Positions 1-64,000 of a stretch of 64,000 nucleotides of DNA are shown in pieces (position 1 is the first letter of the stretch; every line of letters begins with the position of its first letter). Under the pieces are notes generated by a model. That model was not told the DNA's origin. It was given only the letters and a program-made list of their open reading frames with translations, and did not search any database. This DNA is from Thaumarchaeota archaeon CSP1-1 (GTDB taxonomy: Archaea; Thermoproteota; Nitrososphaeria; Nitrososphaerales; Nitrosopumilaceae). A program made the translations under genes and the position numbers. The DNA is taken from NCBI GenBank assembly GCA_001443365.1, contig LDXL01000007.1, positions 62,001 to 126,000 of the forward strand, given 5' to 3'.

Positions 1-2
1 AT

Positions 3-1052
3 TTGGATGTTACTGAAAAATTTGATTTAATTGCAAAACCACCCACCGAAGAAATAGTAACGCAAGATGAGTTAATGGAGTTACTGAAAACAAATTCTAA
101 ACCAAAGCACTACATTGGTTTAGAAATTTCTGGTTTTTTACATCTTGGTAGTTTGATTAGTACTGGGTTTAAGATTAATGATTTCATTAAAGCTGGAATT
201 AATTGCACTGTATTTTTGGCAGATTGGCACACTCTCATTAATGATAAACTGGGAGGTGATTGGGATACAATTTCTAAAGTTTCAAAGTATTATGCTGATG
301 CTTTCAAACTTGTCTGCCCAGGAGTTAAGATCGTTTTAGGTTCTGAGCTTTATGATACTAGAAAAGACTATTGGTTTGAATTTGTGAAATTTACAAAGCA
401 TATGTCACTTGCTAGAACTATGAGAACACTTACAATTATGGGTCGTTCTGAAAATGAAGAAAAAGTAGATCTAGCTAAACTACTTTATCCTCCTATGCAA
501 GCCGTAGATATTCATTCTTTAGATTTAGATATTGTTCATGCTGGAATGGATCAACGTAAAATCCACATGTTAGTGCGAGAAATTTTTCCCAAAATGAAAT
601 GGAAAGTGCCCATTGCAGTACATCATAAACTTCTCCCAGGACTTTCAGAACCATCTGATGCTTCAAAGGAGTCAAAAATTCTTGGTAAAATGAGCAAAAC
701 TGATCCAAATTCAGGAGTTTTCATACATGATTCTGATAATGAGATAAGATCTAAAATCAAAAAAGCTTGGTGCGAAGAAGGAAATACTGATAATAATCCA
801 TTGTTAGAAATTACAAAACATGTGATTTTTCATGAATTCAATGAAATTCATGTAGAACGCCCAGAAAAATTCGGAGGTAATGTAATATACATGGATTCTT
901 CTCAATTAGAATCTGATTTTTCCCAAAAAAAGTTACATCCATCTGATCTTAAACAAATGGTAGGTAATTATTTAATCAAAATTATTAGCCCTATCCGTGA
1001 AAAATTGACAATTAGTGACGAACTTTTTAAAACTATTAAAAAAAGTATTTGA
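3..1052 (+). CDS. tyrS: Tyrosyl-tRNA synthetase
   Basis: Class I aminoacyl-tRNA synthetase that charges tRNA-Tyr with tyrosine in the cytoplasm. The 349-residue length fits the archaeal/eukaryotic type, which lacks the bacterial S4-like tail. The HIGH-type signature is seen as HLGS near residue 47 and the KMSKS-type loop as GKMSKTD near residue 230. The tyrosine pocket pattern MQAVDIHSLDLDIVHAGMDQ also fits the family. The frame begins with TTG at the very edge of the window, and no in-frame ATG lies nearby that keeps the N-terminal segment, so TTG may be the true start, but a start just upstream of the window cannot be excluded. It converges with the cobalamin gene that follows, only 11 bp away. 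Confidence 0.93.
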   Translation: MDVTEKFDLIAKPPTEEIVTQDELMELLKTNSKPKHYIGLEISGFLHLGSLISTGFKINDFIKAGINCTVFLADWHTLINDKLGGDWDTISKVSKYYADAFKLVCPGVKIVLGSELYDTRKDYWFEFVKFTKHMSLARTMRTLTIMGRSENEEKVDLAKLLYPPMQAVDIHSLDLDIVHAGMDQRKIHMLVREIFPKMKWKVPIAVHHKLLPGLSEPSDASKESKILGKMSKTDPNSGVFIHDSDNEIRSKIKKAWCEEGNTDNNPLLEITKHVIFHEFNEIHVERPEKFGGNVIYMDSSQLESDFSQKKLHPSDLKQMVGNYLIKIISPIREKLTISDELFKTIKKSI

Positions 1053-1063
1053 TAAGTTATTGA

Positions 1064-1858
1064 TTATGGTGTCTTTAATTCAGGATTTGTTTGTCCAAGA
1101 TTGTATTTTGATTTGTAACCTCTAGGATTTATCATTAAATCTTTGTAATTATATGTTGAAGAGTTTCCAACAATAACTGTACTTATCATTCCTAGTTTAT
1201 CTGAGTGTTTTTCTAGATTCTCCAGATCTGTAAGAACTACTGTTTGAGATTCTCGATAAGCCCCTTTTATTATTGCAACAGGTGTAGATAGTTTTCTGTA
1301 TTTTAACAGAATTTTTCTAGTATCCTGAAGCTGATGAATGCGTTTTTTGCTTGCTGGATTATAAATTACAATTACAAAGTCACCTTGGGCTGCAGCTTCT
1401 ACTCTTTTTACAATAATTTCCCAAGGTACCAAAAGATCACTCATGCTAAGAACAGCAAAATCGGTCATTAATGGGGAACCAATAATTGATGAACATGAAT
1501 TTAGAGCTGAAACTCCAGGAACAATCTCAACTTGTAAACCAGTTTTAGGATCCCAATCAGATTCGGCTAGGGTTTCATAGATTAATCCAGCCATTCCATA
1601 AATTCCTGGATCTCCACTTGAAACTAATGAAACAATTTTTCCTTCTTTGGCAAGGTCAATGCATTGTTGTGCACGTTCTACTTCTTGCGTCATTGCATAT
1701 CGGTAAACATCCTTGTCAGCAAGAAGATCTTGAACCAAATTGACGTAAGTATCGTAACCCACAATTGTGTCACTTTCTTCAATTGCTTGTTTTGCACGAA
1801 AAGTCATATGATCATGATGTCCTGGTCCGACACCAACGATGAAAAGTTTCCCACTCAA
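1064..1858 (-). CDS. cobJ: Precorrin-3B / cobalt-factor III C17-methyltransferase
   Basis: SAM-dependent tetrapyrrole methylase acting in corrin-ring contraction during cobalamin synthesis (CobJ/CbiH type). The family hallmark GVGPG is at the N terminus, followed by the DTIVGYDTYVNLV segment and the SSGDPGIYGMAGL motif. A longer reading from ATG at 1930 would overlap the upstream gene by 44 bp. I prefer TTG at 1858 (264 residues, starting just before KLFIVGVGPG) because a TATA-like box is centred 27 bp upstream and the overlap disappears. A second corrin methylase (cbiE) is at 22294. The product family is sure, but CobJ versus CbiH in substrate terms cannot be told from sequence alone. Confidence 0.88.
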   Translation of the reverse strand: MSGKLFIVGVGPGHHDHMTFRAKQAIEESDTIVGYDTYVNLVQDLLADKDVYRYAMTQEVERAQQCIDLAKEGKIVSLVSSGDPGIYGMAGLIYETLAESDWDPKTGLQVEIVPGVSALNSCSSIIGSPLMTDFAVLSMSDLLVPWEIIVKRVEAAAQGDFVIVIYNPASKKRIHQLQDTRKILLKYRKLSTPVAIIKGAYRESQTVVLTDLENLEKHSDKLGMISTVIVGNSSTYNYKDLMINPRGYKSKYNLGQTNPELKTP

Positions 1859-1879
1859 GATATCATAAAACTCTTTATC

Positions 1880-1890
1880 TGATAATTTAT
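1880..1890 (-). promoter_or_regulatory. TATA-like box for cobJ
   Basis: The minus strand reads GATAAATTATC, centred about 27 bp before the TTG at 1858. This is the usual spacing for a leaderless archaeal transcript and is the main reason for choosing that start over ATG 1930. Confidence 0.5.
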
Positions 1891-3377
1891 CCCTTTTCTG
1901 AAGTTGAGTTAGTTGATTGGAATGGATCAATAAATGGACTATTAACTATGTGATCACTGTTCATTGGTCTTGCAAGATTCACTGTTATTTGTCCTTCTGA
2001 CTTGAATTCATCTATATCTGACTTTGTCTCAAGGACTGATGCATTTTCAGGTTCATTCCAGGAGATGATAAAAATTCTCCACATGGGACTATAATTTTCA
2101 TCTCCGGGAGCAGCAGCAGCTATTCCTGGTTGGAACCCAAGTGGTCCTGAACCCTTTATTCCATCCATAAACTGGAACAAATCCACTGCTGCCGAATTTG
2201 CAATAAGGTTTGCAGAAGTTGGCGCATTTGTTACTCCCATCATTTCAGCGGGACCTTTTGGTGTTGCATCAGTTACAATGTAATAGATAGTACTTCCATT
2301 AGGACCCCAACCTCTATGGGCTATGAAAGTGACTGTCATGTTTTCTGTATTGATATCCAATACTTGACCTCCATCATATGGAGTTTCGTCTGTCAAAGTC
2401 TTGTCTTCTTTTACAATCATTTTACCTTCTGGCCAGACAATTTGTGGCATGTTAATCACCACATCAGTTTGTTTAAGCTCTATTCTTCCTGCTTTTTCTG
2501 CTTCTTTTATTGATTCCACAGATTCTAAAACTTCAGCTTTTTGACCAGTTTTCCACGAAACGTCGATAACCGATCTTAATGCACTGTACTCGTCAACTTG
2601 TGTGGGAGTGCTAGTGAATACTTCCTCTTGAAAACTATGAATTCCATCTCCAGCAATTCCATTTTTGAACATATAGACTTCTTCTAAAACAGATTTTGGT
2701 GTTTTTTCAAGTGGAGGTGCTAGCTCAACTTTCCAATTCTGTTTTTCTGTTATAAGATCTGCATGGATTTTATCATTAGTATCAGTTATGATGAAATAGA
2801 GTGGTTTTCCTTCAAACTTTCCCATATGCATGGGAATTTTTGCTGGCACGTTTGCTCTGGATAATTTTAATGATGGTTCTTCCTTTTGTACTTCTAATTT
2901 TTGCATTATTACTTCTGTAGGTTGTCCTCTAATCCATCCATCTAGACTAACGGTAGCAGTAAATGATTCAGCATTCATAGAGTGTAAGGCTAGGGCTCCA
3001 CCAGTAAATTCAGTAGTTCCTGAAGTGGTTGCTGGACCAATTAATGTCAAGCCATATACCGTTTTCCCATCTACTGTCCAAGTAGGCTGACCTTTTGCTT
3101 GTTCTTTCAAAATTTCATGAAGCACAACAATCTGAACTGGTTGACTAGCAGTATAGGTTAATGAACCATCATATAATGTTCCTGAATTTGGAGATAAAAT
3201 AAGTGCAAGTTGTTGACTTTCGTGGCCTTGACCTGGATCTTGTGAAGATGTAATGGTTTCTGTAAAATGAATTTTTTTCACTGTCTTTGCATCGACGAAT
3301 TGTTCAGTAAAAGAAGGAATTGCAAATATGCTTGTAATAACTACACCTAAAGCAATAATAATGATAATTTTATTCAA
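1887..3377 (-). CDS. Secreted protein with a duplicated domain, function unknown
   Basis: A 496-residue exported protein of unknown function. Residues 1-25 form a signal peptide or N-terminal anchor (MNKIIIIIALGVVITSIFAI). The mature part begins with a beta-rich domain. Two similar segments follow, roughly residues 190-325 and 365-485. Both carry a (L/I)YxIxTD start, a V(Y/D)xFxxGI centre and an end of the type VxWxxxxxxxVLxSxxxI. The second copy ends with VNSPFIDPF, near the first copy's VVINMPQIVWP. I infer an old internal duplication. Such proteins are common in ammonia-oxidising archaea but I know of no assigned role. It lies alone between the cobalamin gene and aspartate kinase. Confidence 0.75.
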   Translation of the reverse strand: MNKIIIIIALGVVITSIFAIPSFTEQFVDAKTVKKIHFTETITSSQDPGQGHESQQLALILSPNSGTLYDGSLTYTASQPVQIVVLHEILKEQAKGQPTWTVDGKTVYGLTLIGPATTSGTTEFTGGALALHSMNAESFTATVSLDGWIRGQPTEVIMQKLEVQKEEPSLKLSRANVPAKIPMHMGKFEGKPLYFIITDTNDKIHADLITEKQNWKVELAPPLEKTPKSVLEEVYMFKNGIAGDGIHSFQEEVFTSTPTQVDEYSALRSVIDVSWKTGQKAEVLESVESIKEAEKAGRIELKQTDVVINMPQIVWPEGKMIVKEDKTLTDETPYDGGQVLDINTENMTVTFIAHRGWGPNGSTIYYIVTDATPKGPAEMMGVTNAPTSANLIANSAAVDLFQFMDGIKGSGPLGFQPGIAAAAPGDENYSPMWRIFIISWNEPENASVLETKSDIDEFKSEGQITVNLARPMNSDHIVNSPFIDPFQSTNSTSEKG

Positions 3378-3438
3378 TGAAATTCGAATCTGTTGTTCAC
3401 ATAAATCCTTTTTGCCAGATTCGTTATGTTTATGAAAA

Positions 3439-4842
3439 TCAGTTGATTTTAGCTAGCTCAAATTCATCATGTAAAGCCTGTACTACAGATTGACACCCAG
3501 AGTCCTTTACTACAAATGCAATATTTAATTCCGATGAACCTTGTGCAATCATTACAACATTAACTCCTTTTTTCTCAACAGCAGCAAATACTCTTGAAGC
3601 TACTCCAACTGTTCCTCTCATTCCTGAACCAATTAAAGCAATAATTGAAACATCTGTTGTAACTTCAAGTTTTTTGATTATTTTGCCCAATAGATTCATT
3701 TCTAGTGCACTAACAGCCTTATCCAGATCAGTTTTTTTCACAACAATCGAAATACTAGATTCTGAAGGACTCTGAGAAATCATCATAATGTTTACACCGA
3801 CTTCTGCAAGAGTTGAAAAAATTTTTGCTGCAGTACCAGGAGCACCCACCATACTCCCACCTCGAACATCAATCAAGCCATTATTACGAATTGCACTTAC
3901 ACACTTGACAGTTTTTTTTGTAGCAATATCAGGTGATGCAGTGACATATGTTCCTAAATTTTCAGTGTTGAATGTGTTTCGTATTCTCATTGGAATTTTT
4001 TTTGAAAGAAGTGGTTCAAATGTACGTGGATGAATCTGTTTGGCACCAAAGAGAGCCATTTCTATGGCTTCAACGTATGATACTTCATTGAGTACCTTAG
4101 CATTTTTTACAATTTTTGGATCAGCTGTCATTAAACCATCTACATCACTCATGAGCCAAATTTCATCAGCGTTAATGCAAGAAGCTATAGTTGTAGCTGT
4201 GTAATCGGAACCACCTCTACCAAAGGTTGTAATGCTTCCATGTTGATCTGCACCTGAAAAACCTCCAACTATAGGAATGATTTTTTTAGCTAAAAGTGGT
4301 TCAGTGGTTTTTGAAACACGAATTCTAGTCGTATCCATTAAAGGTCGTGCTTCACCAAAATTAGAATCAGTTACAATTCCAATTTCTTTACCAGTAAGCG
4401 GAATTGATTTACTTCCTAAATCAAGTAATGTAAAAGCTATTAGATTAATTGATAGTCTTTCTCCAAATGAAATTAAATAGTCCAAAGAGCGTGGTGTTAC
4501 TTCTCCTAAAAGAATCATACCATGTAACAATTCTTCAAGTTCAACAGACACAGAATCTAATTTATCTAATAATTTTTTTCTATTTTGAGATTTTTTAATT
4601 GAATCTTTGGCCAGTTGATTATATTTTTGGATAATTTTTTTTGTCAGTTTATTTGCTTGATCTTTATTTCCTTTTTGAATTAATTTTGAAATTTCAATAA
4701 GATCATCTGTTACACCGCTTACTGCAGAACAAACAGTAATTATTTGATTTTTCTTTGATAATGAATGAAGATATTTGGCAACGTCTCTGATTTTTTGAGC
4801 AGAAGAAATTGAGGTTCCTCCAAACTTAACTACTAGTTTCAA
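3439..4842 (-). CDS. lysC: Aspartate kinase
   Basis: Phosphorylates aspartate at the entry of the threonine/methionine/lysine pathway. The N-terminal amino acid kinase domain starts with VVKFGGTS at residues 4-11 and includes the FGRGGSDYTAT nucleotide/aspartate-binding stretch. Two ACT domains occupy the C-terminal third (from about residue 315), as in monofunctional enzymes; ACT domains normally bind end-product amino acids. The 467-residue length is typical. The pathway continues with homoserine kinase at 61153 in this window. It lies upstream of PCNA on the same strand, with a 36-bp gap, but shares no obvious function with it. Confidence 0.95.
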   Translation of the reverse strand: MKLVVKFGGTSISSAQKIRDVAKYLHSLSKKNQIITVCSAVSGVTDDLIEISKLIQKGNKDQANKLTKKIIQKYNQLAKDSIKKSQNRKKLLDKLDSVSVELEELLHGMILLGEVTPRSLDYLISFGERLSINLIAFTLLDLGSKSIPLTGKEIGIVTDSNFGEARPLMDTTRIRVSKTTEPLLAKKIIPIVGGFSGADQHGSITTFGRGGSDYTATTIASCINADEIWLMSDVDGLMTADPKIVKNAKVLNEVSYVEAIEMALFGAKQIHPRTFEPLLSKKIPMRIRNTFNTENLGTYVTASPDIATKKTVKCVSAIRNNGLIDVRGGSMVGAPGTAAKIFSTLAEVGVNIMMISQSPSESSISIVVKKTDLDKAVSALEMNLLGKIIKKLEVTTDVSIIALIGSGMRGTVGVASRVFAAVEKKGVNVVMIAQGSSELNIAFVVKDSGCQSVVQALHDEFELAKIN

Positions 4843-4878
4843 ATCAGTATAACCTGTTTTAATTAATCCTTAAATGCT

Positions 4879-5631
4879 TTAACTTTCCACACGAGGCGCC
4901 AAGTAGAAGTGAATTCTGCCAATGTTAGCAACCTTAAACTCAATTCTTAGTGGTTTGGCACTTGAGTACTCACATGTTACTGAACCGGCAGTAGTTCCAA
5001 CTGCTTTAACGACAGGATTAAGATACTCCAGGCTATAGGTTCCAGTACTTTCTTGTTTTACAGAAATATCCGTTAATTGTTCCATTCCTTTTTCGAGGTC
5101 AATTAAAACCTCTCCTGAATCGCCTTTACCAGAGAATTCAGCTTTTGAAGTTGTTGCTTTAATTGTCAAATAATCTGATACTACCTGAACATCTCCTAAA
5201 ATTTTGTCAAATGCACTAGACGTCAATCCAATTTTGGCATCATATGGAATTTTAGGAAGAGGTGTATCTGATGCAGAGCTTTCAATTAATCTCATTTTGT
5301 ATTTTTTATTTTTCCCTATTGTAACCAGAAGCATATTATCTTCAGAAATGCCAATTTCTATACTATCTTGTTTTTCTGCTCGTTTGATAAGTTTTGAAAA
5401 TTCATCTACTCGAACTCCAAACTTGATATCGTTATCACACTCGTACTTTTCAAAAGCTGAATTTGGCCAAGATATATCAATTAAAGCTACATGAGAAGGA
5501 TCCATACCTCTAAAGGTAATTCCTTCTGCATTTGCCACAAAAGTAGCTTCCTCTACTAATGTAGAGATAGCAGAAATTATTGCTTTAAGATCATCAGAGC
5601 CGCTAGTTTTAGCTGAGAATACCAAAGTCAA
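4879..5631 (-). CDS. pcn: DNA polymerase sliding clamp PCNA
   Basis: The 250-residue PCNA homologue forms the ring-shaped replication clamp that tethers polymerases, FEN1 and ligase. Family features are the N-terminal MTLVFSAKTSGSDDLKAIIS helix, the central DPSHVALIDISW stretch and the C-terminal HFYLAPRVES end that resembles the KIxYYLAPK tail where PIP-box partners bind. It lies directly downstream of tfs and rpoL on the same strand, a grouping seen in many archaea. A single PCNA suggests a homotrimer, which fits other Nitrososphaerota. Confidence 0.95.
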   Translation of the reverse strand: MTLVFSAKTSGSDDLKAIISAISTLVEEATFVANAEGITFRGMDPSHVALIDISWPNSAFEKYECDNDIKFGVRVDEFSKLIKRAEKQDSIEIGISEDNMLLVTIGKNKKYKMRLIESSASDTPLPKIPYDAKIGLTSSAFDKILGDVQVVSDYLTIKATTSKAEFSGKGDSGEVLIDLEKGMEQLTDISVKQESTGTYSLEYLNPVVKAVGTTAGSVTCEYSSAKPLRIEFKVANIGRIHFYLAPRVES

Positions 5632-5659
5632 TCACTTCTCTTAAATGTTCAATTTAACG

Positions 5660-5974
5660 TTATGCGTAGTTTCGCCAAGTGTGATTACATTTTGTGCATC
5701 TATAAAATTGTGTTGTCGGTTCATCAGCACTACGAGTTTGCAACATCCACCATACCGCTTCATTATTCCCACATTTTTCACAGTCTATTTTTATTGAAGG
5801 TAAAGTTTCCTTACCTTCGTTTTCATCTAAGATGTTTAATTCTGATCTATCATTTTTTTTGTCTTTTTTATTTTCTTTTGAATCACTTTCAGAATAATCA
5901 CATTTTGGACAACTTAAGGTAGAACTTGTATTACTTTTTTTAAGTCGTACCTCGCACTTGGGGCAAAACTTCAT
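5660..5974 (-). CDS. tfs: Transcription cleavage factor TFS (RNA polymerase subunit M-like)
   Basis: The archaeal TFIIS-like factor rescues backtracked RNA polymerase by stimulating transcript cleavage. The 104-residue protein has an N-terminal zinc ribbon (CPKCEVRL then CPKC) and a C-terminal zinc ribbon (CEKCGNNEAVWW to CTKCNHTW). The acidic hairpin needed for cleavage is present as RSADEPTT. A charged linker joins the two ribbons. The gene follows rpoL with no gap and precedes PCNA by 28 bp, so the three probably share a transcript. Confidence 0.94.
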   Translation of the reverse strand: MKFCPKCEVRLKKSNTSSTLSCPKCDYSESDSKENKKDKKNDRSELNILDENEGKETLPSIKIDCEKCGNNEAVWWMLQTRSADEPTTQFYRCTKCNHTWRNYA

Positions 5975-6256
5975 TTAATTTACCTTAATTTTTGAATTAA
6001 ATAATTTTTTTAATTCATTAACGGATTTAATTGCTGCATCTGTTGCATTTGAAATTTCCTTTAATGGATTGCTTTTTGTAGAATTTACTCTCATCCAACA
6101 TTCGTTAGTAAGTGGATGCTTTATTATTAGTCCAGCAAAATCAATGTTCTTTTCTTTTAAAAGCTCATGTTGAACAATGTATAATGTTCCAATATCTGAT
6201 TGTTTGATAGAAAGACTAACCTCCTTGGGAGAAGATTTCATTATCTGAGCATCCAT
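5975..6256 (-). CDS. rpoL: DNA-directed RNA polymerase subunit L
   Basis: Rpb11-like assembly subunit that pairs with RpoD (Rpb3-like) in the archaeal RNA polymerase platform. The 93 residues contain the dimerisation pattern HELLKEKNIDFAGLIIKHPL, typical of Rpb11/AC19. The start at 6256 gives a short N-terminal extension before MKSSPKEVSL, and the internal ATG at 6241 is an alternative. First gene of the rpoL-tfs-pcn group; its promoter region is shared with the divergent gene at 6311. Confidence 0.92.
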   Translation of the reverse strand: MDAQIMKSSPKEVSLSIKQSDIGTLYIVQHELLKEKNIDFAGLIIKHPLTNECWMRVNSTKSNPLKEISNATDAAIKSVNELKKLFNSKIKVN

Positions 6257-6282
6257 CGCATTCGAAAAAGAACTTATTGTAG

Positions 6283-6292
6283 ATATAAATCA
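6283..6292. promoter_or_regulatory. Shared TATA-like box between rpoL and the gene at 6311
   Basis: The sequence AGATATAAAT lies about 32 bp from the rpoL start (minus) and about 23 bp from ATG 6311 (plus). It is the only TATA-like element in the 54-bp divergent spacer, so both genes probably use it. Confidence 0.4.
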
Positions 6293-6310
6293 TTATGAGC
6301 GATTGATCAA

Positions 6311-6847
6311 ATGGAAAAAAATAACATCTCAGATATCAATTTGATAAAGACCAAAGATGAGTTTTCTTCAGATGAGATAATAACTATTAATGTAAAGTTT
6401 TCAATTCAAGGTGCTCTTCGTGAGGCGTTTAATGAGAAAAATTGGACGAGGGCCTATAACAAAAATGATAATTTATTCAAACTGAAATATGGTGTAAAAC
6501 TCCTAACGGGTGGAATAAGAAAACATGAACTTGGTAAACCTATTGATGCATATAGAAAAGCTTCCCTTTTTTGGACTCGAAATCCAAAGCTAGTAAATCC
6601 CATGAAGGAGAAAAGGATTTGGGTTCAAGTTGCTAAGAACTTTGAACCTTTCATTAGACTTACAGAAGAAGAAGTAAGACAGGAATTATTTGATTTTGAT
6701 GAGAAGATAACTTTCAAAGCGTCAGAGCTTGGAAATGGAAAACATGTAATTGGAGCAGAAGCATACGTTGAATGGCAGAAACATGATTACACTGAGCCAT
6801 TCAGTACTAAATTCAACGCCAAGGAAATTGAAATCAAAATCAATTAG
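6311..6847 (+). CDS. Conserved-looking cytosolic protein, function unknown
   Basis: A 178-residue soluble protein without signal peptide or membrane segment. I do not recognise a family. The sequence alternates charged and hydrophobic residues, as in a beta-sandwich. It begins with a strand-like FSSDEIITINVKFSIQGAL, contains the KRIWVQVAKNFEPFIRLTEEE segment, and ends with another strand pair (ITFKASELGNGKHVIGAEAYVEW). This reads like an immunoglobulin-like or arrestin-like fold, which is inference only. It is divergent from rpoL and followed closely by a 50-residue gene on the same strand. Confidence 0.7.
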   Translation: MEKNNISDINLIKTKDEFSSDEIITINVKFSIQGALREAFNEKNWTRAYNKNDNLFKLKYGVKLLTGGIRKHELGKPIDAYRKASLFWTRNPKLVNPMKEKRIWVQVAKNFEPFIRLTEEEVRQELFDFDEKITFKASELGNGKHVIGAEAYVEWQKHDYTEPFSTKFNAKEIEIKIN

Positions 6848-6877
6848 GATATAAGTAGTGTTTTCAGGTAAAAAAAT

Positions 6878-7030
6878 ATGGCAAAATATGATGGATTAAG
6901 AGGACAAGAATTACTTGAGGTAGAAGAACCAGATAAGGAAGGTGGCATAACCTTAATCTTCAAAGACAATAGGTTCATGTTTATCAAAGTAAAAGATGGA
7001 AAAATAGTAACTCAATCTATTCCAGAGTAG
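6878..7030 (+). CDS. 50-residue protein, function unknown
   Basis: Small ORF of 50 residues (begins MAKYDGLRGQ, ends GKIVTQSIPE). It is preceded by GATATAAG at 6848-6855, centred 26 bp before the ATG, which fits its own leaderless promoter. The composition is balanced (charged plus hydrophobic, a strand pair ITLIFKDNRFMFIKVKDGKI), as in a real compact protein. Its stop lies 2 bp from the convergent phosphatase gene. No family recognised. Confidence 0.65.
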   Translation: MAKYDGLRGQELLEVEEPDKEGGITLIFKDNRFMFIKVKDGKIVTQSIPE

Positions 7031-7032
7031 TA

Positions 7033-7524
7033 CTAATGTACGTGCTTCTCATATAATTCCACAACTAGTTCTTGACGTTCGGATTGAATAGAACCAGGTC
7101 TTTCTTTTCGTACTTTTTCAATTGCTTTTTTTGCAGAATATTTTTGATATTTTATTAAATAACATGCAAGAATGGTTCCAGTTCTTCCAATGCCAGCAGC
7201 ACAATGAACCATAACAGGTTCATTGTTGCTAATTCTTTCATGAATAAAATCAACTGCCTCATCGATTTTGTCAATGTCAGGTGCATTAAGATCTTCTGTT
7301 GGTACATGGAGATACTCTGTATCTTTTATCCAAGATTCGGGCAATGCGTTTTCTGTCATTGTAACAATCGATTTAATGCCTTGATTGAGAACCCAATTTA
7401 CTTCATTGATAGTTGTAGGCATCCCACAACCAGCTAATTTACTTTCAATTAACCAAGAAAAGTTCGTTGGTTTTTTTGTAACTTTCCCATGTATTTTACG
7501 CCAAAAATTTCCTGGTTTACTCAT
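7033..7524 (-). CDS. Dual-specificity / cysteine-based protein phosphatase
   Basis: A 163-residue phosphatase of the dual-specificity PTP superfamily, which removes phosphate from tyrosine or serine/threonine through a cysteinyl-phosphate intermediate. The P-loop signature HCAAGIGRTG is at residues 107-116 (nucleophile Cys108, Arg114). The probable general acid is Asp78 in EDLNAPD, 30 residues upstream of the cysteine as expected. No extra domains. Together with the RIO-like kinase at 41709 it suggests protein phosphorylation signalling. Substrate unknown. Confidence 0.9.
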   Translation of the reverse strand: MSKPGNFWRKIHGKVTKKPTNFSWLIESKLAGCGMPTTINEVNWVLNQGIKSIVTMTENALPESWIKDTEYLHVPTEDLNAPDIDKIDEAVDFIHERISNNEPVMVHCAAGIGRTGTILACYLIKYQKYSAKKAIEKVRKERPGSIQSERQELVVELYEKHVH

Positions 7525-7618
7525 AAAAGAGGAATTAGGTTTTCCATATATTTACACAACGAAAAACATAACAATTTTTTGGAATTATAAGAAAAAAGAA
7601 ATTAAAAAAGGTGAACTT

Positions 7619-7918
7619 TTAGTCGATTAGTTCAGTCCAACCTTTTACGAAGACTGAATTCTTGTAGAGTGGAACTGGTTGTCCTACGGTAAAGTCCATT
7701 GGTCTCATCCAGAAGATTGCCTTTGTTGGACAAACTCCAATACATGCACCATCAGAGATGCATCTTTCAGGATAGAAAACAAATGCCTTACCTCTCTTCC
7801 AGCCTTCGACTGGTTTTACTCTAAGAACATCTGGTCCCAAAGTTGTACAAATTTCTACGCATAGAGCGCATCCAATGCACATTTGTTCGCTGATGTCTGG
7901 AAGTATTGCTACTGGCAT
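7619..7918 (-). CDS. Ferredoxin with two cluster-binding motifs, one with Asp in place of Cys
   Basis: A 99-residue two-cluster ferredoxin, an electron carrier. The first motif is C14-x2-C17-x2-C20-x3-C24. The second is C53-x2-D56-x2-C59-x3-C63-P, with Asp at the position normally held by the second cysteine. In Pyrococcus furiosus ferredoxin an Asp in this position ligates an interconvertible [3Fe-4S]/[4Fe-4S] cluster, so cluster II here is probably of that kind (inference). The 28-residue insert between motifs is rich in Lys, Arg and aromatic residues. A TATA-like box 28 bp upstream and a double palindrome just beyond it point to regulated expression. Confidence 0.88.
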   Translation of the reverse strand: MPVAILPDISEQMCIGCALCVEICTTLGPDVLRVKPVEGWKRGKAFVFYPERCISDGACIGVCPTKAIFWMRPMDFTVGQPVPLYKNSVFVKGWTELID

Positions 7919-7941
7919 AATGACAAATCCAAGCTTTTGGT

Positions 7942-7951
7942 CTTAATATAA
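7942..7951 (-). promoter_or_regulatory. TATA-like box of the ferredoxin gene
   Basis: On the minus strand TTATATTAAG is centred about 28 bp before the ATG at 7918, as expected for a leaderless transcript. Confidence 0.55.
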
Positions 7952-7973
7952 CTTGCTCAAAAAATAGAGATTA

Positions 7974-8004
7974 TAACGCCGTTAGAAAATTCATAACGGT
8001 GTTA
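7974..8004. promoter_or_regulatory. Candidate operator: two near-palindromes 20 bp apart upstream of ferredoxin
   Basis: TAACGCCGTTA (7974-7984) and TAACGGTGTTA (7994-8004) are near-perfect palindromes with centres 20 bp apart, about two helical turns. Both are followed by GAAA(A)TT, giving an 18-bp imperfect direct repeat. They lie just upstream of the ferredoxin TATA/BRE region. A dimeric regulator binding both sites on one DNA face is the simplest reading. Confidence 0.5.
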
Positions 8005-8069
8005 GAAATTTAGATCGCTAACAGCTTATTCTATGACTTTAGAATCAGAAATTGTTTGATTAAAATGAA

Positions 8070-8183
8070 TTAGATTAATTCTGATTGAATAGGAATTTTA
8101 ATGGATTGTTTTGTATTGTCTTTTTCACCAATCACATTTGCAATTATATTTGAATTTATTTGATCGAGTTGGATTCTAGTCAT
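8070..8183 (-). CDS. 37-residue protein coupled to the upstream RecA-like gene
   Basis: Small ORF (begins MTRIQLDQINSN, ends IPIQSELI). Its ATG overlaps the stop of the preceding gene as ATGA, so translation is probably coupled. No signal peptide or motif. It could be a small partner of the preceding protein. The evidence is position and composition only. Confidence 0.45.
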   Translation of the reverse strand: MTRIQLDQINSNIIANVIGEKDNTKQSIKIPIQSELI

Positions 8184-8695
8184 TTGTTTGATTCTATTAC
8201 ATGTCTCCCAGTTATAGATAATGCCCACCCCTCATCATTTTTTTTTCTTGTAATGCTGGACAATACTATACATGAATTGCTCATCTTTGCAACGCATGAA
8301 AGAAGCATTATGTAACTATTTATCAATCTACCAGCATCTTTTTTCTCATTATGTAGATTAAAAAGACCATTTAGCGAATCCATGATTAACATAGATTTAT
8401 TCTCAGAAAGTTTTAGCAAAATTGTTTTGAGTGTTTTAATCCAATCGTCTTTAGTAGGGCGATACAAAGTTACACCATTTCGTAAAGAAATGATATTGGA
8501 AGTGACATACCCACTATACAACAAATCAAAATCAAGATAAAAAATAGGAGTATTTGTCTTTAAAATTAATTTGTTTAAGAAAATTGTTTTTAAAAAAGGA
8601 TCAGAAAACATAATCGAATTCAGGGTATTCAATTCAATGATTTTCATAATACTAGAAAGGTTTTCATCTGAATATTGCTCAGGATTTTTATCCAA
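8180..8695 (-). CDS. RecA/KaiC-like protein without a Walker A motif
   Basis: About 171 residues from TTG 8695, or 186 if read from TTG 8740. The C-terminal half looks like a RecA-superfamily core. A Walker B-like strand NKSMLIMDSLNGLF is followed by a helix, a second strand NSCIVLSSITRK and a terminal GRHVIES, as in RadB/KaiC/Rad55 proteins. The place where a P-loop would be (MFSDPFLKTIFLNKLI) lacks GxxxxGKT, so ATP binding is doubtful. I favour TTG 8695 because the shared TATA box at 8715-8724 is 25 bp away and the overlap with the divergent gene then vanishes. Function unknown; possibly a recombinase paralogue or a KaiC-like regulator. Confidence 0.6.
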   Translation of the reverse strand: MDKNPEQYSDENLSSIMKIIELNTLNSIMFSDPFLKTIFLNKLILKTNTPIFYLDFDLLYSGYVTSNIISLRNGVTLYRPTKDDWIKTLKTILLKLSENKSMLIMDSLNGLFNLHNEKKDAGRLINSYIMLLSCVAKMSNSCIVLSSITRKKNDEGWALSITGRHVIESNK

Positions 8696-8714
8696 CGCTA
8701 AACGAATCATTATC

Positions 8715-8724
8715 TGATATAATA
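8715..8724. promoter_or_regulatory. Shared TATA-like box for the divergent pair 8695(-)/8749(+)
   Basis: GATATAATAA reads as a TATA element on both strands. It is centred about 25 bp from TTG 8695 (minus) and 29 bp from ATG 8749 (plus). Longer frames of both genes would overlap each other and cross this element. Confidence 0.45.
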
Positions 8725-8748
8725 ATGAATTTGGATTCAACTGATTTC

Positions 8749-9879
8749 ATGCAGGATTTCCCACAAGATGGGAAAATCTATTTGAATAACGCTTCAGTTT
8801 CCTTAATGCCTTTTTCGAGCATAGAGGCAATGAAGAATTTTTTGGTAAATTATAGTATAAAGGGACCTGATTCAATTGATTCAGATGTATTTTTGAAAGA
8901 AAAGCTAATTCGAATTAGGAGGACTATTTCAAATTTAATACATTGCAGACCTGAAGAGATCGTTTTCACTCAAAGCACTACTGATGGAGTTAACATGGTT
9001 GCAACTGGCTTATCATTTGATTCCAAATCAAATGTTGTAATTCGAGGTATGGCACATGAACACCATGCGAATTATTATCCATGGTTACGTCTCTCACAAA
9101 AACTTTCATTAAAAAGTTTGAAAACAGATCTTAATGGTTTTTTTGATATTAAGGAACTTCATAATTTGGTTGATAAGAATACTAAATGTGTAGCCTTGAG
9201 TCATGCTTTGTATAATACTGGAGCAATCCTTCCAGTTGAAGAAATAGGTGAATATTTAGAAAAAAATAATGTACCATATTTTATAGACACTGCGCAAACA
9301 GTTGGATGTTTTGGTGAATATGATTTTAAAAAAACTAAAAGTAATTTTATGTCATTTAATGGTTCTAAATGGCTGTGCGGTCCTATGGGTACTGGAATTT
9401 TTTATTGTAAAAAAGAATCTAGTAAATTACTTGAGCCTTCTTCCATAGGTGGAGAATCGGCAATGGTTTATGACGAGACAAATCTTGTATACAAAGATAT
9501 TCCTGATAAATTTCAAACAGGATTTCGTAATTACGTAGGTTTTGTGGGATTAGAGGCGTCAATAAACTACATGTTACAATTTGGATTAAATAATATTCAT
9601 AGTAAAATTATGAAGCTTTCAAATCAGATGCGTGAGGAATTATCAAAAATATCTGGAATTACTTTGTTTGGACCAGAGGATCAATCTAAAAGAACTAGTA
9701 TTGTTTCGTTTTCTATAGATGGTCAAGAACCACAAAAAATTGTGGAATTATTAGAAAAGAAAAAGATTGTTATTGCTGTTCGTGAAATTGTGGATAAAAA
9801 AATTCTAAGAGCTTCTCCACATTTTTTTAACTCTGAAGAAGAAATTCAAAAAGTGGTGGATGAGATTAGAAAATTATGA
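8749..9879 (+). CDS. Class V aminotransferase / cysteine desulfurase-like PLP enzyme
   Basis: PLP-dependent enzyme of the class V (NifS/SufS/isopenicillin-epimerase-like) family, about 376 residues. The N terminus has the typical IYLNNASVSLMP start. The motif FTQSTTDGVNMV lies in the cofactor phosphate region, and HEHHANYYPW is the ring-stacking His region. The schiff-base lysine is in NGSKWLCGPMGTGIFY near residue 207 of this start. A SufS-type conserved catalytic Cys loop near the C terminus is not evident, so sulfur transfer is less certain than PLP chemistry. ATG 8725 is an alternative start. The 3' end overlaps the convergent Lrp-like gene by 6 bp. Confidence 0.85.
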   Translation: MQDFPQDGKIYLNNASVSLMPFSSIEAMKNFLVNYSIKGPDSIDSDVFLKEKLIRIRRTISNLIHCRPEEIVFTQSTTDGVNMVATGLSFDSKSNVVIRGMAHEHHANYYPWLRLSQKLSLKSLKTDLNGFFDIKELHNLVDKNTKCVALSHALYNTGAILPVEEIGEYLEKNNVPYFIDTAQTVGCFGEYDFKKTKSNFMSFNGSKWLCGPMGTGIFYCKKESSKLLEPSSIGGESAMVYDETNLVYKDIPDKFQTGFRNYVGFVGLEASINYMLQFGLNNIHSKIMKLSNQMREELSKISGITLFGPEDQSKRTSIVSFSIDGQEPQKIVELLEKKKIVIAVREIVDKKILRASPHFFNSEEEIQKVVDEIRKL

Positions 9880-10155
9880 TTTTTCTTGTTCTTCTATAAC
9901 CATCATAGTAAGGGTTGATTGAACCTTGTCTATTCTTCGGATTTTATTAGTAATTACTGATCTAAGGTTATCTGCACTATCCGAGCTAATCTTCAGTACT
10001 ATATCATAAACTCCGTATACACCCTGAACTTCATAATCAATGCTTGATTCATTGTCAAGTATTTCCTTTACTTTTGAAATTATTGTTTCATCAGAGCCTA
10101 AATCTGAATTTAACAAAACATATGCTATTGGCACATTCAGAATTTCAGTAGACAA
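9874..10155 (-). CDS. Stand-alone Lrp/AsnC ligand-binding (RAM) domain protein
   Basis: A 93-residue protein made only of the RAM (regulation of amino-acid metabolism) domain found at the C terminus of Lrp/AsnC regulators. Visible features are the ferredoxin-like babbab pattern: VPIAYVLLNSDLG, a helix, the strand pair VQGVYGVYDIVLKISS, then STLTMMVIEE. There is no helix-turn-helix, so it cannot bind DNA alone. Such proteins are thought to form oligomers with, or compete with, full Lrp proteins and to bind amino acids. Common in Nitrososphaerota. Confidence 0.85.
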   Translation of the reverse strand: MSTEILNVPIAYVLLNSDLGSDETIISKVKEILDNESSIDYEVQGVYGVYDIVLKISSDSADNLRSVITNKIRRIDKVQSTLTMMVIEEQEKS

Positions 10156-10212
10156 TATTTAACCTTTCATTATAGTATCAAAACTGATTAGTTAGTTAGA
10201 ATATTTTTCATT

Positions 10213-10308
10213 GTGAAACTAATAGATCTGACCCTTACTATTTCCCAAAATCTTCTAAGCTTTCCAGGTTCACCAGTTAGGGCAATTGGTATTCAAGAAA
10301 CAAATTGA
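10213..10308 (+). pseudogene. Fragment of a cyclase-family (kynurenine formamidase-like) gene
   Basis: An open frame from GTG 10213 to TGA 10306-10308 encodes 31 residues (KLIDLTLTISQNLLSFPGSP in the core) that match the conserved N terminus of the cyclase/kynurenine formamidase family (IDLT.xI..xxPxFPGxP). The metal-binding and catalytic parts are absent. The frame runs into the 3' end of the convergent radical SAM gene. It is most simply a 5' remnant left by a deletion. AT-rich sequence GAATATTTTT lies just upstream, so the promoter may survive. Confidence 0.5.
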
Positions 10309-11351
10309 AATCTATTTTGCTTATAATTTTTATGTAGAGGTCCAATAATCGGTATTTGGTTTCCACAAAATTTGCATTTGTTATCCTTATCCATGTTCCA
10401 CCCTTGAATATCAAAACCAAATCTTTTGACTACAATCTTGTTGCACTCTGAACAATAGGTATGTTCCCATGGGTGACCTGGAACATTCCCAAGATAGACA
10501 TACTTTAGACCCTCTTCTTTTGCAACCTGATAATGTTTCTCTAGTGTTTTAACAGGTGTTGGTTCATAATCCATCATTTTGTAATCAGGATGAAATCTCA
10601 AGAAATGAATTGGCATTTCGGGACCGAATTCATCATAAATAAATTTTGAAAGCTTTCTGGCATATTCTAAATTATCACCTACTTTTGGAACTATCAAATC
10701 TGTAATTTCAACATGAATCTTAGTCTTGTCCCTAATTTCTAAAAGAGTATCAAAAATTGGTTTAGGATCAGGAACAGCAATAAATTTTCTTGTAAACTCA
10801 GGTTCTGCGCTTCCCTTAAAATCAACTGTTATGGCATCCAAAAATTCTCCCATCATCTTTACAGTTTCAGGAGTATCGTAACCATTTGAAACAAAAATGT
10901 TCATTAATCCTTTTTTTCTTGCAGCTATCCCACAATCGCGTGCAAATTCTATGAAAATGGATGGTTGATTGTATGTGTATGCAATTCCCTGAGCTCCGTA
11001 TTTTATTGTAGTAGTGACAACTTCGTCAGGAGTCATATCAACGCCTTCTACCTTTCTTCTCTGACTAATGTCAGAGTTTTGGCAATACTTGCAAAGCCAA
11101 TTGCATCCAGTAGTTGCAATTGAAAATATTTTAGACCCTGGATAATAGTGAGTTACTGGTTTTTTTTCTATTGGATCAACATGTCCCGCAATAACTTTTC
11201 CATAAACAAAAAGCTCCAACTTTCCATCTTTATTGCCTCTAACACCACAAAGGCCTATCTGATCTTTTTTTATTTCACAATATCTTGCGCAAGCAGTACA
11301 GCGCACTTTGTCATCTGGTAATTTTTCATATAGAATTGCTTCTTTATTCAA
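10293..11351 (-). CDS. amrS: AmmeMemoRadiSam system radical SAM enzyme
   Basis: Radical SAM protein of the AmmeMemoRadiSam set, which also has AMMECR1 and Memo homologues. The reaction is unsolved. The radical SAM cluster motif is C83-x3-C87-x2-C90 in GCNWLCKYCQN. An N-terminal cysteine-rich segment (CTACARYCEIKKDQIGLCGV) is typical of this family. The C terminus has two more CxxC pairs (YCSECNKI and CKFCGN). 352 residues is full length. The partner genes are not in this window. Confidence 0.9.
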   Translation of the reverse strand: MNKEAILYEKLPDDKVRCTACARYCEIKKDQIGLCGVRGNKDGKLELFVYGKVIAGHVDPIEKKPVTHYYPGSKIFSIATTGCNWLCKYCQNSDISQRRKVEGVDMTPDEVVTTTIKYGAQGIAYTYNQPSIFIEFARDCGIAARKKGLMNIFVSNGYDTPETVKMMGEFLDAITVDFKGSAEPEFTRKFIAVPDPKPIFDTLLEIRDKTKIHVEITDLIVPKVGDNLEYARKLSKFIYDEFGPEMPIHFLRFHPDYKMMDYEPTPVKTLEKHYQVAKEEGLKYVYLGNVPGHPWEHTYCSECNKIVVKRFGFDIQGWNMDKDNKCKFCGNQIPIIGPLHKNYKQNRFQFVS

Positions 11352-11386
11352 TTATTCTCACTGTAAATTTTTTTGGTATATGTTTA

Positions 11387-11611
11387 CTATTTGAAAAAAT
11401 CATATTCTTGACTTCTTTTCTGTTTTGGTAAATCCTTCATTACTGCTTGAACTACCTCACTATGATTATACGTGAGATGTCGTAGAAATTTAGCAGATTC
11501 GTCCTTTCGCAAATCTTCATTTCCAAAAATTATTTCAGGACTAGCTAACTCTTTCATTATAGTCTTGCATTCATCACATGGTTCAAAATCAAGATATAGT
11601 TTCAATGTCAT
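11387..11611 (-). CDS. Small protein with a CxxC motif, function unknown
   Basis: 74 residues from ATG 11611 (77 if ATG 11620 is used). A TATA-like ATAAATA is centred 27 bp before 11611, favouring that start. The only motif is EPCDECKTIM near the N terminus, a CxxC after a hydrophobic strand, which might bind metal or be redox-active. The rest is charged and helical. Small intergenic gaps to the flanking radical SAM and CDC48 genes on the same strand suggest a co-oriented cluster. Confidence 0.6.
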   Translation of the reverse strand: MTLKLYLDFEPCDECKTIMKELASPEIIFGNEDLRKDESAKFLRHLTYNHSEVVQAVMKDLPKQKRSQEYDFFK

Positions 11612-11642
11612 TTTTATCATTCATCCTAGATTAGTATTTATC

Positions 11643-13793
11643 CTATTTGATAGTTTGAGCAAGAGGTTCCTCTGTTTTTTTGAGTTTAGGTTTAACCTTC
11701 TCAATAGCATCCATCAAGTCTTTTTGTGTAATTTCGATTTCTTTTACTGAATGTGATTTTCCACTTACATAACGCTTCAAAGCCGTAATACCAGCCCTAT
11801 TTGCTATTGCAGCAATTTCGGCACCACTAAAACCATCTGTATGATCAACTAATTTTCCTAAATCTACATCTTTTGCAAGTGGTTTTTTCTTTGTATGGAT
11901 TTTGAAGATATTTTCACGTCCTTTTGAATCTGGTAATGGCACCTCAATAATACGATCAAATCTGCCTGGTCTAAGTATTGCAGGATCAATTATATCAATT
12001 CTATTAGTGGCACCAATTATCAACACATTGTGAAGCTCTTCTAATCCATCTATCTCTGTCAAGATTTGGGAAACTACATTTTGTGTAACATGTGAATCAG
12101 AGCTATCTCCTCTTCTTGGAATTAGCGCATCTACCTCATCTAAAAACACTATACAAGGAGCTACTTGTCTTGCTTTTCTGAAAATTTCTCTGACACCTTT
12201 TTCAGATTCTCCTACCCATTTTGATAATAATTCAGGACCTTTTATGCTAATGAAATTAGATTCAGTCATTTTTGCAACTGCCTTTGCTATCAAAGTTTTA
12301 CCTGTACCTGGAGGACCATGTAACAAAATTCCTTTTGGTGCTTGAACATCAACATATTCAAAAGCTTCTTTGTGTTTAATTGGCCATTCGATTGCTTCAC
12401 GTAATTCCTCTTTGAGGGATTCTAATCCCCCTACATCATCCCATGTCACATTAGGGGTTTGTACCATAACTTCACGTAATGCAGAAGGCCTAACTTCTTT
12501 TAATGAATCTCGAAAATCTTCATTTGTAATTATAATTTTTTGTAATATTTTTTGAGGAATTTTTTCTTGATCAAAATCTATCTCAGGCATAACTCTTCTT
12601 AATGATCGCATTGCGGCTTCTTTGGCTAAGGCTTCCAAGTCAGCTCCCACAAATCCATGGGTTACTTTTGATATGGCTTTAAGATCGACTTTTGCTTCAA
12701 GTGGCATGCCACGAGTATGGATATTTAGAATCTCATATCTTCCTTCATCATCAGGAATTCCAATTTCAATTTCTCTATCAAATCTTCCTGGTCTTCGAAG
12801 CGCAGGATCAAGAGAATCAGGTCTATTTGTTGCAGCAATTACTACAACCTTACCTCTACTTTTCATTCCATCCATTAAAGTAAGGAGTTGTGAAACGATT
12901 CGTTTTTCAACTTCACCAGAAACTTCCTCTCGTTTTGGCGCAATTGAATCAATTTCATCAATGAAAATAATGCTCGGGGCATTTTCTTCTGCTTGTTTAA
13001 AAAATTCTCTTAGTCTTTCTTCGCTTTCACCATAAAATTTTCCCATAATTTCTGGTCCGCTTATGGAAGTAAAATTAGCATTGGTCTCACCTGCAACGGC
13101 TTTTGCTAAAAGTGTCTTGCCAGTTCCAGGAGGGCCATATAATAAAACACCTTTGGGAGCTTCAACTCCTATTTTTTCAAATAATTCAGGATGTCTCATT
13201 GGTAATTCTACCATTTCTCTAATTTTTTGAACCTCGTTTTTCAAACCCCCAAGTTCGTCGTAAGTGATTCTTGGTATAGAAGTATCAACGGCTTTTGTCA
13301 TAGAACCAAGTTTGAAAATAGTGTTTTCAGTAACAATTACAGGTTTGACTGGTTTTGTATTAGTTATAATAAATTGAATTTTGCCCCCCATATGGGTTGG
13401 TAATACAATTGAATCATGAATTGTAAAAACATGATTTTGATAAGTGTTAATCATCACTTCGTGAAGTTGTGCTTCATCAATAGATAATTTTTCTGTGGGT
13501 GATAAAACAATTTGTTCAGCTTCTCCAGCTTCAACAGATTTTACAGTAACTTTGTCACCAATACCTCCACCAATGTTATGCCTAGTTATTCCGTCTATTT
13601 TGATAATTCCAGAACCATAGTCTTCGGTTGATCCTGGCCAAAGCTTAACATGAGTTTTCTTATGATAAGTTAATTCTAAAATTTGGCCTGTATCCCATTT
13701 TGTGTCTTCAATAATTTTAGGATCAATTATTGCTCTACCTTTTCCAACGTGCTGTTGAGGAATTTCCTCAATTTTTAATTGAATTTCACTCAT
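11643..13793 (-). CDS. CDC48/VCP-type AAA+ ATPase
   Basis: Hexameric unfoldase of the CDC48/p97 family, acting in protein quality control with the proteasome. 716 residues: an N domain (double-psi barrel with [12 protein letters not shown]) to about residue 175, then D1 with Walker A GPPGTGKT at 220-227 and Walker [11 protein letters not shown], then D2 with a second GPPGTGKT near 495 and [10 protein letters not shown]. Arg fingers and sensor motifs are in place ([34 protein letters not shown]). The tail is AQTIK rather than a clear HbYX proteasome-docking motif. It sits downstream of an Hsp20 gene, a chaperone neighbourhood. Confidence 0.95.
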
Positions 13794-13819
13794 ATTTTAT
13801 CACCATAAAAAAAGGAGGT

Positions 13820-14332
13820 TTATTCTACCTCCACAGTTTTGCCTTTTGGCTTTTCTTGCTCAACTAGGTTAAACCTTAATTCCAGAATTCCATTTTTGTA
13901 TGAGGCCTTTGCGGAATTTTCGTCCACTTTTTGAGTTATTGAAACTTTTGCATGGTATTTCTTTTCACCATGTTCTGCATCAATGTGAACTGCTTTATTT
14001 TCTACAACAACCTTAACGTCTTTTTTTTCTACTCCTGGCATTTCGGCTACAAGTTTGAGAACTTTCTCTTTTTCATCAACTAGTATATCCACTAAAGGCT
14101 CTCTAGTATCTGATGTTGGAAGTAAACCTGGTTTTACATTTCCATATTCTTTTACTACTGGTTTTCCGTCAGGTCCAATGGTCATAGCATAACCATAATA
14201 AAATGGCCCATACTGTTGAATGTCTCCAGTTTCTTTAGCCTCATTAAAGACATCATCTAGATTCATGAAGGATCTGGACATTCTCTTGAAGAGTCTATCA
14301 AATTCGTCATCAAAGAACATTGTCATATTCAC
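13820..14332 (-). CDS. Small heat-shock protein, Hsp20/alpha-crystallin family
   Basis: ATP-independent holdase chaperone of 170 residues. The alpha-crystallin domain occupies about residues 80-165, with strands EKVLKLVAEMPGVEKKDV and ASYKNGILELRFNLVE. The flanking N-terminal region is rich in Phe, Met and Asp (MNMTMFFDDEFDRLFKRM) and mediates oligomers in the family. There is a C-terminal anchor-like region but no clear I-x-I motif. The gene precedes cdc48 by 26 bp, so they are probably cotranscribed. The upstream divergent spacer carries repeats that may be regulatory. Confidence 0.92.
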   Translation of the reverse strand: MNMTMFFDDEFDRLFKRMSRSFMNLDDVFNEAKETGDIQQYGPFYYGYAMTIGPDGKPVVKEYGNVKPGLLPTSDTREPLVDILVDEKEKVLKLVAEMPGVEKKDVKVVVENKAVHIDAEHGEKKYHAKVSITQKVDENSAKASYKNGILELRFNLVEQEKPKGKTVEVE

Positions 14333-14340
14333 CTATAAGA

Positions 14341-14422
14341 TGTAATATTTATGACATTATATAAAGATTATGATGAATTTAATGAAATATTACATAAGCC
14401 TAATATAATTGACATTATATAA
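14341..14422. promoter_or_regulatory. Repeats in the hsp20 divergent promoter region
   Basis: Two patterns stand out. TGTAATATTT (14341-14350) and AAATATTACA (14385-14394) form a perfect 10-bp inverted repeat, and TGACATTATATAA occurs twice directly (14352-14364 and 14410-14422). TAATATAAT at 14401-14409 would serve as TATA for the plus gene at 14432. They could be heat-shock or autoregulatory sites; this is inference from symmetry only. Confidence 0.4.
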
Positions 14423-14431
14423 TAATTTTGT

Positions 14432-15094
14432 ATGCGATTAGTAAATGCTTCTGTCCCTGATGCTGTTAGGGAAATAATCACACAAAATCGTTCAATATAT
14501 GATTGTATGAAAATGGATCTGATTAACTATACAGCTTTAGCTGTAAAGATTCAGCCAGTTGTAGAAAAGCATCTTGGAGGCCAAGTCAACTTGAATACGA
14601 TTGTTGTTGCGATAAAGAGATATTCTGACTCTTTTGAGCAAAAAGATGAAGTAAAAAAAGAATCGGTTCTCAAAAATGCTAGGCTCTCGTTAACTGATGG
14701 AATTTTAGGTATCAAATTTTCAACTGATGATTTTGGAATTGAAGATACTGCTTCCCTCATGAATAAATTTTCAGAAATAAATCCAGATTATGAATTCTTT
14801 AGATTAGCAGATTCTTTTAGAGTTTTGACAGAAGATTTGGCTGGTATTAGAGAATTATTTGGGGCTTTTGGTAATGCAGAGGATAAATTTAGTACAGGTT
14901 TAGCTAAAATCAAAATTCTCATTCCACCCGAACAGGATAGAAATGATGTTGCCTCCTATGTTGCTGGAGTACTTCATTCAAATGGAATAGAGCCAGCTAA
15001 TGCTTTTTTTAGCCAGGATAATATCACTATTGTTCTAAATGAAAAGGATGCATCTAGAGCCTATGAAATTTTAAGATCAGAAATTGTGAGATAA
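14432..15094 (+). CDS. Protein with ACT-like C-terminal region, function unknown
   Basis: 220 residues, cytosolic. The N-terminal 70 residues look helical and start with a short conserved-looking RLVNASVPDAVREIITQNRSIYDCMKMDLINYTALA segment (split here only by reading). The C-terminal two thirds contain two beta-alpha-beta units like ACT domains: GLAKIKILIPPEQDRNDVAS and FFSQDNITIVLNEKDASRAYEIL. In other archaea similar proteins are labelled ACT domain proteins. ACT domains bind amino acids, so a sensor role is possible. It is divergent from hsp20 with a TATA box 26 bp upstream. Confidence 0.7.
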   Translation: MRLVNASVPDAVREIITQNRSIYDCMKMDLINYTALAVKIQPVVEKHLGGQVNLNTIVVAIKRYSDSFEQKDEVKKESVLKNARLSLTDGILGIKFSTDDFGIEDTASLMNKFSEINPDYEFFRLADSFRVLTEDLAGIRELFGAFGNAEDKFSTGLAKIKILIPPEQDRNDVASYVAGVLHSNGIEPANAFFSQDNITIVLNEKDASRAYEILRSEIVR

Positions 15095-15102
15095 AATTCA
15101 GA

Positions 15103-15426
15103 TTATACGCCAAGGCTTTCTGCTTTGGTCAAATCTAGATAGACCTTATCTCCTACTGAAAGTCCAAGTTCCTTGTACTCGTGCATATCAATTTTCAAGG
15201 AGGTCATGCCGCCTCCTGATAAACCACCCATCCCACCAGATAACATTTTGTTTAATCCCTTCATCATATCGTCCATATTCGAAAATCCCATGATGTTAGA
15301 GCCAAAGGGAGATGAAAGAGGTTGGTTTCCTTCTTTGATATCTTTAGCTGAGGATAGAGAAACTATTACGTAGGGGGCACCATCTGGGGCTGCATCAATA
15401 CGTACAATCACATATTCTTTCTTCAT
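15103..15426 (-). CDS. Protein with glycine/methionine-rich loop, function unknown
   Basis: 107 residues. The N-terminal strand region (EYVIVRIDAAPDGAPYVIVS) and C-terminal region (LGLSVGDKVYLDLTKAESL) look like an SH3/OB-like barrel. Between them is a flexible insert with MMKGLNKMLSGGMGGLSGGG. I do not recognise the family. It is convergent with the ACT-like gene and divergent from the ETF operon. Confidence 0.65.
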   Translation of the reverse strand: MKKEYVIVRIDAAPDGAPYVIVSLSSAKDIKEGNQPLSSPFGSNIMGFSNMDDMMKGLNKMLSGGMGGLSGGGMTSLKIDMHEYKELGLSVGDKVYLDLTKAESLGV

Positions 15427-15539
15427 AGACTATTTTCTCAATTTGGCTATTTTACTTTATTCCTTCTGAGGAGTAAAAATTCATGTTTTTTGGAAAAATA
15501 CCGCTTAACTTAAATCTGTACTTTTGAACTGACCAAAAT

Positions 15540-16418
15540 ATGGAACCGCTTAATATAGCTGTAATCATAAAATTAGAACCAGATTTTTCTGAGGGAAATG
15601 TGAGTTACAATCCAGATGGGACCCTTAATAGAGCCGAAACAAAGAACACGCTTGGCCCACATAGTGCTATAGCAGCTGAGGCTGCATTTTATGCTAAAGT
15701 CAAGTATGGAGCAAATATTTTCATTGGTACAATGGGACCGCCAATTGCAGATTTGGCTCTTCAACAAGCCCAAGAAATCAGTGATGCAAAGGAGCTGCAT
15801 CTTTACAGTGACAGAGCTTTTGCTGGAGCAGACACTTTAGGAACTGCTGAAGCTATAAGAGCTGGATTAGGAAAAATTGAAGAAAATCTTGATTTGGTAT
15901 TTTCCGGACATCGAGCTTCTGATGGTGAGACAGGACAGACAGGACCTCAAGTTGCCTGGAAATTAGGTTTTACTTTTCTTGGTAATGTTATTAGTTATGA
16001 TGTTGATGTTGAGAAAAGAACAGTTAGGGCCAAAAGATTGGTCAGTTTGCAAGGTGTCGATGTTGTTATAGAAGAGGTTGAAGCTCCTTTACCAGTTTTT
16101 ATCGCAATTGATCCCTCATTCAAATCAAATTATAAAACAGTATCAGAAAGATTGGCTTTTCAAAAATATAAAAAAGAAGCACAGATGCGTGCTAAAGGTT
16201 ATAAAAATTATCTCAAAGTTTTCAATGTAGAACAACTAGGAGTTGATCCAACCCTAATTGGTCTTCCTGGTTCACCTACTATAGTTTACAAAGTGGAAAG
16301 GGTGCCAAAGAGTACTGCTACAAGACAAGTAACCGTTGTAGATGGTTCTAATCCTGAAGAAATTAAAAAAGTGGTAATTAAGATGCGAGAGGCCTTATTG
16401 GCTATGGTGATTAAATGA
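15540..16418 (+). CDS. etfB: Electron transfer flavoprotein, beta subunit
   Basis: ETF carries electrons from flavin dehydrogenases to a membrane quinone oxidoreductase. The 292-residue beta subunit has the ETF fold start NIAVIIKLEPDFSEGNV and the signature region around GHRASDGETGQTGPQVAWKLG. A TATA-like TTAAATC is centred 28 bp upstream of the ATG. The stop overlaps the etfA start as ATGA, giving translational coupling. First gene of an etfB-etfA-ETF:QO operon. Confidence 0.93.
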   Translation: MEPLNIAVIIKLEPDFSEGNVSYNPDGTLNRAETKNTLGPHSAIAAEAAFYAKVKYGANIFIGTMGPPIADLALQQAQEISDAKELHLYSDRAFAGADTLGTAEAIRAGLGKIEENLDLVFSGHRASDGETGQTGPQVAWKLGFTFLGNVISYDVDVEKRTVRAKRLVSLQGVDVVIEEVEAPLPVFIAIDPSFKSNYKTVSERLAFQKYKKEAQMRAKGYKNYLKVFNVEQLGVDPTLIGLPGSPTIVYKVERVPKSTATRQVTVVDGSNPEEIKKVVIKMREALLAMVIK

Positions 16419-17599
16419 GTGAAGAGAAGTATAGACATCTTTATGTTGTAATGGAAATTGAAAATGGAAAGCTTATTCCAGTTAGTCTAGAAATGTTAGG
16501 AGAAGCAAGAAGATTAATGGATGAATTCAATAAAAAATATTCATCCAAAGAAAAAGTAGTTGCCATTTTACTTGGAGATAATGTAAAAGAAGTTTCAAAA
16601 ACTCTCATTCAATATGGTGCAGATGCAGTCATTATTGCAGAAAATCCTGAACTAAAAGATGTAAGAAATACAATTTATACAAAAGTTATCAGCCAGATTG
16701 CTCAAGATTCAAAACTTGCTGATCAGATTGAAGAGGAATATGCTGGTCAAATTAAAAAACCTAGGTACATGTTTTTTGGAGCTGATAGTATTGGCAGACA
16801 TTTATCTTCTACAGTTTTAGTTGAATTAGATTCAGGTCTTGCGTCAGACATTAACCAATTAATAATCAGTGACTTGAAGATAACACATCAACATAAAACA
16901 GCTGGAAATCCTATAACATATGAAAAAACTCTTGAAATGTACAGGCCAGATTTTTCAGGTTTCCTATGGACAACCATTTTATGTCTGGATAATAAAAATC
17001 CAAATTTTCCACGAGATTATTTCCCCCAAGCCTGCAGCCTTATTCCAGGAGTTTTTGAACCAATAGAACCAGATTCAAGTAGACAAGGAAAAATAATAGA
17101 ATTTGTTCCACAGTTTGAAGAAAAAGATCTTCGCATTAAAATTCTCAATAGAGAAATAATAAAAAAACAAGTAGATTTTGATAGTTATAAAGCAATTGTA
17201 AGTTTTGGTCGTGGGATAAAAGATGATCCTGAAAAAAATATTAAACTAATTGAGAATCTTGCAGGGCAACTAGACGCAGGAATTGGTGTAACACTTCCAA
17301 TTTCTAAAAAACCATTTTCTGTTAATCAATCTTTAGAATCGACATATATGATTCCCGATAGAGTGATTGGAACTAGTGGAAGTAGAACCGGTCCTCTACT
17401 TTATGTTGCAGTTGGAATAAGTGGCGCTATGCAACATGTTTGGGGGATGCAGGATTCTAGATTTATTGTTGCTATAAATCCTGATGAAGAAGCTCCCATC
17501 AAAACCGAATGTGATATTTTTATCAAAGGAAGAATGGAAGATGTCATTCCATTATTGATTGAAGAACTAAAAAAGGAAAAACAGGTAGCACAAGCTTAG
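16415..17599 (+). CDS. etfA: Electron transfer flavoprotein, alpha subunit
   Basis: 394 residues. The C-terminal FAD-binding domain has the family pattern IVSFGRGIKDDPEKNIKLIE, then DRVIGTSGSRTGPLLYVAVG and GISGAMQHVWGM with SRFIVAINPDEEAPI. The N-terminal domain pairs with EtfB. It overlaps etfB by 4 bp and is followed immediately by the ETF-quinone oxidoreductase-like gene. Forms the soluble heterodimer with EtfB. Confidence 0.94.
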   Translation: MSEEKYRHLYVVMEIENGKLIPVSLEMLGEARRLMDEFNKKYSSKEKVVAILLGDNVKEVSKTLIQYGADAVIIAENPELKDVRNTIYTKVISQIAQDSKLADQIEEEYAGQIKKPRYMFFGADSIGRHLSSTVLVELDSGLASDINQLIISDLKITHQHKTAGNPITYEKTLEMYRPDFSGFLWTTILCLDNKNPNFPRDYFPQACSLIPGVFEPIEPDSSRQGKIIEFVPQFEEKDLRIKILNREIIKKQVDFDSYKAIVSFGRGIKDDPEKNIKLIENLAGQLDAGIGVTLPISKKPFSVNQSLESTYMIPDRVIGTSGSRTGPLLYVAVGISGAMQHVWGMQDSRFIVAINPDEEAPIKTECDIFIKGRMEDVIPLLIEELKKEKQVAQA

Positions 17600-17612
17600 T
17601 TGGTGATAAAAT

Positions 17613-19487
17613 CTGGAAAAATATGATGTAGCGATTATAGGTGGAGGCTCAACTGGATTAGCAGCACTTAGAAGACTATCAAAGCTAGGAAAACAAGCTA
17701 TCCTCTTAGAGGCAGGTTCAAAGGTAGGAACAAAAAATCTCTCAGGTGGAATTCTTTATTCTAAGAATCCTAAAAAAGGAAAAGTAAACAACGTCGAAGA
17801 GATATACGAAAACTTTCTCTCAGATGCACCTTATGAAAGAAAAATAACAAAATATCTTTTACAATCAACCTCTAAAGACAAGATTTTCACGATGGACCTT
17901 ACTAAAGCTCATGAGTATCAAGCAAATTTTGGATATTCTGTTTTGTTAAATAAATTGAATTCATGGTTTGCAAAACAAGCTTTAGAGAGTGCTGAAAAAT
18001 GTGGTGGAGGAATTGTTCCAGGAGTTCATGTAAGTTCCTTAAAAAATAATGAACAAAGTGGGACAACTATAATTCAAACTGATGAATTAGATGAATTTGA
18101 AGTAAAAGCTATAATTGCAGCTGATGGGGTAAATTCGGAAATAGCTGAAATCACTGGAGCTAGGGAAAAATTTTCTCCTCCTCAGCTTTACCAAGGTGTT
18201 AAGGTCATCATAAAACTTCCTGAAGAAGTAATCAATGAAAGATTTGGCATAAGCTCTGATGAAGGTGTAGCGCATCTCTTTGCAGGAGATGTTACTTTAA
18301 ATCATATTGGAGGAGGATTTCTTTATACTAATCGCAATACATTATCTTTGGGTGCAGTTTATCACTTCAATACTCTTTTAGAAAACCCAATTCAACCTCA
18401 TGAGTCAATTGATGCTCTTCTAAAAAATCCATTAGTTAGTGATCTGGTTAAAGATAAAGTTCCAATAAAACCAGAAATTGACAAGAACCTGCCTCCAGAA
18501 GAACAACTACGAATAAAGTTTGGAGTTGCCAGATTAATCAAAACCTGGAATGAGATAAGAGATGCATACTTATCAAAAACTGGAAAAGATGATCTAATAA
18601 AAAGTGGGAAATATGAAACTGAAGAAGATATCAAGACAAAACTTGATTCAATTAATCAACAGATCCAGGAAAAATATGGAGTAACCTTCGGAACCGATTA
18701 TGTTGAAGAAGAATACGGTGCAAAGCTAATTCCAGATGGAAAACGTTGTAGAATGAAAAAACCATACTTCAAAAATATTCTTTTTGTTGGTGATGCGGCT
18801 GGAAGAGGTATCTTTGTTGGTCCTAGGATTGAAGGTCTTAATGTTGGAATTGATGACGCAGTTAGAGCATCCGATGCAATAGCAAGAGCAATTGACCACA
18901 ACAATTTCTCAACTGATTATCTAGGAGAATGGTATACAAAATCAATTGAAGACAGCCCATATACAACAGACATGAAGCAGATTGACAAAGATTATTTGAA
19001 AATTTTTCTTGATGCAGCAAAAGATGTTCCGACAGATATTATCAGTGCAAAATATGGTACAGTTCTCAAATTGATGTCGAGTGGAACACTACGTAGAATT
19101 GCAGTAAAATTTGCAAATATTTTAGGATATGAGAAATTACTTCCTTTGATAGAATCAGAGGAAACCTACGTTAAAGTTCCAATTGAACTTGCTGAGAGGC
19201 TTGGTGAAACTATGAAAACAAATTATTCCCCATCAATTCCTTCTCTTGCAGACAGAGTTGCAAAGCTATCATACAATGATGATAATGTTCCGCATATCAA
19301 AGTTCTAAAGCCTACCAGTGAATTTATGAAAAATATGATTACCTTATGTCCCACTAAATGCTATACTGAAGAAAATAATAAAGTAATGATCATACATGAA
19401 GGTTGTATTGAATGTGGAACCTGTTCTCAGGAAACAGATTGGAAACATCCACGTGGAGAAAAAGGAATCCATTACAAGTACGGATAA
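17613..19487 (+). CDS. ETF-quinone oxidoreductase (FixC-like), start codon abnormal
   Basis: FAD- and iron-sulfur-containing enzyme passing electrons from ETF to the membrane quinone pool. The frame starts with the FAD-binding KYDVAIIGGGSTGLAALRRL motif, includes GDAAGRGIFVGPRIEGLN, and ends with a cluster segment (CPTKC then CIECGTC). About 624 residues. The FAD motif lies upstream of the first in-frame ATG (17892), so that ATG cannot be the start. The only in-frame codon before it, after stops at 17604 and 17607, is CTG 17613. GTG 17603, four bases after etfA, would join in frame if one A of the five at 17617-17621 were absent. Hence either CTG initiation or a 1-bp indel. Confidence 0.88.
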   Translation: MEKYDVAIIGGGSTGLAALRRLSKLGKQAILLEAGSKVGTKNLSGGILYSKNPKKGKVNNVEEIYENFLSDAPYERKITKYLLQSTSKDKIFTMDLTKAHEYQANFGYSVLLNKLNSWFAKQALESAEKCGGGIVPGVHVSSLKNNEQSGTTIIQTDELDEFEVKAIIAADGVNSEIAEITGAREKFSPPQLYQGVKVIIKLPEEVINERFGISSDEGVAHLFAGDVTLNHIGGGFLYTNRNTLSLGAVYHFNTLLENPIQPHESIDALLKNPLVSDLVKDKVPIKPEIDKNLPPEEQLRIKFGVARLIKTWNEIRDAYLSKTGKDDLIKSGKYETEEDIKTKLDSINQQIQEKYGVTFGTDYVEEEYGAKLIPDGKRCRMKKPYFKNILFVGDAAGRGIFVGPRIEGLNVGIDDAVRASDAIARAIDHNNFSTDYLGEWYTKSIEDSPYTTDMKQIDKDYLKIFLDAAKDVPTDIISAKYGTVLKLMSSGTLRRIAVKFANILGYEKLLPLIESEETYVKVPIELAERLGETMKTNYSPSIPSLADRVAKLSYNDDNVPHIKVLKPTSEFMKNMITLCPTKCYTEENNKVMIIHEGCIECGTCSQETDWKHPRGEKGIHYKYG

Positions 19488-19503
19488 ATCAGAAAAAATT
19501 TAG

Positions 19504-20178
19504 TTATGCACTAACTTTGATTTTCTTTAGATCTTCATATGCAGTACGTATTTTAGAATAAAAGTTATCCATACGAGGTGTAAGAAGAGGATAAGCAATG
19601 TAGAAATCTTCTGCTTCTCGAATGTAACGTTGTATTTTCTCATTTCCAGGAATTTCTGCAACAAATCGCATATTATTTAATCTGTCAGCAAGTTTTATCG
19701 TCTTAATGTCATAGGGAGCATTTGCAAGAATATTACAATACTCACGGAATCGTTGGGATTTACGCTCTTCGTCAGTAGTACCAGAAAAATTTTCTAGTGG
19801 TTGAACTTTTAATGTCATAATCATCTTATACACATAATCTCCAAATCTATGAAGAAAGTATGCATCAAAACCATAGGTCTTTGAGGCGTAGAGATCTAAA
19901 ATCTTTTCATCATCCTCCATAAAGTCATGTAATATTGCCCCAGCAATTTGAAGAGAGGTTAATAGCTTATTTTCTGATTGATAATGTTTAATGACTTCCA
20001 AGGTAACAGGCCAAGTATGAGTTTGTAAAAATGAGGATGCGCCATCTTCTCGTTTTACACCAGCATGGACTTCTTCAGCCATCTCAATTGCACTTTCAAC
20101 AATAGTATCAATTCGAAATTTTACTTCGTTTTCTAGGAAGGATAAAAGTTCGTCTTTAGTAACAGATTCATTTGGCAT
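19504..20178 (-). CDS. HD-domain hydrolase of the RelA/SpoT (small alarmone hydrolase) type
   Basis: 224 residues. Motifs of the SpoT/MESH1 hydrolase family are present in order: a first His in THTWPVTLEVIKHY, the HD pair in GAILHDFMEDDEKI (HDxxED) and KLADRLNNMRF. These coordinate Mn2+ in enzymes that remove the 3'-pyrophosphate of (p)ppGpp or the phosphate of NADPH. No synthetase, TGS or ACT domain is attached. The role in an archaeon is not established; other HD hydrolases are possible. Convergent with the ETF operon. Confidence 0.8.
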   Translation of the reverse strand: MPNESVTKDELLSFLENEVKFRIDTIVESAIEMAEEVHAGVKREDGASSFLQTHTWPVTLEVIKHYQSENKLLTSLQIAGAILHDFMEDDEKILDLYASKTYGFDAYFLHRFGDYVYKMIMTLKVQPLENFSGTTDEERKSQRFREYCNILANAPYDIKTIKLADRLNNMRFVAEIPGNEKIQRYIREAEDFYIAYPLLTPRMDNFYSKIRTAYEDLKKIKVSA

Positions 20179-20201
20179 GATAATAATACCTCATTTGTTA
20201 C

Positions 20202-21722
20202 TTAAATTTCTGTTCTTTTTAATTTATGAATGATAATGGCGGGTCCTGCAAAATAAATTCCAACATTAAGAAGAATTACTCCTACTCCATATCCAATCAT
20301 CTCCGCTTCTGAATCAATATCAACATAATTTAGAATCGATAATGAGGTAAGAAGTGGAGTAATTACTACCTTAACAGTTTCTTTGAAAATAGGATTTTGT
20401 CTTTCCCAATCAGCTATGGTTGGACTAAATGAGTAATACAATTGATTAAATGATGATAGAAAAGTTTTACCAGATTCTGTATTCATTAGAATATTATCTC
20501 TAGTTTCGCGTAATTTTTGGACTTGAGGAGCAAGCTCAGAACCAAATGTTGCAGTTGCTATAAGACATCCACCCCCATAATCCGAAAAATCATCATTTGG
20601 TTTTGAAAGTATCTTAAATGATTTCAAAGAGTTTTCAAACTTTTGTAGATTATTTTCAAATTCATCTTCAGTACTTGCATATGATACTTTGTAAAATTTG
20701 CCAGGACCTGCAATTGTAGCTTCTTTATATTTTATTTTAATTTCCCCAGTAGGAGTAACTGCAGCTCCATTAACTACTGAAACAATTGCTTCTAATCCAT
20801 TTACTGTGGTGGTTTCATTAGATTGAATAACTAATAGACCTCTCTCTATAGAAGATTTAAGGTATTGATTTTCCCATTGTTCTACAAATTCTTTTAATGA
20901 TTGTCCGGTAGAATTTTGTATTAAAACTGAAATTGATGATGGCATTCCATTTGCCTTTGGTTCAACTGCTGCTACATCTGGGATGGCAGGATTTGGGTCT
21001 TCAATTTCTTGAACAAACCATCCTTGAGGAAATTCAATTGAAAATCCAAACTTTTCACTAGAATATTTTTCTTCAAAAGTTTGTAGATTTGATTCTGTAA
21101 CTCTTTCTGGGTTACCCAATTCCAAAAGATCTGGAATTTCAGAACGCTTAACAACTTCAGCTTTTAAGATTTCTCCTTTACCCCAATCAAATGGAATATC
21201 ATTTGCTGCAGTTGTGAGATTAGCAATTTTATCAAGAGTTTCATAGCTTTCTTGCGTAATAAGACGGCCAAATACAGTATATTGACCGTCAAGAAAATTG
21301 GAATCTTTATGTACAATAAAAAATTGAGAGCCAGCACTGTCTGGATCAGTAGATCTTGCCATAGAAACTATTCCTCTATTGTGTTTTATGTCGTTAAATT
21401 CAGCGTTTATTTTATACCCAGGATCACCAGTTCCCCATTGAGTTACTGTTTCATAGGCACCAGGTTTTGTAAGAGGATCACCTCCTTGTATCATAAAACC
21501 CTCAATAACTCTATGAAAAATGGTTCTATCGTAAAATCCATTTTGTGTTAAATTAATAAAATTTGCAACATGATTTGGTGCATCCTCAGGAAAAAACTCT
21601 ATAACTAATTTTCCTGAATTTGTATGTAAAATTACTACCTCATCATCGATTTGAGCAAAAGTTGGATTTGTAATATTAACAAGTAAAAATACAAGAGCAA
21701 TAAAAAATAATGTAAACTTCAT
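20202..21722 (-). CDS. Exported cyclophilin-type peptidyl-prolyl isomerase with CFI-box C terminus
   Basis: Three parts. A signal peptide (MKFTLFFIALVFLLVNIT) is followed by a cyclophilin domain of about 165 residues (FFPEDAPNHVANFINL, FHRVIEGFMIQGGDP, GSQFFIVHKD, YTVFGRLI). A middle domain like the PsbP/secreted-lipoprotein type (KFGFSIEFPQGWFVQE) comes next. The C terminus has the CFI-box motif (CLIATATFGSELAPQVQKLR) ahead of a last membrane helix. The catalytic cyclophilin residues FHRxI, QGGD and SQFFI are present. I favour ATG 21722 over 21746: it starts the signal peptide directly and has CTTTTATTG centred about 25 bp upstream. Probably folds proteins outside the membrane. Confidence 0.85.
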   Translation of the reverse strand: MKFTLFFIALVFLLVNITNPTFAQIDDEVVILHTNSGKLVIEFFPEDAPNHVANFINLTQNGFYDRTIFHRVIEGFMIQGGDPLTKPGAYETVTQWGTGDPGYKINAEFNDIKHNRGIVSMARSTDPDSAGSQFFIVHKDSNFLDGQYTVFGRLITQESYETLDKIANLTTAANDIPFDWGKGEILKAEVVKRSEIPDLLELGNPERVTESNLQTFEEKYSSEKFGFSIEFPQGWFVQEIEDPNPAIPDVAAVEPKANGMPSSISVLIQNSTGQSLKEFVEQWENQYLKSSIERGLLVIQSNETTTVNGLEAIVSVVNGAAVTPTGEIKIKYKEATIAGPGKFYKVSYASTEDEFENNLQKFENSLKSFKILSKPNDDFSDYGGGCLIATATFGSELAPQVQKLRETRDNILMNTESGKTFLSSFNQLYYSFSPTIADWERQNPIFKETVKVVITPLLTSLSILNYVDIDSEAEMIGYGVGVILLNVGIYFAGPAIIIHKLKRTEI

Positions 21723-21754
21723 AAATTCTCTTTTTTTTAGCTTCAATAAAAGCC

Positions 21755-22291
21755 ATGATGGACATTAGTTTTTATCATTCTATAATATCAAGTTTGAATA
21801 TGGATTCAGATGAGCATATACAGGCTCATATTCTATCAGTGTGGAAAGAAGCTAAAAAATTATTTTCTCTACATGGAACTGAAGGTATGTTAATTTTAAC
21901 GGATAAACATTTGATGTTTGTAAACAAAACTGAGGCAAAAGTGAGATGGTGGAATGCTGCAACCCAAAGACAGGTTCTTACTTTTTTAAAATTAAACGAT
22001 GTGATGATTCATCAAGATGGATATGATGAAGAGCAATTAAGAGTAGACTTGGAGAATAAAAAAAATCTGGAAATAAAATTTGATGATATTTTGAATATTA
22101 GTTATGAAGATAAAACTTGGGGTAGTGTTTTGAATTTAGAAATTAACAGAGATAATAAGAAACAAAAATATCAATTTTCAGTAGTTCAAGACTGGGTAAA
22201 ATATCCCGTAAAAGCACCAACCAAATATATGAAAGTTGGTTGGTCTGCTTTTATACAATACATTAAAGATAGACAAAAAATTACGAATTAA
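21755..22291 (+). CDS. PH/GRAM-like domain protein, function unknown
   Basis: 178-residue soluble protein. A stretch near residue 45 (GTEGMLILTDKHLMFVNKT) resembles the second strand pair of bacterial/eukaryotic PH or GRAM domains (GxLxLTxxrLxF), followed by KLNDVMIHQDGY and a basic C-terminal helix. The family assignment is tentative. The gene diverges from the cyclophilin gene; its stop lies 2 bp before the TTG start of cbiE, suggesting cotranscription. Confidence 0.6.
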   Translation: MMDISFYHSIISSLNMDSDEHIQAHILSVWKEAKKLFSLHGTEGMLILTDKHLMFVNKTEAKVRWWNAATQRQVLTFLKLNDVMIHQDGYDEEQLRVDLENKKNLEIKFDDILNISYEDKTWGSVLNLEINRDNKKQKYQFSVVQDWVKYPVKAPTKYMKVGWSAFIQYIKDRQKITN

Positions 22292-22293
22292 AA

Positions 22294-22995
22294 TTGAGTA
22301 ATGTATATGCTGTAGGGGTTGGTCCTGGATCACCTGACTATATCACGAAAATAGTTGAAGCAATTATACATAGTTCTGATGTTGTTGTAGGATACAAGTA
22401 TACACTAAAAACAATCGAAGAGTTGCTTTTAGGAAAAGAAGTTTATGAAATTACTATGAATACTCAAGAAGAGGTTTACCAGAAAGTACAAAAAAATTTA
22501 GGAAAAAAAATTTTGGTGGTACCATTTACTGGTGACGTAAATTTTTCAGAATCTGAGGTAGTTGATAGATTAATTGAAATTTTTGGAGATATTCAAATAG
22601 TGCCTGGAATCAGTTCTATTCAGGTAGCAGCTTCTAGAGCCAAAGTTCCTTTGGATAAATCAAAGATAATCACAATGCATATTTCAACTTCAATTGAGCG
22701 AGAGAAAATTGAACTACAAAAGGCATTACTAGATGGATTCAATGTTGTACTTGTACCTAGACCTTGGCCAAAAGAACCTACAAAACATTTCATGCCATCT
22801 GAAATTGCTCTTTATTTGAAGAAAAATGGATTTGATACAACAAAACTAAAAGTTCATGTGTTTGAAAATTTAACTACAAAAAAAGAGATGATTTTTGTTG
22901 GTACAGTAAAAGATTTAGAAGGAAAAGAATTTTCTGATTTATCTGTAATGATATTTGATCAATCCAAATTAGATTCGTATATTAATTTCAATTAA
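22294..22995 (+). CDS. cbiE: Precorrin-6Y C5,15-methyltransferase subunit CbiE-like
   Basis: SAM-dependent corrin methylase of 233 residues. The start is TTG 22294; the nearby ATG 22301 is out of frame. The glycine motif VGVGPGSPDYI is at the N terminus, then DVVVGYKYTL, VPFTGDVNFSES and the VPGISSIQVAASRA region. CbiE methylates C5 (and works with a CbiT partner at C15). CbiT is not fused here and not seen in the window. Together with cobJ this supports cobalamin synthesis. It overlaps the convergent cupredoxin-like gene by 8 bp. Confidence 0.85.
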   Translation: MSNVYAVGVGPGSPDYITKIVEAIIHSSDVVVGYKYTLKTIEELLLGKEVYEITMNTQEEVYQKVQKNLGKKILVVPFTGDVNFSESEVVDRLIEIFGDIQIVPGISSIQVAASRAKVPLDKSKIITMHISTSIEREKIELQKALLDGFNVVLVPRPWPKEPTKHFMPSEIALYLKKNGFDTTKLKVHVFENLTTKKEMIFVGTVKDLEGKEFSDLSVMIFDQSKLDSYINFN

Positions 22996-23917
22996 GTGCA
23001 TCTAATCCACTTCTTTTTAGGATATCAGATTCAACATCAGGAAAAACAACAACATCCATTGTCATCCATGGATAATCCTCATCAAATAAACTGTAAAAAC
23101 CAATTTCATTAATTGTAACACTCCATTTTTTTCCTGGTTGGATATCTCCGCTAGTTATTCGACTATCGGCAATATTTACCCCAGCACGAGATTCTGTATC
23201 TCGCTTCCCACTTGAGACACTATGAGATATGGTATCGTCGTTGATGAATGTAAGTGTATTACCGGGTACAATTGATGCTCTATCTATAGAATAAAATCTT
23301 AGATTTGGAATAAATTGTTTTTGAATATAATTAAATTCTGCCGGATTAGCTGACCCTTTTAGAATATGGATTATAATTTCATTCTCCTGATTTTGTTTGG
23401 AGCCAGTTGTTGATGTTGGGGAAGATGAGCTTGTTGTAGGTAGAGTTCCACCCAGTGTTGAAATTTTTGTTGTGTAAATAATTTTGTTAGATTCAGTTCC
23501 CTGGATTAGTTTTCCACTAAAACTATAGATTGAACCTTCATCACTATTTTCAATTAACCTACCAAAAATACTAATAGAGACTTTACTACCGATAGTGTTT
23601 TCTGCAGTACCAGCCAATCTAATAAAATGGCCATCTCTTAACATAGTGCCAGTTAACTCAGTGACCACAAAATCTATTTCATTTATTGTAACAAAACCAT
23701 CTTCTACTACAATCTTAGTGCTACTTCCTACCTGACTCCCAGTAGATATTAAGAAATCAATTTGAGAAATTTTTATTGATTTATCAGTTACAGCAAAACC
23801 CGAGCCTTCAACCAAATAAGGTTGGTTTGCAACTAATTGAGCGTTTGAATCACTAAATGATGTTCCTATGAAAATTAGTCCTAATACAAAAAATGGAATA
23901 GTCTTTACTATCTTCAT
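22988..23917 (-). CDS. Secreted protein with cupredoxin-like C-terminal domain lacking full copper site
   Basis: 309 residues. Signal peptide (MKIVKTIPFFVLGLIFIG), then a beta-rich domain (to about residue 150), a Ser/Thr-rich linker (PTTSSSSPTSTT), then a cupredoxin-like domain. The first copper ligand is kept (DDTISHSVSSG). The C-terminal loop, normally Cys-x(n)-His-x(n)-Met, reads FYSLFDEDYPWMTMDVVV: Met is retained but Cys and His are replaced. Copper binding is therefore probably weak, altered or lost. Ammonia-oxidising archaea have many blue-copper-like proteins for electron transfer, and this is a divergent one. TATA box 28 bp upstream. Confidence 0.78.
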   Translation of the reverse strand: MKIVKTIPFFVLGLIFIGTSFSDSNAQLVANQPYLVEGSGFAVTDKSIKISQIDFLISTGSQVGSSTKIVVEDGFVTINEIDFVVTELTGTMLRDGHFIRLAGTAENTIGSKVSISIFGRLIENSDEGSIYSFSGKLIQGTESNKIIYTTKISTLGGTLPTTSSSSPTSTTGSKQNQENEIIIHILKGSANPAEFNYIQKQFIPNLRFYSIDRASIVPGNTLTFINDDTISHSVSSGKRDTESRAGVNIADSRITSGDIQPGKKWSVTINEIGFYSLFDEDYPWMTMDVVVFPDVESDILKRSGLDALN

Positions 23918-24012
23918 AATTAGATTATAGTTTGATTCGGTTTATAATTTGCTACTAAATTATTTTAGATATAATCAATAGTATATCTAAACTCAGTTAA
24001 TACTCCTAGATA

Positions 24013-24537
24013 TTAGATAATTGGTACTTCTATTGTATCGATCAAATATGCTTCTAAGAAACCACCAGCAAGTAAAAGACCTACAACAATTCCCACTTCA
24101 ATGCCTATTATTTTATAATCATTTTTGATTGAAATTTTCTTAATAATTTTATGAATTAATAGTAGACTGCGTGACATTGCGATTGAATAGCCCACCAGCT
24201 CCATTATTCCAAATGGAGAAGCATAAAGTAGAGCAAGTGGATGAATATCAGAAATTATTGGGTTTAGTAATGCTAAGGCTGCAAATGCTTGTCCTGTTTG
24301 CCAAGCTGAAAAAAAACCCCAAGCTACCCCAAACCCTGGAATAAACATTGGTAGTGCAACAACAGAATTGTGAAGAAAGATTCCAATTCCATCTATATCC
24401 TCAATTAAATTATTAAATTCCTCTTGAAATGTTAATGCATCTTCATGGGAAACTTCACTTTGAGAACCAATAAAATAAGATGCAGAGAATAATCCAATAA
24501 AAATGAAGAATGTAACAATTCTTTTCTGATTTTTCAC
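24013..24537 (-). CDS. SpoIIM-like (stage II sporulation protein M family) integral membrane protein
   Basis: 174 residues with about five membrane helices and the conserved SpoIIM-type pattern NNSVVALPMFIPGFGVAWGFF and HPLALLYASPFGIMELVGYSIA. The family is broad, found in bacteria and archaea outside sporulation, with no confirmed archaeal role. Small gap to the divergent PolD small-subunit gene. Confidence 0.8.
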   Translation of the reverse strand: MKNQKRIVTFFIFIGLFSASYFIGSQSEVSHEDALTFQEEFNNLIEDIDGIGIFLHNSVVALPMFIPGFGVAWGFFSAWQTGQAFAALALLNPIISDIHPLALLYASPFGIMELVGYSIAMSRSLLLIHKIIKKISIKNDYKIIGIEVGIVVGLLLAGGFLEAYLIDTIEVPII

Positions 24538-24613
24538 AGTTTTTTTCTTTAAGCAGGGTATTTGAGGGTTTGTAGCGAGCAGATTTAATTAAAACTCTTA
24601 ATATTTTTTGGTG

Positions 24614-26041
24614 ATGGAAAAAGATGTAGTTTTTGCTATTAATTATGCCTTAAACAAGGGTTTTCAAATTCACCCAGATGCGTTAAAAATACTAGAACGA
24701 GTAGATGTTAATGAATTAGAACGAGTCATTAAAGAGATAGTTCAAGAAAAATCTAAACAAAAATTATTTTTAATAAATCAGGATGATTTGGAAGTATTTC
24801 TTGGTCTTAAAGACGATGAAAAATTAGAAAGTGAATATCGTGTATTAAGTGATCCATCTTCAAAAATAACCTCTGCTGAAGGAGTAGAAGGATATGGTAC
24901 TCTTTTTGCAAGTCGATTTTCAAAATTAAAAAAAATTATTTCAAATCGTCCCGAGGCTAAGATGCTCAAAACCATATCTTCAGCAGTTTCTGCGAAATCA
25001 AATGATGATATGTATATTTGTGGTCTTCTTTCGGAGCGCAGAGTAGAAAGAAATATCACCAAACTAATAATTGATGATCCCACTGGGTCTATAGAAACAA
25101 TTGTGTTTGATAAAGATCTACAAAAAACAGCTGCTGCTTTACTTACAGATCAGTTTGTGATGGAGAGAATTAGTTTTGGGAAAAATGGTGGGTTTATTGT
25201 AAAAGATATTATTATTCCAGATATTCCCGAACATATCCCTAACCGTTCTAAAACAGAAACATGTGCTGCTTTTCTTTCTGATCTTCATATTGGCAGTATG
25301 TATTTTATGGAAAAGGAATTAAATGATTTTATTTCATGGCTTTCTAGTCCTGATCCCATAGCAAGAAAAATCCGTTTTGTTTTGATTTGTGGAGATGTAG
25401 TAGATGGGGTGGGAATTTATCCTAATCAAGATAAAGAATTAGATTTTGTTGATATTCATGAACAGCTTAAAAAAACTGCAGAGTTGTTAAGTAAAATTCC
25501 TCAGCATATCAAAGTCTTCGTTACACCAGGAAACCATGATCCTGGTAGACGAGCTTTACCTCAACCCGCCATACCAGAAATTTATAATTCTGATTTATGG
25601 AATCAAAAAAATGTTTCTATGTTAGGAAACCCCGCTATGGTATCTCTAAACGGAGTTAAAGTCCTGATGTTTCATGGTCAAAGTATAGATGATGTGGTAA
25701 GAACTACACCTGGATTGAGTTATGATAAACCTGCACAAGTGATGCGATATTTGCTTCAGGCAAGACACCTAAGTCCGATTTATGGTTCACAGACACCACT
25801 TGCTCCTGAACTTGATGATATGATGATAATTGATGAGGTGCCAGACATATTTCATTCTGGTCATGTTCATGTTGTTGATTTGGATTTGTATAGAGGAATT
25901 TTGATATTAAATTCTGGAGCTTGGCAACATCAAACTCCATTTCAAGCAGGGGTAGGCATAACACCAACTCCTGGTATGGCAGTAATTGTGAATTTGAAAA
26001 CCTTTAAGGTTTATACAAAAGATTTTACTTCAAAAGATTAG
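24614..26041 (+). CDS. polB: DNA polymerase D (PolD) small subunit DP1, proofreading exonuclease
   Basis: The regulatory/3'-5' exonuclease subunit of the archaeal replicative polymerase PolD. 475 residues. The C-terminal calcineurin-like phosphoesterase motifs are intact: DLHIGS, GDVVDGVG, PGNHDPGRRALPQP, and SGHVHVVD. An OB fold precedes them (VERNITKLIIDDPTGSIETI). The start ATG 24614 is favoured over in-frame TTG 24608 and GTG 24611 because TTTAATTAA is centred 26 bp upstream. The large subunit is at 30343. It converges with orc1/cdc6, leaving 6 bp. Confidence 0.94.
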   Translation: MEKDVVFAINYALNKGFQIHPDALKILERVDVNELERVIKEIVQEKSKQKLFLINQDDLEVFLGLKDDEKLESEYRVLSDPSSKITSAEGVEGYGTLFASRFSKLKKIISNRPEAKMLKTISSAVSAKSNDDMYICGLLSERRVERNITKLIIDDPTGSIETIVFDKDLQKTAAALLTDQFVMERISFGKNGGFIVKDIIIPDIPEHIPNRSKTETCAAFLSDLHIGSMYFMEKELNDFISWLSSPDPIARKIRFVLICGDVVDGVGIYPNQDKELDFVDIHEQLKKTAELLSKIPQHIKVFVTPGNHDPGRRALPQPAIPEIYNSDLWNQKNVSMLGNPAMVSLNGVKVLMFHGQSIDDVVRTTPGLSYDKPAQVMRYLLQARHLSPIYGSQTPLAPELDDMMIIDEVPDIFHSGHVHVVDLDLYRGILILNSGAWQHQTPFQAGVGITPTPGMAVIVNLKTFKVYTKDFTSKD

Positions 26042-26047
26042 AATTTT

Positions 26048-27262
26048 TTATAGTATATCTTCGAAGGTTAAATCGTCTTTAAAGGTCTCTTTTATTGTAT
26101 TTGGAGAGATGGTAAGTTTGTATTTTTTAGTTCGTCCATGTATTCCTTGATGAATTATTCTTCCTGTGATAAGTCCAGATAATTCAATTTCGCTAAGCAT
26201 TTGTGTAACTCGTCTTTGAGTTAACTCTTGTTGTCTAACTGTCTTACAGAGAGTTTTGTAGGCTGTGTAAATCCCCCCTGTTGATAATTCTGATGTTTTC
26301 ATTACTGCAATGATTAATATTTTTTCATGGAGTGGGTAAGACTGAAGAGATGTTACCTCTTTATTTTCCTCAATTTTTTGTCCAGCCATTCGAATATGAT
26401 CTTCGTTAATCGATGTTTTTTGTTCCCTTTCTGCTATTTCACTAGCCACACGTAATAGATCAATTGCCCTTCTTGCATCGCCGTGTTCTCTTCCTGCCAT
26501 AGCAGAACATAGGTTCAAAGCCGCTTCTTCTATAGCATTTTTAACTAAGGCTTGTTCAATTCTGCCTTCAAGGATTTTTCGGATTTGTTCAACAGAGTAA
26601 TTTGTAAAAACAATCTCCTCTTCACCTAAAGAGCTTAGAACTCTTGGGTCTAATCTTTCTTTGAAAGTAAGATCATTTGATATGCCTACTAGTGTAAGTG
26701 ATCCTTGTGTTAAGCGCTCGTTTGCTCTGGTTAATTGGTATAGAATATCCTTACCTGTTTTTGAGATTAAATGTGCTAAGTAATCAATTTCGTCAATTAC
26801 AAATACGGCGTTTAGTTGGTTACTGTCTATAATCTTCAATAATCTTTTGAATACTTCACTAATTGCAAGACCTGTTGATGGGAGTTCTTTTTCGTTAAGT
26901 CCAAGCTGTCTACCAAAACTTACCAATAGTCCATAAAGGGTAGTTTCTTCTTTGGAGTTCGCATAAATTAATTTAATTGGGAATTTAGATTTTTCTACCC
27001 TTGATTGAATTTTTGATAGAATTTTTTTAACAACAAGAGTTTTGCCGGTTCCTGGTTTACCATATACCAAAAGATTAGACGGCCTTGAATGTTTTAGAAT
27101 TGGAATTAATGATTGAGTAACTTGTTCTTGTTCAGAATCTCGATGTAAAATTGTGTCTGGCATGTATGTATAATGTAAAATATCCCTATTTTTGATTAGG
27201 GTAATGCCATTTTCTGCGGCATCTAACATCCTTTCTACTGGATCCAAAGTCATTATACTCAT
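26048..27262 (-). CDS. cdc6: Origin recognition initiator Orc1/Cdc6
   Basis: AAA+ initiator that binds origin recognition boxes and loads MCM helicase. 404 residues. Walker A is GKPGTGKTLVVKK, Walker B VFVIDEIDYLA, and sensor 1 SLTLVGISNDLTF. The C-terminal winged-helix domain spans about residues 300-395 (AYKTLCKTVRQQELTQRRVTQML; GLITGRIIHQGIHGRTKKYKL). The upstream 558 bp are noncoding and hold ORB-like repeats, the usual position for an archaeal origin next to its initiator gene. Confidence 0.95.
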   Translation of the reverse strand: MSIMTLDPVERMLDAAENGITLIKNRDILHYTYMPDTILHRDSEQEQVTQSLIPILKHSRPSNLLVYGKPGTGKTLVVKKILSKIQSRVEKSKFPIKLIYANSKEETTLYGLLVSFGRQLGLNEKELPSTGLAISEVFKRLLKIIDSNQLNAVFVIDEIDYLAHLISKTGKDILYQLTRANERLTQGSLTLVGISNDLTFKERLDPRVLSSLGEEEIVFTNYSVEQIRKILEGRIEQALVKNAIEEAALNLCSAMAGREHGDARRAIDLLRVASEIAEREQKTSINEDHIRMAGQKIEENKEVTSLQSYPLHEKILIIAVMKTSELSTGGIYTAYKTLCKTVRQQELTQRRVTQMLSEIELSGLITGRIIHQGIHGRTKKYKLTISPNTIKETFKDDLTFEDIL

Positions 27263-27370
27263 ATTCGAGATCAGTTTGGATCGTCCTTTTACACTTCAAT
27301 AGATCCTAGCATAATTTTTTACAAGTAGGATCGTTCTAGTTGACTAGGCAGATCGTTTGTAATCGAGTTG

Positions 27371-27392
27371 CCTCACACACCTTCTTTTCTTC
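27371..27392 (-). repeat. ORB-like element 1
   Basis: Minus strand GAAAAGAAGGTGTGTGAGG resembles the right half of element 2 (GGAAATATTGGTGTGTG) in inverted orientation. It bounds the AT-rich tract on the left. Confidence 0.45.
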
Positions 27393-27489
27393 TCAATTTT
27401 AAATTATGATATCCAAAAAAGAAATAAAAAATTAATAAAATATAGTTAGTATGTAGTATTTTTTTAAAAAAAATTTTTGAATAAAAAAA

Positions 27490-27512
27490 CAGTGGAAATA
27501 TTGGTGTGTGTG
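27490..27512 (+). repeat. ORB-like element 2
   Basis: Plus strand CAGTGGAAATATTGGTGTGT; the CAGTGGAAA core matches the mini-ORB core known from archaeal origins (CCAGTGGAAAC). It bounds the AT-rich tract on the right. Confidence 0.55.
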
Positions 27513-27575
27513 TTTTACACCGTTGTTAACAGAAAGTTAAGTTAGTGTTAAGAAAAACCAAAATAGAGTAAATTT

Positions 27576-27598
27576 GACCCCTAAATTTCCTATCCAGG
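27576..27598 (-). repeat. ORB-like element 3
   Basis: Minus strand CCTGGATAGGAAATTTAGGG, then GTC. Same pattern as element 4, 62 bp away, with the G-run that follows the core in archaeal ORBs. Confidence 0.6.
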
Positions 27599-27637
27599 CG
27601 TGAAGATACGAGTTAACAATGTTAATATCTTAATTCT

Positions 27638-27660
27638 AACCCCTTTATTTCCACTCCAGG
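27638..27660 (-). repeat. ORB-like element 4
   Basis: Minus strand CCTGGAGTGGAAATAAAGGG, then GTT. It is the closest match to the archaeal ORB form (CCAGTGGAAAC then a G-rich run). Confidence 0.65.
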
Positions 27661-27820
27661 CATAGATTGTATTATTCAATAACTAAAAATAAAAAAAACA
27701 TGTTAACGAATCAAATTATCATAAGCGTGAGTTAGGCAGTTAACCTTAACAAACCATTTTGTTAACAAATATCAGCGGATCCCTTCAATTGTTAACAAAT
27801 TTCTCGAATGTAACACAATC

Positions 27821-28210
27821 ATGACTAGTAAACGAATTAGAATAGATATAGAAGATGCTGAGGGTGCTAATTACAACCTAAACCTAACCGGTAATATTAC
27901 CAGAGAAAAAGTGCTTAAAGCCTTTGAATTCCTAGATTTAATGAATATTGAAGATGCTCCAGATTCACCCCAACTAGACTCAATTGGAGCAAAAATCTGG
28001 CATATAGTAGACAAATTCTTCCCAATGGGTAAATTTACCTCCTCCACTATATTAGAAAAATATGAGGATGAGTATAACGAACCCATAAAACTCAGTATAA
28101 TTTCGACTTATCTCTCACGTTTTACAGAAAAAGGGAAGATTGAAAGGGCTAGAACTGGCCGAGAATGGACATACCAAAGCATAAAAATCTCTCAAAAACG
28201 TCCAACTTAA
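27821..28210 (+). CDS. Origin-adjacent winged-helix-type protein, function unknown
   Basis: 129 residues, acidic N-terminal half, and a C-terminal winged-helix-like region (SSTILEKYEDEYNEPIKLSI and YLSRFTEKGKIERARTGREW), with the basic wing at the end. No known family is recognised. It starts right next to the GTTAAC cluster and opposite the cdc6 gene across the origin, so it might act at the origin or regulate itself. This is inference from location. It overlaps the convergent AbrB-type gene by 4 bp. Confidence 0.65.
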   Translation: MTSKRIRIDIEDAEGANYNLNLTGNITREKVLKAFEFLDLMNIEDAPDSPQLDSIGAKIWHIVDKFFPMGKFTSSTILEKYEDEYNEPIKLSIISTYLSRFTEKGKIERARTGREWTYQSIKISQKRPT

Positions 28211-28365
28211 GATATTATAGCCTTCTTAATTACCAAATGATCCCCTTCTAAAAGGATCTTAACATAATCACCTTTTTGCATTTCAAGATATTTTCTGAAT
28301 TGTTTAGGGATAGAAACTGTACCCCCAGAGGTTATTTTTACTAATTCCTCATTTTCTATACTCAT
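28207..28365 (-). CDS. AbrB/SpoVT-type DNA-binding protein, 52 residues
   Basis: Short swapped-hairpin DNA-binding protein. The sequence begins MSIENEELVKITSGGTVSIP and continues KQFRKYLEMQKGDYVKILLE, matching the AbrB/MazE pattern (V.I.SGGTVSIPK.FR..L....GD.V.I). Such dimers regulate transcription or act as antitoxins; no toxin gene lies nearby. The upstream 80 bp are extremely AT-rich, with several TATA-like tracts. Confidence 0.8.
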   Translation of the reverse strand: MSIENEELVKITSGGTVSIPKQFRKYLEMQKGDYVKILLEGDHLVIKKAIIS

Positions 28366-28445
28366 AAATAATTTATATATTTATAATATATATATTTTAA
28401 TATATTTAATATTTATTAAATTATAATGATTTTTGATGATTTAAT

Positions 28446-29024
28446 CTAAACTGTTGTATTTTGTAAATATTCGAAAATACCAAGCTTGGCCTTTCCCTTA
28501 TCTGTAATAGAATAGGTGAATGGTTTGGTCCTCATATCCCTTTCCACATATCCTTCTTGGTATAATTTTTTCATTAATCTTGAAGTATGTTCTCTAGATC
28601 TCTGTGATACATTCTGGATGTCACGTGACGTCATTGACTTATCTGTGATTAACCCTAAAACAAAATCGATTGTATTGTTATAATCCATAATTGGTACTTG
28701 TCGTGGCTTTGGAATAGGGCGTTTTGGTTTGGGCTCCGAATATTCCTCATAATTTCGAATTTTTTCTACAACCTGGCCAAAATCCTTAATCTCATTTGAA
28801 TTAACTCCTTCACTACCAATTTCTAACGAATCTAGTCTTATTTTCATATCAATTAACTGCCTTTCATAAAATTCTAAACGGTCATACGAAGAGACATCAA
28901 ACCTTTCTTGCCGTTTTATGGATGGTTTAATTTTATAGATTGTATAAAGGACAAACAAACCCACAAAAAATGCTGCAATAACTCCTAGAATAATCTCAGG
29001 ATCAGGAATTTCTACTAACATCAC
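28446..29024 (-). CDS. Membrane-anchored winged-helix protein
   Basis: 192 residues. An N-terminal membrane helix (IILGVIAAFFVGLFVLYTIY, about 11-30) is followed by a helical, charged linker (about 45-110) and a C-terminal winged-helix domain similar to PadR/MarR-type (DFVLGLITDKSMTSRDIQ, LMKKLYQEGYVERDMRTKPF). The DNA-binding end is cytosolic. No known partner. The position near the origin is notable but no function can be assigned. Confidence 0.72.
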   Translation of the reverse strand: MMLVEIPDPEIILGVIAAFFVGLFVLYTIYKIKPSIKRQERFDVSSYDRLEFYERQLIDMKIRLDSLEIGSEGVNSNEIKDFGQVVEKIRNYEEYSEPKPKRPIPKPRQVPIMDYNNTIDFVLGLITDKSMTSRDIQNVSQRSREHTSRLMKKLYQEGYVERDMRTKPFTYSITDKGKAKLGIFEYLQNTTV

Positions 29025-29147
29025 ATGTTACAACATTAATTTGTGATTTATCGTGATAGAACAACATAATTTCACACTTTGCATCAACTCGAATATCATA
29101 TATCAAATCACAAACAAAAACAAAAAACCAAAAAATCATTCCTAATA

Positions 29148-29510
29148 TCACATTCCAACAATTTGACGAATTGCCTTATCCATCACATCAATGATTTGTT
29201 CCTCTCTTTCTGGAAAAACATCACTATCTTGTATCACAGAAATCTGTTCAGAAAGACGAGATATCACATCCATATCATCAGGTAGAATTACGCCTAAGCC
29301 TCGAAACAAAATTATTGAATAATAAAGACCGATTAACTTATTCCTAGATTGACTAACCTGCCTGAAATATGCCCCTTTGGAAATACCAAACTCAATTTCA
29401 ACTAAATTCTTATGATTTAAAATAATTTCAACTTGTCTTTCAGTAAATAATGATTTTTTGATAATTTGATGAAGAATATTATTAAAATTACGTTGCTCAA
29501 ACCCAGCCAT
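29148..29510 (-). CDS. Small helical protein near the origin, function unknown
   Basis: 120 residues. Sequence includes a helix-turn-helix-like stretch (SLFTERQVEIILNHKNLVEI) and a second helix set (ISKGAYFRQVSQSRNKLIGL). There is no recognised family. It might bind DNA, but that is inference. It sits between the membrane winged-helix gene and the divergent GGGP synthase gene. Confidence 0.6.
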   Translation of the reverse strand: MAGFEQRNFNNILHQIIKKSLFTERQVEIILNHKNLVEIEFGISKGAYFRQVSQSRNKLIGLYYSIILFRGLGVILPDDMDVISRLSEQISVIQDSDVFPEREEQIIDVMDKAIRQIVGM

Positions 29511-29578
29511 AGCTATACAGATCTGTATATTAGTCTAACAATTAAACTTTAAAACGTTAAGCATGAACAACGGTGGTT

Positions 29579-30334
29579 ATGACAGGGCACGTTGAAACAT
29601 ATCTAAAATCCCAATTAAAGAAACAGAAAACAGCATTACTCTTCGTTCTTATTGATTCAGAAGTTTCTAACATTAATTCTTCAGTTAAACTTGCAAAGGA
29701 TGTAGAAAGAATAGGCGCCTCAGCAATTTTAGTAGGAGGCTCTTCTGTAACTGATCAAATTGAACTGGCTGAGGTTGTAAAAAATTTAAAAAAAGCCGTT
29801 AAAATTCCAAAAATTCTATTCCCAGGAAATATAACAGGTGTGGTTCCACAAGCTGATGCAATCCTCTTTAGTTCTCTACTAAATTCTGAAAATCCATATT
29901 TTATTTCCCAAGCTCAGGCACTGGGAGCTCCCAACGTTCTAAAATATGGATTAGAACCTCTTCCGACAGCATATTTAGTAATAGGTGAGGGAACCTCCAC
30001 TTGGTTTGTTGGTTCTGCAAGGGGGATTCCATTTGATAAACCAAAAATTGCAGCAGCCTATTCACTAGCAGCTCAATTTCTTGGGATGCGTTTTGTATAC
30101 CTTGAAGCAGGTTCAGGGGCGGCTTCTAGTGTGAAACCTGAAATGGTAAGAATGGTTCGTGAAGTCTTCAAAGGCTTTCTAATTGTAGGAGGAGGTATAA
30201 GAGATCCTATAACAGCAAAAAAAATTGTTAGTGCAGGCGCAGACGCTATTGTAATTGGTACTTTATTAGAAAAAAATAACAGTCTAAAAAATTTCACCGC
30301 AATAGCCAAAGCCATTAGAACCATAAAGAAGTAA
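29579..30334 (+). CDS. Geranylgeranylglyceryl phosphate synthase
   Basis: Makes the first ether bond of archaeal membrane lipids from geranylgeranyl-PP and glycerol-1-phosphate. TIM-barrel of 251 residues. Family signatures are LFVLIDSEVSN, ILVGGSSVTD, LFPGNITGVVPQADAILF, YLEAGSGAASSV and GFLIVGGGIRDPITA. ATG 29579 is preferred over the in-frame GTG 29573 because TTTAAAACG is centred about 27 bp upstream. The PolD large subunit follows 8 bp downstream, an operon. Confidence 0.92.
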   Translation: MTGHVETYLKSQLKKQKTALLFVLIDSEVSNINSSVKLAKDVERIGASAILVGGSSVTDQIELAEVVKNLKKAVKIPKILFPGNITGVVPQADAILFSSLLNSENPYFISQAQALGAPNVLKYGLEPLPTAYLVIGEGTSTWFVGSARGIPFDKPKIAAAYSLAAQFLGMRFVYLEAGSGAASSVKPEMVRMVREVFKGFLIVGGGIRDPITAKKIVSAGADAIVIGTLLEKNNSLKNFTAIAKAIRTIKK

Positions 30335-30342
30335 GATATTAC

Positions 30343-33300
30343 ATGTCAGACAACACTGCAATTAACAGAATTAAGGACGTCCTTATGCCTGATTATTATT
30401 TTGATTATTATAACGATATTTCAAAAAATACATTTGATATTTTTGAAAAGGCCGCAGCAGCAAAATCAACATTAGTTGATTCCTCGGCAATAGTCGAACC
30501 AAAAATAGCATTTGATTTAGCAGATAGGGTAGCTAAAATGCATGACATCGATATAGCTGAGCCTCTACGTGAGTTACTAAAAACAAACGGAAAGGAATTA
30601 TCAGCTCTAATTTTTTCAAAAGAGATTGCCTTGGGGAAATATCTACCTTCAAATGCTAAACTTGAAGATAGATTAGATTTAGCTGTAAGAGTAGGTTTAG
30701 CAATCGTAACTGAAGGCGTTACAATTGCTCCTTTGCAAGGAATAAGCAAGGTGAAAATTAAGAAAAATAAAGATGGTTCCGAATATCTATCAGTTTCAAT
30801 TGCAGGACCAATGAGATCTGCAGGAGGAACCGAATCAGCTGTTACAATGTTAATAGCAGATCATGTACGAAAAGCTGCTGGTTTAGCAAAATACCAAGCA
30901 AATTCTTTTGATGACGAGACAGGTAGATTTATTGAAGAACTTCGAGTATATGAGAGAGAAGCACAAGGAAGTTTTCAATTTCATGTTTTAGACGATGATG
31001 TAACAACAGTAATTTCCAATCTTCCTGTGGAGCTCGATGGTGTAGATACTGATCCATATGAAGTAGTTAACCATAGAAATATGGCGCGAATTAATACCGA
31101 TAGAGTCAGGGGGGGAGCTTTACGCGTTCTTAATGATGGACTTATTGGTAGATCAAAGAAGCTTCTAAAACGAATTGAGCTTTACAACCTAGATGGTTGG
31201 CAATGGCTCAATGATCTAAAAGGAGCTATTCAAACAGGTGAACTAGAAGACGCAGCAACAAAAAGGATGAGGGAAGTCATCACTGGAAGATCGGTTTTGT
31301 CAATGCCAAACAGGGTTGGTGGTTTTCGACTACGTTATGGAAGAGCATGCAACACTGGATTTGCTGCAGTTGGGATTCATCCTGTAGTAGCTGAAATTTT
31401 AGATCATACTATTACGGTTGGAACTCAAATCAAACTTGATTATCCAAGTAAAGGAGCCACTATTGCCTTTGTAGATTCGATTGAAACTCCCATTGTACGA
31501 CTTAAAAACGGAAATGTAGAAAAAATTAGCGATACAAAACACGGAATAAAAATTAAAAACCAAATTGAAAAAATTCTTCATCTTGGCGACATTTTAATTT
31601 CTTTTGGGGATTTTTTAGAAAACAATGCACAGCTTGTACCTACAGGCTATGTTGAAGAAATTTGGATAGAAGAACTCCGCGAAAAACTTTCTAAATACGA
31701 ACCAGAAAAAAATCAAAGCCCATTTGTAGAATTTCTTACAAAAACACCTTCTTTTGATGAAGCCATAACTCTTTCACTAAATTTTCTAATACCATTACAT
31801 CCCAAATATCTCTATTTTTGGGATCTAATTTCAATTAAAGAATTAAAAGAAATTTTACAACCTTTAGAGATCGGCGAATCATCAATTCTATATTCAAAAA
31901 ATCAAAAAAATATTTTAGAAAAACTTGGTGTGCCCCACGAAGCTTCAAGCGATTCAATTTTGCTAAAAGAAACAGAAGCTAAAATTTTCTATAATTTACT
32001 TTTCAGAAAACCAATCAAAATTGACGATTCTAAATCTGTTACTAAAATAATATCAGAAACTTCTGGAATAAAGATTAGTCCAAAATATTCGACATCAGTT
32101 GGTGTTAGAATAGGAAGACCAGAAAAAGCTGCTCCAAGGCAAATGAAACCCCCAGTTCATACACTATTTCCAATAGGAGATAAAGGCGGTCCTACACGAG
32201 ATTTACTAAAAGCTTCACACATTGAGAAATTTTTCACAAACATCCACAACCGAATTTGTAACACATGTAATGAACTTTCAATTAGTATAATCTGCCAAAA
32301 ATGTAAGAGTAAGACCTCAATCATCTACAATTGTCGTATTTGTAGAGCAAAATTAGATTCATCTTTCTGTCCAAAATGTAAAAAGGAAGCTTCTTCACAC
32401 TCCTACCAACTTTTTCCATTAAAAAATAAACTATTGATGGCACAAGAAAAAATTGGGATTCGTGCAAATGAGCCGTTCAAAGGAGTTAAAGAATTAATTA
32501 ATCAGGAAAAAATTGCTGAACCTCTAGAAAAAGGTCTGATTAGACAAAGTTTAGGCTTAACTGTATTCAAAGACGGGACAGTAAGATTTGATGCGACAAA
32601 TTCTCCACTTACTCACTTTAAACCCTCCTGGATTGGAACTTCAATTGAAAAACTCAAAAAACTTGGTTACACACATGATGCAAAAGAAATTCCTCTTACT
32701 AACACTGATCAGATTATTGAGCTTAGAATGCAAGATGTTATCATACCATATGAGAGTGCAAAATATCTCATAAATGTATGTAAATACATTGACATTCAAT
32801 TAGAGAAATTTTATGGGAAGACAGCATTTTACAATGTAAAGAACATAGATGATCTTGTTGGTCACTTAATTTTAGGTCTAGCTCCTCACACATCAGTTGG
32901 AATTGTTGGAAGAATAATTGGTTTTGCAGAGACAAACGTTTGTTTTGCCACACCAATCTGGCATTCAGCAAAAAGACGTGATGCAGATGGTGACGCTGAT
33001 TCCATAATGTTATTGATGGATAGTTTACTGAACTTTTCAAGGCAATTTCTTTCAGATAAAATAGGAGGGCTTATGGATGCCCCCCTTCTCATACAACCAT
33101 CTGTACTTCCACATGAATCCCAACCTCAAGCACATAACTTTGAAGTAATGAAAAGACTGCCACTTTCATTTTTTGATGCTACTCTTCAAAAACAGAAGGC
33201 AGCCGATATAACCAGTATCGAGACAGTTAAATCAAGACTTGAAACTATAGCAGCATTTTATGGATATGAATTCACACATGCTACTACTACTCTTACTACA

Positions 33301-33732
33301 TCAAGATCAAGAAGTGCATACTCTACACTTGGTTCAATGCTTGATAAGCTAGATATGCAAATACGAAATGCAGATCTTATTAGTGCAGTTGACACAACCG
33401 AAACAGTATCTTATGTCATTACAACTCATCTTGTTCCAGACATTATGGGAAACCTTCGAGCTTACGGACGACAGAGCTTTAGATGCACTGCATGTGGTCA
33501 AAGCTATAGAAGAATACCTCTTATGCGACACTGTTCATGTGGAAACCAACTAATTCAAACAATCACCAGAGCATCAGTTGAAAAATATCTAAAACTTGCC
33601 AAAAGACTTGTAGAAAAATACGATGTTGGCATTTATCTTAAGGAAAGAATTTACTCCTTATCAGACGAGATTGATTTAGTGTTTGGGAAGAGTAAGGGGG
33701 ATCAATCACTCCTTACTGATTATGTAAAATAA
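30343..33732 (+). CDS. polC: DNA polymerase D (PolD) large subunit DP2, catalytic
   Basis: Catalytic subunit of the archaeal two-barrel polymerase PolD, 1129 residues, without an intein. The catalytic acidic motif is RDADGDADSIMLL near residue 884, as in the RNA-polymerase-like active site. Upstream, GPMRSAGGTESAVTMLI and the GRPEKAAPRQMKPPVHTLF patch are typical. Zinc ribbons are seen as CNTCNELSISIICQKC and the CTACGQSYRRIPLMRHCSC region near the C terminus. Pairs with DP1 at 24614. Follows GGGP synthase in an operon. Confidence 0.96.
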   Translation: MSDNTAINRIKDVLMPDYYFDYYNDISKNTFDIFEKAAAAKSTLVDSSAIVEPKIAFDLADRVAKMHDIDIAEPLRELLKTNGKELSALIFSKEIALGKYLPSNAKLEDRLDLAVRVGLAIVTEGVTIAPLQGISKVKIKKNKDGSEYLSVSIAGPMRSAGGTESAVTMLIADHVRKAAGLAKYQANSFDDETGRFIEELRVYEREAQGSFQFHVLDDDVTTVISNLPVELDGVDTDPYEVVNHRNMARINTDRVRGGALRVLNDGLIGRSKKLLKRIELYNLDGWQWLNDLKGAIQTGELEDAATKRMREVITGRSVLSMPNRVGGFRLRYGRACNTGFAAVGIHPVVAEILDHTITVGTQIKLDYPSKGATIAFVDSIETPIVRLKNGNVEKISDTKHGIKIKNQIEKILHLGDILISFGDFLENNAQLVPTGYVEEIWIEELREKLSKYEPEKNQSPFVEFLTKTPSFDEAITLSLNFLIPLHPKYLYFWDLISIKELKEILQPLEIGESSILYSKNQKNILEKLGVPHEASSDSILLKETEAKIFYNLLFRKPIKIDDSKSVTKIISETSGIKISPKYSTSVGVRIGRPEKAAPRQMKPPVHTLFPIGDKGGPTRDLLKASHIEKFFTNIHNRICNTCNELSISIICQKCKSKTSIIYNCRICRAKLDSSFCPKCKKEASSHSYQLFPLKNKLLMAQEKIGIRANEPFKGVKELINQEKIAEPLEKGLIRQSLGLTVFKDGTVRFDATNSPLTHFKPSWIGTSIEKLKKLGYTHDAKEIPLTNTDQIIELRMQDVIIPYESAKYLINVCKYIDIQLEKFYGKTAFYNVKNIDDLVGHLILGLAPHTSVGIVGRIIGFAETNVCFATPIWHSAKRRDADGDADSIMLLMDSLLNFSRQFLSDKIGGLMDAPLLIQPSVLPHESQPQAHNFEVMKRLPLSFFDATLQKQKAADITSIETVKSRLETIAAFYGYEFTHATTTLTTSRSRSAYSTLGSMLDKLDMQIRNADLISAVDTTETVSYVITTHLVPDIMGNLRAYGRQSFRCTACGQSYRRIPLMRHCSCGNQLIQTITRASVEKYLKLAKRLVEKYDVGIYLKERIYSLSDEIDLVFGKSKGDQSLLTDYVK

Positions 33733-33747
33733 CCAAGATTTTCCACG

Positions 33748-35070
33748 TTATCGCAATTTGACGTACTCATATGCGCCTAATTTATTATCAAAACAATAAT
33801 GAACTTTCTGATAATTCTTTCTAAATGACTTTACATTAGAAGCCAATTTTTTTGGGTTTTTTTTGTCTATAATTACTTTTTTAATAAAAGAAGCAATTTC
33901 TTTCATCTCAGATTCTTTCATACCTAGTCTTGTTATTTCAGAAACTCCTAATCTTATTCCTCCTGGATGGAAGTAATTACGTCCAGCTTTAATGTCACCT
34001 GGAATAAGTTGTCTGTTTACAATTATGTTTGCTTTTTCTAGATCTACTTCTACTTTCCCACCATCAGAGTAATCGAGAACATTTACAGCAATCTGATGAG
34101 ATTTTGTATATCCTCGTTTTTCACCAAGTACTTTAAACCCAAACTCATTTAATGCCTCTGCAAGAGCTTTTGCATTTTTTATTACTTGCTTGGCATAATC
34201 TTTACCAAACTCTAATGCTTCTGCAAATGTAATTGCTTTTGCTGCCATATGATGAATGTGGTGACTACTAGTAAGACCAGGGAATGTTGCTTTTTTAATA
34301 GCATCCCCATATTTCTCAAATCCTAAAACCAATCCTCCTTGAGGACCAAATAAGGTCTTATGTGTACTCATAGTCATCGTATCAGCACCTTCTCTTAGTG
34401 GATCTTGAAATTGATTTCCTGCAATTAATCCCGCAACATGTGCTGCATCATAATTAATGTGCATATTATAGCTCTTAAAAAAATCTGCTAATTCTTTAAC
34501 GGGATGAGGAAATAAAAACAACGAACCCCCAAACATAGCCATTTTTGGTAACCTACCTACAGTCTTCAATTCCTCAACCTTCTTCTTGGTCTTATCTACA
34601 TCAATGGTCATTTCTTCTGCATCAAATGGATAGAACTCAATTTCTAAACCATGAACTAAACCAGCTGTTCCAAAATGTTCTTTTTTTCCATGAGATATAT
34701 GACCTCCAGCAGGAATTGAGGGGGCCAACATTATGTCTCCTGGATTAGAAAATGCTGAATAGATTACAAGGTTAGCAATCACACCCGAAATTGGTCTTAC
34801 ATCTGCAAATTCTGCCTTGAAAAGCTTCTTTGCAAGCGACATACATTCAACTTCGACTTTATCAATATACACACAACCTGCATAGACTCGTTCACCAGGC
34901 CAACCTTCTGCGTATCGATTCCCAAAATCTGAAACTATTGCTTCTCTAACAGCTGGGCTTGGAATATTCTCACTTGCTATTAATGGAATCGAATTTTCAA
35001 ACCATTTATGGTGATCTTTTAGCATCGAAAAAACCCTATTGTAAGAATTTTTGTTGGAAGACCTAGTCAT
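33748..35070 (-). CDS. glyA: Serine hydroxymethyltransferase
   Basis: PLP enzyme interconverting serine and glycine with a pterin carrier. About 440 residues. The PLP-lysine motif is TMSTHKTLFGPQGG near residue 235, with AEGWPGERVYAGC at the substrate entrance and NYDAAHVAGLIAG near the cofactor. ATG 35070 is preferred to the 35076 ATG: TTTAAATTGG is centred 27 bp upstream. Convergent with polC. Confidence 0.94.
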   Translation of the reverse strand: MTRSSNKNSYNRVFSMLKDHHKWFENSIPLIASENIPSPAVREAIVSDFGNRYAEGWPGERVYAGCVYIDKVEVECMSLAKKLFKAEFADVRPISGVIANLVIYSAFSNPGDIMLAPSIPAGGHISHGKKEHFGTAGLVHGLEIEFYPFDAEEMTIDVDKTKKKVEELKTVGRLPKMAMFGGSLFLFPHPVKELADFFKSYNMHINYDAAHVAGLIAGNQFQDPLREGADTMTMSTHKTLFGPQGGLVLGFEKYGDAIKKATFPGLTSSHHIHHMAAKAITFAEALEFGKDYAKQVIKNAKALAEALNEFGFKVLGEKRGYTKSHQIAVNVLDYSDGGKVEVDLEKANIIVNRQLIPGDIKAGRNYFHPGGIRLGVSEITRLGMKESEMKEIASFIKKVIIDKKNPKKLASNVKSFRKNYQKVHYCFDNKLGAYEYVKLR

Positions 35071-35157
35071 GTACATGCAAACTTATTTTCCCAATTTAAA
35101 AACACCGATTCTAAACGAATCAAAAATTTTTGATAGTCTTTCTAATGTTAAATAACG

Positions 35158-35165
35158 TATAAAAA
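35158..35165 (+). promoter_or_regulatory. TATA box of the thermosome gene
   Basis: TATAAAAA centred 27 bp before ATG 35189, a textbook match to archaeal TATA spacing, fitting a highly expressed chaperonin. Confidence 0.65.
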
Positions 35166-35188
35166 GGGAAAACAGGGCTGGATCAGCT

Positions 35189-36874
35189 ATGACTATGCAA
35201 GCAACTAGAAGTAACATGCCAGTTATTTTGCTAAGAGAAGGTGCAACCGAGACAAAGGGTCGTGAGGCTCAAAAAAACAACATTGCTGCTTGTAAAATTA
35301 TTGCTGAAATTGTAAAATCTAGTTTAGGCCCAAGAGGAATGGATAAAATGCTTGTTGACTCTCTGGGTGATGTTACTATTACAAATGATGGAGCCACAAT
35401 TCTAAAAGAGATTGATGTTCAGCACCCAGCTGCAAAAATGCTAGTAGAAATTTCAAAAACAACTGATAACGAAGTAGGAGATGGAACAACTTCAGTAGTT
35501 ATCCTCGCAGGAGCACTTTTGGAAAATGCTGAATCTCTGATAAATCAAAATGTACACCCAATAATAATTGTTGATGGTTATAGAAAAGCAGCAAAGAAAG
35601 CAAAACAATACCTTGAGGAGATTGCTGATGTTGTTACTGCAAATGATAAATCAATATTGCAAAAAATTGCTAAAACAGCAATGCAAACCAAACTAGTCAG
35701 AAAAGATTCAAGTCATTTAGCCGAGCTTGTTGTAAAGGCAGTTACAGCAGTTTCTGAACAAGAAGGAGAAAAATTTGTTGTAGATATTGATGACATTAAA
35801 GTTGAAAAGAAAGCGGGAGGTTCCATTGAAGATTGTAAGATTATTGAAGGAATTGTTCTTGATAAAGAAATAGTTCATGGTGGAATGCCAAAAAAAATTA
35901 ATGATGCTAAAATTGCATTGATAAATTCTGCACTTGAAATAAGTAAAACTGAAACTGATGCAAAAATCAATATCTCTAATCCACAACAAATGAAAGCTTT
36001 TCTTGATGAAGAAAATAGAATGCTAAAAAATATGGTTGACAAAGTTATCGCTTCAGGAGCAACTGTGGTTTTGTGTCAAAAGGGAATAGATGATATGGCA
36101 CAACATTATCTCGCAAAGGCTGGAATTTTGGCTGTAAGAAGAGTAAAGGAAAGTGATCTAACAAAACTTTCAAAAGCCACTGGTGCAAGAATTGTTTCAA
36201 ATCTTGATGATCTTTTTGAAAAAGACTTAGGAACAGCAGGTTTAGTAGAAGAAAGAAAAATTGAAGAAGACAGATGGGTTTTCATTGAAGAATGCAAACA
36301 TCCAAAATCAGTTACTCTACTTCTAAGAGCTGGTTCACAAAGAGTAGTTGATGAAGTTGAACGTTCTGTTCATGATGCAATAATGGTAGTTAGAGATGTA
36401 ATGGAGTTACCATCAATTGTTGCAGGTGGAGGAGCCCCAGAAACATATACTGCCTCCAAGATTCGAAGTTGGTCTAAATCTCTTGAAGGTCGTGAACAAC
36501 TTGCAGCTGAAAAATTTGCTGATGCTTTGGAGACAATTCCCTTAATATTGTCTGAAAATGCAGGGATGGATCCAATTGACACTTTAGCTACACTTCGTTC
36601 TAAACAAAGTAAAGGTGAAAAATGGACTGGTATTGATGTAATGAAAGGACATGTGGGAAACATGAAATCAAGTGATATTATAGAACCTTTATCTGTCAAG
36701 AACCAGATAATTTCTGCTGCCGCCGAAGTTGCATGTATGATATTACGAATTGATGATGTAATTGCTACAACTAAATCAGCCGGACCACCACCTGGAGCTG
36801 AAGGGGGAATGCCGCCTGGAATGGGTGGAATGGGCGGTATGGGTGGAATGCCTGATATGGGCGGAATGATGTAA
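35189..36874 (+). CDS. Thermosome (group II chaperonin) subunit
   Basis: Subunit of the archaeal double-ring chaperonin that folds proteins with a built-in lid. 561 residues. Conserved elements are [49 protein letters not shown] and the GGGAPE segment near residue 413. The C terminus is a flexible Gly-Met tail ([20 protein letters not shown]). Only one thermosome gene is visible here; others could lie elsewhere. A long minus-strand frame over the tail is a by-product of its composition. Confidence 0.95.
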
Positions 36875-36943
36875 CTATTCATGTTTATTAGTCATTTCAA
36901 AATTTTTCAAAAGTTTATTTTATAACAAATTTTATTAAATTTA

Positions 36944-37222
36944 ATGAGTAAAATTACTTCAAAAGCATTAACCGGGGCAAAATATGTTTATTTGATATTC
37001 TTTTTTGCATTACTCTCAGGTTTCTTTCACCCTCTTATCACTGGAACCTCATTTGATCCAGTAATTTTTGGAGTCATAATTTTGTTCGTAGGACTAGCAG
37101 GGGCAGTCTTAGTGTACAAAGCTGCAACTTCTGAAAATAAACGTGGAATATACCTTGGTGGAGGTTTTGGATTAATAGCTATTTCCTTTGCATATATCCT
37201 ACAGTTTACTGGTAGAGTTTAG
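36944..37222 (+). CDS. Small membrane protein with three helices, function unknown
   Basis: 92 residues, with predicted membrane helices at about 13-31, 39-60 and 69-88 and a basic loop (SENKRGIY) between the last two. Not recognised. It lies between the thermosome and the convergent glutamine synthetase; its stop is 5 bp from the end of that gene. Confidence 0.65.
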   Translation: MSKITSKALTGAKYVYLIFFFALLSGFFHPLITGTSFDPVIFGVIILFVGLAGAVLVYKAATSENKRGIYLGGGFGLIAISFAYILQFTGRV

Positions 37223-37227
37223 TTTTA

Positions 37228-38688
37228 CTATACATCAAAATACAGATAAAATTCATGAGGATGAGGTCTAATCGAAATCTCTCGTTGATCCCTTCTTTCT
37301 AACTCAATTATTTTATCAATTACATCATTTGTAAAAATGGGATTAAGGAATTTTCTATCGCTTTCAAGCGCATCAAGTGCCTCACCTAAGTTAGCTGGTA
37401 AAAAATTAATCCCTCTCTCTTTACGTTCCGTTTTTGTCATTTTAAAAATATCTTGGTGTACTTGTTCACCTGGATCAGTCTTCTTCTTTAACCCATCTAA
37501 CCCTGCTGCCAAGACCGCCGAGAAAACAAGATATGGATTTGATGCTGGATCTGGTGCTCTAAACTCTAATCTTTTTAGAGAAGAGTATTTTTCACCTTTA
37601 AAATGCTGGGGAACTCTAATAATGGCTGATCTATTGCTTCCACTCCATGCGATATATGCAGGAGCTTCATAACCTGGAACAAGTCTGTGGTAGGAATTTG
37701 TTGTTGGATTGGAAATGGCAACCAAAGCTCTTGCATGATTAAGTATGCCACCACAAAAGTATCGGCCAGTCTGACTAAGTTCATCTTTTTCGTCTTTGTC
37801 AAAAAATAAGTTACTATTATTTTTCCAAAGACTCACGTTTGTATGCATTCCTGAACCAGAATCCATTGAAATTGGTTTTGGCATCATAGTTGCGACCTTA
37901 CCAAATTTTTGTGCAACATTTCGAATAACGTATTTGTATGTCTGAGTAGCGTCTGCAGCATTTGTCAAGTAATCATATCTTATATCAATTTCACACTGGC
38001 CTGCAGTTGCTACTTCATGATGATGATTATCACATAAAATTCCAAAATGTTCATTCAGTACATCAACACATTCGTTTCTAAATGGTGCAAGTGTATCAGA
38101 AGGCGTACTTGGATAATATCCTTCTTGAAGCCCCATAGGATAACCAGTTCCATCTTGGCTCCAAGGTGCTTCTTTTGATTCAATGGAATAAGACTGACCT
38201 TTGTATGGTGTTAAAACATCCCAATGAACTTTATCAAACACAAAAAACTCTACTTCTGGACCCCATGCACTATAATCAAATCCTTGAGTCTTGAGATATT
38301 CCTCTGCTCTTTGTGCAATTCCCCTAGGATCTCGTTCTAATCTTCCCCTCCCAAAACCCCAGTAAACATCACATAATAGACGTGCAGTCTTATGTTCAAC
38401 CATCCATGGTATCGAAGCATAGGAACTTGGATCCGGTTTTAGCACTAGATCAGAGTCATCTATACTGGTAAATCCAATAATTGATGATCCATCAAGCTTA
38501 GGAAGACCATCTTCCATCTGATCGTGGGTAAAAGTATCAGCTGAAATTGTAGTGTGATGAAATTTTCCAGTAAGACTTGAAAACTGTAAATCAATAAACT
38601 TAATCTGATCGTGTTTTATCTTTGCAAAGACTTCATCTGCTGAATAACGTATCTGAGTTACATTTCCACCAATCACTTTATATGGCAA
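37228..38688 (-). CDS. glnA: Glutamine synthetase (type I)
   Basis: Makes glutamine from glutamate and ammonia, the main nitrogen assimilation step. 486 residues. Typical GS-I patterns are KFIDLQFSSLTGKFHHTTI (N-terminal), WGPEVEFFVFDKV with metal-binding glutamates, the NHHHEVATAGQCEID ammonium/metal region, SGMHTNVSLWK, and PGYEAPAYIAWSGSNRSAIIR near the ATP site. The C terminus lacks an evident adenylylation Tyr motif. The gene diverges from the GINS gene. Confidence 0.95.
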   Translation of the reverse strand: MPYKVIGGNVTQIRYSADEVFAKIKHDQIKFIDLQFSSLTGKFHHTTISADTFTHDQMEDGLPKLDGSSIIGFTSIDDSDLVLKPDPSSYASIPWMVEHKTARLLCDVYWGFGRGRLERDPRGIAQRAEEYLKTQGFDYSAWGPEVEFFVFDKVHWDVLTPYKGQSYSIESKEAPWSQDGTGYPMGLQEGYYPSTPSDTLAPFRNECVDVLNEHFGILCDNHHHEVATAGQCEIDIRYDYLTNAADATQTYKYVIRNVAQKFGKVATMMPKPISMDSGSGMHTNVSLWKNNSNLFFDKDEKDELSQTGRYFCGGILNHARALVAISNPTTNSYHRLVPGYEAPAYIAWSGSNRSAIIRVPQHFKGEKYSSLKRLEFRAPDPASNPYLVFSAVLAAGLDGLKKKTDPGEQVHQDIFKMTKTERKERGINFLPANLGEALDALESDRKFLNPIFTNDVIDKIIELERRDQREISIRPHPHEFYLYFDV

Positions 38689-38748
38689 TTTTATACCTTC
38701 AAGCTAACAAAAAAGATCCGCCATTTAAGGATTATTGGATGTGAAAGA

Positions 38749-39306
38749 ATGTCTGAATCAAAAAAAATTGATGCCAATTCATTGTATTCGATTTTGTTAC
38801 GTGAAACTGAAAATGATACTGTCCAAGAAGTTTCTACAGAACTTTACGTTTCAATTTCAGATTTTGTTGGCAAGCTTAAGAGTGAAGGATATGATGGAGT
38901 AGAAGCAAAAGTCAAAGATGCTCTAGTTAACATGATAACAGATCTTACATCATTACTTTTGAAAATTAGACTAGAAAAGGCTACAAAAACAAATAAGATT
39001 GATTACTCCAATTTACTTGACGAAGAAAAATTCATTCTTGATGCTAATGAAGAAAGAAATGAAAGAATAGATATTATTCTGTCTAGTACTTTAAATGGAA
39101 AATCTAAGCTTCTCGATTCTGTTGCAACTAAACACAAGACCAAGTCAACCGTTGTTCGATTTTTAAAGGAAATGGATCAGATGATAGGCGCAGATTTAGC
39201 CAAATATGGTCCATTTAAAGCAGAAGATGTAGCAACTATTCCATACGAAAACGCTCAGGCATTAATATCAAAAAATATTGCAACAAAAATTCGCTGGGAA
39301 GACTAG
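38749..39306 (+). CDS. GINS complex protein (archaeal Gins51-type)
   Basis: 185 residues. Part of the CMG-like helicase (with MCM and Cdc45/RecJ). The long N-terminal helical part is followed by a C-terminal B domain, KYGPFKAEDVATIPYENAQA, the GPF..xD...(L/I)P..NA..L motif typical of GINS proteins with the B domain at the C terminus (Gins51/Psf1-Sld5 class). Family identity rests on that motif and the overall length. A small membrane protein follows. Confidence 0.75.
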   Translation: MSESKKIDANSLYSILLRETENDTVQEVSTELYVSISDFVGKLKSEGYDGVEAKVKDALVNMITDLTSLLLKIRLEKATKTNKIDYSNLLDEEKFILDANEERNERIDIILSSTLNGKSKLLDSVATKHKTKSTVVRFLKEMDQMIGADLAKYGPFKAEDVATIPYENAQALISKNIATKIRWED

Positions 39307-39345
39307 GTAGAAATTAGATTAGTTTTAGAGATATGTTGAGAAAAA

Positions 39346-39621
39346 ATGTCACATCTTGATGTAGATGTAATCGATTTCCTATTATTGACTATCTATCCTG
39401 TAGGTGGCCTTTTCATCATCGAAATGATTAGCAGGGCAATTAAAATTTCATCTTGGATTAAATTAACTATTCAAGGATTTGTCTCAATTGGATTTGCAAT
39501 TGCTTATGTTACTCTGATTACAGCTCACTGGTTAACATCAATTGTTTTAGCTGCATTAGCAATTGCGTTATTCTATCAAGCCCGCAGAGCAAAAATTTAT
39601 CCTGGTAAATCAATTTACTAG
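39346..39621 (+). CDS. Small membrane protein with three helices, function unknown
   Basis: 91 residues with hydrophobic segments at about 8-28, 40-60 and 61-78 and a basic tail (RRAKIYPGKS). No recognised family. It follows the GINS gene by about 40 bp on the same strand. Confidence 0.65.
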   Translation: MSHLDVDVIDFLLLTIYPVGGLFIIEMISRAIKISSWIKLTIQGFVSIGFAIAYVTLITAHWLTSIVLAALAIALFYQARRAKIYPGKSIY

Positions 39622-39626
39622 AAAAG

Positions 39627-39854
39627 CTAATTTTTAGATTTCCTAAACAATCTTTTAAAAAAACTTCCTTTGTTTCTTCCCCCATCCCTAACTACTCCAC
39701 TTTGGCCAAATTTTTTAGCTCTAATTTGAGTTAATTTAACACATCTGTGGTCTTCAGGCAACCTATGTTCAGCACAAAATGGATCTTTACAATAGTTACA
39801 CTGAAAAGGCATATCTTGAAGATCACCACAATAAGCGCAATTTGCAGGTTTCAT
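39627..39854 (-). CDS. AN1-type zinc-finger protein
   Basis: 75 residues with a zinc-finger of the AN1 type: CAYCGDLQDMPFQCNYC, then CAEHRLPEDHRC, giving the spacing CxxC...CxxC...CxxH...HxC. AN1 fingers in eukaryotes bind ubiquitin/proteasome or RNA; in archaea the role is unknown. The C-terminal half is very basic (KRLFRKSKN). Convergent with the preceding gene. Confidence 0.82.
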   Translation of the reverse strand: MKPANCAYCGDLQDMPFQCNYCKDPFCAEHRLPEDHRCVKLTQIRAKKFGQSGVVRDGGRNKGSFFKRLFRKSKN

Positions 39855-39979
39855 TACTTAGCTAAGGATATTGTTCTAATAAATCATCTTCCGGATTTAT
39901 TTATAAAATGAAAAATTACAAGTTATTTGAAAACATTTTTACAATGTTCAATTTGAGTTTCTATGAGTAGATTTTTGAT

Positions 39980-40720
39980 ATGATTAAAGATAAAGTCGCC
40001 ATTGTAACTGGAGCAAGCAGCGGAATTGGCTATGCAACTGCTTTAACACTTTCAAAGTCAGGTGCAAAAGTAGCAATTGGGGCACGACGGACTGATAAGC
40101 TATTAGAACTTGAAAATGAAATTACAAAAAATGGTGGAGAGGCATTTTCTCAAAAATTAGATGTTACTAAAAAATCAGACTGTAATTCATTTGTAGATGC
40201 AACTATAAAAAAATGGGGCGGGGTTGATATTTTGGTTAATAATGCAGGGTTAATGCCTCTCAGTTTTGTTAAAAATCTGAAGATAGATGAATGGGATCAA
40301 ATGATTGACGTTAACATAAAAGGCGTACTGTATTGTACTGCTGCAGTAATTCCACATATGTATGCAAAAAAATCCGGACACATCATAAATATCTCATCGG
40401 TGGCAGGCAGAATCGTTTTTCCTTCTGGGAGTGTTTACTGTGCCACCAAACATGCTGTAACCGCATTTAGTGAGGGATTAAGGCAAGAATTTAGCACTAG
40501 ATCAAACATTAGAGTGACTTGTATTGAACCTGGAGTTGTATCAACTGAACTTACTAACACCATAACCGATGAATCACTACAAAGTTTTGTTGAAACTTCT
40601 AAGAAAATGAATTCATTAAATGCAGAAGACATTGCTAATGCAATATTATTTGCAGTTGAAGCACCAAGTCATGTAAACATCAATGAAGTGCTAATAAGAC
40701 CAACAACCCAAGAAAGATAA
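39980..40720 (+). CDS. Short-chain dehydrogenase/reductase
   Basis: NAD(P)-dependent oxidoreductase of 246 residues, Rossmann fold. TGASSGIGYAT near the N terminus binds the cofactor, with ARRTDKL near residue 36 (an Arg pair here suggests NADP preference), NNAG at about 85, the catalytic Ser in NISSVAG, and YCATKHAV with Tyr and Lys at about 152-156. EPGVVSTELT is also typical. The substrate cannot be inferred. Confidence 0.9.
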   Translation: MIKDKVAIVTGASSGIGYATALTLSKSGAKVAIGARRTDKLLELENEITKNGGEAFSQKLDVTKKSDCNSFVDATIKKWGGVDILVNNAGLMPLSFVKNLKIDEWDQMIDVNIKGVLYCTAAVIPHMYAKKSGHIINISSVAGRIVFPSGSVYCATKHAVTAFSEGLRQEFSTRSNIRVTCIEPGVVSTELTNTITDESLQSFVETSKKMNSLNAEDIANAILFAVEAPSHVNINEVLIRPTTQER

Positions 40721-40732
40721 TAACAAGAAATA

Positions 40733-40945
40733 TTACTCTAATCTTTTTTCTTTTTCTCTTGTCATATGATTTAACACAGCTTTAATATCTAAATTCAGAT
40801 TATCTGCGTTTTTTGCCATGTCTAGTTTCTCTGGAAGTTTTTCTTTAACGTCATCAGCTTCTAATTCAACTCGTCTCATTTCTTTACAATCTAGGTGATC
40901 CTCTTCAGTTCCTGAAATTTTATGACATATTGAACAAATTTTCAA
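40733..40945 (-). CDS. Small protein with CxxC near the N terminus, function unknown
   Basis: 70 residues. MKICSICHKISGTEEDHLDC contains CxxC and later His/Cys, perhaps a small zinc site, followed by a highly charged helix (ELEADDVKEKLPEKLDMAK). Unrecognised. Convergent with the SDR gene. Confidence 0.55.
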   Translation of the reverse strand: MKICSICHKISGTEEDHLDCKEMRRVELEADDVKEKLPEKLDMAKNADNLNLDIKAVLNHMTREKEKRLE

Positions 40946-40971
40946 CTAAGTTAATTATCTAATCCCACGAT

Positions 40972-40980
40972 TTAATAATT
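40972..40980 (+). promoter_or_regulatory. TATA box of the tRNA-Pro gene
   Basis: ATTTAATAA centred about 27 bp upstream of the tRNA 5' end. Confidence 0.55.
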
Positions 40981-41002
40981 TCACTATTTGCTTCAAACAT
41001 GA

Positions 41003-41077
41003 GGGGCCGTCGTCTAGTTTGGTTATGATGCCAGCCTGGGGTGCTGGAGGTCGCAGGTTCAAATCCTGCCGGTCCCA
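41003..41077 (+). tRNA. tRNA-Pro (anticodon GGG)
   Basis: The cloverleaf can be drawn by hand. The acceptor stem GGGGCCG pairs with CGGTCCC (one G-U). The anticodon stem CCAGC/GCTGG encloses a 7-nt loop CTGGGGT, with GGG as the anticodon. The T arm is GCAGG-TTCAAAT-CCTGC. The 3' end has discriminator A and no encoded CCA, which the cca gene at 42445 would add. No intron is seen. Read as proline codons CCC/CCU. Confidence 0.92.
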
Positions 41078-41092
41078 TTATACCATTACTAG

Positions 41093-41704
41093 TTATCCAA
41101 TTGTATCAAATTTTTCTAAGCTCTTCCAAAGGTACCAAGTTGCAACTGTCCTATAGGGTTTCCAAGATTCTGCTAACTGTTCAATTTGCTCCTTTTCTGG
41201 CAGCTCCTTTAAAGAGTACATTGATTGTATTCCTTTTTTTAGTCCCAGGTCCCCAACAGGTAAAATATCCAATCTACCAAGCGAAAAAATTAAAAACATT
41301 TCAGCTGTCCATCTACCAATTCCTTTCACGTCAGTTAGAACTTCAATTACTTGTTCATCACTTTGAGTAGAAATTTTTCTCATATTCAGCTCCTTTGATT
41401 CAATCTTTTTTGATAATTCTTTAATGTATACAATTTTCATTTTTGATAATCCTGTTGTACGAAGTTTTGAATCTGATGTTTTGATTACATCTCTTGGTTT
41501 TGGAAATTTTGATTTGTATAATTTCCTAAATTTTTTTATAATAGAATTTGCAGCAGAGCCAGATAATTGCTGTGAAATTATTGATTCTACTAATGATTGA
41601 TAGCGGTTTTTTGTTATCTTTACATTATAATCTCCTACCTGCATGATGATTTTTGCAAATTTTGGATCTTTTTTTAAAAACTTAAAGGCTTTTTTATCTA
41701 TCAT
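41093..41704 (-). CDS. DNA-3-methyladenine glycosylase II (AlkA-like)
   Basis: Base-excision repair glycosylase that removes alkylated purines. 203 residues with the HhH-GPD pattern: LTDVKGIGRWTAEMFL (helix-hairpin-helix), then RLDILPVGDLGLKKG with the catalytic Asp. SIISQQLSGSAANSIIKKF is the typical N-terminal part. Last gene of a minus-strand operon thpR-cca-kinase-alkA; it ends just before the tRNA gene. Confidence 0.9.
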   Translation of the reverse strand: MIDKKAFKFLKKDPKFAKIIMQVGDYNVKITKNRYQSLVESIISQQLSGSAANSIIKKFRKLYKSKFPKPRDVIKTSDSKLRTTGLSKMKIVYIKELSKKIESKELNMRKISTQSDEQVIEVLTDVKGIGRWTAEMFLIFSLGRLDILPVGDLGLKKGIQSMYSLKELPEKEQIEQLAESWKPYRTVATWYLWKSLEKFDTIG

Positions 41705-41708
41705 AACT

Positions 41709-42482
41709 TTACAATTTTAGCACTTTTAGAAGTTTATCAAAACTTTCCCTAGTTGGACTATATTTGTAATTTCTTAATACTTCAATCATCTTATCCTTTG
41801 ATGGTATCTTGTAGATTTTTCGAACGGATTTTGATATACCTGAACCTATGAAAACTCCCTGTGTTGCTGAAGTGACATTTGAAGCTCTTCTTTTTGTGCT
41901 TGCACTTTCAAAATCGATTATCGTAGTTTTTGATTTTCCTATGATAACATGTTTTGCTATGCTACTTAATTCACCATGATCTAATCCAATTCTATCAAGA
42001 TTATAACAATCTTCTAAAGTCTTTCTTATTATGGATTTTAATTTAGAAACACTTCCTTTTCCTTTTAGTTCTTTTATCCACATTCCTATTTTTTTACCTT
42101 CCAAATATTCCATAATCATAAGATTTTTACTGCTATCTATCAGACAAGGTCCCACACCTACAGAATTTGCTATTTTTAGTAATTTTGCTTCACTTTGCAT
42201 TTCTTTTCTTTGTGAATCAGTACGACGTATCTTAACTGCGACTTTCTTCTTTTGTTTTTTTGCTAATACTACAATTCCAACATATCCTTTTCCCAAAACA
42301 TTAATCGAACCTAATTTCAAATCACCCTGAAAGGAAATACTATTGATTCCAAGCTTCTTCATTTGAGCTATCCTTAATTCCACTTGTCTTTTTGTAGCCT
42401 TTGGATATCCGATGATTATTGCATATGGTTTTTCAGATAGTTTGCTAATTGAAAGAAAGGATTGTCGCATCAGTTGAGACAA
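41709..42482 (-). CDS. RIO-like / atypical protein kinase with altered catalytic loop
   Basis: 257 residues. The nucleotide loop is LGKGYVGIVVLAKK, the ATP lysine is in KVAVKIRR, the hinge is IMEYLEGKK, and the metal motif is TIIDFESAS. The catalytic loop reads GLDHGELSSIAKHVII, where RIO and Bud32 kinases have HGDL(x)xxN: Asp is replaced by Glu and Asn is not at its usual place. Activity may be changed. The start at 42482 overlaps cca by 38 bp; ATG 42470 is possible. It lies in an RNA-maturation operon, so an RNA-linked role is plausible. Confidence 0.78.
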   Translation of the reverse strand: MSQLMRQSFLSISKLSEKPYAIIIGYPKATKRQVELRIAQMKKLGINSISFQGDLKLGSINVLGKGYVGIVVLAKKQKKKVAVKIRRTDSQRKEMQSEAKLLKIANSVGVGPCLIDSSKNLMIMEYLEGKKIGMWIKELKGKGSVSKLKSIIRKTLEDCYNLDRIGLDHGELSSIAKHVIIGKSKTTIIDFESASTKRRASNVTSATQGVFIGSGISKSVRKIYKIPSKDKMIEVLRNYKYSPTRESFDKLLKVLKL

Positions 42483-43779
42483 GTTCTGCGACTGCCTCTT
42501 TAATGCATTTTCCTGTTACTTTTTTAGCAGGAATGATCTTGAATCTTTTCTTGATATCTGCCTTTAATCCCTTTGGTATTCCTGATTTGTTAAGATGATT
42601 TTTCAATAAATCATTTAAAAATAAACTAACATCATTTTGTCGGCGTTTTTGTAATGATAAGATCTTTCTATTAGAACCAATCCACATCATACTATTTTTA
42701 GAATTTTTTGTAATATATGTCTCAGATTCTACCTCAAAAAAGATATCAGGTCCTTCTCTAAGGAAGTTCTCTTCAATCTTTAAAGACTGTGTTAGAAAGA
42801 GCAAATAGGCATCATTTTTCTCACCAATTACTCCCGCATGTCTTAAAACTTGGAATCCCCCAAGTTCCATTTGTACTACTAATGAACTTGCAGCTCTTTT
42901 AATCTGGCCCCATATTATGTCAGGACTTCTAGGTTTATAGTTAAATTGGATTGCAATAGTATTTTCTAAATTTTTCTTGAAAATTTTTGGTCTTAGATGT
43001 GATTTGAAAAAAGATATTGAAGGTTTTTTCTGGAATGCTCTTGATGCAATGATAAACTTCCCAACATTTTCGTTTGAAATTGCAGCACCAAGGTTTCTAT
43101 TACTGTCAATTGGATCAATAATAATTATTGAAGTATCAAATGATTTAGTTGGTTTTCCTATGATCTGGTTTTTCTTTAGCTTTGCAATAGCTTTTATGAC
43201 ATCTTGGAAACTTCCATAATGTAATATTAGAACTTCTGTTACATATCCACTAATGCCCTGTTTTGCAATCTCAGAGCCATAGATTTTGTTGCTGCTTAGA
43301 AAGTTTTTGAGAAGCCTAACTTCATCTTTCATTGGACCTGTTAATGATTCTAACATGAATTTTGTATGAAATGGAGATCTATCTGCAGCACTTTGCCATT
43401 GTCCTTTTTTTACATCATAACATGGAACAACATTTACCTTAGTTCCTCTGATCGTTGCTTCAATATACGGGTGTTCAGAATATCTCACATAAGGTTTGAA
43501 TTTTTTCATAGAATCAAATCCAATTTTTTTGGAAATCTCAACGAATTTCTTATCTGGTGTTGACTTTTCAAATTTTATAAAAATATCAACATCAGCTTTG
43601 TTTGGTAACCATGTACCTTTTACATATGATCCACCAAATTCAACACCAGTTATTTGAGAATATTTTGTTACTTGTTTTCTTACCAAATTAAAAGCAAGCT
43701 TTGCAACTTTTGTCTTATCTTGTTGTAATTTTTTAGAAGGAATAGCTAACCTTCTTGCCTGTTCTATGATTTGTTTCAT
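42445..43779 (-). CDS. cca: CCA tRNA nucleotidyltransferase (archaeal class I)
   Basis: Adds CCA to tRNA 3' ends, needed since the tRNA here has no encoded CCA. 444 residues, class I. The catalytic motif is FGGSYVKGTWLPNKADVDIFI near residue 47 (the GS...DxD signature is present). It overlaps thpR by 4 bp at its start and the kinase gene by 38 bp at its end, so the cluster is tightly coupled. Confidence 0.95.
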   Translation of the reverse strand: MKQIIEQARRLAIPSKKLQQDKTKVAKLAFNLVRKQVTKYSQITGVEFGGSYVKGTWLPNKADVDIFIKFEKSTPDKKFVEISKKIGFDSMKKFKPYVRYSEHPYIEATIRGTKVNVVPCYDVKKGQWQSAADRSPFHTKFMLESLTGPMKDEVRLLKNFLSSNKIYGSEIAKQGISGYVTEVLILHYGSFQDVIKAIAKLKKNQIIGKPTKSFDTSIIIIDPIDSNRNLGAAISNENVGKFIIASRAFQKKPSISFFKSHLRPKIFKKNLENTIAIQFNYKPRSPDIIWGQIKRAASSLVVQMELGGFQVLRHAGVIGEKNDAYLLFLTQSLKIEENFLREGPDIFFEVESETYITKNSKNSMMWIGSNRKILSLQKRRQNDVSLFLNDLLKNHLNKSGIPKGLKADIKKRFKIIPAKKVTGKCIKEAVAELVSTDATILSFN

Positions 43780-44321
43780 TGTTTTGCTTTAACCACCTGT
43801 AAATCTGAATATATTGGTCCATCAGAGGTTAGAACACTTTTCTTAAATTTTATTTCAGATACTTTCTGAATTCCAAATGAATATGTCTCTAATTTTTTCA
43901 ATTCATCTGAGATGTTTCCAATCTTGTTTTTAACTCTAAAGATTGTAACATGTGGTTTGAAGGGTTTATCTTTTTGAAATCCCAGACTTGATAGTCTTTC
44001 TTCCACTACTGAGGCAAGTTCAATAAGCTTTTTTCCACCCTCATTATCTGTGCCTACCCATACTATTCGTGGGAAATTTGGTTTTGGAAATGCACCTACC
44101 CCTCTAATACAAACTTCAAAAGGTTGGAATTCAATTGACCCCAAAGCTTCTTGAATTTTCTGTGACACTGAATCAGAAACCTCTCCAAGAAAAAACAGAG
44201 TAAAATGAATATTCTTAGTTGATATTGGCTTTGCTTTAATTTTAAGTTTGGACTGGATCTTATTAATCGAATCCAATATCTCTTGATTATCAATTTCGAT
44301 TGCCACAAAAGTTCGCATCAA
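43776..44321 (-). CDS. thpR: RNA 2',3'-cyclic phosphodiesterase (ThpR / 2'-5' RNA ligase family)
   Basis: 181 residues. Two HxT motifs mark the active site: NIHFTLFFLG near residue 43 and KPHVTIFRVK near residue 126. The family opens 2',3'-cyclic phosphate ends and can join tRNA halves. First gene of the thpR-cca-kinase-alkA operon, consistent with tRNA processing. Confidence 0.92.
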   Translation of the reverse strand: MMRTFVAIEIDNQEILDSINKIQSKLKIKAKPISTKNIHFTLFFLGEVSDSVSQKIQEALGSIEFQPFEVCIRGVGAFPKPNFPRIVWVGTDNEGGKKLIELASVVEERLSSLGFQKDKPFKPHVTIFRVKNKIGNISDELKKLETYSFGIQKVSEIKFKKSVLTSDGPIYSDLQVVKAKQ

Positions 44322-44393
44322 AAGTTTTTTGATCCTATCTTTATAATGATTTCCGGTAGCTTCATAGACAAGATTATGGAAGTTTCATAGAAC

Positions 44394-44942
44394 TTGTCTA
44401 AGCTTATTGTTTGTCTTACTGGAATGCCTGGTGCTGGGAAATCTACTATTGCAAATGGTCTGAAATCAAAGGGTTTTGAAATTATCAATATGGGTGATGC
44501 CGTAAGAGAAGAAGCTAAAAAAAGAAATCTTAAACCAACTAATCAGAACTTGGGTAAATTAATGCTTGAGCTACGAGAAAAAAATGGTCCAGGAGCAGTA
44601 GCTGAATTAATTCATGACAAAATAAAAAATTCAGATTCAAATGTTATTGTTATTGATGGAGTGAGATCAAATGAAGAAATCAAAATCTTACGAAAAATTG
44701 GTATTGTAAAACTTCTTTCTGTTCATGCATCAACTGATACTCGTTATAGTTTTTTAAGTGATAGAGGACGATCAGACGATCCACAAAATCGGGAAAACTT
44801 CAATGAACGCGATACTAGAGAAATTAGTGTAGGTATTAGCACACCAATTGCATTAGCAGATGAAAGTATATCAAACAATAATCTAACGATTAATGAACTA
44901 ATTGAATACGCCTATAAAATAATCCAAGGTTGGCAAAAGTAA
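44394..44942 (+). CDS. UPF0200 family P-loop nucleotide kinase-like protein
   Basis: 182 residues. The P-loop GMPGAGKSTIAN lies at the N terminus, and INMGDAVREEA and VIDGVRSNEEI are typical of the archaeal UPF0200/dephospho-CoA kinase-like family. The start is TTG 44394. The phosphoacceptor is unknown. It is followed immediately by UPF0201, a conserved archaeal pair. Confidence 0.82.
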   Translation: MSKLIVCLTGMPGAGKSTIANGLKSKGFEIINMGDAVREEAKKRNLKPTNQNLGKLMLELREKNGPGAVAELIHDKIKNSDSNVIVIDGVRSNEEIKILRKIGIVKLLSVHASTDTRYSFLSDRGRSDDPQNRENFNERDTREISVGISTPIALADESISNNNLTINELIEYAYKIIQGWQK

Positions 44943-45344
44943 ATGAAAACACCTGATGTGTCATGTACGATTGATGCTTATTGTTACATTAATCCATCTG
45001 AGGATCCTAAAAAAGTGGAGCAAGCTATTACCAACATATTAGTTGATGTGGATGTTAAAATTAACAAAGAATCTGTACGTGTAACTTCAACAAGCCTTGA
45101 ATCTTTACAAAAGATCTATGAAACAATTAATTCCCATCACAGCAAAAATGCTTATCGTCGTCAACTAAATCAAAATATGAGTGATGAGTCAAGCTGGTTT
45201 TATCTAAACAAACAAGCTGCCTTTGCAAATTCAGTAGCACTTTGTAGCGAATCAGAAGAATCTCCTCTAGGTCCAATTAAGATAGTCCTGAATTCCAAAA
45301 ACATCCAGGCAGTAATAGAATGGCTAATTTCTAATCGTGAATAA
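44943..45344 (+). CDS. UPF0201-type putative RNA-binding protein
   Basis: 133 residues starting on the base after the UPF0200 stop. Ferredoxin-like fold pattern with IDAYCYINPSEDPKKVEQAI at the N terminus and the conserved segment SSWFYLNKQAAFANSVALCS. Members of this family are described as RNA-binding-fold proteins of unknown role. The pair with UPF0200 is conserved in archaea, suggesting a joint function. Confidence 0.8.
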   Translation: MKTPDVSCTIDAYCYINPSEDPKKVEQAITNILVDVDVKINKESVRVTSTSLESLQKIYETINSHHSKNAYRRQLNQNMSDESSWFYLNKQAAFANSVALCSESEESPLGPIKIVLNSKNIQAVIEWLISNRE

Positions 45345-45448
45345 GCAGTTCTTCAACTTTGATTTGAAAAATTCCTTTAATTACATCACTTTTTTTTACT
45401 AGTAAAATAAAAAACCTTTTTTTTAAGTAAAAGCGAAAGGTACCGCAT

Positions 45449-45684
45449 TTGATTATCAAATTACTAATAATTGGAATTGTTCTTGTTGCGGGAGTAGCAT
45501 TAATTTATCCAGAGGAAACAATCCAGTTTTCAAAAGGTTTTACTCTTCAAGAAAAAACTGAGCAAAATTTTATTGTTCTAAAAGATGATACGATAGATGA
45601 AGTAGAGATACCATAGGTGAAACTTTCCATAAAGTAGGTAACAAAATTGAAGATACAGTCAATAATTTGTTTGGTAAAACCTAA
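45449..45684 (+). pseudogene. Frameshifted small membrane-anchored protein
   Basis: From TTG 45449 a frame encodes a membrane helix (LLIIGIVLVAGVALIYPEE) and a charged tail to a TAG at 45614-45616. The next frame, open from 45601 to TAA 45682-45684, continues with DTIGETFHKVGNKIEDTVNN, which repeats the style of the preceding DDTIDE stretch. One inserted base near 45602-45607 would join them into one protein of about 78 residues. TTTTTAAGTAA lies about 28 bp before the TTG. Similar small anchored helical proteins are typical of these archaea. Confidence 0.45.
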
Positions 45685-45690
45685 CCAAGA

Positions 45691-46413
45691 TTAATTTTCG
45701 AAAATTTTCATAAGATTTGGTAAAGCTTTTGCAGATGTTGTTCTTAAAGAAAGATCCATTTCTGTAGACATTGGGGTTTGTTCAGGATTAACCTCTACAA
45801 GTATAGCGTTGTTTTGTTTTGCATATACTGGTAAGGTATTTGCCGGCGATACCACAAGTGAGGTTCCAGCAATTATCATAACATCACAATAATTTGCTTC
45901 GATTATAGCTTGATTCCACACATCTTGAGGTAAAGATTCTCCAAACCAGACAACATCAGGACGTAATATGTTGTCACATCTTCTACATTTAGGAGGAAGA
46001 CTTTCAAAACTGGCAGGAATCTCGTCTTTAAAATCACAAACTGTACACTTGATTCTGATTATACTACCATGAAGTTCTAGAACATTGGTACTTCCAGCCC
46101 TTTGATGTAAACCATCAATATTTTGAGTAAGAACAACAACTTCTTTGTACTTTTCAAGTTCTGCTATAGCAGAATGACCTGGGTTAGGTTTTGCATTGAA
46201 TATGTTTTTTCTTCTTTCCTCATACCATTCCCATATTAGTTTAGGATTATTATAAAATGCATCAATCGTTGCAAGCTGCATAGAATCATATTTCCTCCAC
46301 AAGCCATCTTTCCCACGAAAAGTTGGAATTCCACTTTCTTGGGAAATTCCAGCACCAGTTACAAAAACAATTTTTTTTGCATCTATTAATATGTCAGCTA
46401 TTGATTCAAACAA
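45691..46413 (-). CDS. cobB: NAD-dependent protein deacylase (Sir2 family)
   Basis: Sirtuin of 240 residues removing acyl groups from lysines at the cost of NAD. Motifs are VTGAGISQESGIPTFRG, TQNIDGLHQRAG, the catalytic His in ELHGS and two CxxC zinc pairs (CTVC and CRRC). In archaea targets include Alba. Short spacing (8 bp) to the RNase Z gene upstream suggests an operon. A CobB-like name is by family, not pathway. Confidence 0.93.
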   Translation of the reverse strand: MFESIADILIDAKKIVFVTGAGISQESGIPTFRGKDGLWRKYDSMQLATIDAFYNNPKLIWEWYEERRKNIFNAKPNPGHSAIAELEKYKEVVVLTQNIDGLHQRAGSTNVLELHGSIIRIKCTVCDFKDEIPASFESLPPKCRRCDNILRPDVVWFGESLPQDVWNQAIIEANYCDVMIIAGTSLVVSPANTLPVYAKQNNAILVEVNPEQTPMSTEMDLSLRTTSAKALPNLMKIFEN

Positions 46414-46421
46414 TTTCGTTC

Positions 46422-47321
46422 CTATTTTATCTCAATTTCTAAAAGATCTTTTGCTGCTATCACAGAACCATGAATGGTTTTTGCTTCTTCTAACAGAACT
46501 GATTCATCATTGTACCTTGCCGAAAAATGAGTCAAAATTAGATTAGAAACATTTGCTTTTTTTGCTAGGTCAGCAGCTTCTTTTGCTGTAGAATGATGTG
46601 TATCAAGTGCTTTATCCTGTAATTCATGTGAAAAAGTTGAATCAAAACTTAGGTAATCGCAATCTTTGAAAAACTCTTCAAGTTTTTTTGTTGGTCTAGT
46701 ATCTCCTGAAATCCCAATTCTTTTTCCTGGTCTTTTTTCACCTAGAACATCAGATGATTTTACAATCTTATCTCCAACTTGAATGTCTTGTCCTGTTTGA
46801 AGTTTATGCCACAACTCACCTTCTGGTACTCCAAGCTCCTTTGCTTTATCAGGAAAAAATCTACCTGGTTTATCTTTTTCTTGAAAGAGATAGGAATAAG
46901 ATGTGACAGAGTGATCTGCTTCACAAGAGTTTATGGTGTAAGTTTTTTCATTTACTACAGTTCCTTCTCTTACTGTAGTTATCATTACAGGAAATGATAA
47001 TCCAAAATTTAATACCTTAATGTTTGCGGCAATAAATTCTTCAATTCCATCAGGACCATAGATTTCCATAGGTTCTGTTCTATTTTGTAATGTCATTGTT
47101 TGTAGTAATCCAAGAATGCCAATACAGTGATCGCCATGAAGGTGTGTTACAAAGATTTTCATCTTTTTGTTCCAACCTAAACCAGACTTTAGATAAGAAA
47201 TTTGTGCACCTTCTCCTGCATCAAACATCAAAATTTCCCCCTCTTTTTCTAAACAAATACATGTTAATCCACGTTCTGGGGTCGGTTGTGCTGCAGATGT
47301 ACCTAGAAATACAAGTTTCAT
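46422..47321 (-). CDS. rnz: Ribonuclease Z
   Basis: Metallo-beta-lactamase-fold endonuclease that trims tRNA 3' trailers before CCA addition. 299 residues. The zinc motif is H60-x-H62-x-D64-H65 in VTHLHGDH. The other metal ligands lie around [16 protein letters not shown] and ILTHFSARY, typical of the short RNase Z form. Works with cca (42445) on tRNA. Confidence 0.94.
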
Positions 47322-47339
47322 AATCTCTTTAGAACATCC

Positions 47340-48218
47340 TCATACAATTGCTTTTGCAATTATACCAGAAACATCAACTACTGCAGTACTGCCTGGAATA
47401 GTATTTGCACTTACAATTTTTGATACACCATATTTTTTTATTTTCTTCTCTGCATCTCCTCTTAGCAAAGCATGAGTACAAGCAACAAAAACTCTATTGC
47501 ATTTTTGTTTTTTTAGAAATTCTGTTGCTTTGATAATACTTCCTCCAGTACTAATCATATCATCAACAATAATCAAATCTCTTCCCTTTACCTCATTAAG
47601 ATTAGAAGATCTTATCTGAACTTTTCCTGTTTTTCTGTTTCTTTGTTTTTTTAAGGCAACATAACTTGTTCCAAATAGTTTAGCAAATTCTTTGGCACGT
47701 AAAGCTCCTCCAAGATCTGGAGATACAACCAAAGGTTCTTTCAATCTTAATTTCTTGAAATAGTTAACTAGTTGAGGCATTGCTGATACATTCTCTGAAG
47801 GAATTTTAAAGTGATCTAGCGCAATTTTACTATGAATATCTACCACTATTACTTTTGATAACCCCAAAGCCTTGAATAATTTTGCAATAACATCCATCGT
47901 TACTATTTCACCAGGTAGAAATTCTCTATCTTGTCTGGCATAACCAAAATAAGGGATAACAGCTATTACATTGGAAGAATATTGTTTTGCTTTTGAAATA
48001 AGTGATAATGCCTGAATTAGATGAGAATCTACAGGAGGATATGTTGATTGAACAACTATAATTTTTCCTTTCTTTGGTTTTCCATTTATTGTAATTTTCC
48101 CTTCCCCATCTGGGAAAATTCGTAAATTAGATTTTAAATATACAGCGTTAAGTTTTTTTGCTATTTTTTTTGCTAATTCTTCAGAGGCGTTGCCACCAAT
48201 TACAGTAAATTTTTTCAA
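47340..48218 (-). CDS. prs: Ribose-phosphate pyrophosphokinase
   Basis: Makes PRPP for purine, pyrimidine, His and NAD synthesis. I take TTG 48218 as start (292 residues, typical of archaea): the protein then begins with KKFTVIGGNASEELAKKIA, as in the family, and a TTTAAG box lies 27 bp upstream. A longer reading from 48287 would add a 23-residue tail that fits no homologue I know. Motifs VIPYFGYARQDREFLPGE, the PRPP-binding VVDIHSK, SPDLGGALRAKEFA and DLIIVDDMISTGGSI are intact. Confidence 0.9.
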   Translation of the reverse strand: MKKFTVIGGNASEELAKKIAKKLNAVYLKSNLRIFPDGEGKITINGKPKKGKIIVVQSTYPPVDSHLIQALSLISKAKQYSSNVIAVIPYFGYARQDREFLPGEIVTMDVIAKLFKALGLSKVIVVDIHSKIALDHFKIPSENVSAMPQLVNYFKKLRLKEPLVVSPDLGGALRAKEFAKLFGTSYVALKKQRNRKTGKVQIRSSNLNEVKGRDLIIVDDMISTGGSIIKATEFLKKQKCNRVFVACTHALLRGDAEKKIKKYGVSKIVSANTIPGSTAVVDVSGIIAKAIV

Positions 48219-48242
48219 CAGTTCATCGAGAAAAGGGAGACT

Positions 48243-48248
48243 CTTAAA
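48243..48248 (-). promoter_or_regulatory. TATA-like box of prs
   Basis: Minus strand TTTAAG (plus CTTAAA) centred 27 bp upstream of TTG 48218. It decides the start of prs, since a longer frame would begin upstream of this promoter. Confidence 0.5.
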
Positions 48249-48432
48249 TTTTGAGGGGTATATAGACAAGCGGAGTTTTGTGGCCATTACGAAAGTAATG
48301 ATGAACGCAACTGTCAGTGTTTATGATTATGATAATGATAGTAACAGACCTATTATTGTAATAGCAAGACTTGCAATGGCTACGATTGCCATGATCTTCC
48401 ATTTCTTGAGTTCTTTTTTCTCTTCTTTTTTC

Positions 48433-49377
48433 CTATTTCGTTTTTCTTTTCTTCTTCTTTTCTATACTTCTTTTAATAGCTAATGAAAAAAGCGTGCCAG
48501 CTGGTATTGCAATTATCGTTCCAATGCTTACATAAGGAGCTATAAAGAAATCTCCAATCCAAATTCCACCATCAGTTGTAATTTCCATAAATGTGCGTGG
48601 TCGTAAAACTAACTGAACAGTTTTAGAATCAATCTTTTCATTTCCAATATCATCAATATAACTAACTATCACTTCAAACGGAATTTTATGTTCAGTAGCT
48701 AATTCTTGTTGTGGAGTTTTTATCTGAGATATTATAGAAATTGGAATGTTTTGTTGAATTGATGAAAATGAATGAGTAACTTCTCCTTGAAATACGATAT
48801 TCTCTGGTGGAACAATTTGTACGCTAACTTTAGTTAAATCAATATCTTGAGAAATTATCTCAACCTCAAAAGGGAATTCTGCATTTGGAAATATTGCTTC
48901 AGGTGTTATGGTGTGGATGGTTACTTTAGGTTGATTCTTGATTATAATTGGAATTGCTATGTTATTTGTGGTAGGACTTTGTGGCTCTACATTATTCTTT
49001 ACAAGAACTTGAGAATACAAGATATTTAGAAAATGTGTACCAACACTAGTATCAGATGAAATTTTAAAATCAACTGTTCTTCCATATGAACCCTCAGTTG
49101 ATAATCTATCTATTTTTATTTCATTTATATCAACAGGAATAATGGAACCATCAGGATTAGTAATTATCAATGAAATATCTTGCTTATCTTCCCATCCGTT
49201 ATTTTCTATTAAAATTGAAACTGAGAAAGTTCTTCCAATTACTACAGACTCGGGATGTATTAGCTGTAAATCCATACTACCTTCCATTGTATGTTTAATG
49301 GTTTCAGCCTCTGCTAATGGTATGTAAATCACAAAGAGTATTGAAAATAATAAAAAGGCATGATTATGGAGTCTCAC
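48433..49377 (-). CDS. Secreted/membrane-anchored beta-sandwich protein, function unknown
   Basis: 314 residues from GTG 49377. An N-terminal signal peptide (NHAFLLFSILFVIYIPLAEA) and a C-terminal membrane helix (APYVSIGTIIAIPAGTLFSLAI) with a basic tail (EKKKKRKTK). Between them are three Ig-like or CARDB-like beta repeats, e.g. VVIGRTFSVSILIENNGWED and FPNAEFPFEVEIISQDIDLT. Such CARDB-type proteins are exposed on the cell surface. A longer frame (to 49473) is unlikely because it hides the signal peptide. Confidence 0.72.
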   Translation of the reverse strand: MRLHNHAFLLFSILFVIYIPLAEAETIKHTMEGSMDLQLIHPESVVIGRTFSVSILIENNGWEDKQDISLIITNPDGSIIPVDINEIKIDRLSTEGSYGRTVDFKISSDTSVGTHFLNILYSQVLVKNNVEPQSPTTNNIAIPIIIKNQPKVTIHTITPEAIFPNAEFPFEVEIISQDIDLTKVSVQIVPPENIVFQGEVTHSFSSIQQNIPISIISQIKTPQQELATEHKIPFEVIVSYIDDIGNEKIDSKTVQLVLRPRTFMEITTDGGIWIGDFFIAPYVSIGTIIAIPAGTLFSLAIKRSIEKKKKRKTK

Positions 49378-49535
49378 AATGTTTACCTGCTTTTTTAATA
49401 GACTAGAGGGCTTTTCTATGTTACCGAGAAATTTACCTAAGCAATGCTCTAAGGCTAAATTTACCTTTGGCACGGGCGATCTGGAGTTGTTGATTCATAA
49501 ACCCAATTATGATATAATCCTCCAATAGGATTACT

Positions 49536-50450
49536 ATGGTGACTGAGGTAGCAAATTCAAAAGAGAAATGCCAACGTTGCGGGAAGGGTAAAATGGTTAC
49601 TGATAACGAGTCAGGAGAGATGTTTTGCTCAAAATGTGGCTTTGTTATGTCTGAAAAATTACAAGAATCTGGTCCTGAATGGCGATCCTTTACTCAAGAT
49701 GAACATGGTGATCGAGCAAGAGCAGGTGCACCAACATCACTTACAATGCATGACATGGGACTTGCAACCATTATCAATCCCATGAACAAAGATGCAGCAG
49801 GAAGACCATTAACAGCATCGATGAAAAGTACGATTGAACGTCTTAGAACTTGGGATAGTCGAAGTCAGGTTCACGAACCAGTTGACAGAAACTTTAGACA
49901 AGCATTTAGTGAACTAAATAGACTAAAAGACAAACTTGCAATTTCAGATGCTGTTATAGAAAAATCAGCCTACATTTACAGGAAGGCATTAGATAAAGGT
50001 CTAGTTCGTGGAAGATCAATTTCTGCATTAATGGCAGCTGCACTTTATGCAGCATGTCGTGATACTGCAACCCCGAGAAATCTAAAAGATGTGGAAATTG
50101 CTGCAAATATTAAAAGAAAGGACATTGCAAGATGCTATAGGTTACTTGTAAAAGAACTTGATCTTAAAATGCCAGTTGCAGATTCTATTCAATGTGTAGC
50201 AAGAATTGCAAGCAAAATCGGTATTGCAGAAAAAACAAAACGTTATGCAATTACGGTTTTAAAAAGTGCTCAAGAAATAGAAATTTCTGCAGGTAAAGAT
50301 CCCATGGGTTTGGCAGCCGCAGCTTTGTATTTATCTTGCGTCAAAAACGGTGAAGATAAAACACAAAGAGATATTGCAGAATCTGCAAATGTAACCGAGG
50401 TAACAATAAGAAATCGATACAAGGGATTAAAGGAATTACTAAATCTCTAA
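49536..50450 (+). CDS. tfb: Transcription initiation factor TFB
   Basis: Archaeal TFIIB homologue recruiting RNA polymerase to TATA/BRE-bound TBP. 304 residues. N-terminal zinc ribbon CQRCGKGKMV to CSKCGFVMSE. B-reader/linker region EWRSFTQDEHGDRARAG. Two cyclin-fold repeats cover about residues 110-205 and 210-303, with LMAAALYAACRDTATPRNLK in the first and GLAAAALYLSCVKNGEDKTQ in the second. Nitrososphaerota usually carry several TFB genes. Confidence 0.95.
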   Translation: MVTEVANSKEKCQRCGKGKMVTDNESGEMFCSKCGFVMSEKLQESGPEWRSFTQDEHGDRARAGAPTSLTMHDMGLATIINPMNKDAAGRPLTASMKSTIERLRTWDSRSQVHEPVDRNFRQAFSELNRLKDKLAISDAVIEKSAYIYRKALDKGLVRGRSISALMAAALYAACRDTATPRNLKDVEIAANIKRKDIARCYRLLVKELDLKMPVADSIQCVARIASKIGIAEKTKRYAITVLKSAQEIEISAGKDPMGLAAAALYLSCVKNGEDKTQRDIAESANVTEVTIRNRYKGLKELLNL

Positions 50451-50484
50451 TTATGTATTTTCTAACCTCATAAATCATAAAACT

Positions 50485-50817
50485 TTAGGAAGACGTACCA
50501 CTTACTATCATCATAGCCACTCGTTCAAAAATACTAAGCATTGTTTCTCCAGTTAACATGTCTATGATTCTATCCCCAAATTTATCAATTACAAAATCCA
50601 CACCTTCACCTAGCACTTTAGTTTCAACTACAGTCAATATCTGATCTAATGTCTGTTCTGCCACAACTTCAGATGATTGACTACCATTAATTGTAAAACC
50701 AAATATTGAAGGCATAATTCCGCTAACAATATCTGGAGTAATATTTGACATTACTTCTGATGCAGCGTGTTCCGTAGGGTCCCGTATTGCATTTGCTATT
50801 ATTTCAGAATCCATCAA
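50485..50817 (-). CDS. Helical protein, function unknown
   Basis: 110 residues, acidic, with amphipathic helices (EVVAEQTLDQILTVVETKVL; GEGVDFVIDKFGDRIIDMLT; TMLSIFERVAMMIVSG). No signal peptide and no recognised family. Convergent with TFB. Possibly an oligomeric helical protein; no function can be given. Confidence 0.55.
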   Translation of the reverse strand: MMDSEIIANAIRDPTEHAASEVMSNITPDIVSGIMPSIFGFTINGSQSSEVVAEQTLDQILTVVETKVLGEGVDFVIDKFGDRIIDMLTGETMLSIFERVAMMIVSGTSS

Positions 50818-50996
50818 AATATCTTAAGAATCTCTATCCTATAACAAGGAAGGACCTTCAATATAGGAGAAGCAAACCAAATTGGCAAATTGTTGAATAA
50901 CTAATTCCACTATGGCATGAAAGTTTTTTCTTTTTTGCTTAAAAGGAGTTAAAGGAGATAACAAATTAAAGCGTCACATTACAACGATAATCAGAA

Positions 50997-51539
50997 TTGA
51001 GTGCAACTGACTTACTTCGTAAAGATCATCAGCAGATAAAACGATTAGAAAAAATTGTCTCAAAATGCTACCATGACCTTTACGCAGGAAAAAATATTCC
51101 ATTCTCAGACATAGAATTAATTACATTAATAATTTCAGAATTTCTGGATTCTATTCATTATTCAAGAGAGGAAAACTCGTATTTTCCATGTGTAGCTAGT
51201 TATGAAACTCTAAAAAAAGAAATTCGAACTTTTTTGATAGAACATGAATTTGGTCGTAGAATTGCCAGTAATATCGCTAAACACCTACAACGATGGAAAA
51301 AGGGAGAAGACGCAAGAGAGCCAGTTGCAAGATTTCTTAGAACCTATTCAATTTACTTACAGGATCACATGGCAAAAGAAAATGAATTTTTTGATAAAGC
51401 CCAAAAAACGGTACTTTCAAAGGAAGAAGAGCAAGAGATGTTTGAACAGTTTCAATCTGTAATGGTAATTACAAAAAAAATCGAAGAAATGATTAAACAA
51501 ATTGATTTTTTAGAAAATCAATCCTGGTTCAAAAATTAA
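50997..51539 (+). CDS. Hemerythrin-like HHE domain protein
   Basis: 180 residues, start TTG 50997 with AAATTAAAG about 30 bp upstream. The di-iron/HHE pattern is seen as KDHQQIKRLEKIV, IHYSREENSYFP, IEHEFGRRI and YLQDHMAKENEFF. This is a four-helix bundle that can bind two iron atoms or oxygen/NO-related ligands. An oxygen or iron-stress role is plausible, as in other hemerythrin-domain proteins. Confidence 0.85.
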   Translation: MSATDLLRKDHQQIKRLEKIVSKCYHDLYAGKNIPFSDIELITLIISEFLDSIHYSREENSYFPCVASYETLKKEIRTFLIEHEFGRRIASNIAKHLQRWKKGEDAREPVARFLRTYSIYLQDHMAKENEFFDKAQKTVLSKEEEQEMFEQFQSVMVITKKIEEMIKQIDFLENQSWFKN

Positions 51540-51587
51540 TTTAGGTAATAATTCGATAAATTTTTAGAACATGAAATTTAAGAACCA

Positions 51588-52553
51588 TTGGATGAGTATT
51601 TTATGGAATTAATGGGTAGAGGATTTCGTCAAATAATGCAAGAATCCCCGCTGTATTTTCAAATACTTCTCAAATTTGCTGGTTACAAACTTTTCAATAG
51701 ACGTAGTCCACTTTATGGTTCAGCAGATATAATCAATGTATGTAACCTTCATTGTGATCATTGTTACTGGTGGCTAAATAGAAAAGAAAACGAGGAACTT
51801 ACTGTAGAACAATGGAAAAAAATAATTGATGAAAAATTCAAAAAACAACACGTTTTCATAGTGACTCTTGTTGGTGGCGAACCTATGATGAGACCTGAAG
51901 TTGTAGAATTGTTTGTTAAAGAATTTCCCAAAAGAGCATGTGTGGTAACAAATGGAACCTACCCTATTCCAAATCTCAAGGACATTTACTTTTATTGGAT
52001 TTCTATAGATGGTACAGAAAAAATCCATAATAATATACGCGGTGATGGGACTTGGGCAAAGACTAGAAAAAATGTTATTGATTATGTAGAAAAAAATGGA
52101 GAAAAGGCCTGGAAAGATATCTGGATAACGATGACTATCAACTCAAGAAACTACATGACTGTCAAACAAGTAATCGAGGAATGGTATGACTATTCTAATA
52201 AAATTGGATTTCAATTTCATACCCCATTTATGAAAGGTGATCCATTATGGCTTCCCTTTGGAGAAAAAAGATCTAAGGTGGTTGATGATATAATTACTAT
52301 GCAAGAAAATGGGTATAAAGATTACATTATCAATCCAAAAAGTCAACTGGAAATAATGAAAAAAAGTTGGGGGGGAAAAGGAACAACACCAATTGATTGT
52401 CCAACATGGGCTATTCTATCAGTTGATCATATGGGAAGAGAAAAAAGTCCTTGCTGTATTGGAAGTGCTGAAAATAACTCTATGAAACCAAGATGTGAAG
52501 AATGTGGTCTTGGTTGTTATTCGGTACTAATTGGATATGGAATGAAGGGTTAG
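51588..52553 (+). CDS. Radical SAM protein (MoaA/PqqE/HpnH-like), function unknown
   Basis: 321 residues. The radical SAM motif C-x3-C-x2-C is in INVCNLHCDHCYWWLN, about 50 residues in. LVGGEPMMRPEVVEL follows, typical of MoaA/PqqE/HpnH. A second cysteine-rich region ends the protein (SPCCIGSAEN; RCEECGLGC), a short SPASM-like auxiliary cluster site. No peptide substrate or partner gene lies close by. The start is TTG 51588; ATG 51603 is in frame. Confidence 0.82.
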   Translation: MDEYFMELMGRGFRQIMQESPLYFQILLKFAGYKLFNRRSPLYGSADIINVCNLHCDHCYWWLNRKENEELTVEQWKKIIDEKFKKQHVFIVTLVGGEPMMRPEVVELFVKEFPKRACVVTNGTYPIPNLKDIYFYWISIDGTEKIHNNIRGDGTWAKTRKNVIDYVEKNGEKAWKDIWITMTINSRNYMTVKQVIEEWYDYSNKIGFQFHTPFMKGDPLWLPFGEKRSKVVDDIITMQENGYKDYIINPKSQLEIMKKSWGGKGTTPIDCPTWAILSVDHMGREKSPCCIGSAENNSMKPRCEECGLGCYSVLIGYGMKG

Positions 52554-52762
52554 GTAGTTAGCTCGGGTTTTAATGTCCATACAATAGCTAAAATGACAAA
52601 GGGTACTGATATCATTCCTGTAATCTCAAGGATAATTAGTAACTGAGTCTGAGCTGCTTCAGACGGAGCAGTTAGAATCCATGGTAATGGAAGCGTGATT
52701 ACAAACCAGATAATAGAAAGTAAAGCAATTATCTCGACTTTTTTCTTTGTACGTGGTTTCAT
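52550..52762 (-). CDS. Small two-helix membrane protein, function unknown
   Basis: 70 residues with hydrophobic spans at about 9-28 and 37-65. Not recognised. Its end overlaps the radical SAM gene by 4 bp. Confidence 0.55.
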   Translation of the reverse strand: MKPRTKKKVEIIALLSIIWFVITLPLPWILTAPSEAAQTQLLIILEITGMISVPFVILAIVWTLKPELTT

Positions 52763-52851
52763 AATTCCTTACTCCTTTACTCTATTAATTTTGTTTCTAT
52801 TCGAATCATTTGAAGAGGTATCTTCAATTAATTTTCATAATTCCTAAAATG

Positions 52852-53292
52852 TTAAAATTTTACTCCAAATGTCCAGCGCCGATTTATTATGAAATTAATA
52901 GCTCCCGCAATGCATATTGAGATTAAAGCGGCTAACATGTAGTAAATAGTCAATGATTCAACAAGGACATAAATCGAGCCCAGTTGAACTGCCATTCCCA
53001 ACATACTAACACTAACAAATTTAACATACATTACTATTATTCTCTGAGAATCTATTGAATCTATAAATGTCCAAAATTTATTTAAAACAAAATTAGAAGT
53101 AATTGAAACTGAAATTGCTAATGCATAGGATAGAAAATACCATAAACCAACATATTCCGTTAGATAATAAAGAAGCCCCAGATTAACAAGAACCCCACTA
53201 GCTCCTACAGCGTAATACTTTGCAGCATGTTTTGCGAAAAGCGATAATCTACTTCTTTTATCCTGATCTCGTAATGTCATTAGCTTTCCCAA
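52852..53292 (-). CDS. GtrA family membrane protein
   Basis: 146 residues with four membrane helices, e.g. AVGASGVLVNLGLLYYLTEY and FLSYALAISVSITSNFVLNK, and the family end FIINRRWTF. GtrA proteins flip or supply lipid-linked sugars for glycosylation of cell-surface molecules. No glycosyltransferase lies next to it here. The plus-strand RNA candidate lies upstream of its 5' end. Confidence 0.85.
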   Translation of the reverse strand: MGKLMTLRDQDKRSRLSLFAKHAAKYYAVGASGVLVNLGLLYYLTEYVGLWYFLSYALAISVSITSNFVLNKFWTFIDSIDSQRIIVMYVKFVSVSMLGMAVQLGSIYVLVESLTIYYMLAALISICIAGAINFIINRRWTFGVKF

Positions 53293-53463
53293 GTTAAGAT
53301 GTTACTAATAAGTAAAATCCTGAACTCTATCTGAATCATTTAATTTTAAAATTTTACAAGGTTTTTTCCATTGAAAAATAACATAGCCTCAAAAAATTTA
53401 TAATTAACCAATAATAATTGTAAAAATTATAATAAAATCTTAAATAGTTTAAATTCATATACT

Positions 53464-53596
53464 AATTGATGCGAAAGGATGCAAATCCTATCGATTAAAA
53501 CCGCGTGGCTCCGCAGAACATAAAGTGAATGTCAAAGGTCTTGATGACTAGACAAAGAGAGGAAATCTCTCAAAGTTCTGCATAGGGAGTCACGCC
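53464..53596 (+). ncRNA. Candidate structured noncoding RNA, unassigned
   Basis: About 133 nt with strong helices. Hairpin 1: AATTGAT (53464-53470) pairs with ATCGATT (53490-53496); inside it GGAT/ATCC closes a GCAA tetraloop (GNRA type), with GCGAAA bulged on the 5' side. A long second helix: GCGTGGCTCC (53503-53512) with GGAGTCACGC (53586-53595), continued by GCAGAAC (53513-53519) with GTTCTGC (53575-53581). Inside is GAGAG-loop-CTCTC (53557-53571). AT-rich TATA candidates lie at 53440-53456 and a T-rich stretch follows. The GNRA loop exists only on the plus strand. The region has no usable coding frame and interrupts very AT-rich surroundings. Confidence 0.65.
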
Positions 53597-53604
53597 ATTT
53601 CTAT

Positions 53605-54042
53605 TTATTGTTTAATAATGTCAACTGAAACTGGTCCTAGAAGATTACCATTTGGATCTATAGTAATTTTAACTTCTTGCTTTTGAGTAATTATGATTCC
53701 AACATTACCAGAATATTTCCAAGTATAGTAGGTTGAAAAACCAGTTTCATGAGGAGTTCCCTTTAAAATGAAATTCTCTAAATAACGAATCGATTCACCA
53801 TTCAATGAAATAGTCAAAATTTGTGGACTGTCCCCATTAGGCACAAATCGGTATGCATATGTTCCTTCTTCTATTTCAAATGAATCAGTAAAAATCCCAC
53901 CTTCATAATTTTCCGGATTGGCTAGTGTCACATGAAAAATACTATTCTTATCCTCAATTTCTCCATTTTGAGTCCCAAAAAATCCAATCGCTACAGCTAT
54001 TCCAACTGCAATAGCAATATAGCCTCCAAATTTTGCCTTCAT
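53605..54042 (-). CDS. Membrane-anchored extracellular protein, function unknown
   Basis: 145 residues with an N-terminal membrane helix (IAIAVGIAVAIGFFG, about 9-23) and an external beta-rich domain (EIEEGTYAYRFVPNGDSPQI; FSTYYTWKYSGNVGIIITQ). Not recognised. Its end is 9 bp past the RNA candidate on the opposite strand. Confidence 0.65.
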   Translation of the reverse strand: MKAKFGGYIAIAVGIAVAIGFFGTQNGEIEDKNSIFHVTLANPENYEGGIFTDSFEIEEGTYAYRFVPNGDSPQILTISLNGESIRYLENFILKGTPHETGFSTYYTWKYSGNVGIIITQKQEVKITIDPNGNLLGPVSVDIIKQ

Positions 54043-54202
54043 AGAAAAATCTGATAAAAACGAAAATAAAAAAATTTCTTAAAGTGATTTTTTTGAAAAT
54101 TCTAATATGTTTTCTTTTTCATAAATCTCTACTTTCATGTTTTGGAATCAAATTTTCATTTAGAAGAAATATTTAAATACTGACACTCTAAGTTAGCGTA
54201 AA

Positions 54203-54304
54203 ATGCAAAAATGTCCCCTTTGCGGCGAAACGCTCAGTAACGAGTCTGGAATGCATAGTCATATACGAAAAATTCATCCTCAGCGAACTATTCAGAATAT
54301 CTAG
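54203..54304 (+). CDS. 33-residue C2H2 zinc-finger protein
   Basis: Small frame with a single zinc finger, CPLCGETLSNESGMHSHI then RKIH: C4-x2-C7-x12-H20-x4-H25, a classical C2H2 spacing. Nothing else in the protein. Such mini-proteins occur in archaea and may bind DNA or RNA or stabilise partners. Confidence 0.65.
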   Translation: MQKCPLCGETLSNESGMHSHIRKIHPQRTIQNI

Positions 54305-54408
54305 ATTTTAGTATAGACGTTTTTTCCTATTTCTTGTCAGAGAAATTTCATTAACTGTTAATCAAAATTCACATCTTGAATTAAAAATCAATTATTCAAG
54401 CATATCGC

Positions 54409-55056
54409 ATGTCAAATTTCCAAAACAAGTGGTCAAAGCCAGTAAGCCCAGGAATAACTGAAAGAATTAATGAAGCAGTTAAACCAAAAGGTGCCTTAAA
54501 ACCTCGAGTAGAAATGGCAGTTAAAAGACTACAAGGTCAGATATCAAAATTAGATAATATGCTTACAAAATTAAAACAAAGAGATGAAAAGATTTTCAAT
54601 AGAATCGTTATTGCGACTCAACAACATGATACTCATAGCTCAAAAGTCCTATCAAATGAACTGGCAGAGGTAAGAAAGGTTAGTAGGGTTCTTGGAAATG
54701 CAAGAATGGCCTTAGAACAAATTGAACTCAGATTAACAACATTTCATGACCTTGGTGATACTGTCGTAACTATAATGCCAACCATAGGTCTAATGAGGAG
54801 TCTTAAATCATCACTTGTAAAGTTCATGCCAGAGGCAGATCAAGAAGTAAACAGAATGACAGAAATGCTGGGTGGATTAATGACAGATACTTTCTCAGGT
54901 GATTCCTCATTTGGTATTGAGCCATCCACAAGTGCAGAATCTGACAAGATTTTACAAGAAGCAGCTGCAGTTGCCGAGACAGCTGTGGGTGAAAAATTCC
55001 CTTCAATGCCAGTAGAGCAGGCATCTCCATCATCTACGACTACACGATACATGTAG
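54409..55056 (+). CDS. cdvB: ESCRT-III-like cell-division protein CdvB paralogue
   Basis: 215 residues of the Snf7/ESCRT-III fold. The basic helix 1/2 hairpin (KPRVEMAVKRLQGQISKLDN; MLTKLKQRDEKIFNRIVIAT) continues into further helices (ARMALEQIELRLTTFHDLGD) and an acidic C-terminal helix (LQEAAAVAETAVGEKF). The C terminus lacks the winged-helix that in CdvB of crenarchaea binds CdvA, so it resembles the shorter CdvB paralogues. It forms filaments for membrane constriction during division. Vps4-like CdvC and CdvA are not in the window. Confidence 0.88.
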   Translation: MSNFQNKWSKPVSPGITERINEAVKPKGALKPRVEMAVKRLQGQISKLDNMLTKLKQRDEKIFNRIVIATQQHDTHSSKVLSNELAEVRKVSRVLGNARMALEQIELRLTTFHDLGDTVVTIMPTIGLMRSLKSSLVKFMPEADQEVNRMTEMLGGLMTDTFSGDSSFGIEPSTSAESDKILQEAAAVAETAVGEKFPSMPVEQASPSSTTTRYM

Positions 55057-55101
55057 TTATTTGAAACATCTTTTCAAATAGAAAATAAATTCAAAAAATT
55101 G

Positions 55102-55647
55102 TTAAGACTCTTTTCGGGATTCTTTAAAGTTCTTGATTTTTTCGCCTTCGATATTTATAATAGAATCAATACCTGAAAGTTTACCTCGTAAATTGTTAAT
55201 CAACGAACCAACATTATCTGCCTCGTTTTCAACTGAACTTCTTTTCCTAGTTAGATTCTGAATTCCCTGATTTTCTTCCTCAATATACTCACTAACCTTC
55301 ATGAGTTTTTCTTTCAGATTCTTAATATCTACAGATTCATCTTCAATTTCTTTTTCTAGATTTGTGCGTTTATCCTTGAGATTTTTAATCATTAGGCCGA
55401 CAAAGTCAATTGCCTCTTCTAATTTCACACGTTTATCCTTTAAAGCTCTAATTCCAATCTGGCCTTCAGACTGTGATGATGTTTGTGTTTGGGATCTGTT
55501 TTCAGATGGTGGAGGTATTCTAGATTCAGGTTCTGAAATAATCTCTTCAGGATGATATTTTCTTTCCTCAACTGGTTTCTCTTCTACCATTTCTGAACCG
55601 CCAGATTCTCCATATTCTTCCTTCTTTTTTCTGAATTTCTCAAACAT
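55102..55647 (-). CDS. Coiled-coil protein with five 21-residue repeats
   Basis: 181 residues from ATG 55647. The N-terminal half is charged and disordered-like (EKFRKKKEEYGESGGSE, Pro/Ser/Gln stretch). The C-terminal half is five and a half tandem repeats of exactly 21 residues, each starting I(K/R/Q/N)(N/A)L, e.g. IKNLKDKRTNLEKEIEDESV and IQNLTRKRSSVENEADNVGS. 21 = 3 heptads, so it forms one long regular coil. Convergent with the cdvB paralogue, 45 bp away. The frame from 55737 is not favoured (it includes a hydrophobic stretch unlike the rest). Confidence 0.7.
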   Translation of the reverse strand: MFEKFRKKKEEYGESGGSEMVEEKPVEERKYHPEEIISEPESRIPPPSENRSQTQTSSQSEGQIGIRALKDKRVKLEEAIDFVGLMIKNLKDKRTNLEKEIEDESVDIKNLKEKLMKVSEYIEEENQGIQNLTRKRSSVENEADNVGSLINNLRGKLSGIDSIINIEGEKIKNFKESRKES

Positions 55648-55802
55648 TATGACTAGAATTGGTGTGTACAGTATCGAATAAAAAGTTAGAGATATGAGAA
55701 GCTGACAATTAGCTTTCTTACTGTAGCCACCTTCCAAGGTTTTGAATCTTTACCCCGCACCAAAAAATCATCAAAATAGCGCTTTATTGGGAGTGAAACA
55801 TC

Positions 55803-55824
55803 CGTTCCGCTAGGCGTTCCGCTA
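55803..55824. repeat. Direct repeat CGTTCCGCTA x2 upstream of the winged-helix operon
   Basis: CGTTCCGCTA at 55803-55812 and 55815-55824, 12 bp period. It lies 49 bp upstream of the ATG at 55873. A binding site for a regulator, possibly the winged-helix protein itself, is possible. Confidence 0.4.
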
Positions 55825-55872
55825 TAAGGTTTCAGAATGTCCCTCATTAATCAAGCATGATTATACTATACC

Positions 55873-56160
55873 ATGTCAAAACAACAATACAGATCCGAAA
55901 TGGGCATCATGGGAGATATCCTTGGTGTTACTATGGATGGTGGACGAAGTGGAGTCATTGTCTCTGCAATATCCAGAAAGGCTAACCTTTCTCACTATGC
56001 CGTACTTGACAAATGTGAGAAGTTAGTAACTGCAGGATTAGTAGATTCAGTAAAGAACGACAGGAATAGAGTTTATTTGATGACCGAAAAGGGAGTCAGA
56101 TTTTTCCAGGAGTTCCAGAGATTCCAGTCCCTCGTTGAATCCATGAATCTAAGGTATTAG
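55873..56160 (+). CDS. Winged-helix DNA-binding protein
   Basis: 95 residues, the thaumarchaeal winged-helix type: GVIVSAISRKANLSHYAVLD (helix-turn-helix), KLVTAGLVDSVKNDRNRVYL (recognition and wing), then EKGVRFFQEFQRFQSL. Probably a dimeric regulator. Stop lies 3 bp before the membrane winged-helix gene, so cotranscribed. Confidence 0.82.
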   Translation: MSKQQYRSEMGIMGDILGVTMDGGRSGVIVSAISRKANLSHYAVLDKCEKLVTAGLVDSVKNDRNRVYLMTEKGVRFFQEFQRFQSLVESMNLRY

Positions 56161-56163
56161 TCA

Positions 56164-57186
56164 ATGAACCCACAAGTGGTAGTGCCTTACTGGCAAGACC
56201 GCTCTCCAGAGGATGGAATACTTTTTGTAAGGACAAAAGGTATCCTGACAACGATGGTTAGAGCCACTCTTGTAGCAGTAGGGTTAATTGTAATGGCAAT
56301 ATCTATGCCGATTCAGAGTACTTTTGGTACCATAAGGACACTTGAACTTATAATATATCCAGATGGAACAACACATATCTCTTCTGAAATTTCAGCTGAC
56401 CCTTTAGAGCCAGACTTTGCTGTGAAGCTTTTTGGCACTATAATTGATAATTTTGTTGCACAGGATGAAAACGGTTTCTTACTTTCAGCAAACATTGAAG
56501 AGGATTCTGCTCTGGTAGAAACCCTTGGATCATCTACAATTTCTGTTAATTATGATATTCAGGACCTAGTATCTAAAGAAGGAAGAATTTGGTCATTTAA
56601 AATCGATTCACCAGTAGAGTATTCACTTTTAATGCCAAGCAATATTGTCATCGTCGGAATGAGTACCTATCCGCTAAATATGCAGATGATTAATGAACGC
56701 TCTCAGCTTTTATTGCCAAGTGGTCCAGTTGAGATAAACTACTTCTTTGGAGTATCCCAAATACCTCAAACCCCAACTCCTAACCCAGAACAAAATTCTG
56801 ATAATTCTATTTACTTTATTGGTGGAGGAATTGCTGCTGCTGGAGCAATTGCAGCAGTATTCATGAAACGATCAAAAGGTACAACAACTAAGAAAATAAC
56901 TGAAACTATTGTAAAACAAGAACAGATTACGGAAAAATCTCTAGATGTTGAAACTATTTTTGAGTTAAGACCAGAATTAAGAGATGATGATAAACAACTT
57001 GTTTCATTCATTTCTGCAAATGGAGGTCAAGCATACGAAAGCGAGCTTCGCAAAAAATTTCTTCAACCACGAACTACTATGTGGAGAGCAGTAAAGAGAT
57101 TAGAAAGATATGGAATCGTGGAAATTGATAAAAAAGAATTACAAAACTTGGTGAGGTTAAAGAAAAAATTGGAGGATGAGAACTGA
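56164..57186 (+). CDS. Membrane-associated winged-helix regulator
   Basis: 340 residues. The first membrane helix (about 34-50, VRATLVAVGLIVMAISM) is followed by an extracellular domain of about 160 residues (strands such as TIRTLELIIYPDGTTHISSE), then a second membrane helix (about 219-236, IYFIGGGIAAAGAIAAVF) and a cytosolic C-terminal winged-helix (YESELRKKFLQPRTTMWRAV, ERYGIVEIDKKELQNLV). This fits predicted membrane-associated transcription regulators. It may sense an external or membrane signal. It overlaps the next gene by ATGA coupling. Confidence 0.78.
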   Translation: MNPQVVVPYWQDRSPEDGILFVRTKGILTTMVRATLVAVGLIVMAISMPIQSTFGTIRTLELIIYPDGTTHISSEISADPLEPDFAVKLFGTIIDNFVAQDENGFLLSANIEEDSALVETLGSSTISVNYDIQDLVSKEGRIWSFKIDSPVEYSLLMPSNIVIVGMSTYPLNMQMINERSQLLLPSGPVEINYFFGVSQIPQTPTPNPEQNSDNSIYFIGGGIAAAGAIAAVFMKRSKGTTTKKITETIVKQEQITEKSLDVETIFELRPELRDDDKQLVSFISANGGQAYESELRKKFLQPRTTMWRAVKRLERYGIVEIDKKELQNLVRLKKKLEDEN

Positions 57187-58490
57187 TGAGAAAAAAGGTC
57201 ACTTCTATAGCTTTATTGGTTTTAGTAACCTCCATGATTATAGGCAGTATTCCTACCTATGTCTATGCAGATTCCCAATTTGACTCGTTAATCAGAATTG
57301 CCACACAGGCTAGAGATCAGCTTAGAATTCATTTATCAAAAGTTGATACTTCTCAAGAAATTAAAGAAAAATTTGAGTTAGGCTCTGCTGAGATTGAATC
57401 TCTCATCAAAGCGTCAAAAGATGAGAATATTCCTGCAGCAAGAGAGCACTTCCTTTCTGCCATGAAAATATTCAATGAAATAATTCAACAAATATCTGAA
57501 AGAACATCAACATCTGAAACAGCATTATCTGTATCCCAACCAGCAGAAGCACCAAGAATTTCAAACGAAATTGATAGATCAGAAAGATATATTGATCAAC
57601 TAAAAAGTATTTCTGACAAAAATGGATTTGAGATTGATTTTAGCCATGCCTATGAATTAATTGATATAGCAAGAAATCAACTCGGAGAAGGTAATTCTGA
57701 AGCAGCAAATTCTACAATTGAGGTGATAAAACGTTCAATTAGTGAGCTCAATGAAACGCTCAGAGAAAAAACTAGACAATATACAACTGATCGTGCAAAA
57801 ACCTTAGCTGAAAAATATCTTGAAGATTTAGATATACTCATTGCAGAAGCAGAAGAGATAGGAGTCTCTCAAGAAACCCTTGCCAAATTAGTTGAAATCA
57901 AGGAACATTTGAATTCAGCTTCTGATTCTTCTGACGTCGACCAAATTATCAATGAGCTTAGACACCTAATTTCAGCTAAACAAGATTTTGAAGATACAAA
58001 AATAGAGAGACTAAAATCTAGAGTTAACCAACTCGAATCAAAAATAGTTCAGCTCTCAAATTATCCTTATAAGATTCCAGAATTAGGTAAAGCACAAGAT
58101 ATGCTTTTAGATCTAACGGTTCTCATTTCTGGGGGAAGTTATAATGAAGCAGTACGAGTATTAAACTCCCTTAATGATTTAATTAATGAAATTGAATACT
58201 CCATAAGCCAAAGAGATGAAGAAATAACTGCAAATGAAGAAGATTCATCTTCATCCCTTGATGATTCAAAAACAGAGAGAATCAAGATTAAAATTCAGAG
58301 ATTAGAAACTGCGATAAACAAGCTAGCTGAAGAGGTTGGGAAAAATGCTGCCGCCAAACGATGGCTAGATAATGCGTTATCATTATTAGAAAATGCAAGG
58401 AAGCATGTGGATGATTCACCTGATGAATCTTTGAAAATTATTACGAGTATAGAACAGATTATCAAGAGAATACAAAATACCATTCAATAA
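57186..58490 (+). CDS. Secreted protein of helical repeats, function unknown
   Basis: 434 residues. Signal peptide (TSIALLVLVTSMIIGSIPTY). The mature part has five similar helical modules of about 60-75 residues, each a helix, a GNxxEA or EA(A/V)R-type turn and another helix, e.g. LGEGNSEAANSTIEVIKRSI, SGGSYNEAVRVLNSLNDLIN and SPDESLKIITSIEQIIKRIQ. This resembles tandem TPR-like or bundle repeats used for binding. ATGA coupling with the regulator upstream strongly suggests a shared function, for example as a ligand or periplasm-like sensor partner. Confidence 0.75.
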   Translation: MRKKVTSIALLVLVTSMIIGSIPTYVYADSQFDSLIRIATQARDQLRIHLSKVDTSQEIKEKFELGSAEIESLIKASKDENIPAAREHFLSAMKIFNEIIQQISERTSTSETALSVSQPAEAPRISNEIDRSERYIDQLKSISDKNGFEIDFSHAYELIDIARNQLGEGNSEAANSTIEVIKRSISELNETLREKTRQYTTDRAKTLAEKYLEDLDILIAEAEEIGVSQETLAKLVEIKEHLNSASDSSDVDQIINELRHLISAKQDFEDTKIERLKSRVNQLESKIVQLSNYPYKIPELGKAQDMLLDLTVLISGGSYNEAVRVLNSLNDLINEIEYSISQRDEEITANEEDSSSSLDDSKTERIKIKIQRLETAINKLAEEVGKNAAAKRWLDNALSLLENARKHVDDSPDESLKIITSIEQIIKRIQNTIQ

Positions 58491-58509
58491 CTTCATATAC
58501 ATTTTCAAG

Positions 58510-58719
58510 ATGAAGTCTGGTTACATGGCTTCAAAACAAATCACTGTAGGGGTAGGAATTCCAATGATAGTTGTGGGTGCCTTGATTGCACTATTGTGGG
58601 CCCCTGTCGAAGTAGAATTAGGCGAAACTGTAGAGTTTGTTGGAAGCCTAATTGGTATTTTGGGAGTGGTATTCTTTATTGCTGGACTATTTTACACAAA
58701 AGAGCCTGTATTACAATAA
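58510..58719 (+). CDS. Small two-helix membrane protein, function unknown
   Basis: 69 residues with membrane helices at about 9-27 and 39-61. Twenty bp after the secreted helical protein on the same strand, so perhaps the last gene of that operon. No family recognised. ATG 58525 is a possible later start. Confidence 0.6.
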   Translation: MKSGYMASKQITVGVGIPMIVVGALIALLWAPVEVELGETVEFVGSLIGILGVVFFIAGLFYTKEPVLQ

Positions 58720-58783
58720 AAAATTCATTATAATTTGAATCAAATATCATCGATTAAATATAAACTTGAATTAGATCATCCAC

Positions 58784-59497
58784 TTGAAAGTTAGATTATT
58801 TGAAATATTCACATCTGTTGAAGGTGAGGGAATTCTATTTGGAACAAAAACTCTTTTTGTAAGATTAGCTGGGTGCCCATTTACTTGTTTTTACTGTGAT
58901 ACCCTAGATTCCCTTCCAATGGATTCTGGTAACGAATACTCTATACGAGAAGCATGTAATTTGATAGATGAAAAATTAGAAGATAACACCTACAAAGTGA
59001 ACTTTACAGGAGGAGAGCCTCTTGTTCAATCTGAAGGCATCTTAGAAATGGCAAAACACGTAAAATCTAAGAATATTCCTACCTATCTAGAATCATCTTG
59101 TTATGATTCAGAAAAATTTTCTAAGGTACTTCCATTCATTGATTATATTAAAATTGAATTTAAGACTCCAGATGCTAAATTTGTTGATTCAAAACATTAT
59201 TCAAAATTAATCGGGAATGCTTTAGAATGTCTAAAAGCTTCAGTGGCATCAAAAAAGATCACTTACATCAAAATCGTAGTTAGTTCAAAAACTGAATTAG
59301 AAAATTTCAAAGAACTACTTGACAAGATCTTTAACAAAGTTTCAAAAGATAACCTTGCTGGATTTATTATTCAACCTACATATGGTATTGCTGAGCCTAG
59401 TTTGGAAAAACTATTGAAATTATATGATCTTGTTTTTCCTTTTTATAATGAAGTAAGAGTTGTTCCTCAGCTGCACAAATTCATTGGTGCTCCATGA
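58784..59497 (+). CDS. queE: 7-carboxy-7-deazaguanine synthase (QueE)
   Basis: Radical SAM enzyme turning 6-carboxytetrahydropterin into 7-carboxy-7-deazaguanine, for preQ0 and archaeosine in archaea. 237 residues, start TTG 58784 with AAATATAAAC about 26 bp upstream. The N terminus EIFTSVEGEGILFGT and the cluster motif C31-x3-C35-x2-C38 (GCPFTCFYCDT) are typical; then VNFTGGEPLVQ follows. folE and queC lie next in the window. Confidence 0.92.
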   Translation: MKVRLFEIFTSVEGEGILFGTKTLFVRLAGCPFTCFYCDTLDSLPMDSGNEYSIREACNLIDEKLEDNTYKVNFTGGEPLVQSEGILEMAKHVKSKNIPTYLESSCYDSEKFSKVLPFIDYIKIEFKTPDAKFVDSKHYSKLIGNALECLKASVASKKITYIKIVVSSKTELENFKELLDKIFNKVSKDNLAGFIIQPTYGIAEPSLEKLLKLYDLVFPFYNEVRVVPQLHKFIGAP

Positions 59498-59567
59498 TAA
59501 ACTAGTGGCAATATCAAAATTTAGGTAAAACTTTCAAATATGAGAACGATTTCTTCTTCTTGTACAC

Positions 59568-60134
59568 ATGGACAAAGAGAGAGTAAAAAAACTGGTTAGA
59601 GAATTAATCATCGAGTTAGGCGAAGATCCAACAAGAGAAGGATTACGAAATACTCCAGAACGAATTGCTGATATGTATAAAGAAATTTTTGGTGGGTATG
59701 ATACTGATGCTCAACTTTCAATACAGTTTTCAGAAGATTCAGATGTTGTAATTGCAAAGGACATTCAGTTTTATTCTATGTGTGAACATCATATGTTACC
59801 ATTTTTTGGTAAAGTCCACATAGCTTATTCTCCAAATGGTAGGGTCTTTGGAATTTCAAAATTAGTTAGACTAGTTGAAAAATTTTCCAAGAGATTACAA
59901 ATTCAGGAACGACTTACAAAGAATATCGCAGACGAACTTTATGCCCAAGGTGTAAAAGGTGTCATTGTGATGGCAGAAGCCGAACACCTATGCATGAGAA
60001 TGAGAGGTGTACGAAATGATGCGATAATGACCTCAGCTGCTTTTAGAGGAGTTTATGAAAAGAAAGAAGAACGACAAGAAATTGTAGAGATGATTAGAAA
60101 AAGATCCTCTGATTTTGTTTCTAAGATCTCCTGA
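59568..60134 (+). CDS. folE: GTP cyclohydrolase I (type 1)
   Basis: 188 residues. Converts GTP to dihydroneopterin triphosphate, the start of deazapurine and pterin synthesis. The zinc motif FYSMCEHHMLPFFGK and the C-terminal RMRGVRNDAIMTSAAF are standard for FolE type 1. The preceding gene is queE and queC follows, so it most likely feeds preQ0/archaeosine. Type 1 rather than type 2 (MptA) is notable in an archaeon, but it is seen in related genomes. Confidence 0.93.
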   Translation: MDKERVKKLVRELIIELGEDPTREGLRNTPERIADMYKEIFGGYDTDAQLSIQFSEDSDVVIAKDIQFYSMCEHHMLPFFGKVHIAYSPNGRVFGISKLVRLVEKFSKRLQIQERLTKNIADELYAQGVKGVIVMAEAEHLCMRMRGVRNDAIMTSAAFRGVYEKKEERQEIVEMIRKRSSDFVSKIS

Positions 60135-60166
60135 AAAGATAAATAATCAAATTAAAAACCACAGTT

Positions 60167-60418
60167 GTGGTAACTCACGATAATATTCACATTCCTACTG
60201 AATCCTTTCCTCATTGGGTTTGGTTTGTTATTGAATTTGCTATCGTTTTAGCTGTTTCAGCTTTGGTATCCAGGGAAATAATGGGAGTCTTTGAAAGTCT
60301 TGAAGAAACAATGCAAAATTGGGTTTATTTTGGTCTCTTAACTGCAATCTTTGGAGGTTGGTACATTATCATTAGAGGTTTTATTCTAAAAAAACCAATC
60401 TTAACAGGTCGTAGATAA
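60167..60418 (+). CDS. Small membrane protein with two helices, function unknown
   Basis: 83 residues, start GTG 60167, membrane helices at about 18-38 and 50-70 with an intervening acidic loop (EIMGVFESLEETMQN). No family recognised. Confidence 0.6.
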   Translation: MVTHDNIHIPTESFPHWVWFVIEFAIVLAVSALVSREIMGVFESLEETMQNWVYFGLLTAIFGGWYIIIRGFILKKPILTGRR

Positions 60419-60448
60419 TAATTTCTAGTCTTGTTAAAAAATACGAAA

Positions 60449-61123
60449 TTAACTCAAGTACTTTGTTTTATCATGAAGTTTTGCTTTAATAAAAGCAGCT
60501 TTACGATTGTTACATGACTCACAAGTTCCACAATGCAATTTTTTGTTATCATAACAACTCCACGTATTGAAAATTTTATCACCCAATACTCTGAAACCTT
60601 TTTTTAACAATTCACTTTTAGTTAATCCTTCTCTAAAAGGTGACCATATCACTATTTTTTTCCTAATTCCCAACTTTATCCCATCCAATTCCCCTTCATT
60701 AAGAGCCTGTTCTATCTTTTTTGAAAAACTTGGTCTGCAATCAGGATAATTTTTATCGCCTTTATGTGCACCATATGCAATTAGCGATGCATTTAATGTA
60801 AAAGCCCATGCAGTTGCAATTGATAGAAAGATTGCATTTCTAATGGGAACTACTATGGAATAATCAAATTTATGAGGAATCATATTTTTTGAACTAGTAA
60901 GAACATTTGTCTCTCCGTATAGATTTTTCATAAAGCTAATGTCTATAATTTTATGTTCTTTTAAACCAAGAATTTTAGAAAACGTTTTTGCAATCTTCAT
61001 TTCTTTATTTGCTCTCTGACCATATGAAAAAGAAATGCCATAAAGATCATATTTTGATTTTAAATAGGCACAAGTACATACAGAATCAATACCACCACTA
61101 AAAACTACAACAGCTTTTTTCAA
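60449..61123 (-). CDS. queC: 7-cyano-7-deazaguanine synthase (QueC)
   Basis: ATP-dependent conversion of 7-carboxy-7-deazaguanine to preQ0. 224 residues. The PP-loop SGGIDSVCTCAYLK is at the N terminus, and the zinc site near the C terminus uses CYDNKKLHCGTCESC. Completes preQ0 with queE and folE in this window; QueD and the archaeosine tRNA enzymes are elsewhere. It runs opposite to folE and queE. Confidence 0.93.
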   Translation of the reverse strand: MKKAVVVFSGGIDSVCTCAYLKSKYDLYGISFSYGQRANKEMKIAKTFSKILGLKEHKIIDISFMKNLYGETNVLTSSKNMIPHKFDYSIVVPIRNAIFLSIATAWAFTLNASLIAYGAHKGDKNYPDCRPSFSKKIEQALNEGELDGIKLGIRKKIVIWSPFREGLTKSELLKKGFRVLGDKIFNTWSCYDNKKLHCGTCESCNNRKAAFIKAKLHDKTKYLS

Positions 61124-61152
61124 AAATTCTCACCATCAATTATTATTACTAA

Positions 61153-62076
61153 TTAATTTTTGATAACGGCGGCTCCTTTACTTGGTCTACATATTACAAT
61201 ATCACATTTTTTATTTGCAGTAGCAAAACCTTTTGCCATTGATGAAGAGATCTTTTTAAGATTAGATGATTTATTGGCAAATGCAATTACTGATGGTCCC
61301 GCTCCACTAATGGTTACACCTAGAGCTCCTGCATTAAGAGCATTTTTTTTCACTTTACTAAATCCTGGAATCATATGTTGCCTAGCAGGCTCCACAATAA
61401 CATCTATGATTGATTTTCCGATAAGGGTTGAATCTTTTTTCATAAATCCTACCACAATTGCGGCTGCATTTGCCAAATTAAGAATGCTGTCAGAAATACT
61501 GATTTTAGATGGGATCACACTTCTTGATACTTTAGTTTTTTTTGCAGGTACGGCAAATTTAGGAATAGCTACACATAATGCAAGATCTCTCGGTGGTTCA
61601 ATTTTGATAACATCAAGAGGATTTTTCCTTACTATCACAAATCCCCCTAGAATCGATGCAGCAACATTATCATAATGCACTGTTCCAGCACTGGCTTTTT
61701 CACCCATTCCAGCAAATTCAACTAGTGAATTGGAATCAAGATTAAGCTTGAATAATTTGTTAATTGCCATTGCAGTTGCAGCAGCAGATGCTGCACTGCT
61801 TCCCATACCAAATCCTGCAGGTACACCCTTTTTGATTTTAATTTCAATTCCATCTTTAATTTTGAATTTCTGTATCATGTTTTTTGCTACAAGTCCAGCA
61901 GTATTTTTTTGAGGACTGGTTGGAATTGAATCAGATGTTACAATCTTAATTCCCTTCCCTTTCTTCGTAATTTTTACTTCATCAAAAAATGCATCCAAAG
62001 CAAGGCCAAAAACATCAAACCCTGGTCCTAAATTCGCAGTGGATGAGGGAGCTCGTACTGTTATACTTTTAGCCAC
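61153..62076 (-). CDS. thrB: Homoserine kinase
   Basis: GHMP-family kinase phosphorylating homoserine for threonine synthesis. 307 residues with PSSTANLGPGFDVFGLALD at the N terminus and the ATP loop GVPAGFGMGSSAASAAATA. The third GHMP motif ALGVTISGAGPSVIAF is present. Start GTG 62076 shares a base with the stop of the GPN GTPase gene, so the two are coupled. It links with aspartate kinase (3439). Confidence 0.92.
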   Translation of the reverse strand: MAKSITVRAPSSTANLGPGFDVFGLALDAFFDEVKITKKGKGIKIVTSDSIPTSPQKNTAGLVAKNMIQKFKIKDGIEIKIKKGVPAGFGMGSSAASAAATAMAINKLFKLNLDSNSLVEFAGMGEKASAGTVHYDNVAASILGGFVIVRKNPLDVIKIEPPRDLALCVAIPKFAVPAKKTKVSRSVIPSKISISDSILNLANAAAIVVGFMKKDSTLIGKSIIDVIVEPARQHMIPGFSKVKKNALNAGALGVTISGAGPSVIAFANKSSNLKKISSSMAKGFATANKKCDIVICRPSKGAAVIKN

Positions 62077-62834
62077 TAGTCTTCTACCTCTTCACCCAAG
62101 TTAATGATTCTACTTAATGCACTTTGTAAATTAATCATTCCTTCACCTGTAACATTTGATATAGGAAATAGTCCTTGTGCAAATCCCCCAATATTGAGAC
62201 CTCTTAAAATGTTAGTTATGAGAATATAGGTTTCACCATCGGATTCATTTAAAATTGCTGCTTCAAGTGATCTGAGATTTGTAGACCATTGAAGAATTTC
62301 TTTCATTTTTGAACTAATAAGATCCGTTTTTGTAATGACGTTAATCGTTGAAATACCAAGTCGTAATTTTATTGAAGTCGCCAGAAGGGCAATTGAAACA
62401 AAATTTACTGCAGAGGTAATCAATGCACCATCATACAAAAAAATATTTACCTTTTCTTCAGCATCTAAATTTTGTACAAGAAAAGGCCCACTTGTTCTAA
62501 AAGCAAACAACTCAATTTGACCTGGAGTATCTACAATCAAATAATCAGGATTTACCTTACTTACTTCATCTTGCAGTACATCAATTTTAGATGCAATTAG
62601 ATCATTTGCCATTATCAATGCTCCATTTGGTCCAAGATCATATTGTTTCATAATAGAAACAATATCCACATGATCTCTGACATCAATATCACAAGTATAT
62701 GGTAAGTTTTCTACACCTGGATCCAAATTTAATATTGAAGCAAAAGCTCCATTTCTCGTGTAATATTCATAAATTTTAGACACTAATAGAGATTTTCCAG
62801 CTCCCGCAGTACCAGTTACAAAAATAATTTTCAA
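62076..62834 (-). CDS. GPN-loop GTPase
   Basis: 252 residues from TTG 62834. The P-loop VTGTAGAGKS is close to the N terminus, the GPN insertion LGPNGALIMAND follows, and the G4 motif NVITKTDLIS is further on. GPN GTPases are dimers, and eukaryotic ones help assemble RNA polymerase. I favour TTG 62834, since the TATA-like element at 62863-62870 lies just upstream; the in-frame ATG 62879 lies upstream of that element and has no TATA box of its own. Confidence 0.85.
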   Translation of the reverse strand: MKIIFVTGTAGAGKSLLVSKIYEYYTRNGAFASILNLDPGVENLPYTCDIDVRDHVDIVSIMKQYDLGPNGALIMANDLIASKIDVLQDEVSKVNPDYLIVDTPGQIELFAFRTSGPFLVQNLDAEEKVNIFLYDGALITSAVNFVSIALLATSIKLRLGISTINVITKTDLISSKMKEILQWSTNLRSLEAAILNESDGETYILITNILRGLNIGGFAQGLFPISNVTGEGMINLQSALSRIINLGEEVED

Positions 62835-62862
62835 CCTTTTCGGTCTAATTTTTTTTGATTCG

Positions 62863-62870
62863 CTTATATT
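62863..62870. promoter_or_regulatory. Shared TATA-like box for the divergent pair 62834(-)/62894(+)
   Basis: CTTATATT on plus and AATATAAG on minus both read as TATA boxes. Centre about 27 bp from ATG 62894 and about 32 bp from TTG 62834. Confidence 0.45.
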
Positions 62871-62893
62871 TGAATCCATCAGAAAACCATCGA

Positions 62894-63910
62894 ATGAATT
62901 GGCGAATTGTTGCTATTCCTGCCAGCATGATCCCTATTCTCATAATTGCTATCCAATTTGAGATAAAACCTGAAGATGTGTTTGCAATAGGAATTTTACC
63001 ATTTTTGGCTGCTGTAGGCGCGATGATGATAAAACTTGTTCTTCAGGGTGTAAAATTTGCCTATATTGTAAGAACGTATCTTGGTCCTGTTGATAGTATT
63101 TCAAAATTAGCTGGAGTAAGAATGGGAAGTGAGTTCATTAAATTTACAACCCCTATGTTTGTTGGTGCAGAATTTATTATAATTTACTGGTTACACAAGA
63201 AAGGAATCCCTACATCAAAATCCTCATGGGTTGCAATTTTGGATATTGTAACTGAGGTATTTGCTGGAGGATTATTAGCAATTATGGCAGGTATTCTTGC
63301 TCTAATGAATGGTGCAATTGTAGTTGCAGCTATAGTTCTTTCTACAAGTGTATTTGTTACTACTCTTTGGATGATTCTATTTTTTCTTTCCTCAAAGAAA
63401 ACCTTTCAAGTACCAAAAGGAATTTCAAATCTTGTCCAAAAATTTGGAAAAGATAAAGGCAGACACATTATTAAGCAAACAAATCAATGGATGGAAGAAA
63501 TCTGTTCAATGAGTAGAAAGAATTTAGGAACAAAAGAATCAAAGAAGGTATTTACTAATGGTTTCATCCTTTCCATTATTTCATGGATTTTTTATGGTGC
63601 ATCATTTATGATAATTGCAAATGAGACAGGATATGTTATTGATCTGTTTGATTCTCTAATGGCAGTGATGGGTGCTAATGCAATTGGAAACTTGCCAATA
63701 ACAGTAGGAGGTTCTGGATTAGCTGAATTTGGTATTGTAGCGTATCTAAACAATTTAGATCCTTTTAATTTTGAAATTCCTCAAAAAAGTATAGATTGGT
63801 CTGCTGTGATTGGTTGGAGAATAGCAACTTATTACGTTCCTATAGTCGTTACCTGGTTATTGTTGGTGAAACTAGCTTTGAGTAAATATACTAAACCTAA
63901 TATTTCATAG
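62894..63910 (+). CDS. Flippase-like integral membrane protein (lysylphosphatidylglycerol synthase TM family)
   Basis: 338 residues with about eight membrane helices, e.g. IPASMIPILIIAIQFEI and IGILPFLAAVGAMMIKLVL. The motifs VRMGSEFIKFTTPMFVGAEF and NLPITVGGSGLAEFGIVAYL are typical of the UPF0104/flippase-like family. ATG 62894 is favoured over an earlier TTG because the TATA box is 27 bp upstream. Probably moves a lipid or polyprenol-linked substrate. Confidence 0.8.
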   Translation: MNWRIVAIPASMIPILIIAIQFEIKPEDVFAIGILPFLAAVGAMMIKLVLQGVKFAYIVRTYLGPVDSISKLAGVRMGSEFIKFTTPMFVGAEFIIIYWLHKKGIPTSKSSWVAILDIVTEVFAGGLLAIMAGILALMNGAIVVAAIVLSTSVFVTTLWMILFFLSSKKTFQVPKGISNLVQKFGKDKGRHIIKQTNQWMEEICSMSRKNLGTKESKKVFTNGFILSIISWIFYGASFMIIANETGYVIDLFDSLMAVMGANAIGNLPITVGGSGLAEFGIVAYLNNLDPFNFEIPQKSIDWSAVIGWRIATYYVPIVVTWLLLVKLALSKYTKPNIS

Positions 63911-63945
63911 AAACCGCTTTATCATTAAAACAGGTTCATCGAAAT

Positions 63946-64000
63946 GTGAAATTCAAAGATAAAGTTGTAGTAATTACTGGTGCCTCAAGTGGTATTGGAG
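63946..64000 (+). CDS. Short-chain dehydrogenase/reductase, N-terminal part only
   Basis: From GTG 63946 the frame encodes KFKDKVVVITGASSGIG and runs off the end of the window. The TGASSGIG cofactor motif is that of the SDR family. The ATG at 63944 is immediately followed by a stop in its frame, so GTG is the start. The rest lies outside. Confidence 0.75.
   Translation, partial: MKFKDKVVVITGASSGIG

Follow-up and report, generated by a model that had tools for sequence, protein, structure and literature searches.

Introduction

What kind of gene occupies the gap between two protein-coding genes of Thaumarchaeota archaeon CSP1-1, where a first-pass annotation had reported a structured RNA with no match to a known class? 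The stretch of DNA that we analysed, called the window throughout, is 64,000 nucleotides long, and the gap is bounded by a GtrA-like gene pointing away from it (52852-53292, minus strand) and by a convergent gene for a 145-residue protein (53605-54042, minus strand). The family of this archaeon, Nitrosopumilaceae, ranks among Earth's most abundant archaea, and knowledge of its regulatory RNAs is sparse.

Our analysis indicates that the gap holds a stand-alone RNA gene of about 135-145 bases (approximately 53469-53612, plus strand), which we call the mini-ORF RNA. We infer from sequence alone that it represents a new, family-wide RNA class with an obligatory mini-ORF and no match to any known RNA family. 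The order of its elements is a BRE/TATA promoter, the start codon of a leaderless reading frame, a closing helix of 10 + 7 bp around two hairpins, and a T-rich tract.

Results

A fold supported by covariation

The window interval folds with a minimum free energy of -51.7 kcal/mol, as against -26.7 ± 3.5 kcal/mol in dinucleotide shuffles (z = -7.1; none of 200 shuffles is as low), while the opposite strand, over a slightly longer stretch, folds less strongly (z = -4.7). Across 76 diverse homologues, two-sided compensatory change occurs in 30 of the 33 helix pairs, a number that none of 500 shuffles reaches, and standard pairs fill 90.9% of pair cells, as compared to 33-45% when the partners are slid as a control. 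Because this alignment was fitted to the covariance model it leans towards that model; however, the earlier count on a MAFFT-based alignment with a first hand-written structure agrees (16 of 33 pairs two-sided, 0 of 500 shuffles). We regard the RNA structure, itself an inference from sequence, as strongly supported and very likely correct.

The outermost helix, P1, has 10 bp formed by the arms GCGTGGCTCC (53503-53512, plus strand, as are all parts of the RNA) and GGAGTCACGC (53586-53595), with two-sided change in 8 of 10 pairs and 93.5% of cells paired. P2 continues it with 7 bp, GCAGAAC (53513-53519) facing GTTCTGC (53575-53581), where all 7 pairs change on both sides and 96% of cells are paired; both 3' arms are placed by the covariation alignment. 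Inside lie P3, a two-part hairpin at 53530-53554 (53530-53533 with 53551-53554, and 53537-53540 with 53546-53549) that is seen in the window fold and by covariation, all five of its modelled pairs changing on both sides in the 76-sequence alignment, and P4, the hairpin GAGAG-GAAAT-CTCTC (53557-53571), near-invariant in sequence and 97% paired. The P4 consensus across genera is AGGNAAUCU, replaced in the third subfamily described below. P4 is possibly a binding site, for which no partner has been identified.

The first-pass annotation had claimed a 5' hairpin, a 10 + 7-bp stack, a multi-stem interior and a 5-bp hairpin, and the interval does fold as described; its bounds, 53464-53596, come close to the extent of the RNA, and the conserved pairing in relatives that it had named as a condition is overwhelming. 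The GNRA hairpin that it had singled out at the 5' end is present, but lies within the mini-ORF, and no other helix is so poorly conserved (pairing in 76% of its cells versus 90-97% in the others, 76 sequences).

Distribution and genomic neighbourhood

Of 61 relatives searched by blastn, 21 gave a hit to the element, a count that includes L021, probably a coding match, which was set aside together with the weak hit L233. With the covariance model R1, the RNA is found in 225 of 250 Nitrosopumilaceae genomes and in 127 of the 131 good ones, at 1-6 copies each, and homologues come from, among others, Nitrosopumilus, Nitrosarchaeum and Nitrosotenuis. The search of family genomes gave no copy in genera g5, g8 and g13. 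Outside Nitrosopumilaceae there was no significant listed hit in 300 genomes of the order and 151 of the phylum, nor in 24 genomes of other families searched with lax filters and the broader model R2. Two metagenome-assembled genomes titled Nitrososphaeraceae hold strong copies (L064, L093); the title of L093 is probably a misnomer, since its coordinates equal those of G082, a genome placed in the same family as the window. Tandem copies about 190 nt apart occur in one genus-g15 genome (L199, 1192-1308 and 1501-1616; also L222).

Model R2 brought up a third, very divergent paralogue subfamily (34-42 bits) with a different interior. In its 12 loci (L278-L289, 3 kb each) the mini-ORF and P1 are kept and P2/P4 are swapped for the hairpin GAGUGAGGAGAAUGCUUUUCACUC, so that the interior of the RNA appears to be exchangeable. 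Viral copies can be discounted: the five pattern hits in IMG/VR are apparently chance matches (with the model, two reach about 14 bits and three get no score at all), the two contigs with genes listed carry phage structural genes at the hit site, and phage records gave no match to the RNA.

The ancestral copy stands tail-to-tail with the convergent gene seen in the window, c1, which is not part of the RNA and encodes a membrane-anchored protein without a Pfam match. This arrangement is found in the commonest gene orders and in many genera, cluster c1 having more than 80 members. A second group of copies lies tail-to-tail with a DUF1246/DUF1297 (PurP-like) gene, and the remaining copies have many different neighbours, some of them co-directional. 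At most loci, the commonest orders included, the nearest downstream gene is opposite in direction, and since there is usually no same-direction gene downstream, the RNA is not a leader. The neighbourhood survey showed no conserved processing or export gene adjoining it. Further upstream in the window, an open reading frame at 51588-52553 (plus strand) with a CxxxCxxC motif (CNLHCDHC) probably encodes a radical SAM enzyme.

A reading frame conserved without its peptide

The main feature of the RNA was missed by the first-pass annotation: its 5' part is a leaderless reading frame of 8-9 codons. In the window this frame spans 53469-53498, where the weak 5' hairpin also forms, and reads ATG CGA AAG GAT GCA AAT CCT ATC GAT TAA (MRKDANPID*). 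A mini-ORF of this length is present at the 5' end in about 98% of 187 distinct copies: in 169, exactly 8 or 9 codons run from ATG to a stop, another 15 obey the rule with GTG or TTG as start or with a start displaced by a few bases, and 3 are exceptions. At seven loci that have lost the ATG (L081, L109, L137, L082, L027, L071, L182), an in-frame TTG or GTG is kept three bases further on, giving a frame of 8 codons. Among 143 distinct, unfiltered 5' ends the first frame-0 stop falls exactly at codon 10 in 131, while in the other two frames stops scatter without a peak.

The frame has been maintained through repeated change. On a tree built from the RNA body, with the mini-ORF bases left out and changes counted as minima, stop identity switches among TAA, TAG and TGA at least 21 times, the start among ATG, GTG and TTG at least 6 times, and the length between 8 and 9 codons at least 6 times. 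A stop is kept in 21 of about 24 stop-codon changes (p ∼ 6e-8 against a null of 1/3), where the total includes two lost stops and genus g11. The losses are in L020, L212 and apparently genus g11, in which G013 has TGT where others have TGA, and could reflect decay or tolerance. The g11 loci (L251/L257 in G013, L258 in G031) are weak, divergent syntenic orthologues without the early stop.

The encoded peptide, on the other hand, is free to vary. The 93 distinct ORFs give 83 distinct peptides, with Met the sole residue conserved family-wide; the peptides of different lineages are unlike (MPKDIIPID, MSLVIKSGD, MLVQCRMMD, MTLVVRAMD, MQKDAKSTA, MQKRVNYTA), and paralogues within one genome encode different ones. 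In close, one-step pairs 36 changes are non-synonymous and 2 are synonymous, against an expected synonymous share of 25%, with the caveat that these pairs are not independent. The third codon position is not where variation is greatest, and the changes cluster in the GNRA-like loop.

The rule also holds out of sample, since in all 12 of the distant third-subfamily paralogues an ATG or GTG opens a frame of exactly 9 codons that ends in TAA, TAG or TGA just before P1. Moreover, a pattern holding nothing but this grammar (TATA, 22 nt, RTG, 24 nt, TRR, 2-6 nt, GCG) picked up 27 of 32 family genomes, where all of the listed matches resemble family copies and none has TGG at the stop. The reversed pattern gave 1 match in 40 genomes, and 8 outgroup genomes gave none.

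Because start, frame, length and stop are kept while the residues vary completely, we conclude that the former are under selection, and because selection acts on start, frame and stop and not on the peptide, we conclude that the mini-ORF is translated. This inference is strongly supported and very likely to be right, but there are no ribosome-profiling data behind it. With amino acids changing freely inside a preserved frame, what the cell seems to need is the act of translating.

Promoter, spacing and 3' end

The TATA-like tracts noted upstream in the first pass are confirmed: a BRE-like AAATC and the TATA box TTAAATA (53440-53446) together occupy 53435-53446 and are kept in nearly all copies. 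From the first T of the box to the start codon the distance is 29 nt in the window, with 22 nt between box and ATG, and 57 of 74 diverse copies show the same value. A distance of 29 nt from TATA to start fits a leaderless archaeal transcript. The spacer from stop codon to P1, 4 nt long in the window (53499-53502), measures 3 nt in 25, 4 nt in 43 and 5 nt in 6 of the 74 diverse copies.

Further upstream lies TGTAAAAATT (53419-53428), whose position relative to the start codon is constant (-50 to -41). Over 66 diverse copies this element carries 1.4-1.5 bits at -50, -47 and -46, as compared to a mean of 0.44 at -100 to -66. It is AT-rich, and its spacing from the BRE/TATA is fixed in most copies. 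By eye, it was not evident at the RNase P, SRP or 16S promoters. It may be a transcription factor site, which would hint at regulated transcription. At the other end a T-rich tract (53597-53613) is the probable terminator; most copies have a TTTT run near P1, beginning at most 10 nt after it in 140 of 187.

Known RNA classes

In Rfam 15 at the gathering threshold, a check that the first-pass annotation had set, neither the window interval nor 20 homologue loci gave a match, and thus its claim of a structured RNA without a known match stands. The only match in the whole window is a tRNA at 41003. At E ≤ 10 the interval gave only a chance mir-383 match (14.4 bits, gathering score 70), and the homologue L028 gave none. 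The resemblance to the c-di-GMP-I riboswitch, already called superficial in the first pass, is just that: there is no GEMM match and the downstream neighbour is convergent. A cis-regulatory leader or riboswitch more generally is rejected, a co-directional downstream gene being absent at most loci. The genome has its RNase P RNA (RF00373, C5:38880-39158) and SRP RNA (RF01857, C10:7828-8141) elsewhere, and ARAGORN gives only tRNA-Pro at 41003-41077 and no tmRNA.

An archaeal C/D box sRNA, which would need a box C (RUGAUGA) near the 5' end and a box D (CUGA) near the 3' end that together form a k-turn, finds no support in the alignment: the RNA opens with a start codon whose neighbours vary, and box D is lacking ahead of the 3' end; nor is there, on the alignment only and without a 3D k-turn model, an ACA after P1 as in an H/ACA sRNA, the T-rich tract standing there instead. 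Complementarity to 16S/23S rRNA in six genomes was no better than in shuffles. As for a dual-function sRNA, which would require a translated short ORF and a conserved functional peptide, the evolutionary signs of translation are strong, with RNA-level function and the transcript itself inferred; the second requirement is not met, since the peptide varies. The literature searched describes no thaumarchaeal RNA of this kind, but subscription journals were not covered, and the transcript could have been noticed before.

Discussion

We propose that the mini-ORF RNA is a new class of stand-alone, ribosome-coupled regulatory small RNA, a reading that we hold with only modest preference over its alternatives (probability about 0.55). 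A dedicated promoter, a leaderless ORF of 8-9 codons at the expected 5' end and a stop 3-5 nt before P1 are there to be read in the DNA, as are the covarying junction body, the T-rich end and the near-universal, multi-copy presence in Nitrosopumilaceae. The function, in contrast, is inferred, without transcript, ribosome-profiling or protein data, and the regulatory role in particular is an inference because nothing identifies a target or partner. Weighing against the proposal are also the early stops lost in L020, L212 and apparently genus g11, the lack of rRNA complementarity above shuffles, and the few genera without a copy.

How could such an RNA work? A ribosome would load on the 5'-terminal AUG, read 8-9 codons, and pause or terminate against P1. 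A terminating ribosome with the stop in its A site would cover some 5-7 nt at the start of the 5' arm of P1, and with these bases inside the ribosome, translation is predicted to open the base of P1. Translation would then be the switch or the anchor of the RNA: either the body (P2-P4) is delivered to ribosomes, or its fold or lifetime is altered with translation activity. The body may act in trans, probably via a protein recognising P4.

A bolder version, to which we give rather less than even odds, is that of a ribosome-docking RNA, which would enter ribosomes by translating its own sequence-indifferent leaderless mini-ORF and would be held or switched there by the helix that lies 3-5 nt beyond the stop. 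Its logic would resemble that of tmRNA without descent from it, and it would be almost universal in a dominant family of marine archaea.

Could the RNA instead be a micro-mRNA for a functional peptide of 8-9 residues (a signal, pheromone or small toxin), with the structured part as a stabilising 3' UTR? Start and stop are conserved, the 36 to 2 excess of non-synonymous change could mean diversifying selection, and paralogues of one genome encode different peptides. However, family-wide conservation is limited to Met, variability does not peak at third codon positions, the variable sites sit in the tetraloop-like loop, no conserved processing or export gene stands beside the RNA, and the RNA body is conserved far better than the peptide. 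We consider this unlikely.

Equally improbable, in our judgement, is a purely non-coding trans-acting RNA in which the 5' hairpin merely happens to create the reading frame. The ORF does overlap the hairpin, whose constraint accounts for some base conservation, and genus g11 lacks the early stop. But three stop and three start codons interchange, indels come in threes, stop placement is frame-specific, unrelated sequences fill the same frame, and the 5' hairpin is itself poorly conserved.

An attenuator, in which ribosome occupancy of the mini-ORF controls termination at P1 and the T-tract and read-through yields a transcript antisense to the gene that converges on it, either c1 or the purP-like one, is very unlikely: the T-rich tract directly after P1, the stop just before P1 and the common tail-to-tail neighbours would suit it, but neighbours are diverse and some are co-directional, there would be no need for the P2-P4 interior, and the codons are not enriched for one amino acid.

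If the ribosome-coupled reading is right, the class would have no described parallel: an RNA in multiple copies, found almost throughout its family, in which translation of 8-9 codons is preserved as such while the peptide drifts. It would offer a precise handle on leaderless initiation and on the use of ribosomes by structured RNAs in archaea, and ideas about it can be tested in existing cultures and published marine metatranscriptomes.

Among RNAs of ocean plankton, Tan1 of marine Euryarchaeota (229 nt) and Yfr103 (290-328 nt) are candidate ncRNAs (PMC5069720) that, like the mini-ORF RNA, are multi-copy or abundant, structured and of unknown function; they differ in organism and length, and the relevant sections of PMC5069720 hold no mini-ORF rule. 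The bacterial dual-function sRNAs SgrS/SgrT and Spot 42 are likewise small stand-alone RNAs with a short translated frame. Their ORFs, however, are leadered and specify conserved functional peptides, whereas the mini-ORF RNA lets its peptide change and has its ORF at the very 5' terminus, with a fixed spacing to the closing helix. tmRNA, too, is structured and engages the ribosome via a very short frame ended by a stop; the mini-ORF RNA has no tRNA-like domain or resume codon, and has a start codon and promoter of its own. Finally, the mini-ORF RNA has no downstream gene, its unit ending after P1, which sets it apart from uORFs and leader-peptide attenuators with sequence-free peptides; yet it would share with them the principle that what matters is the act of translation beside a helix and not the product.
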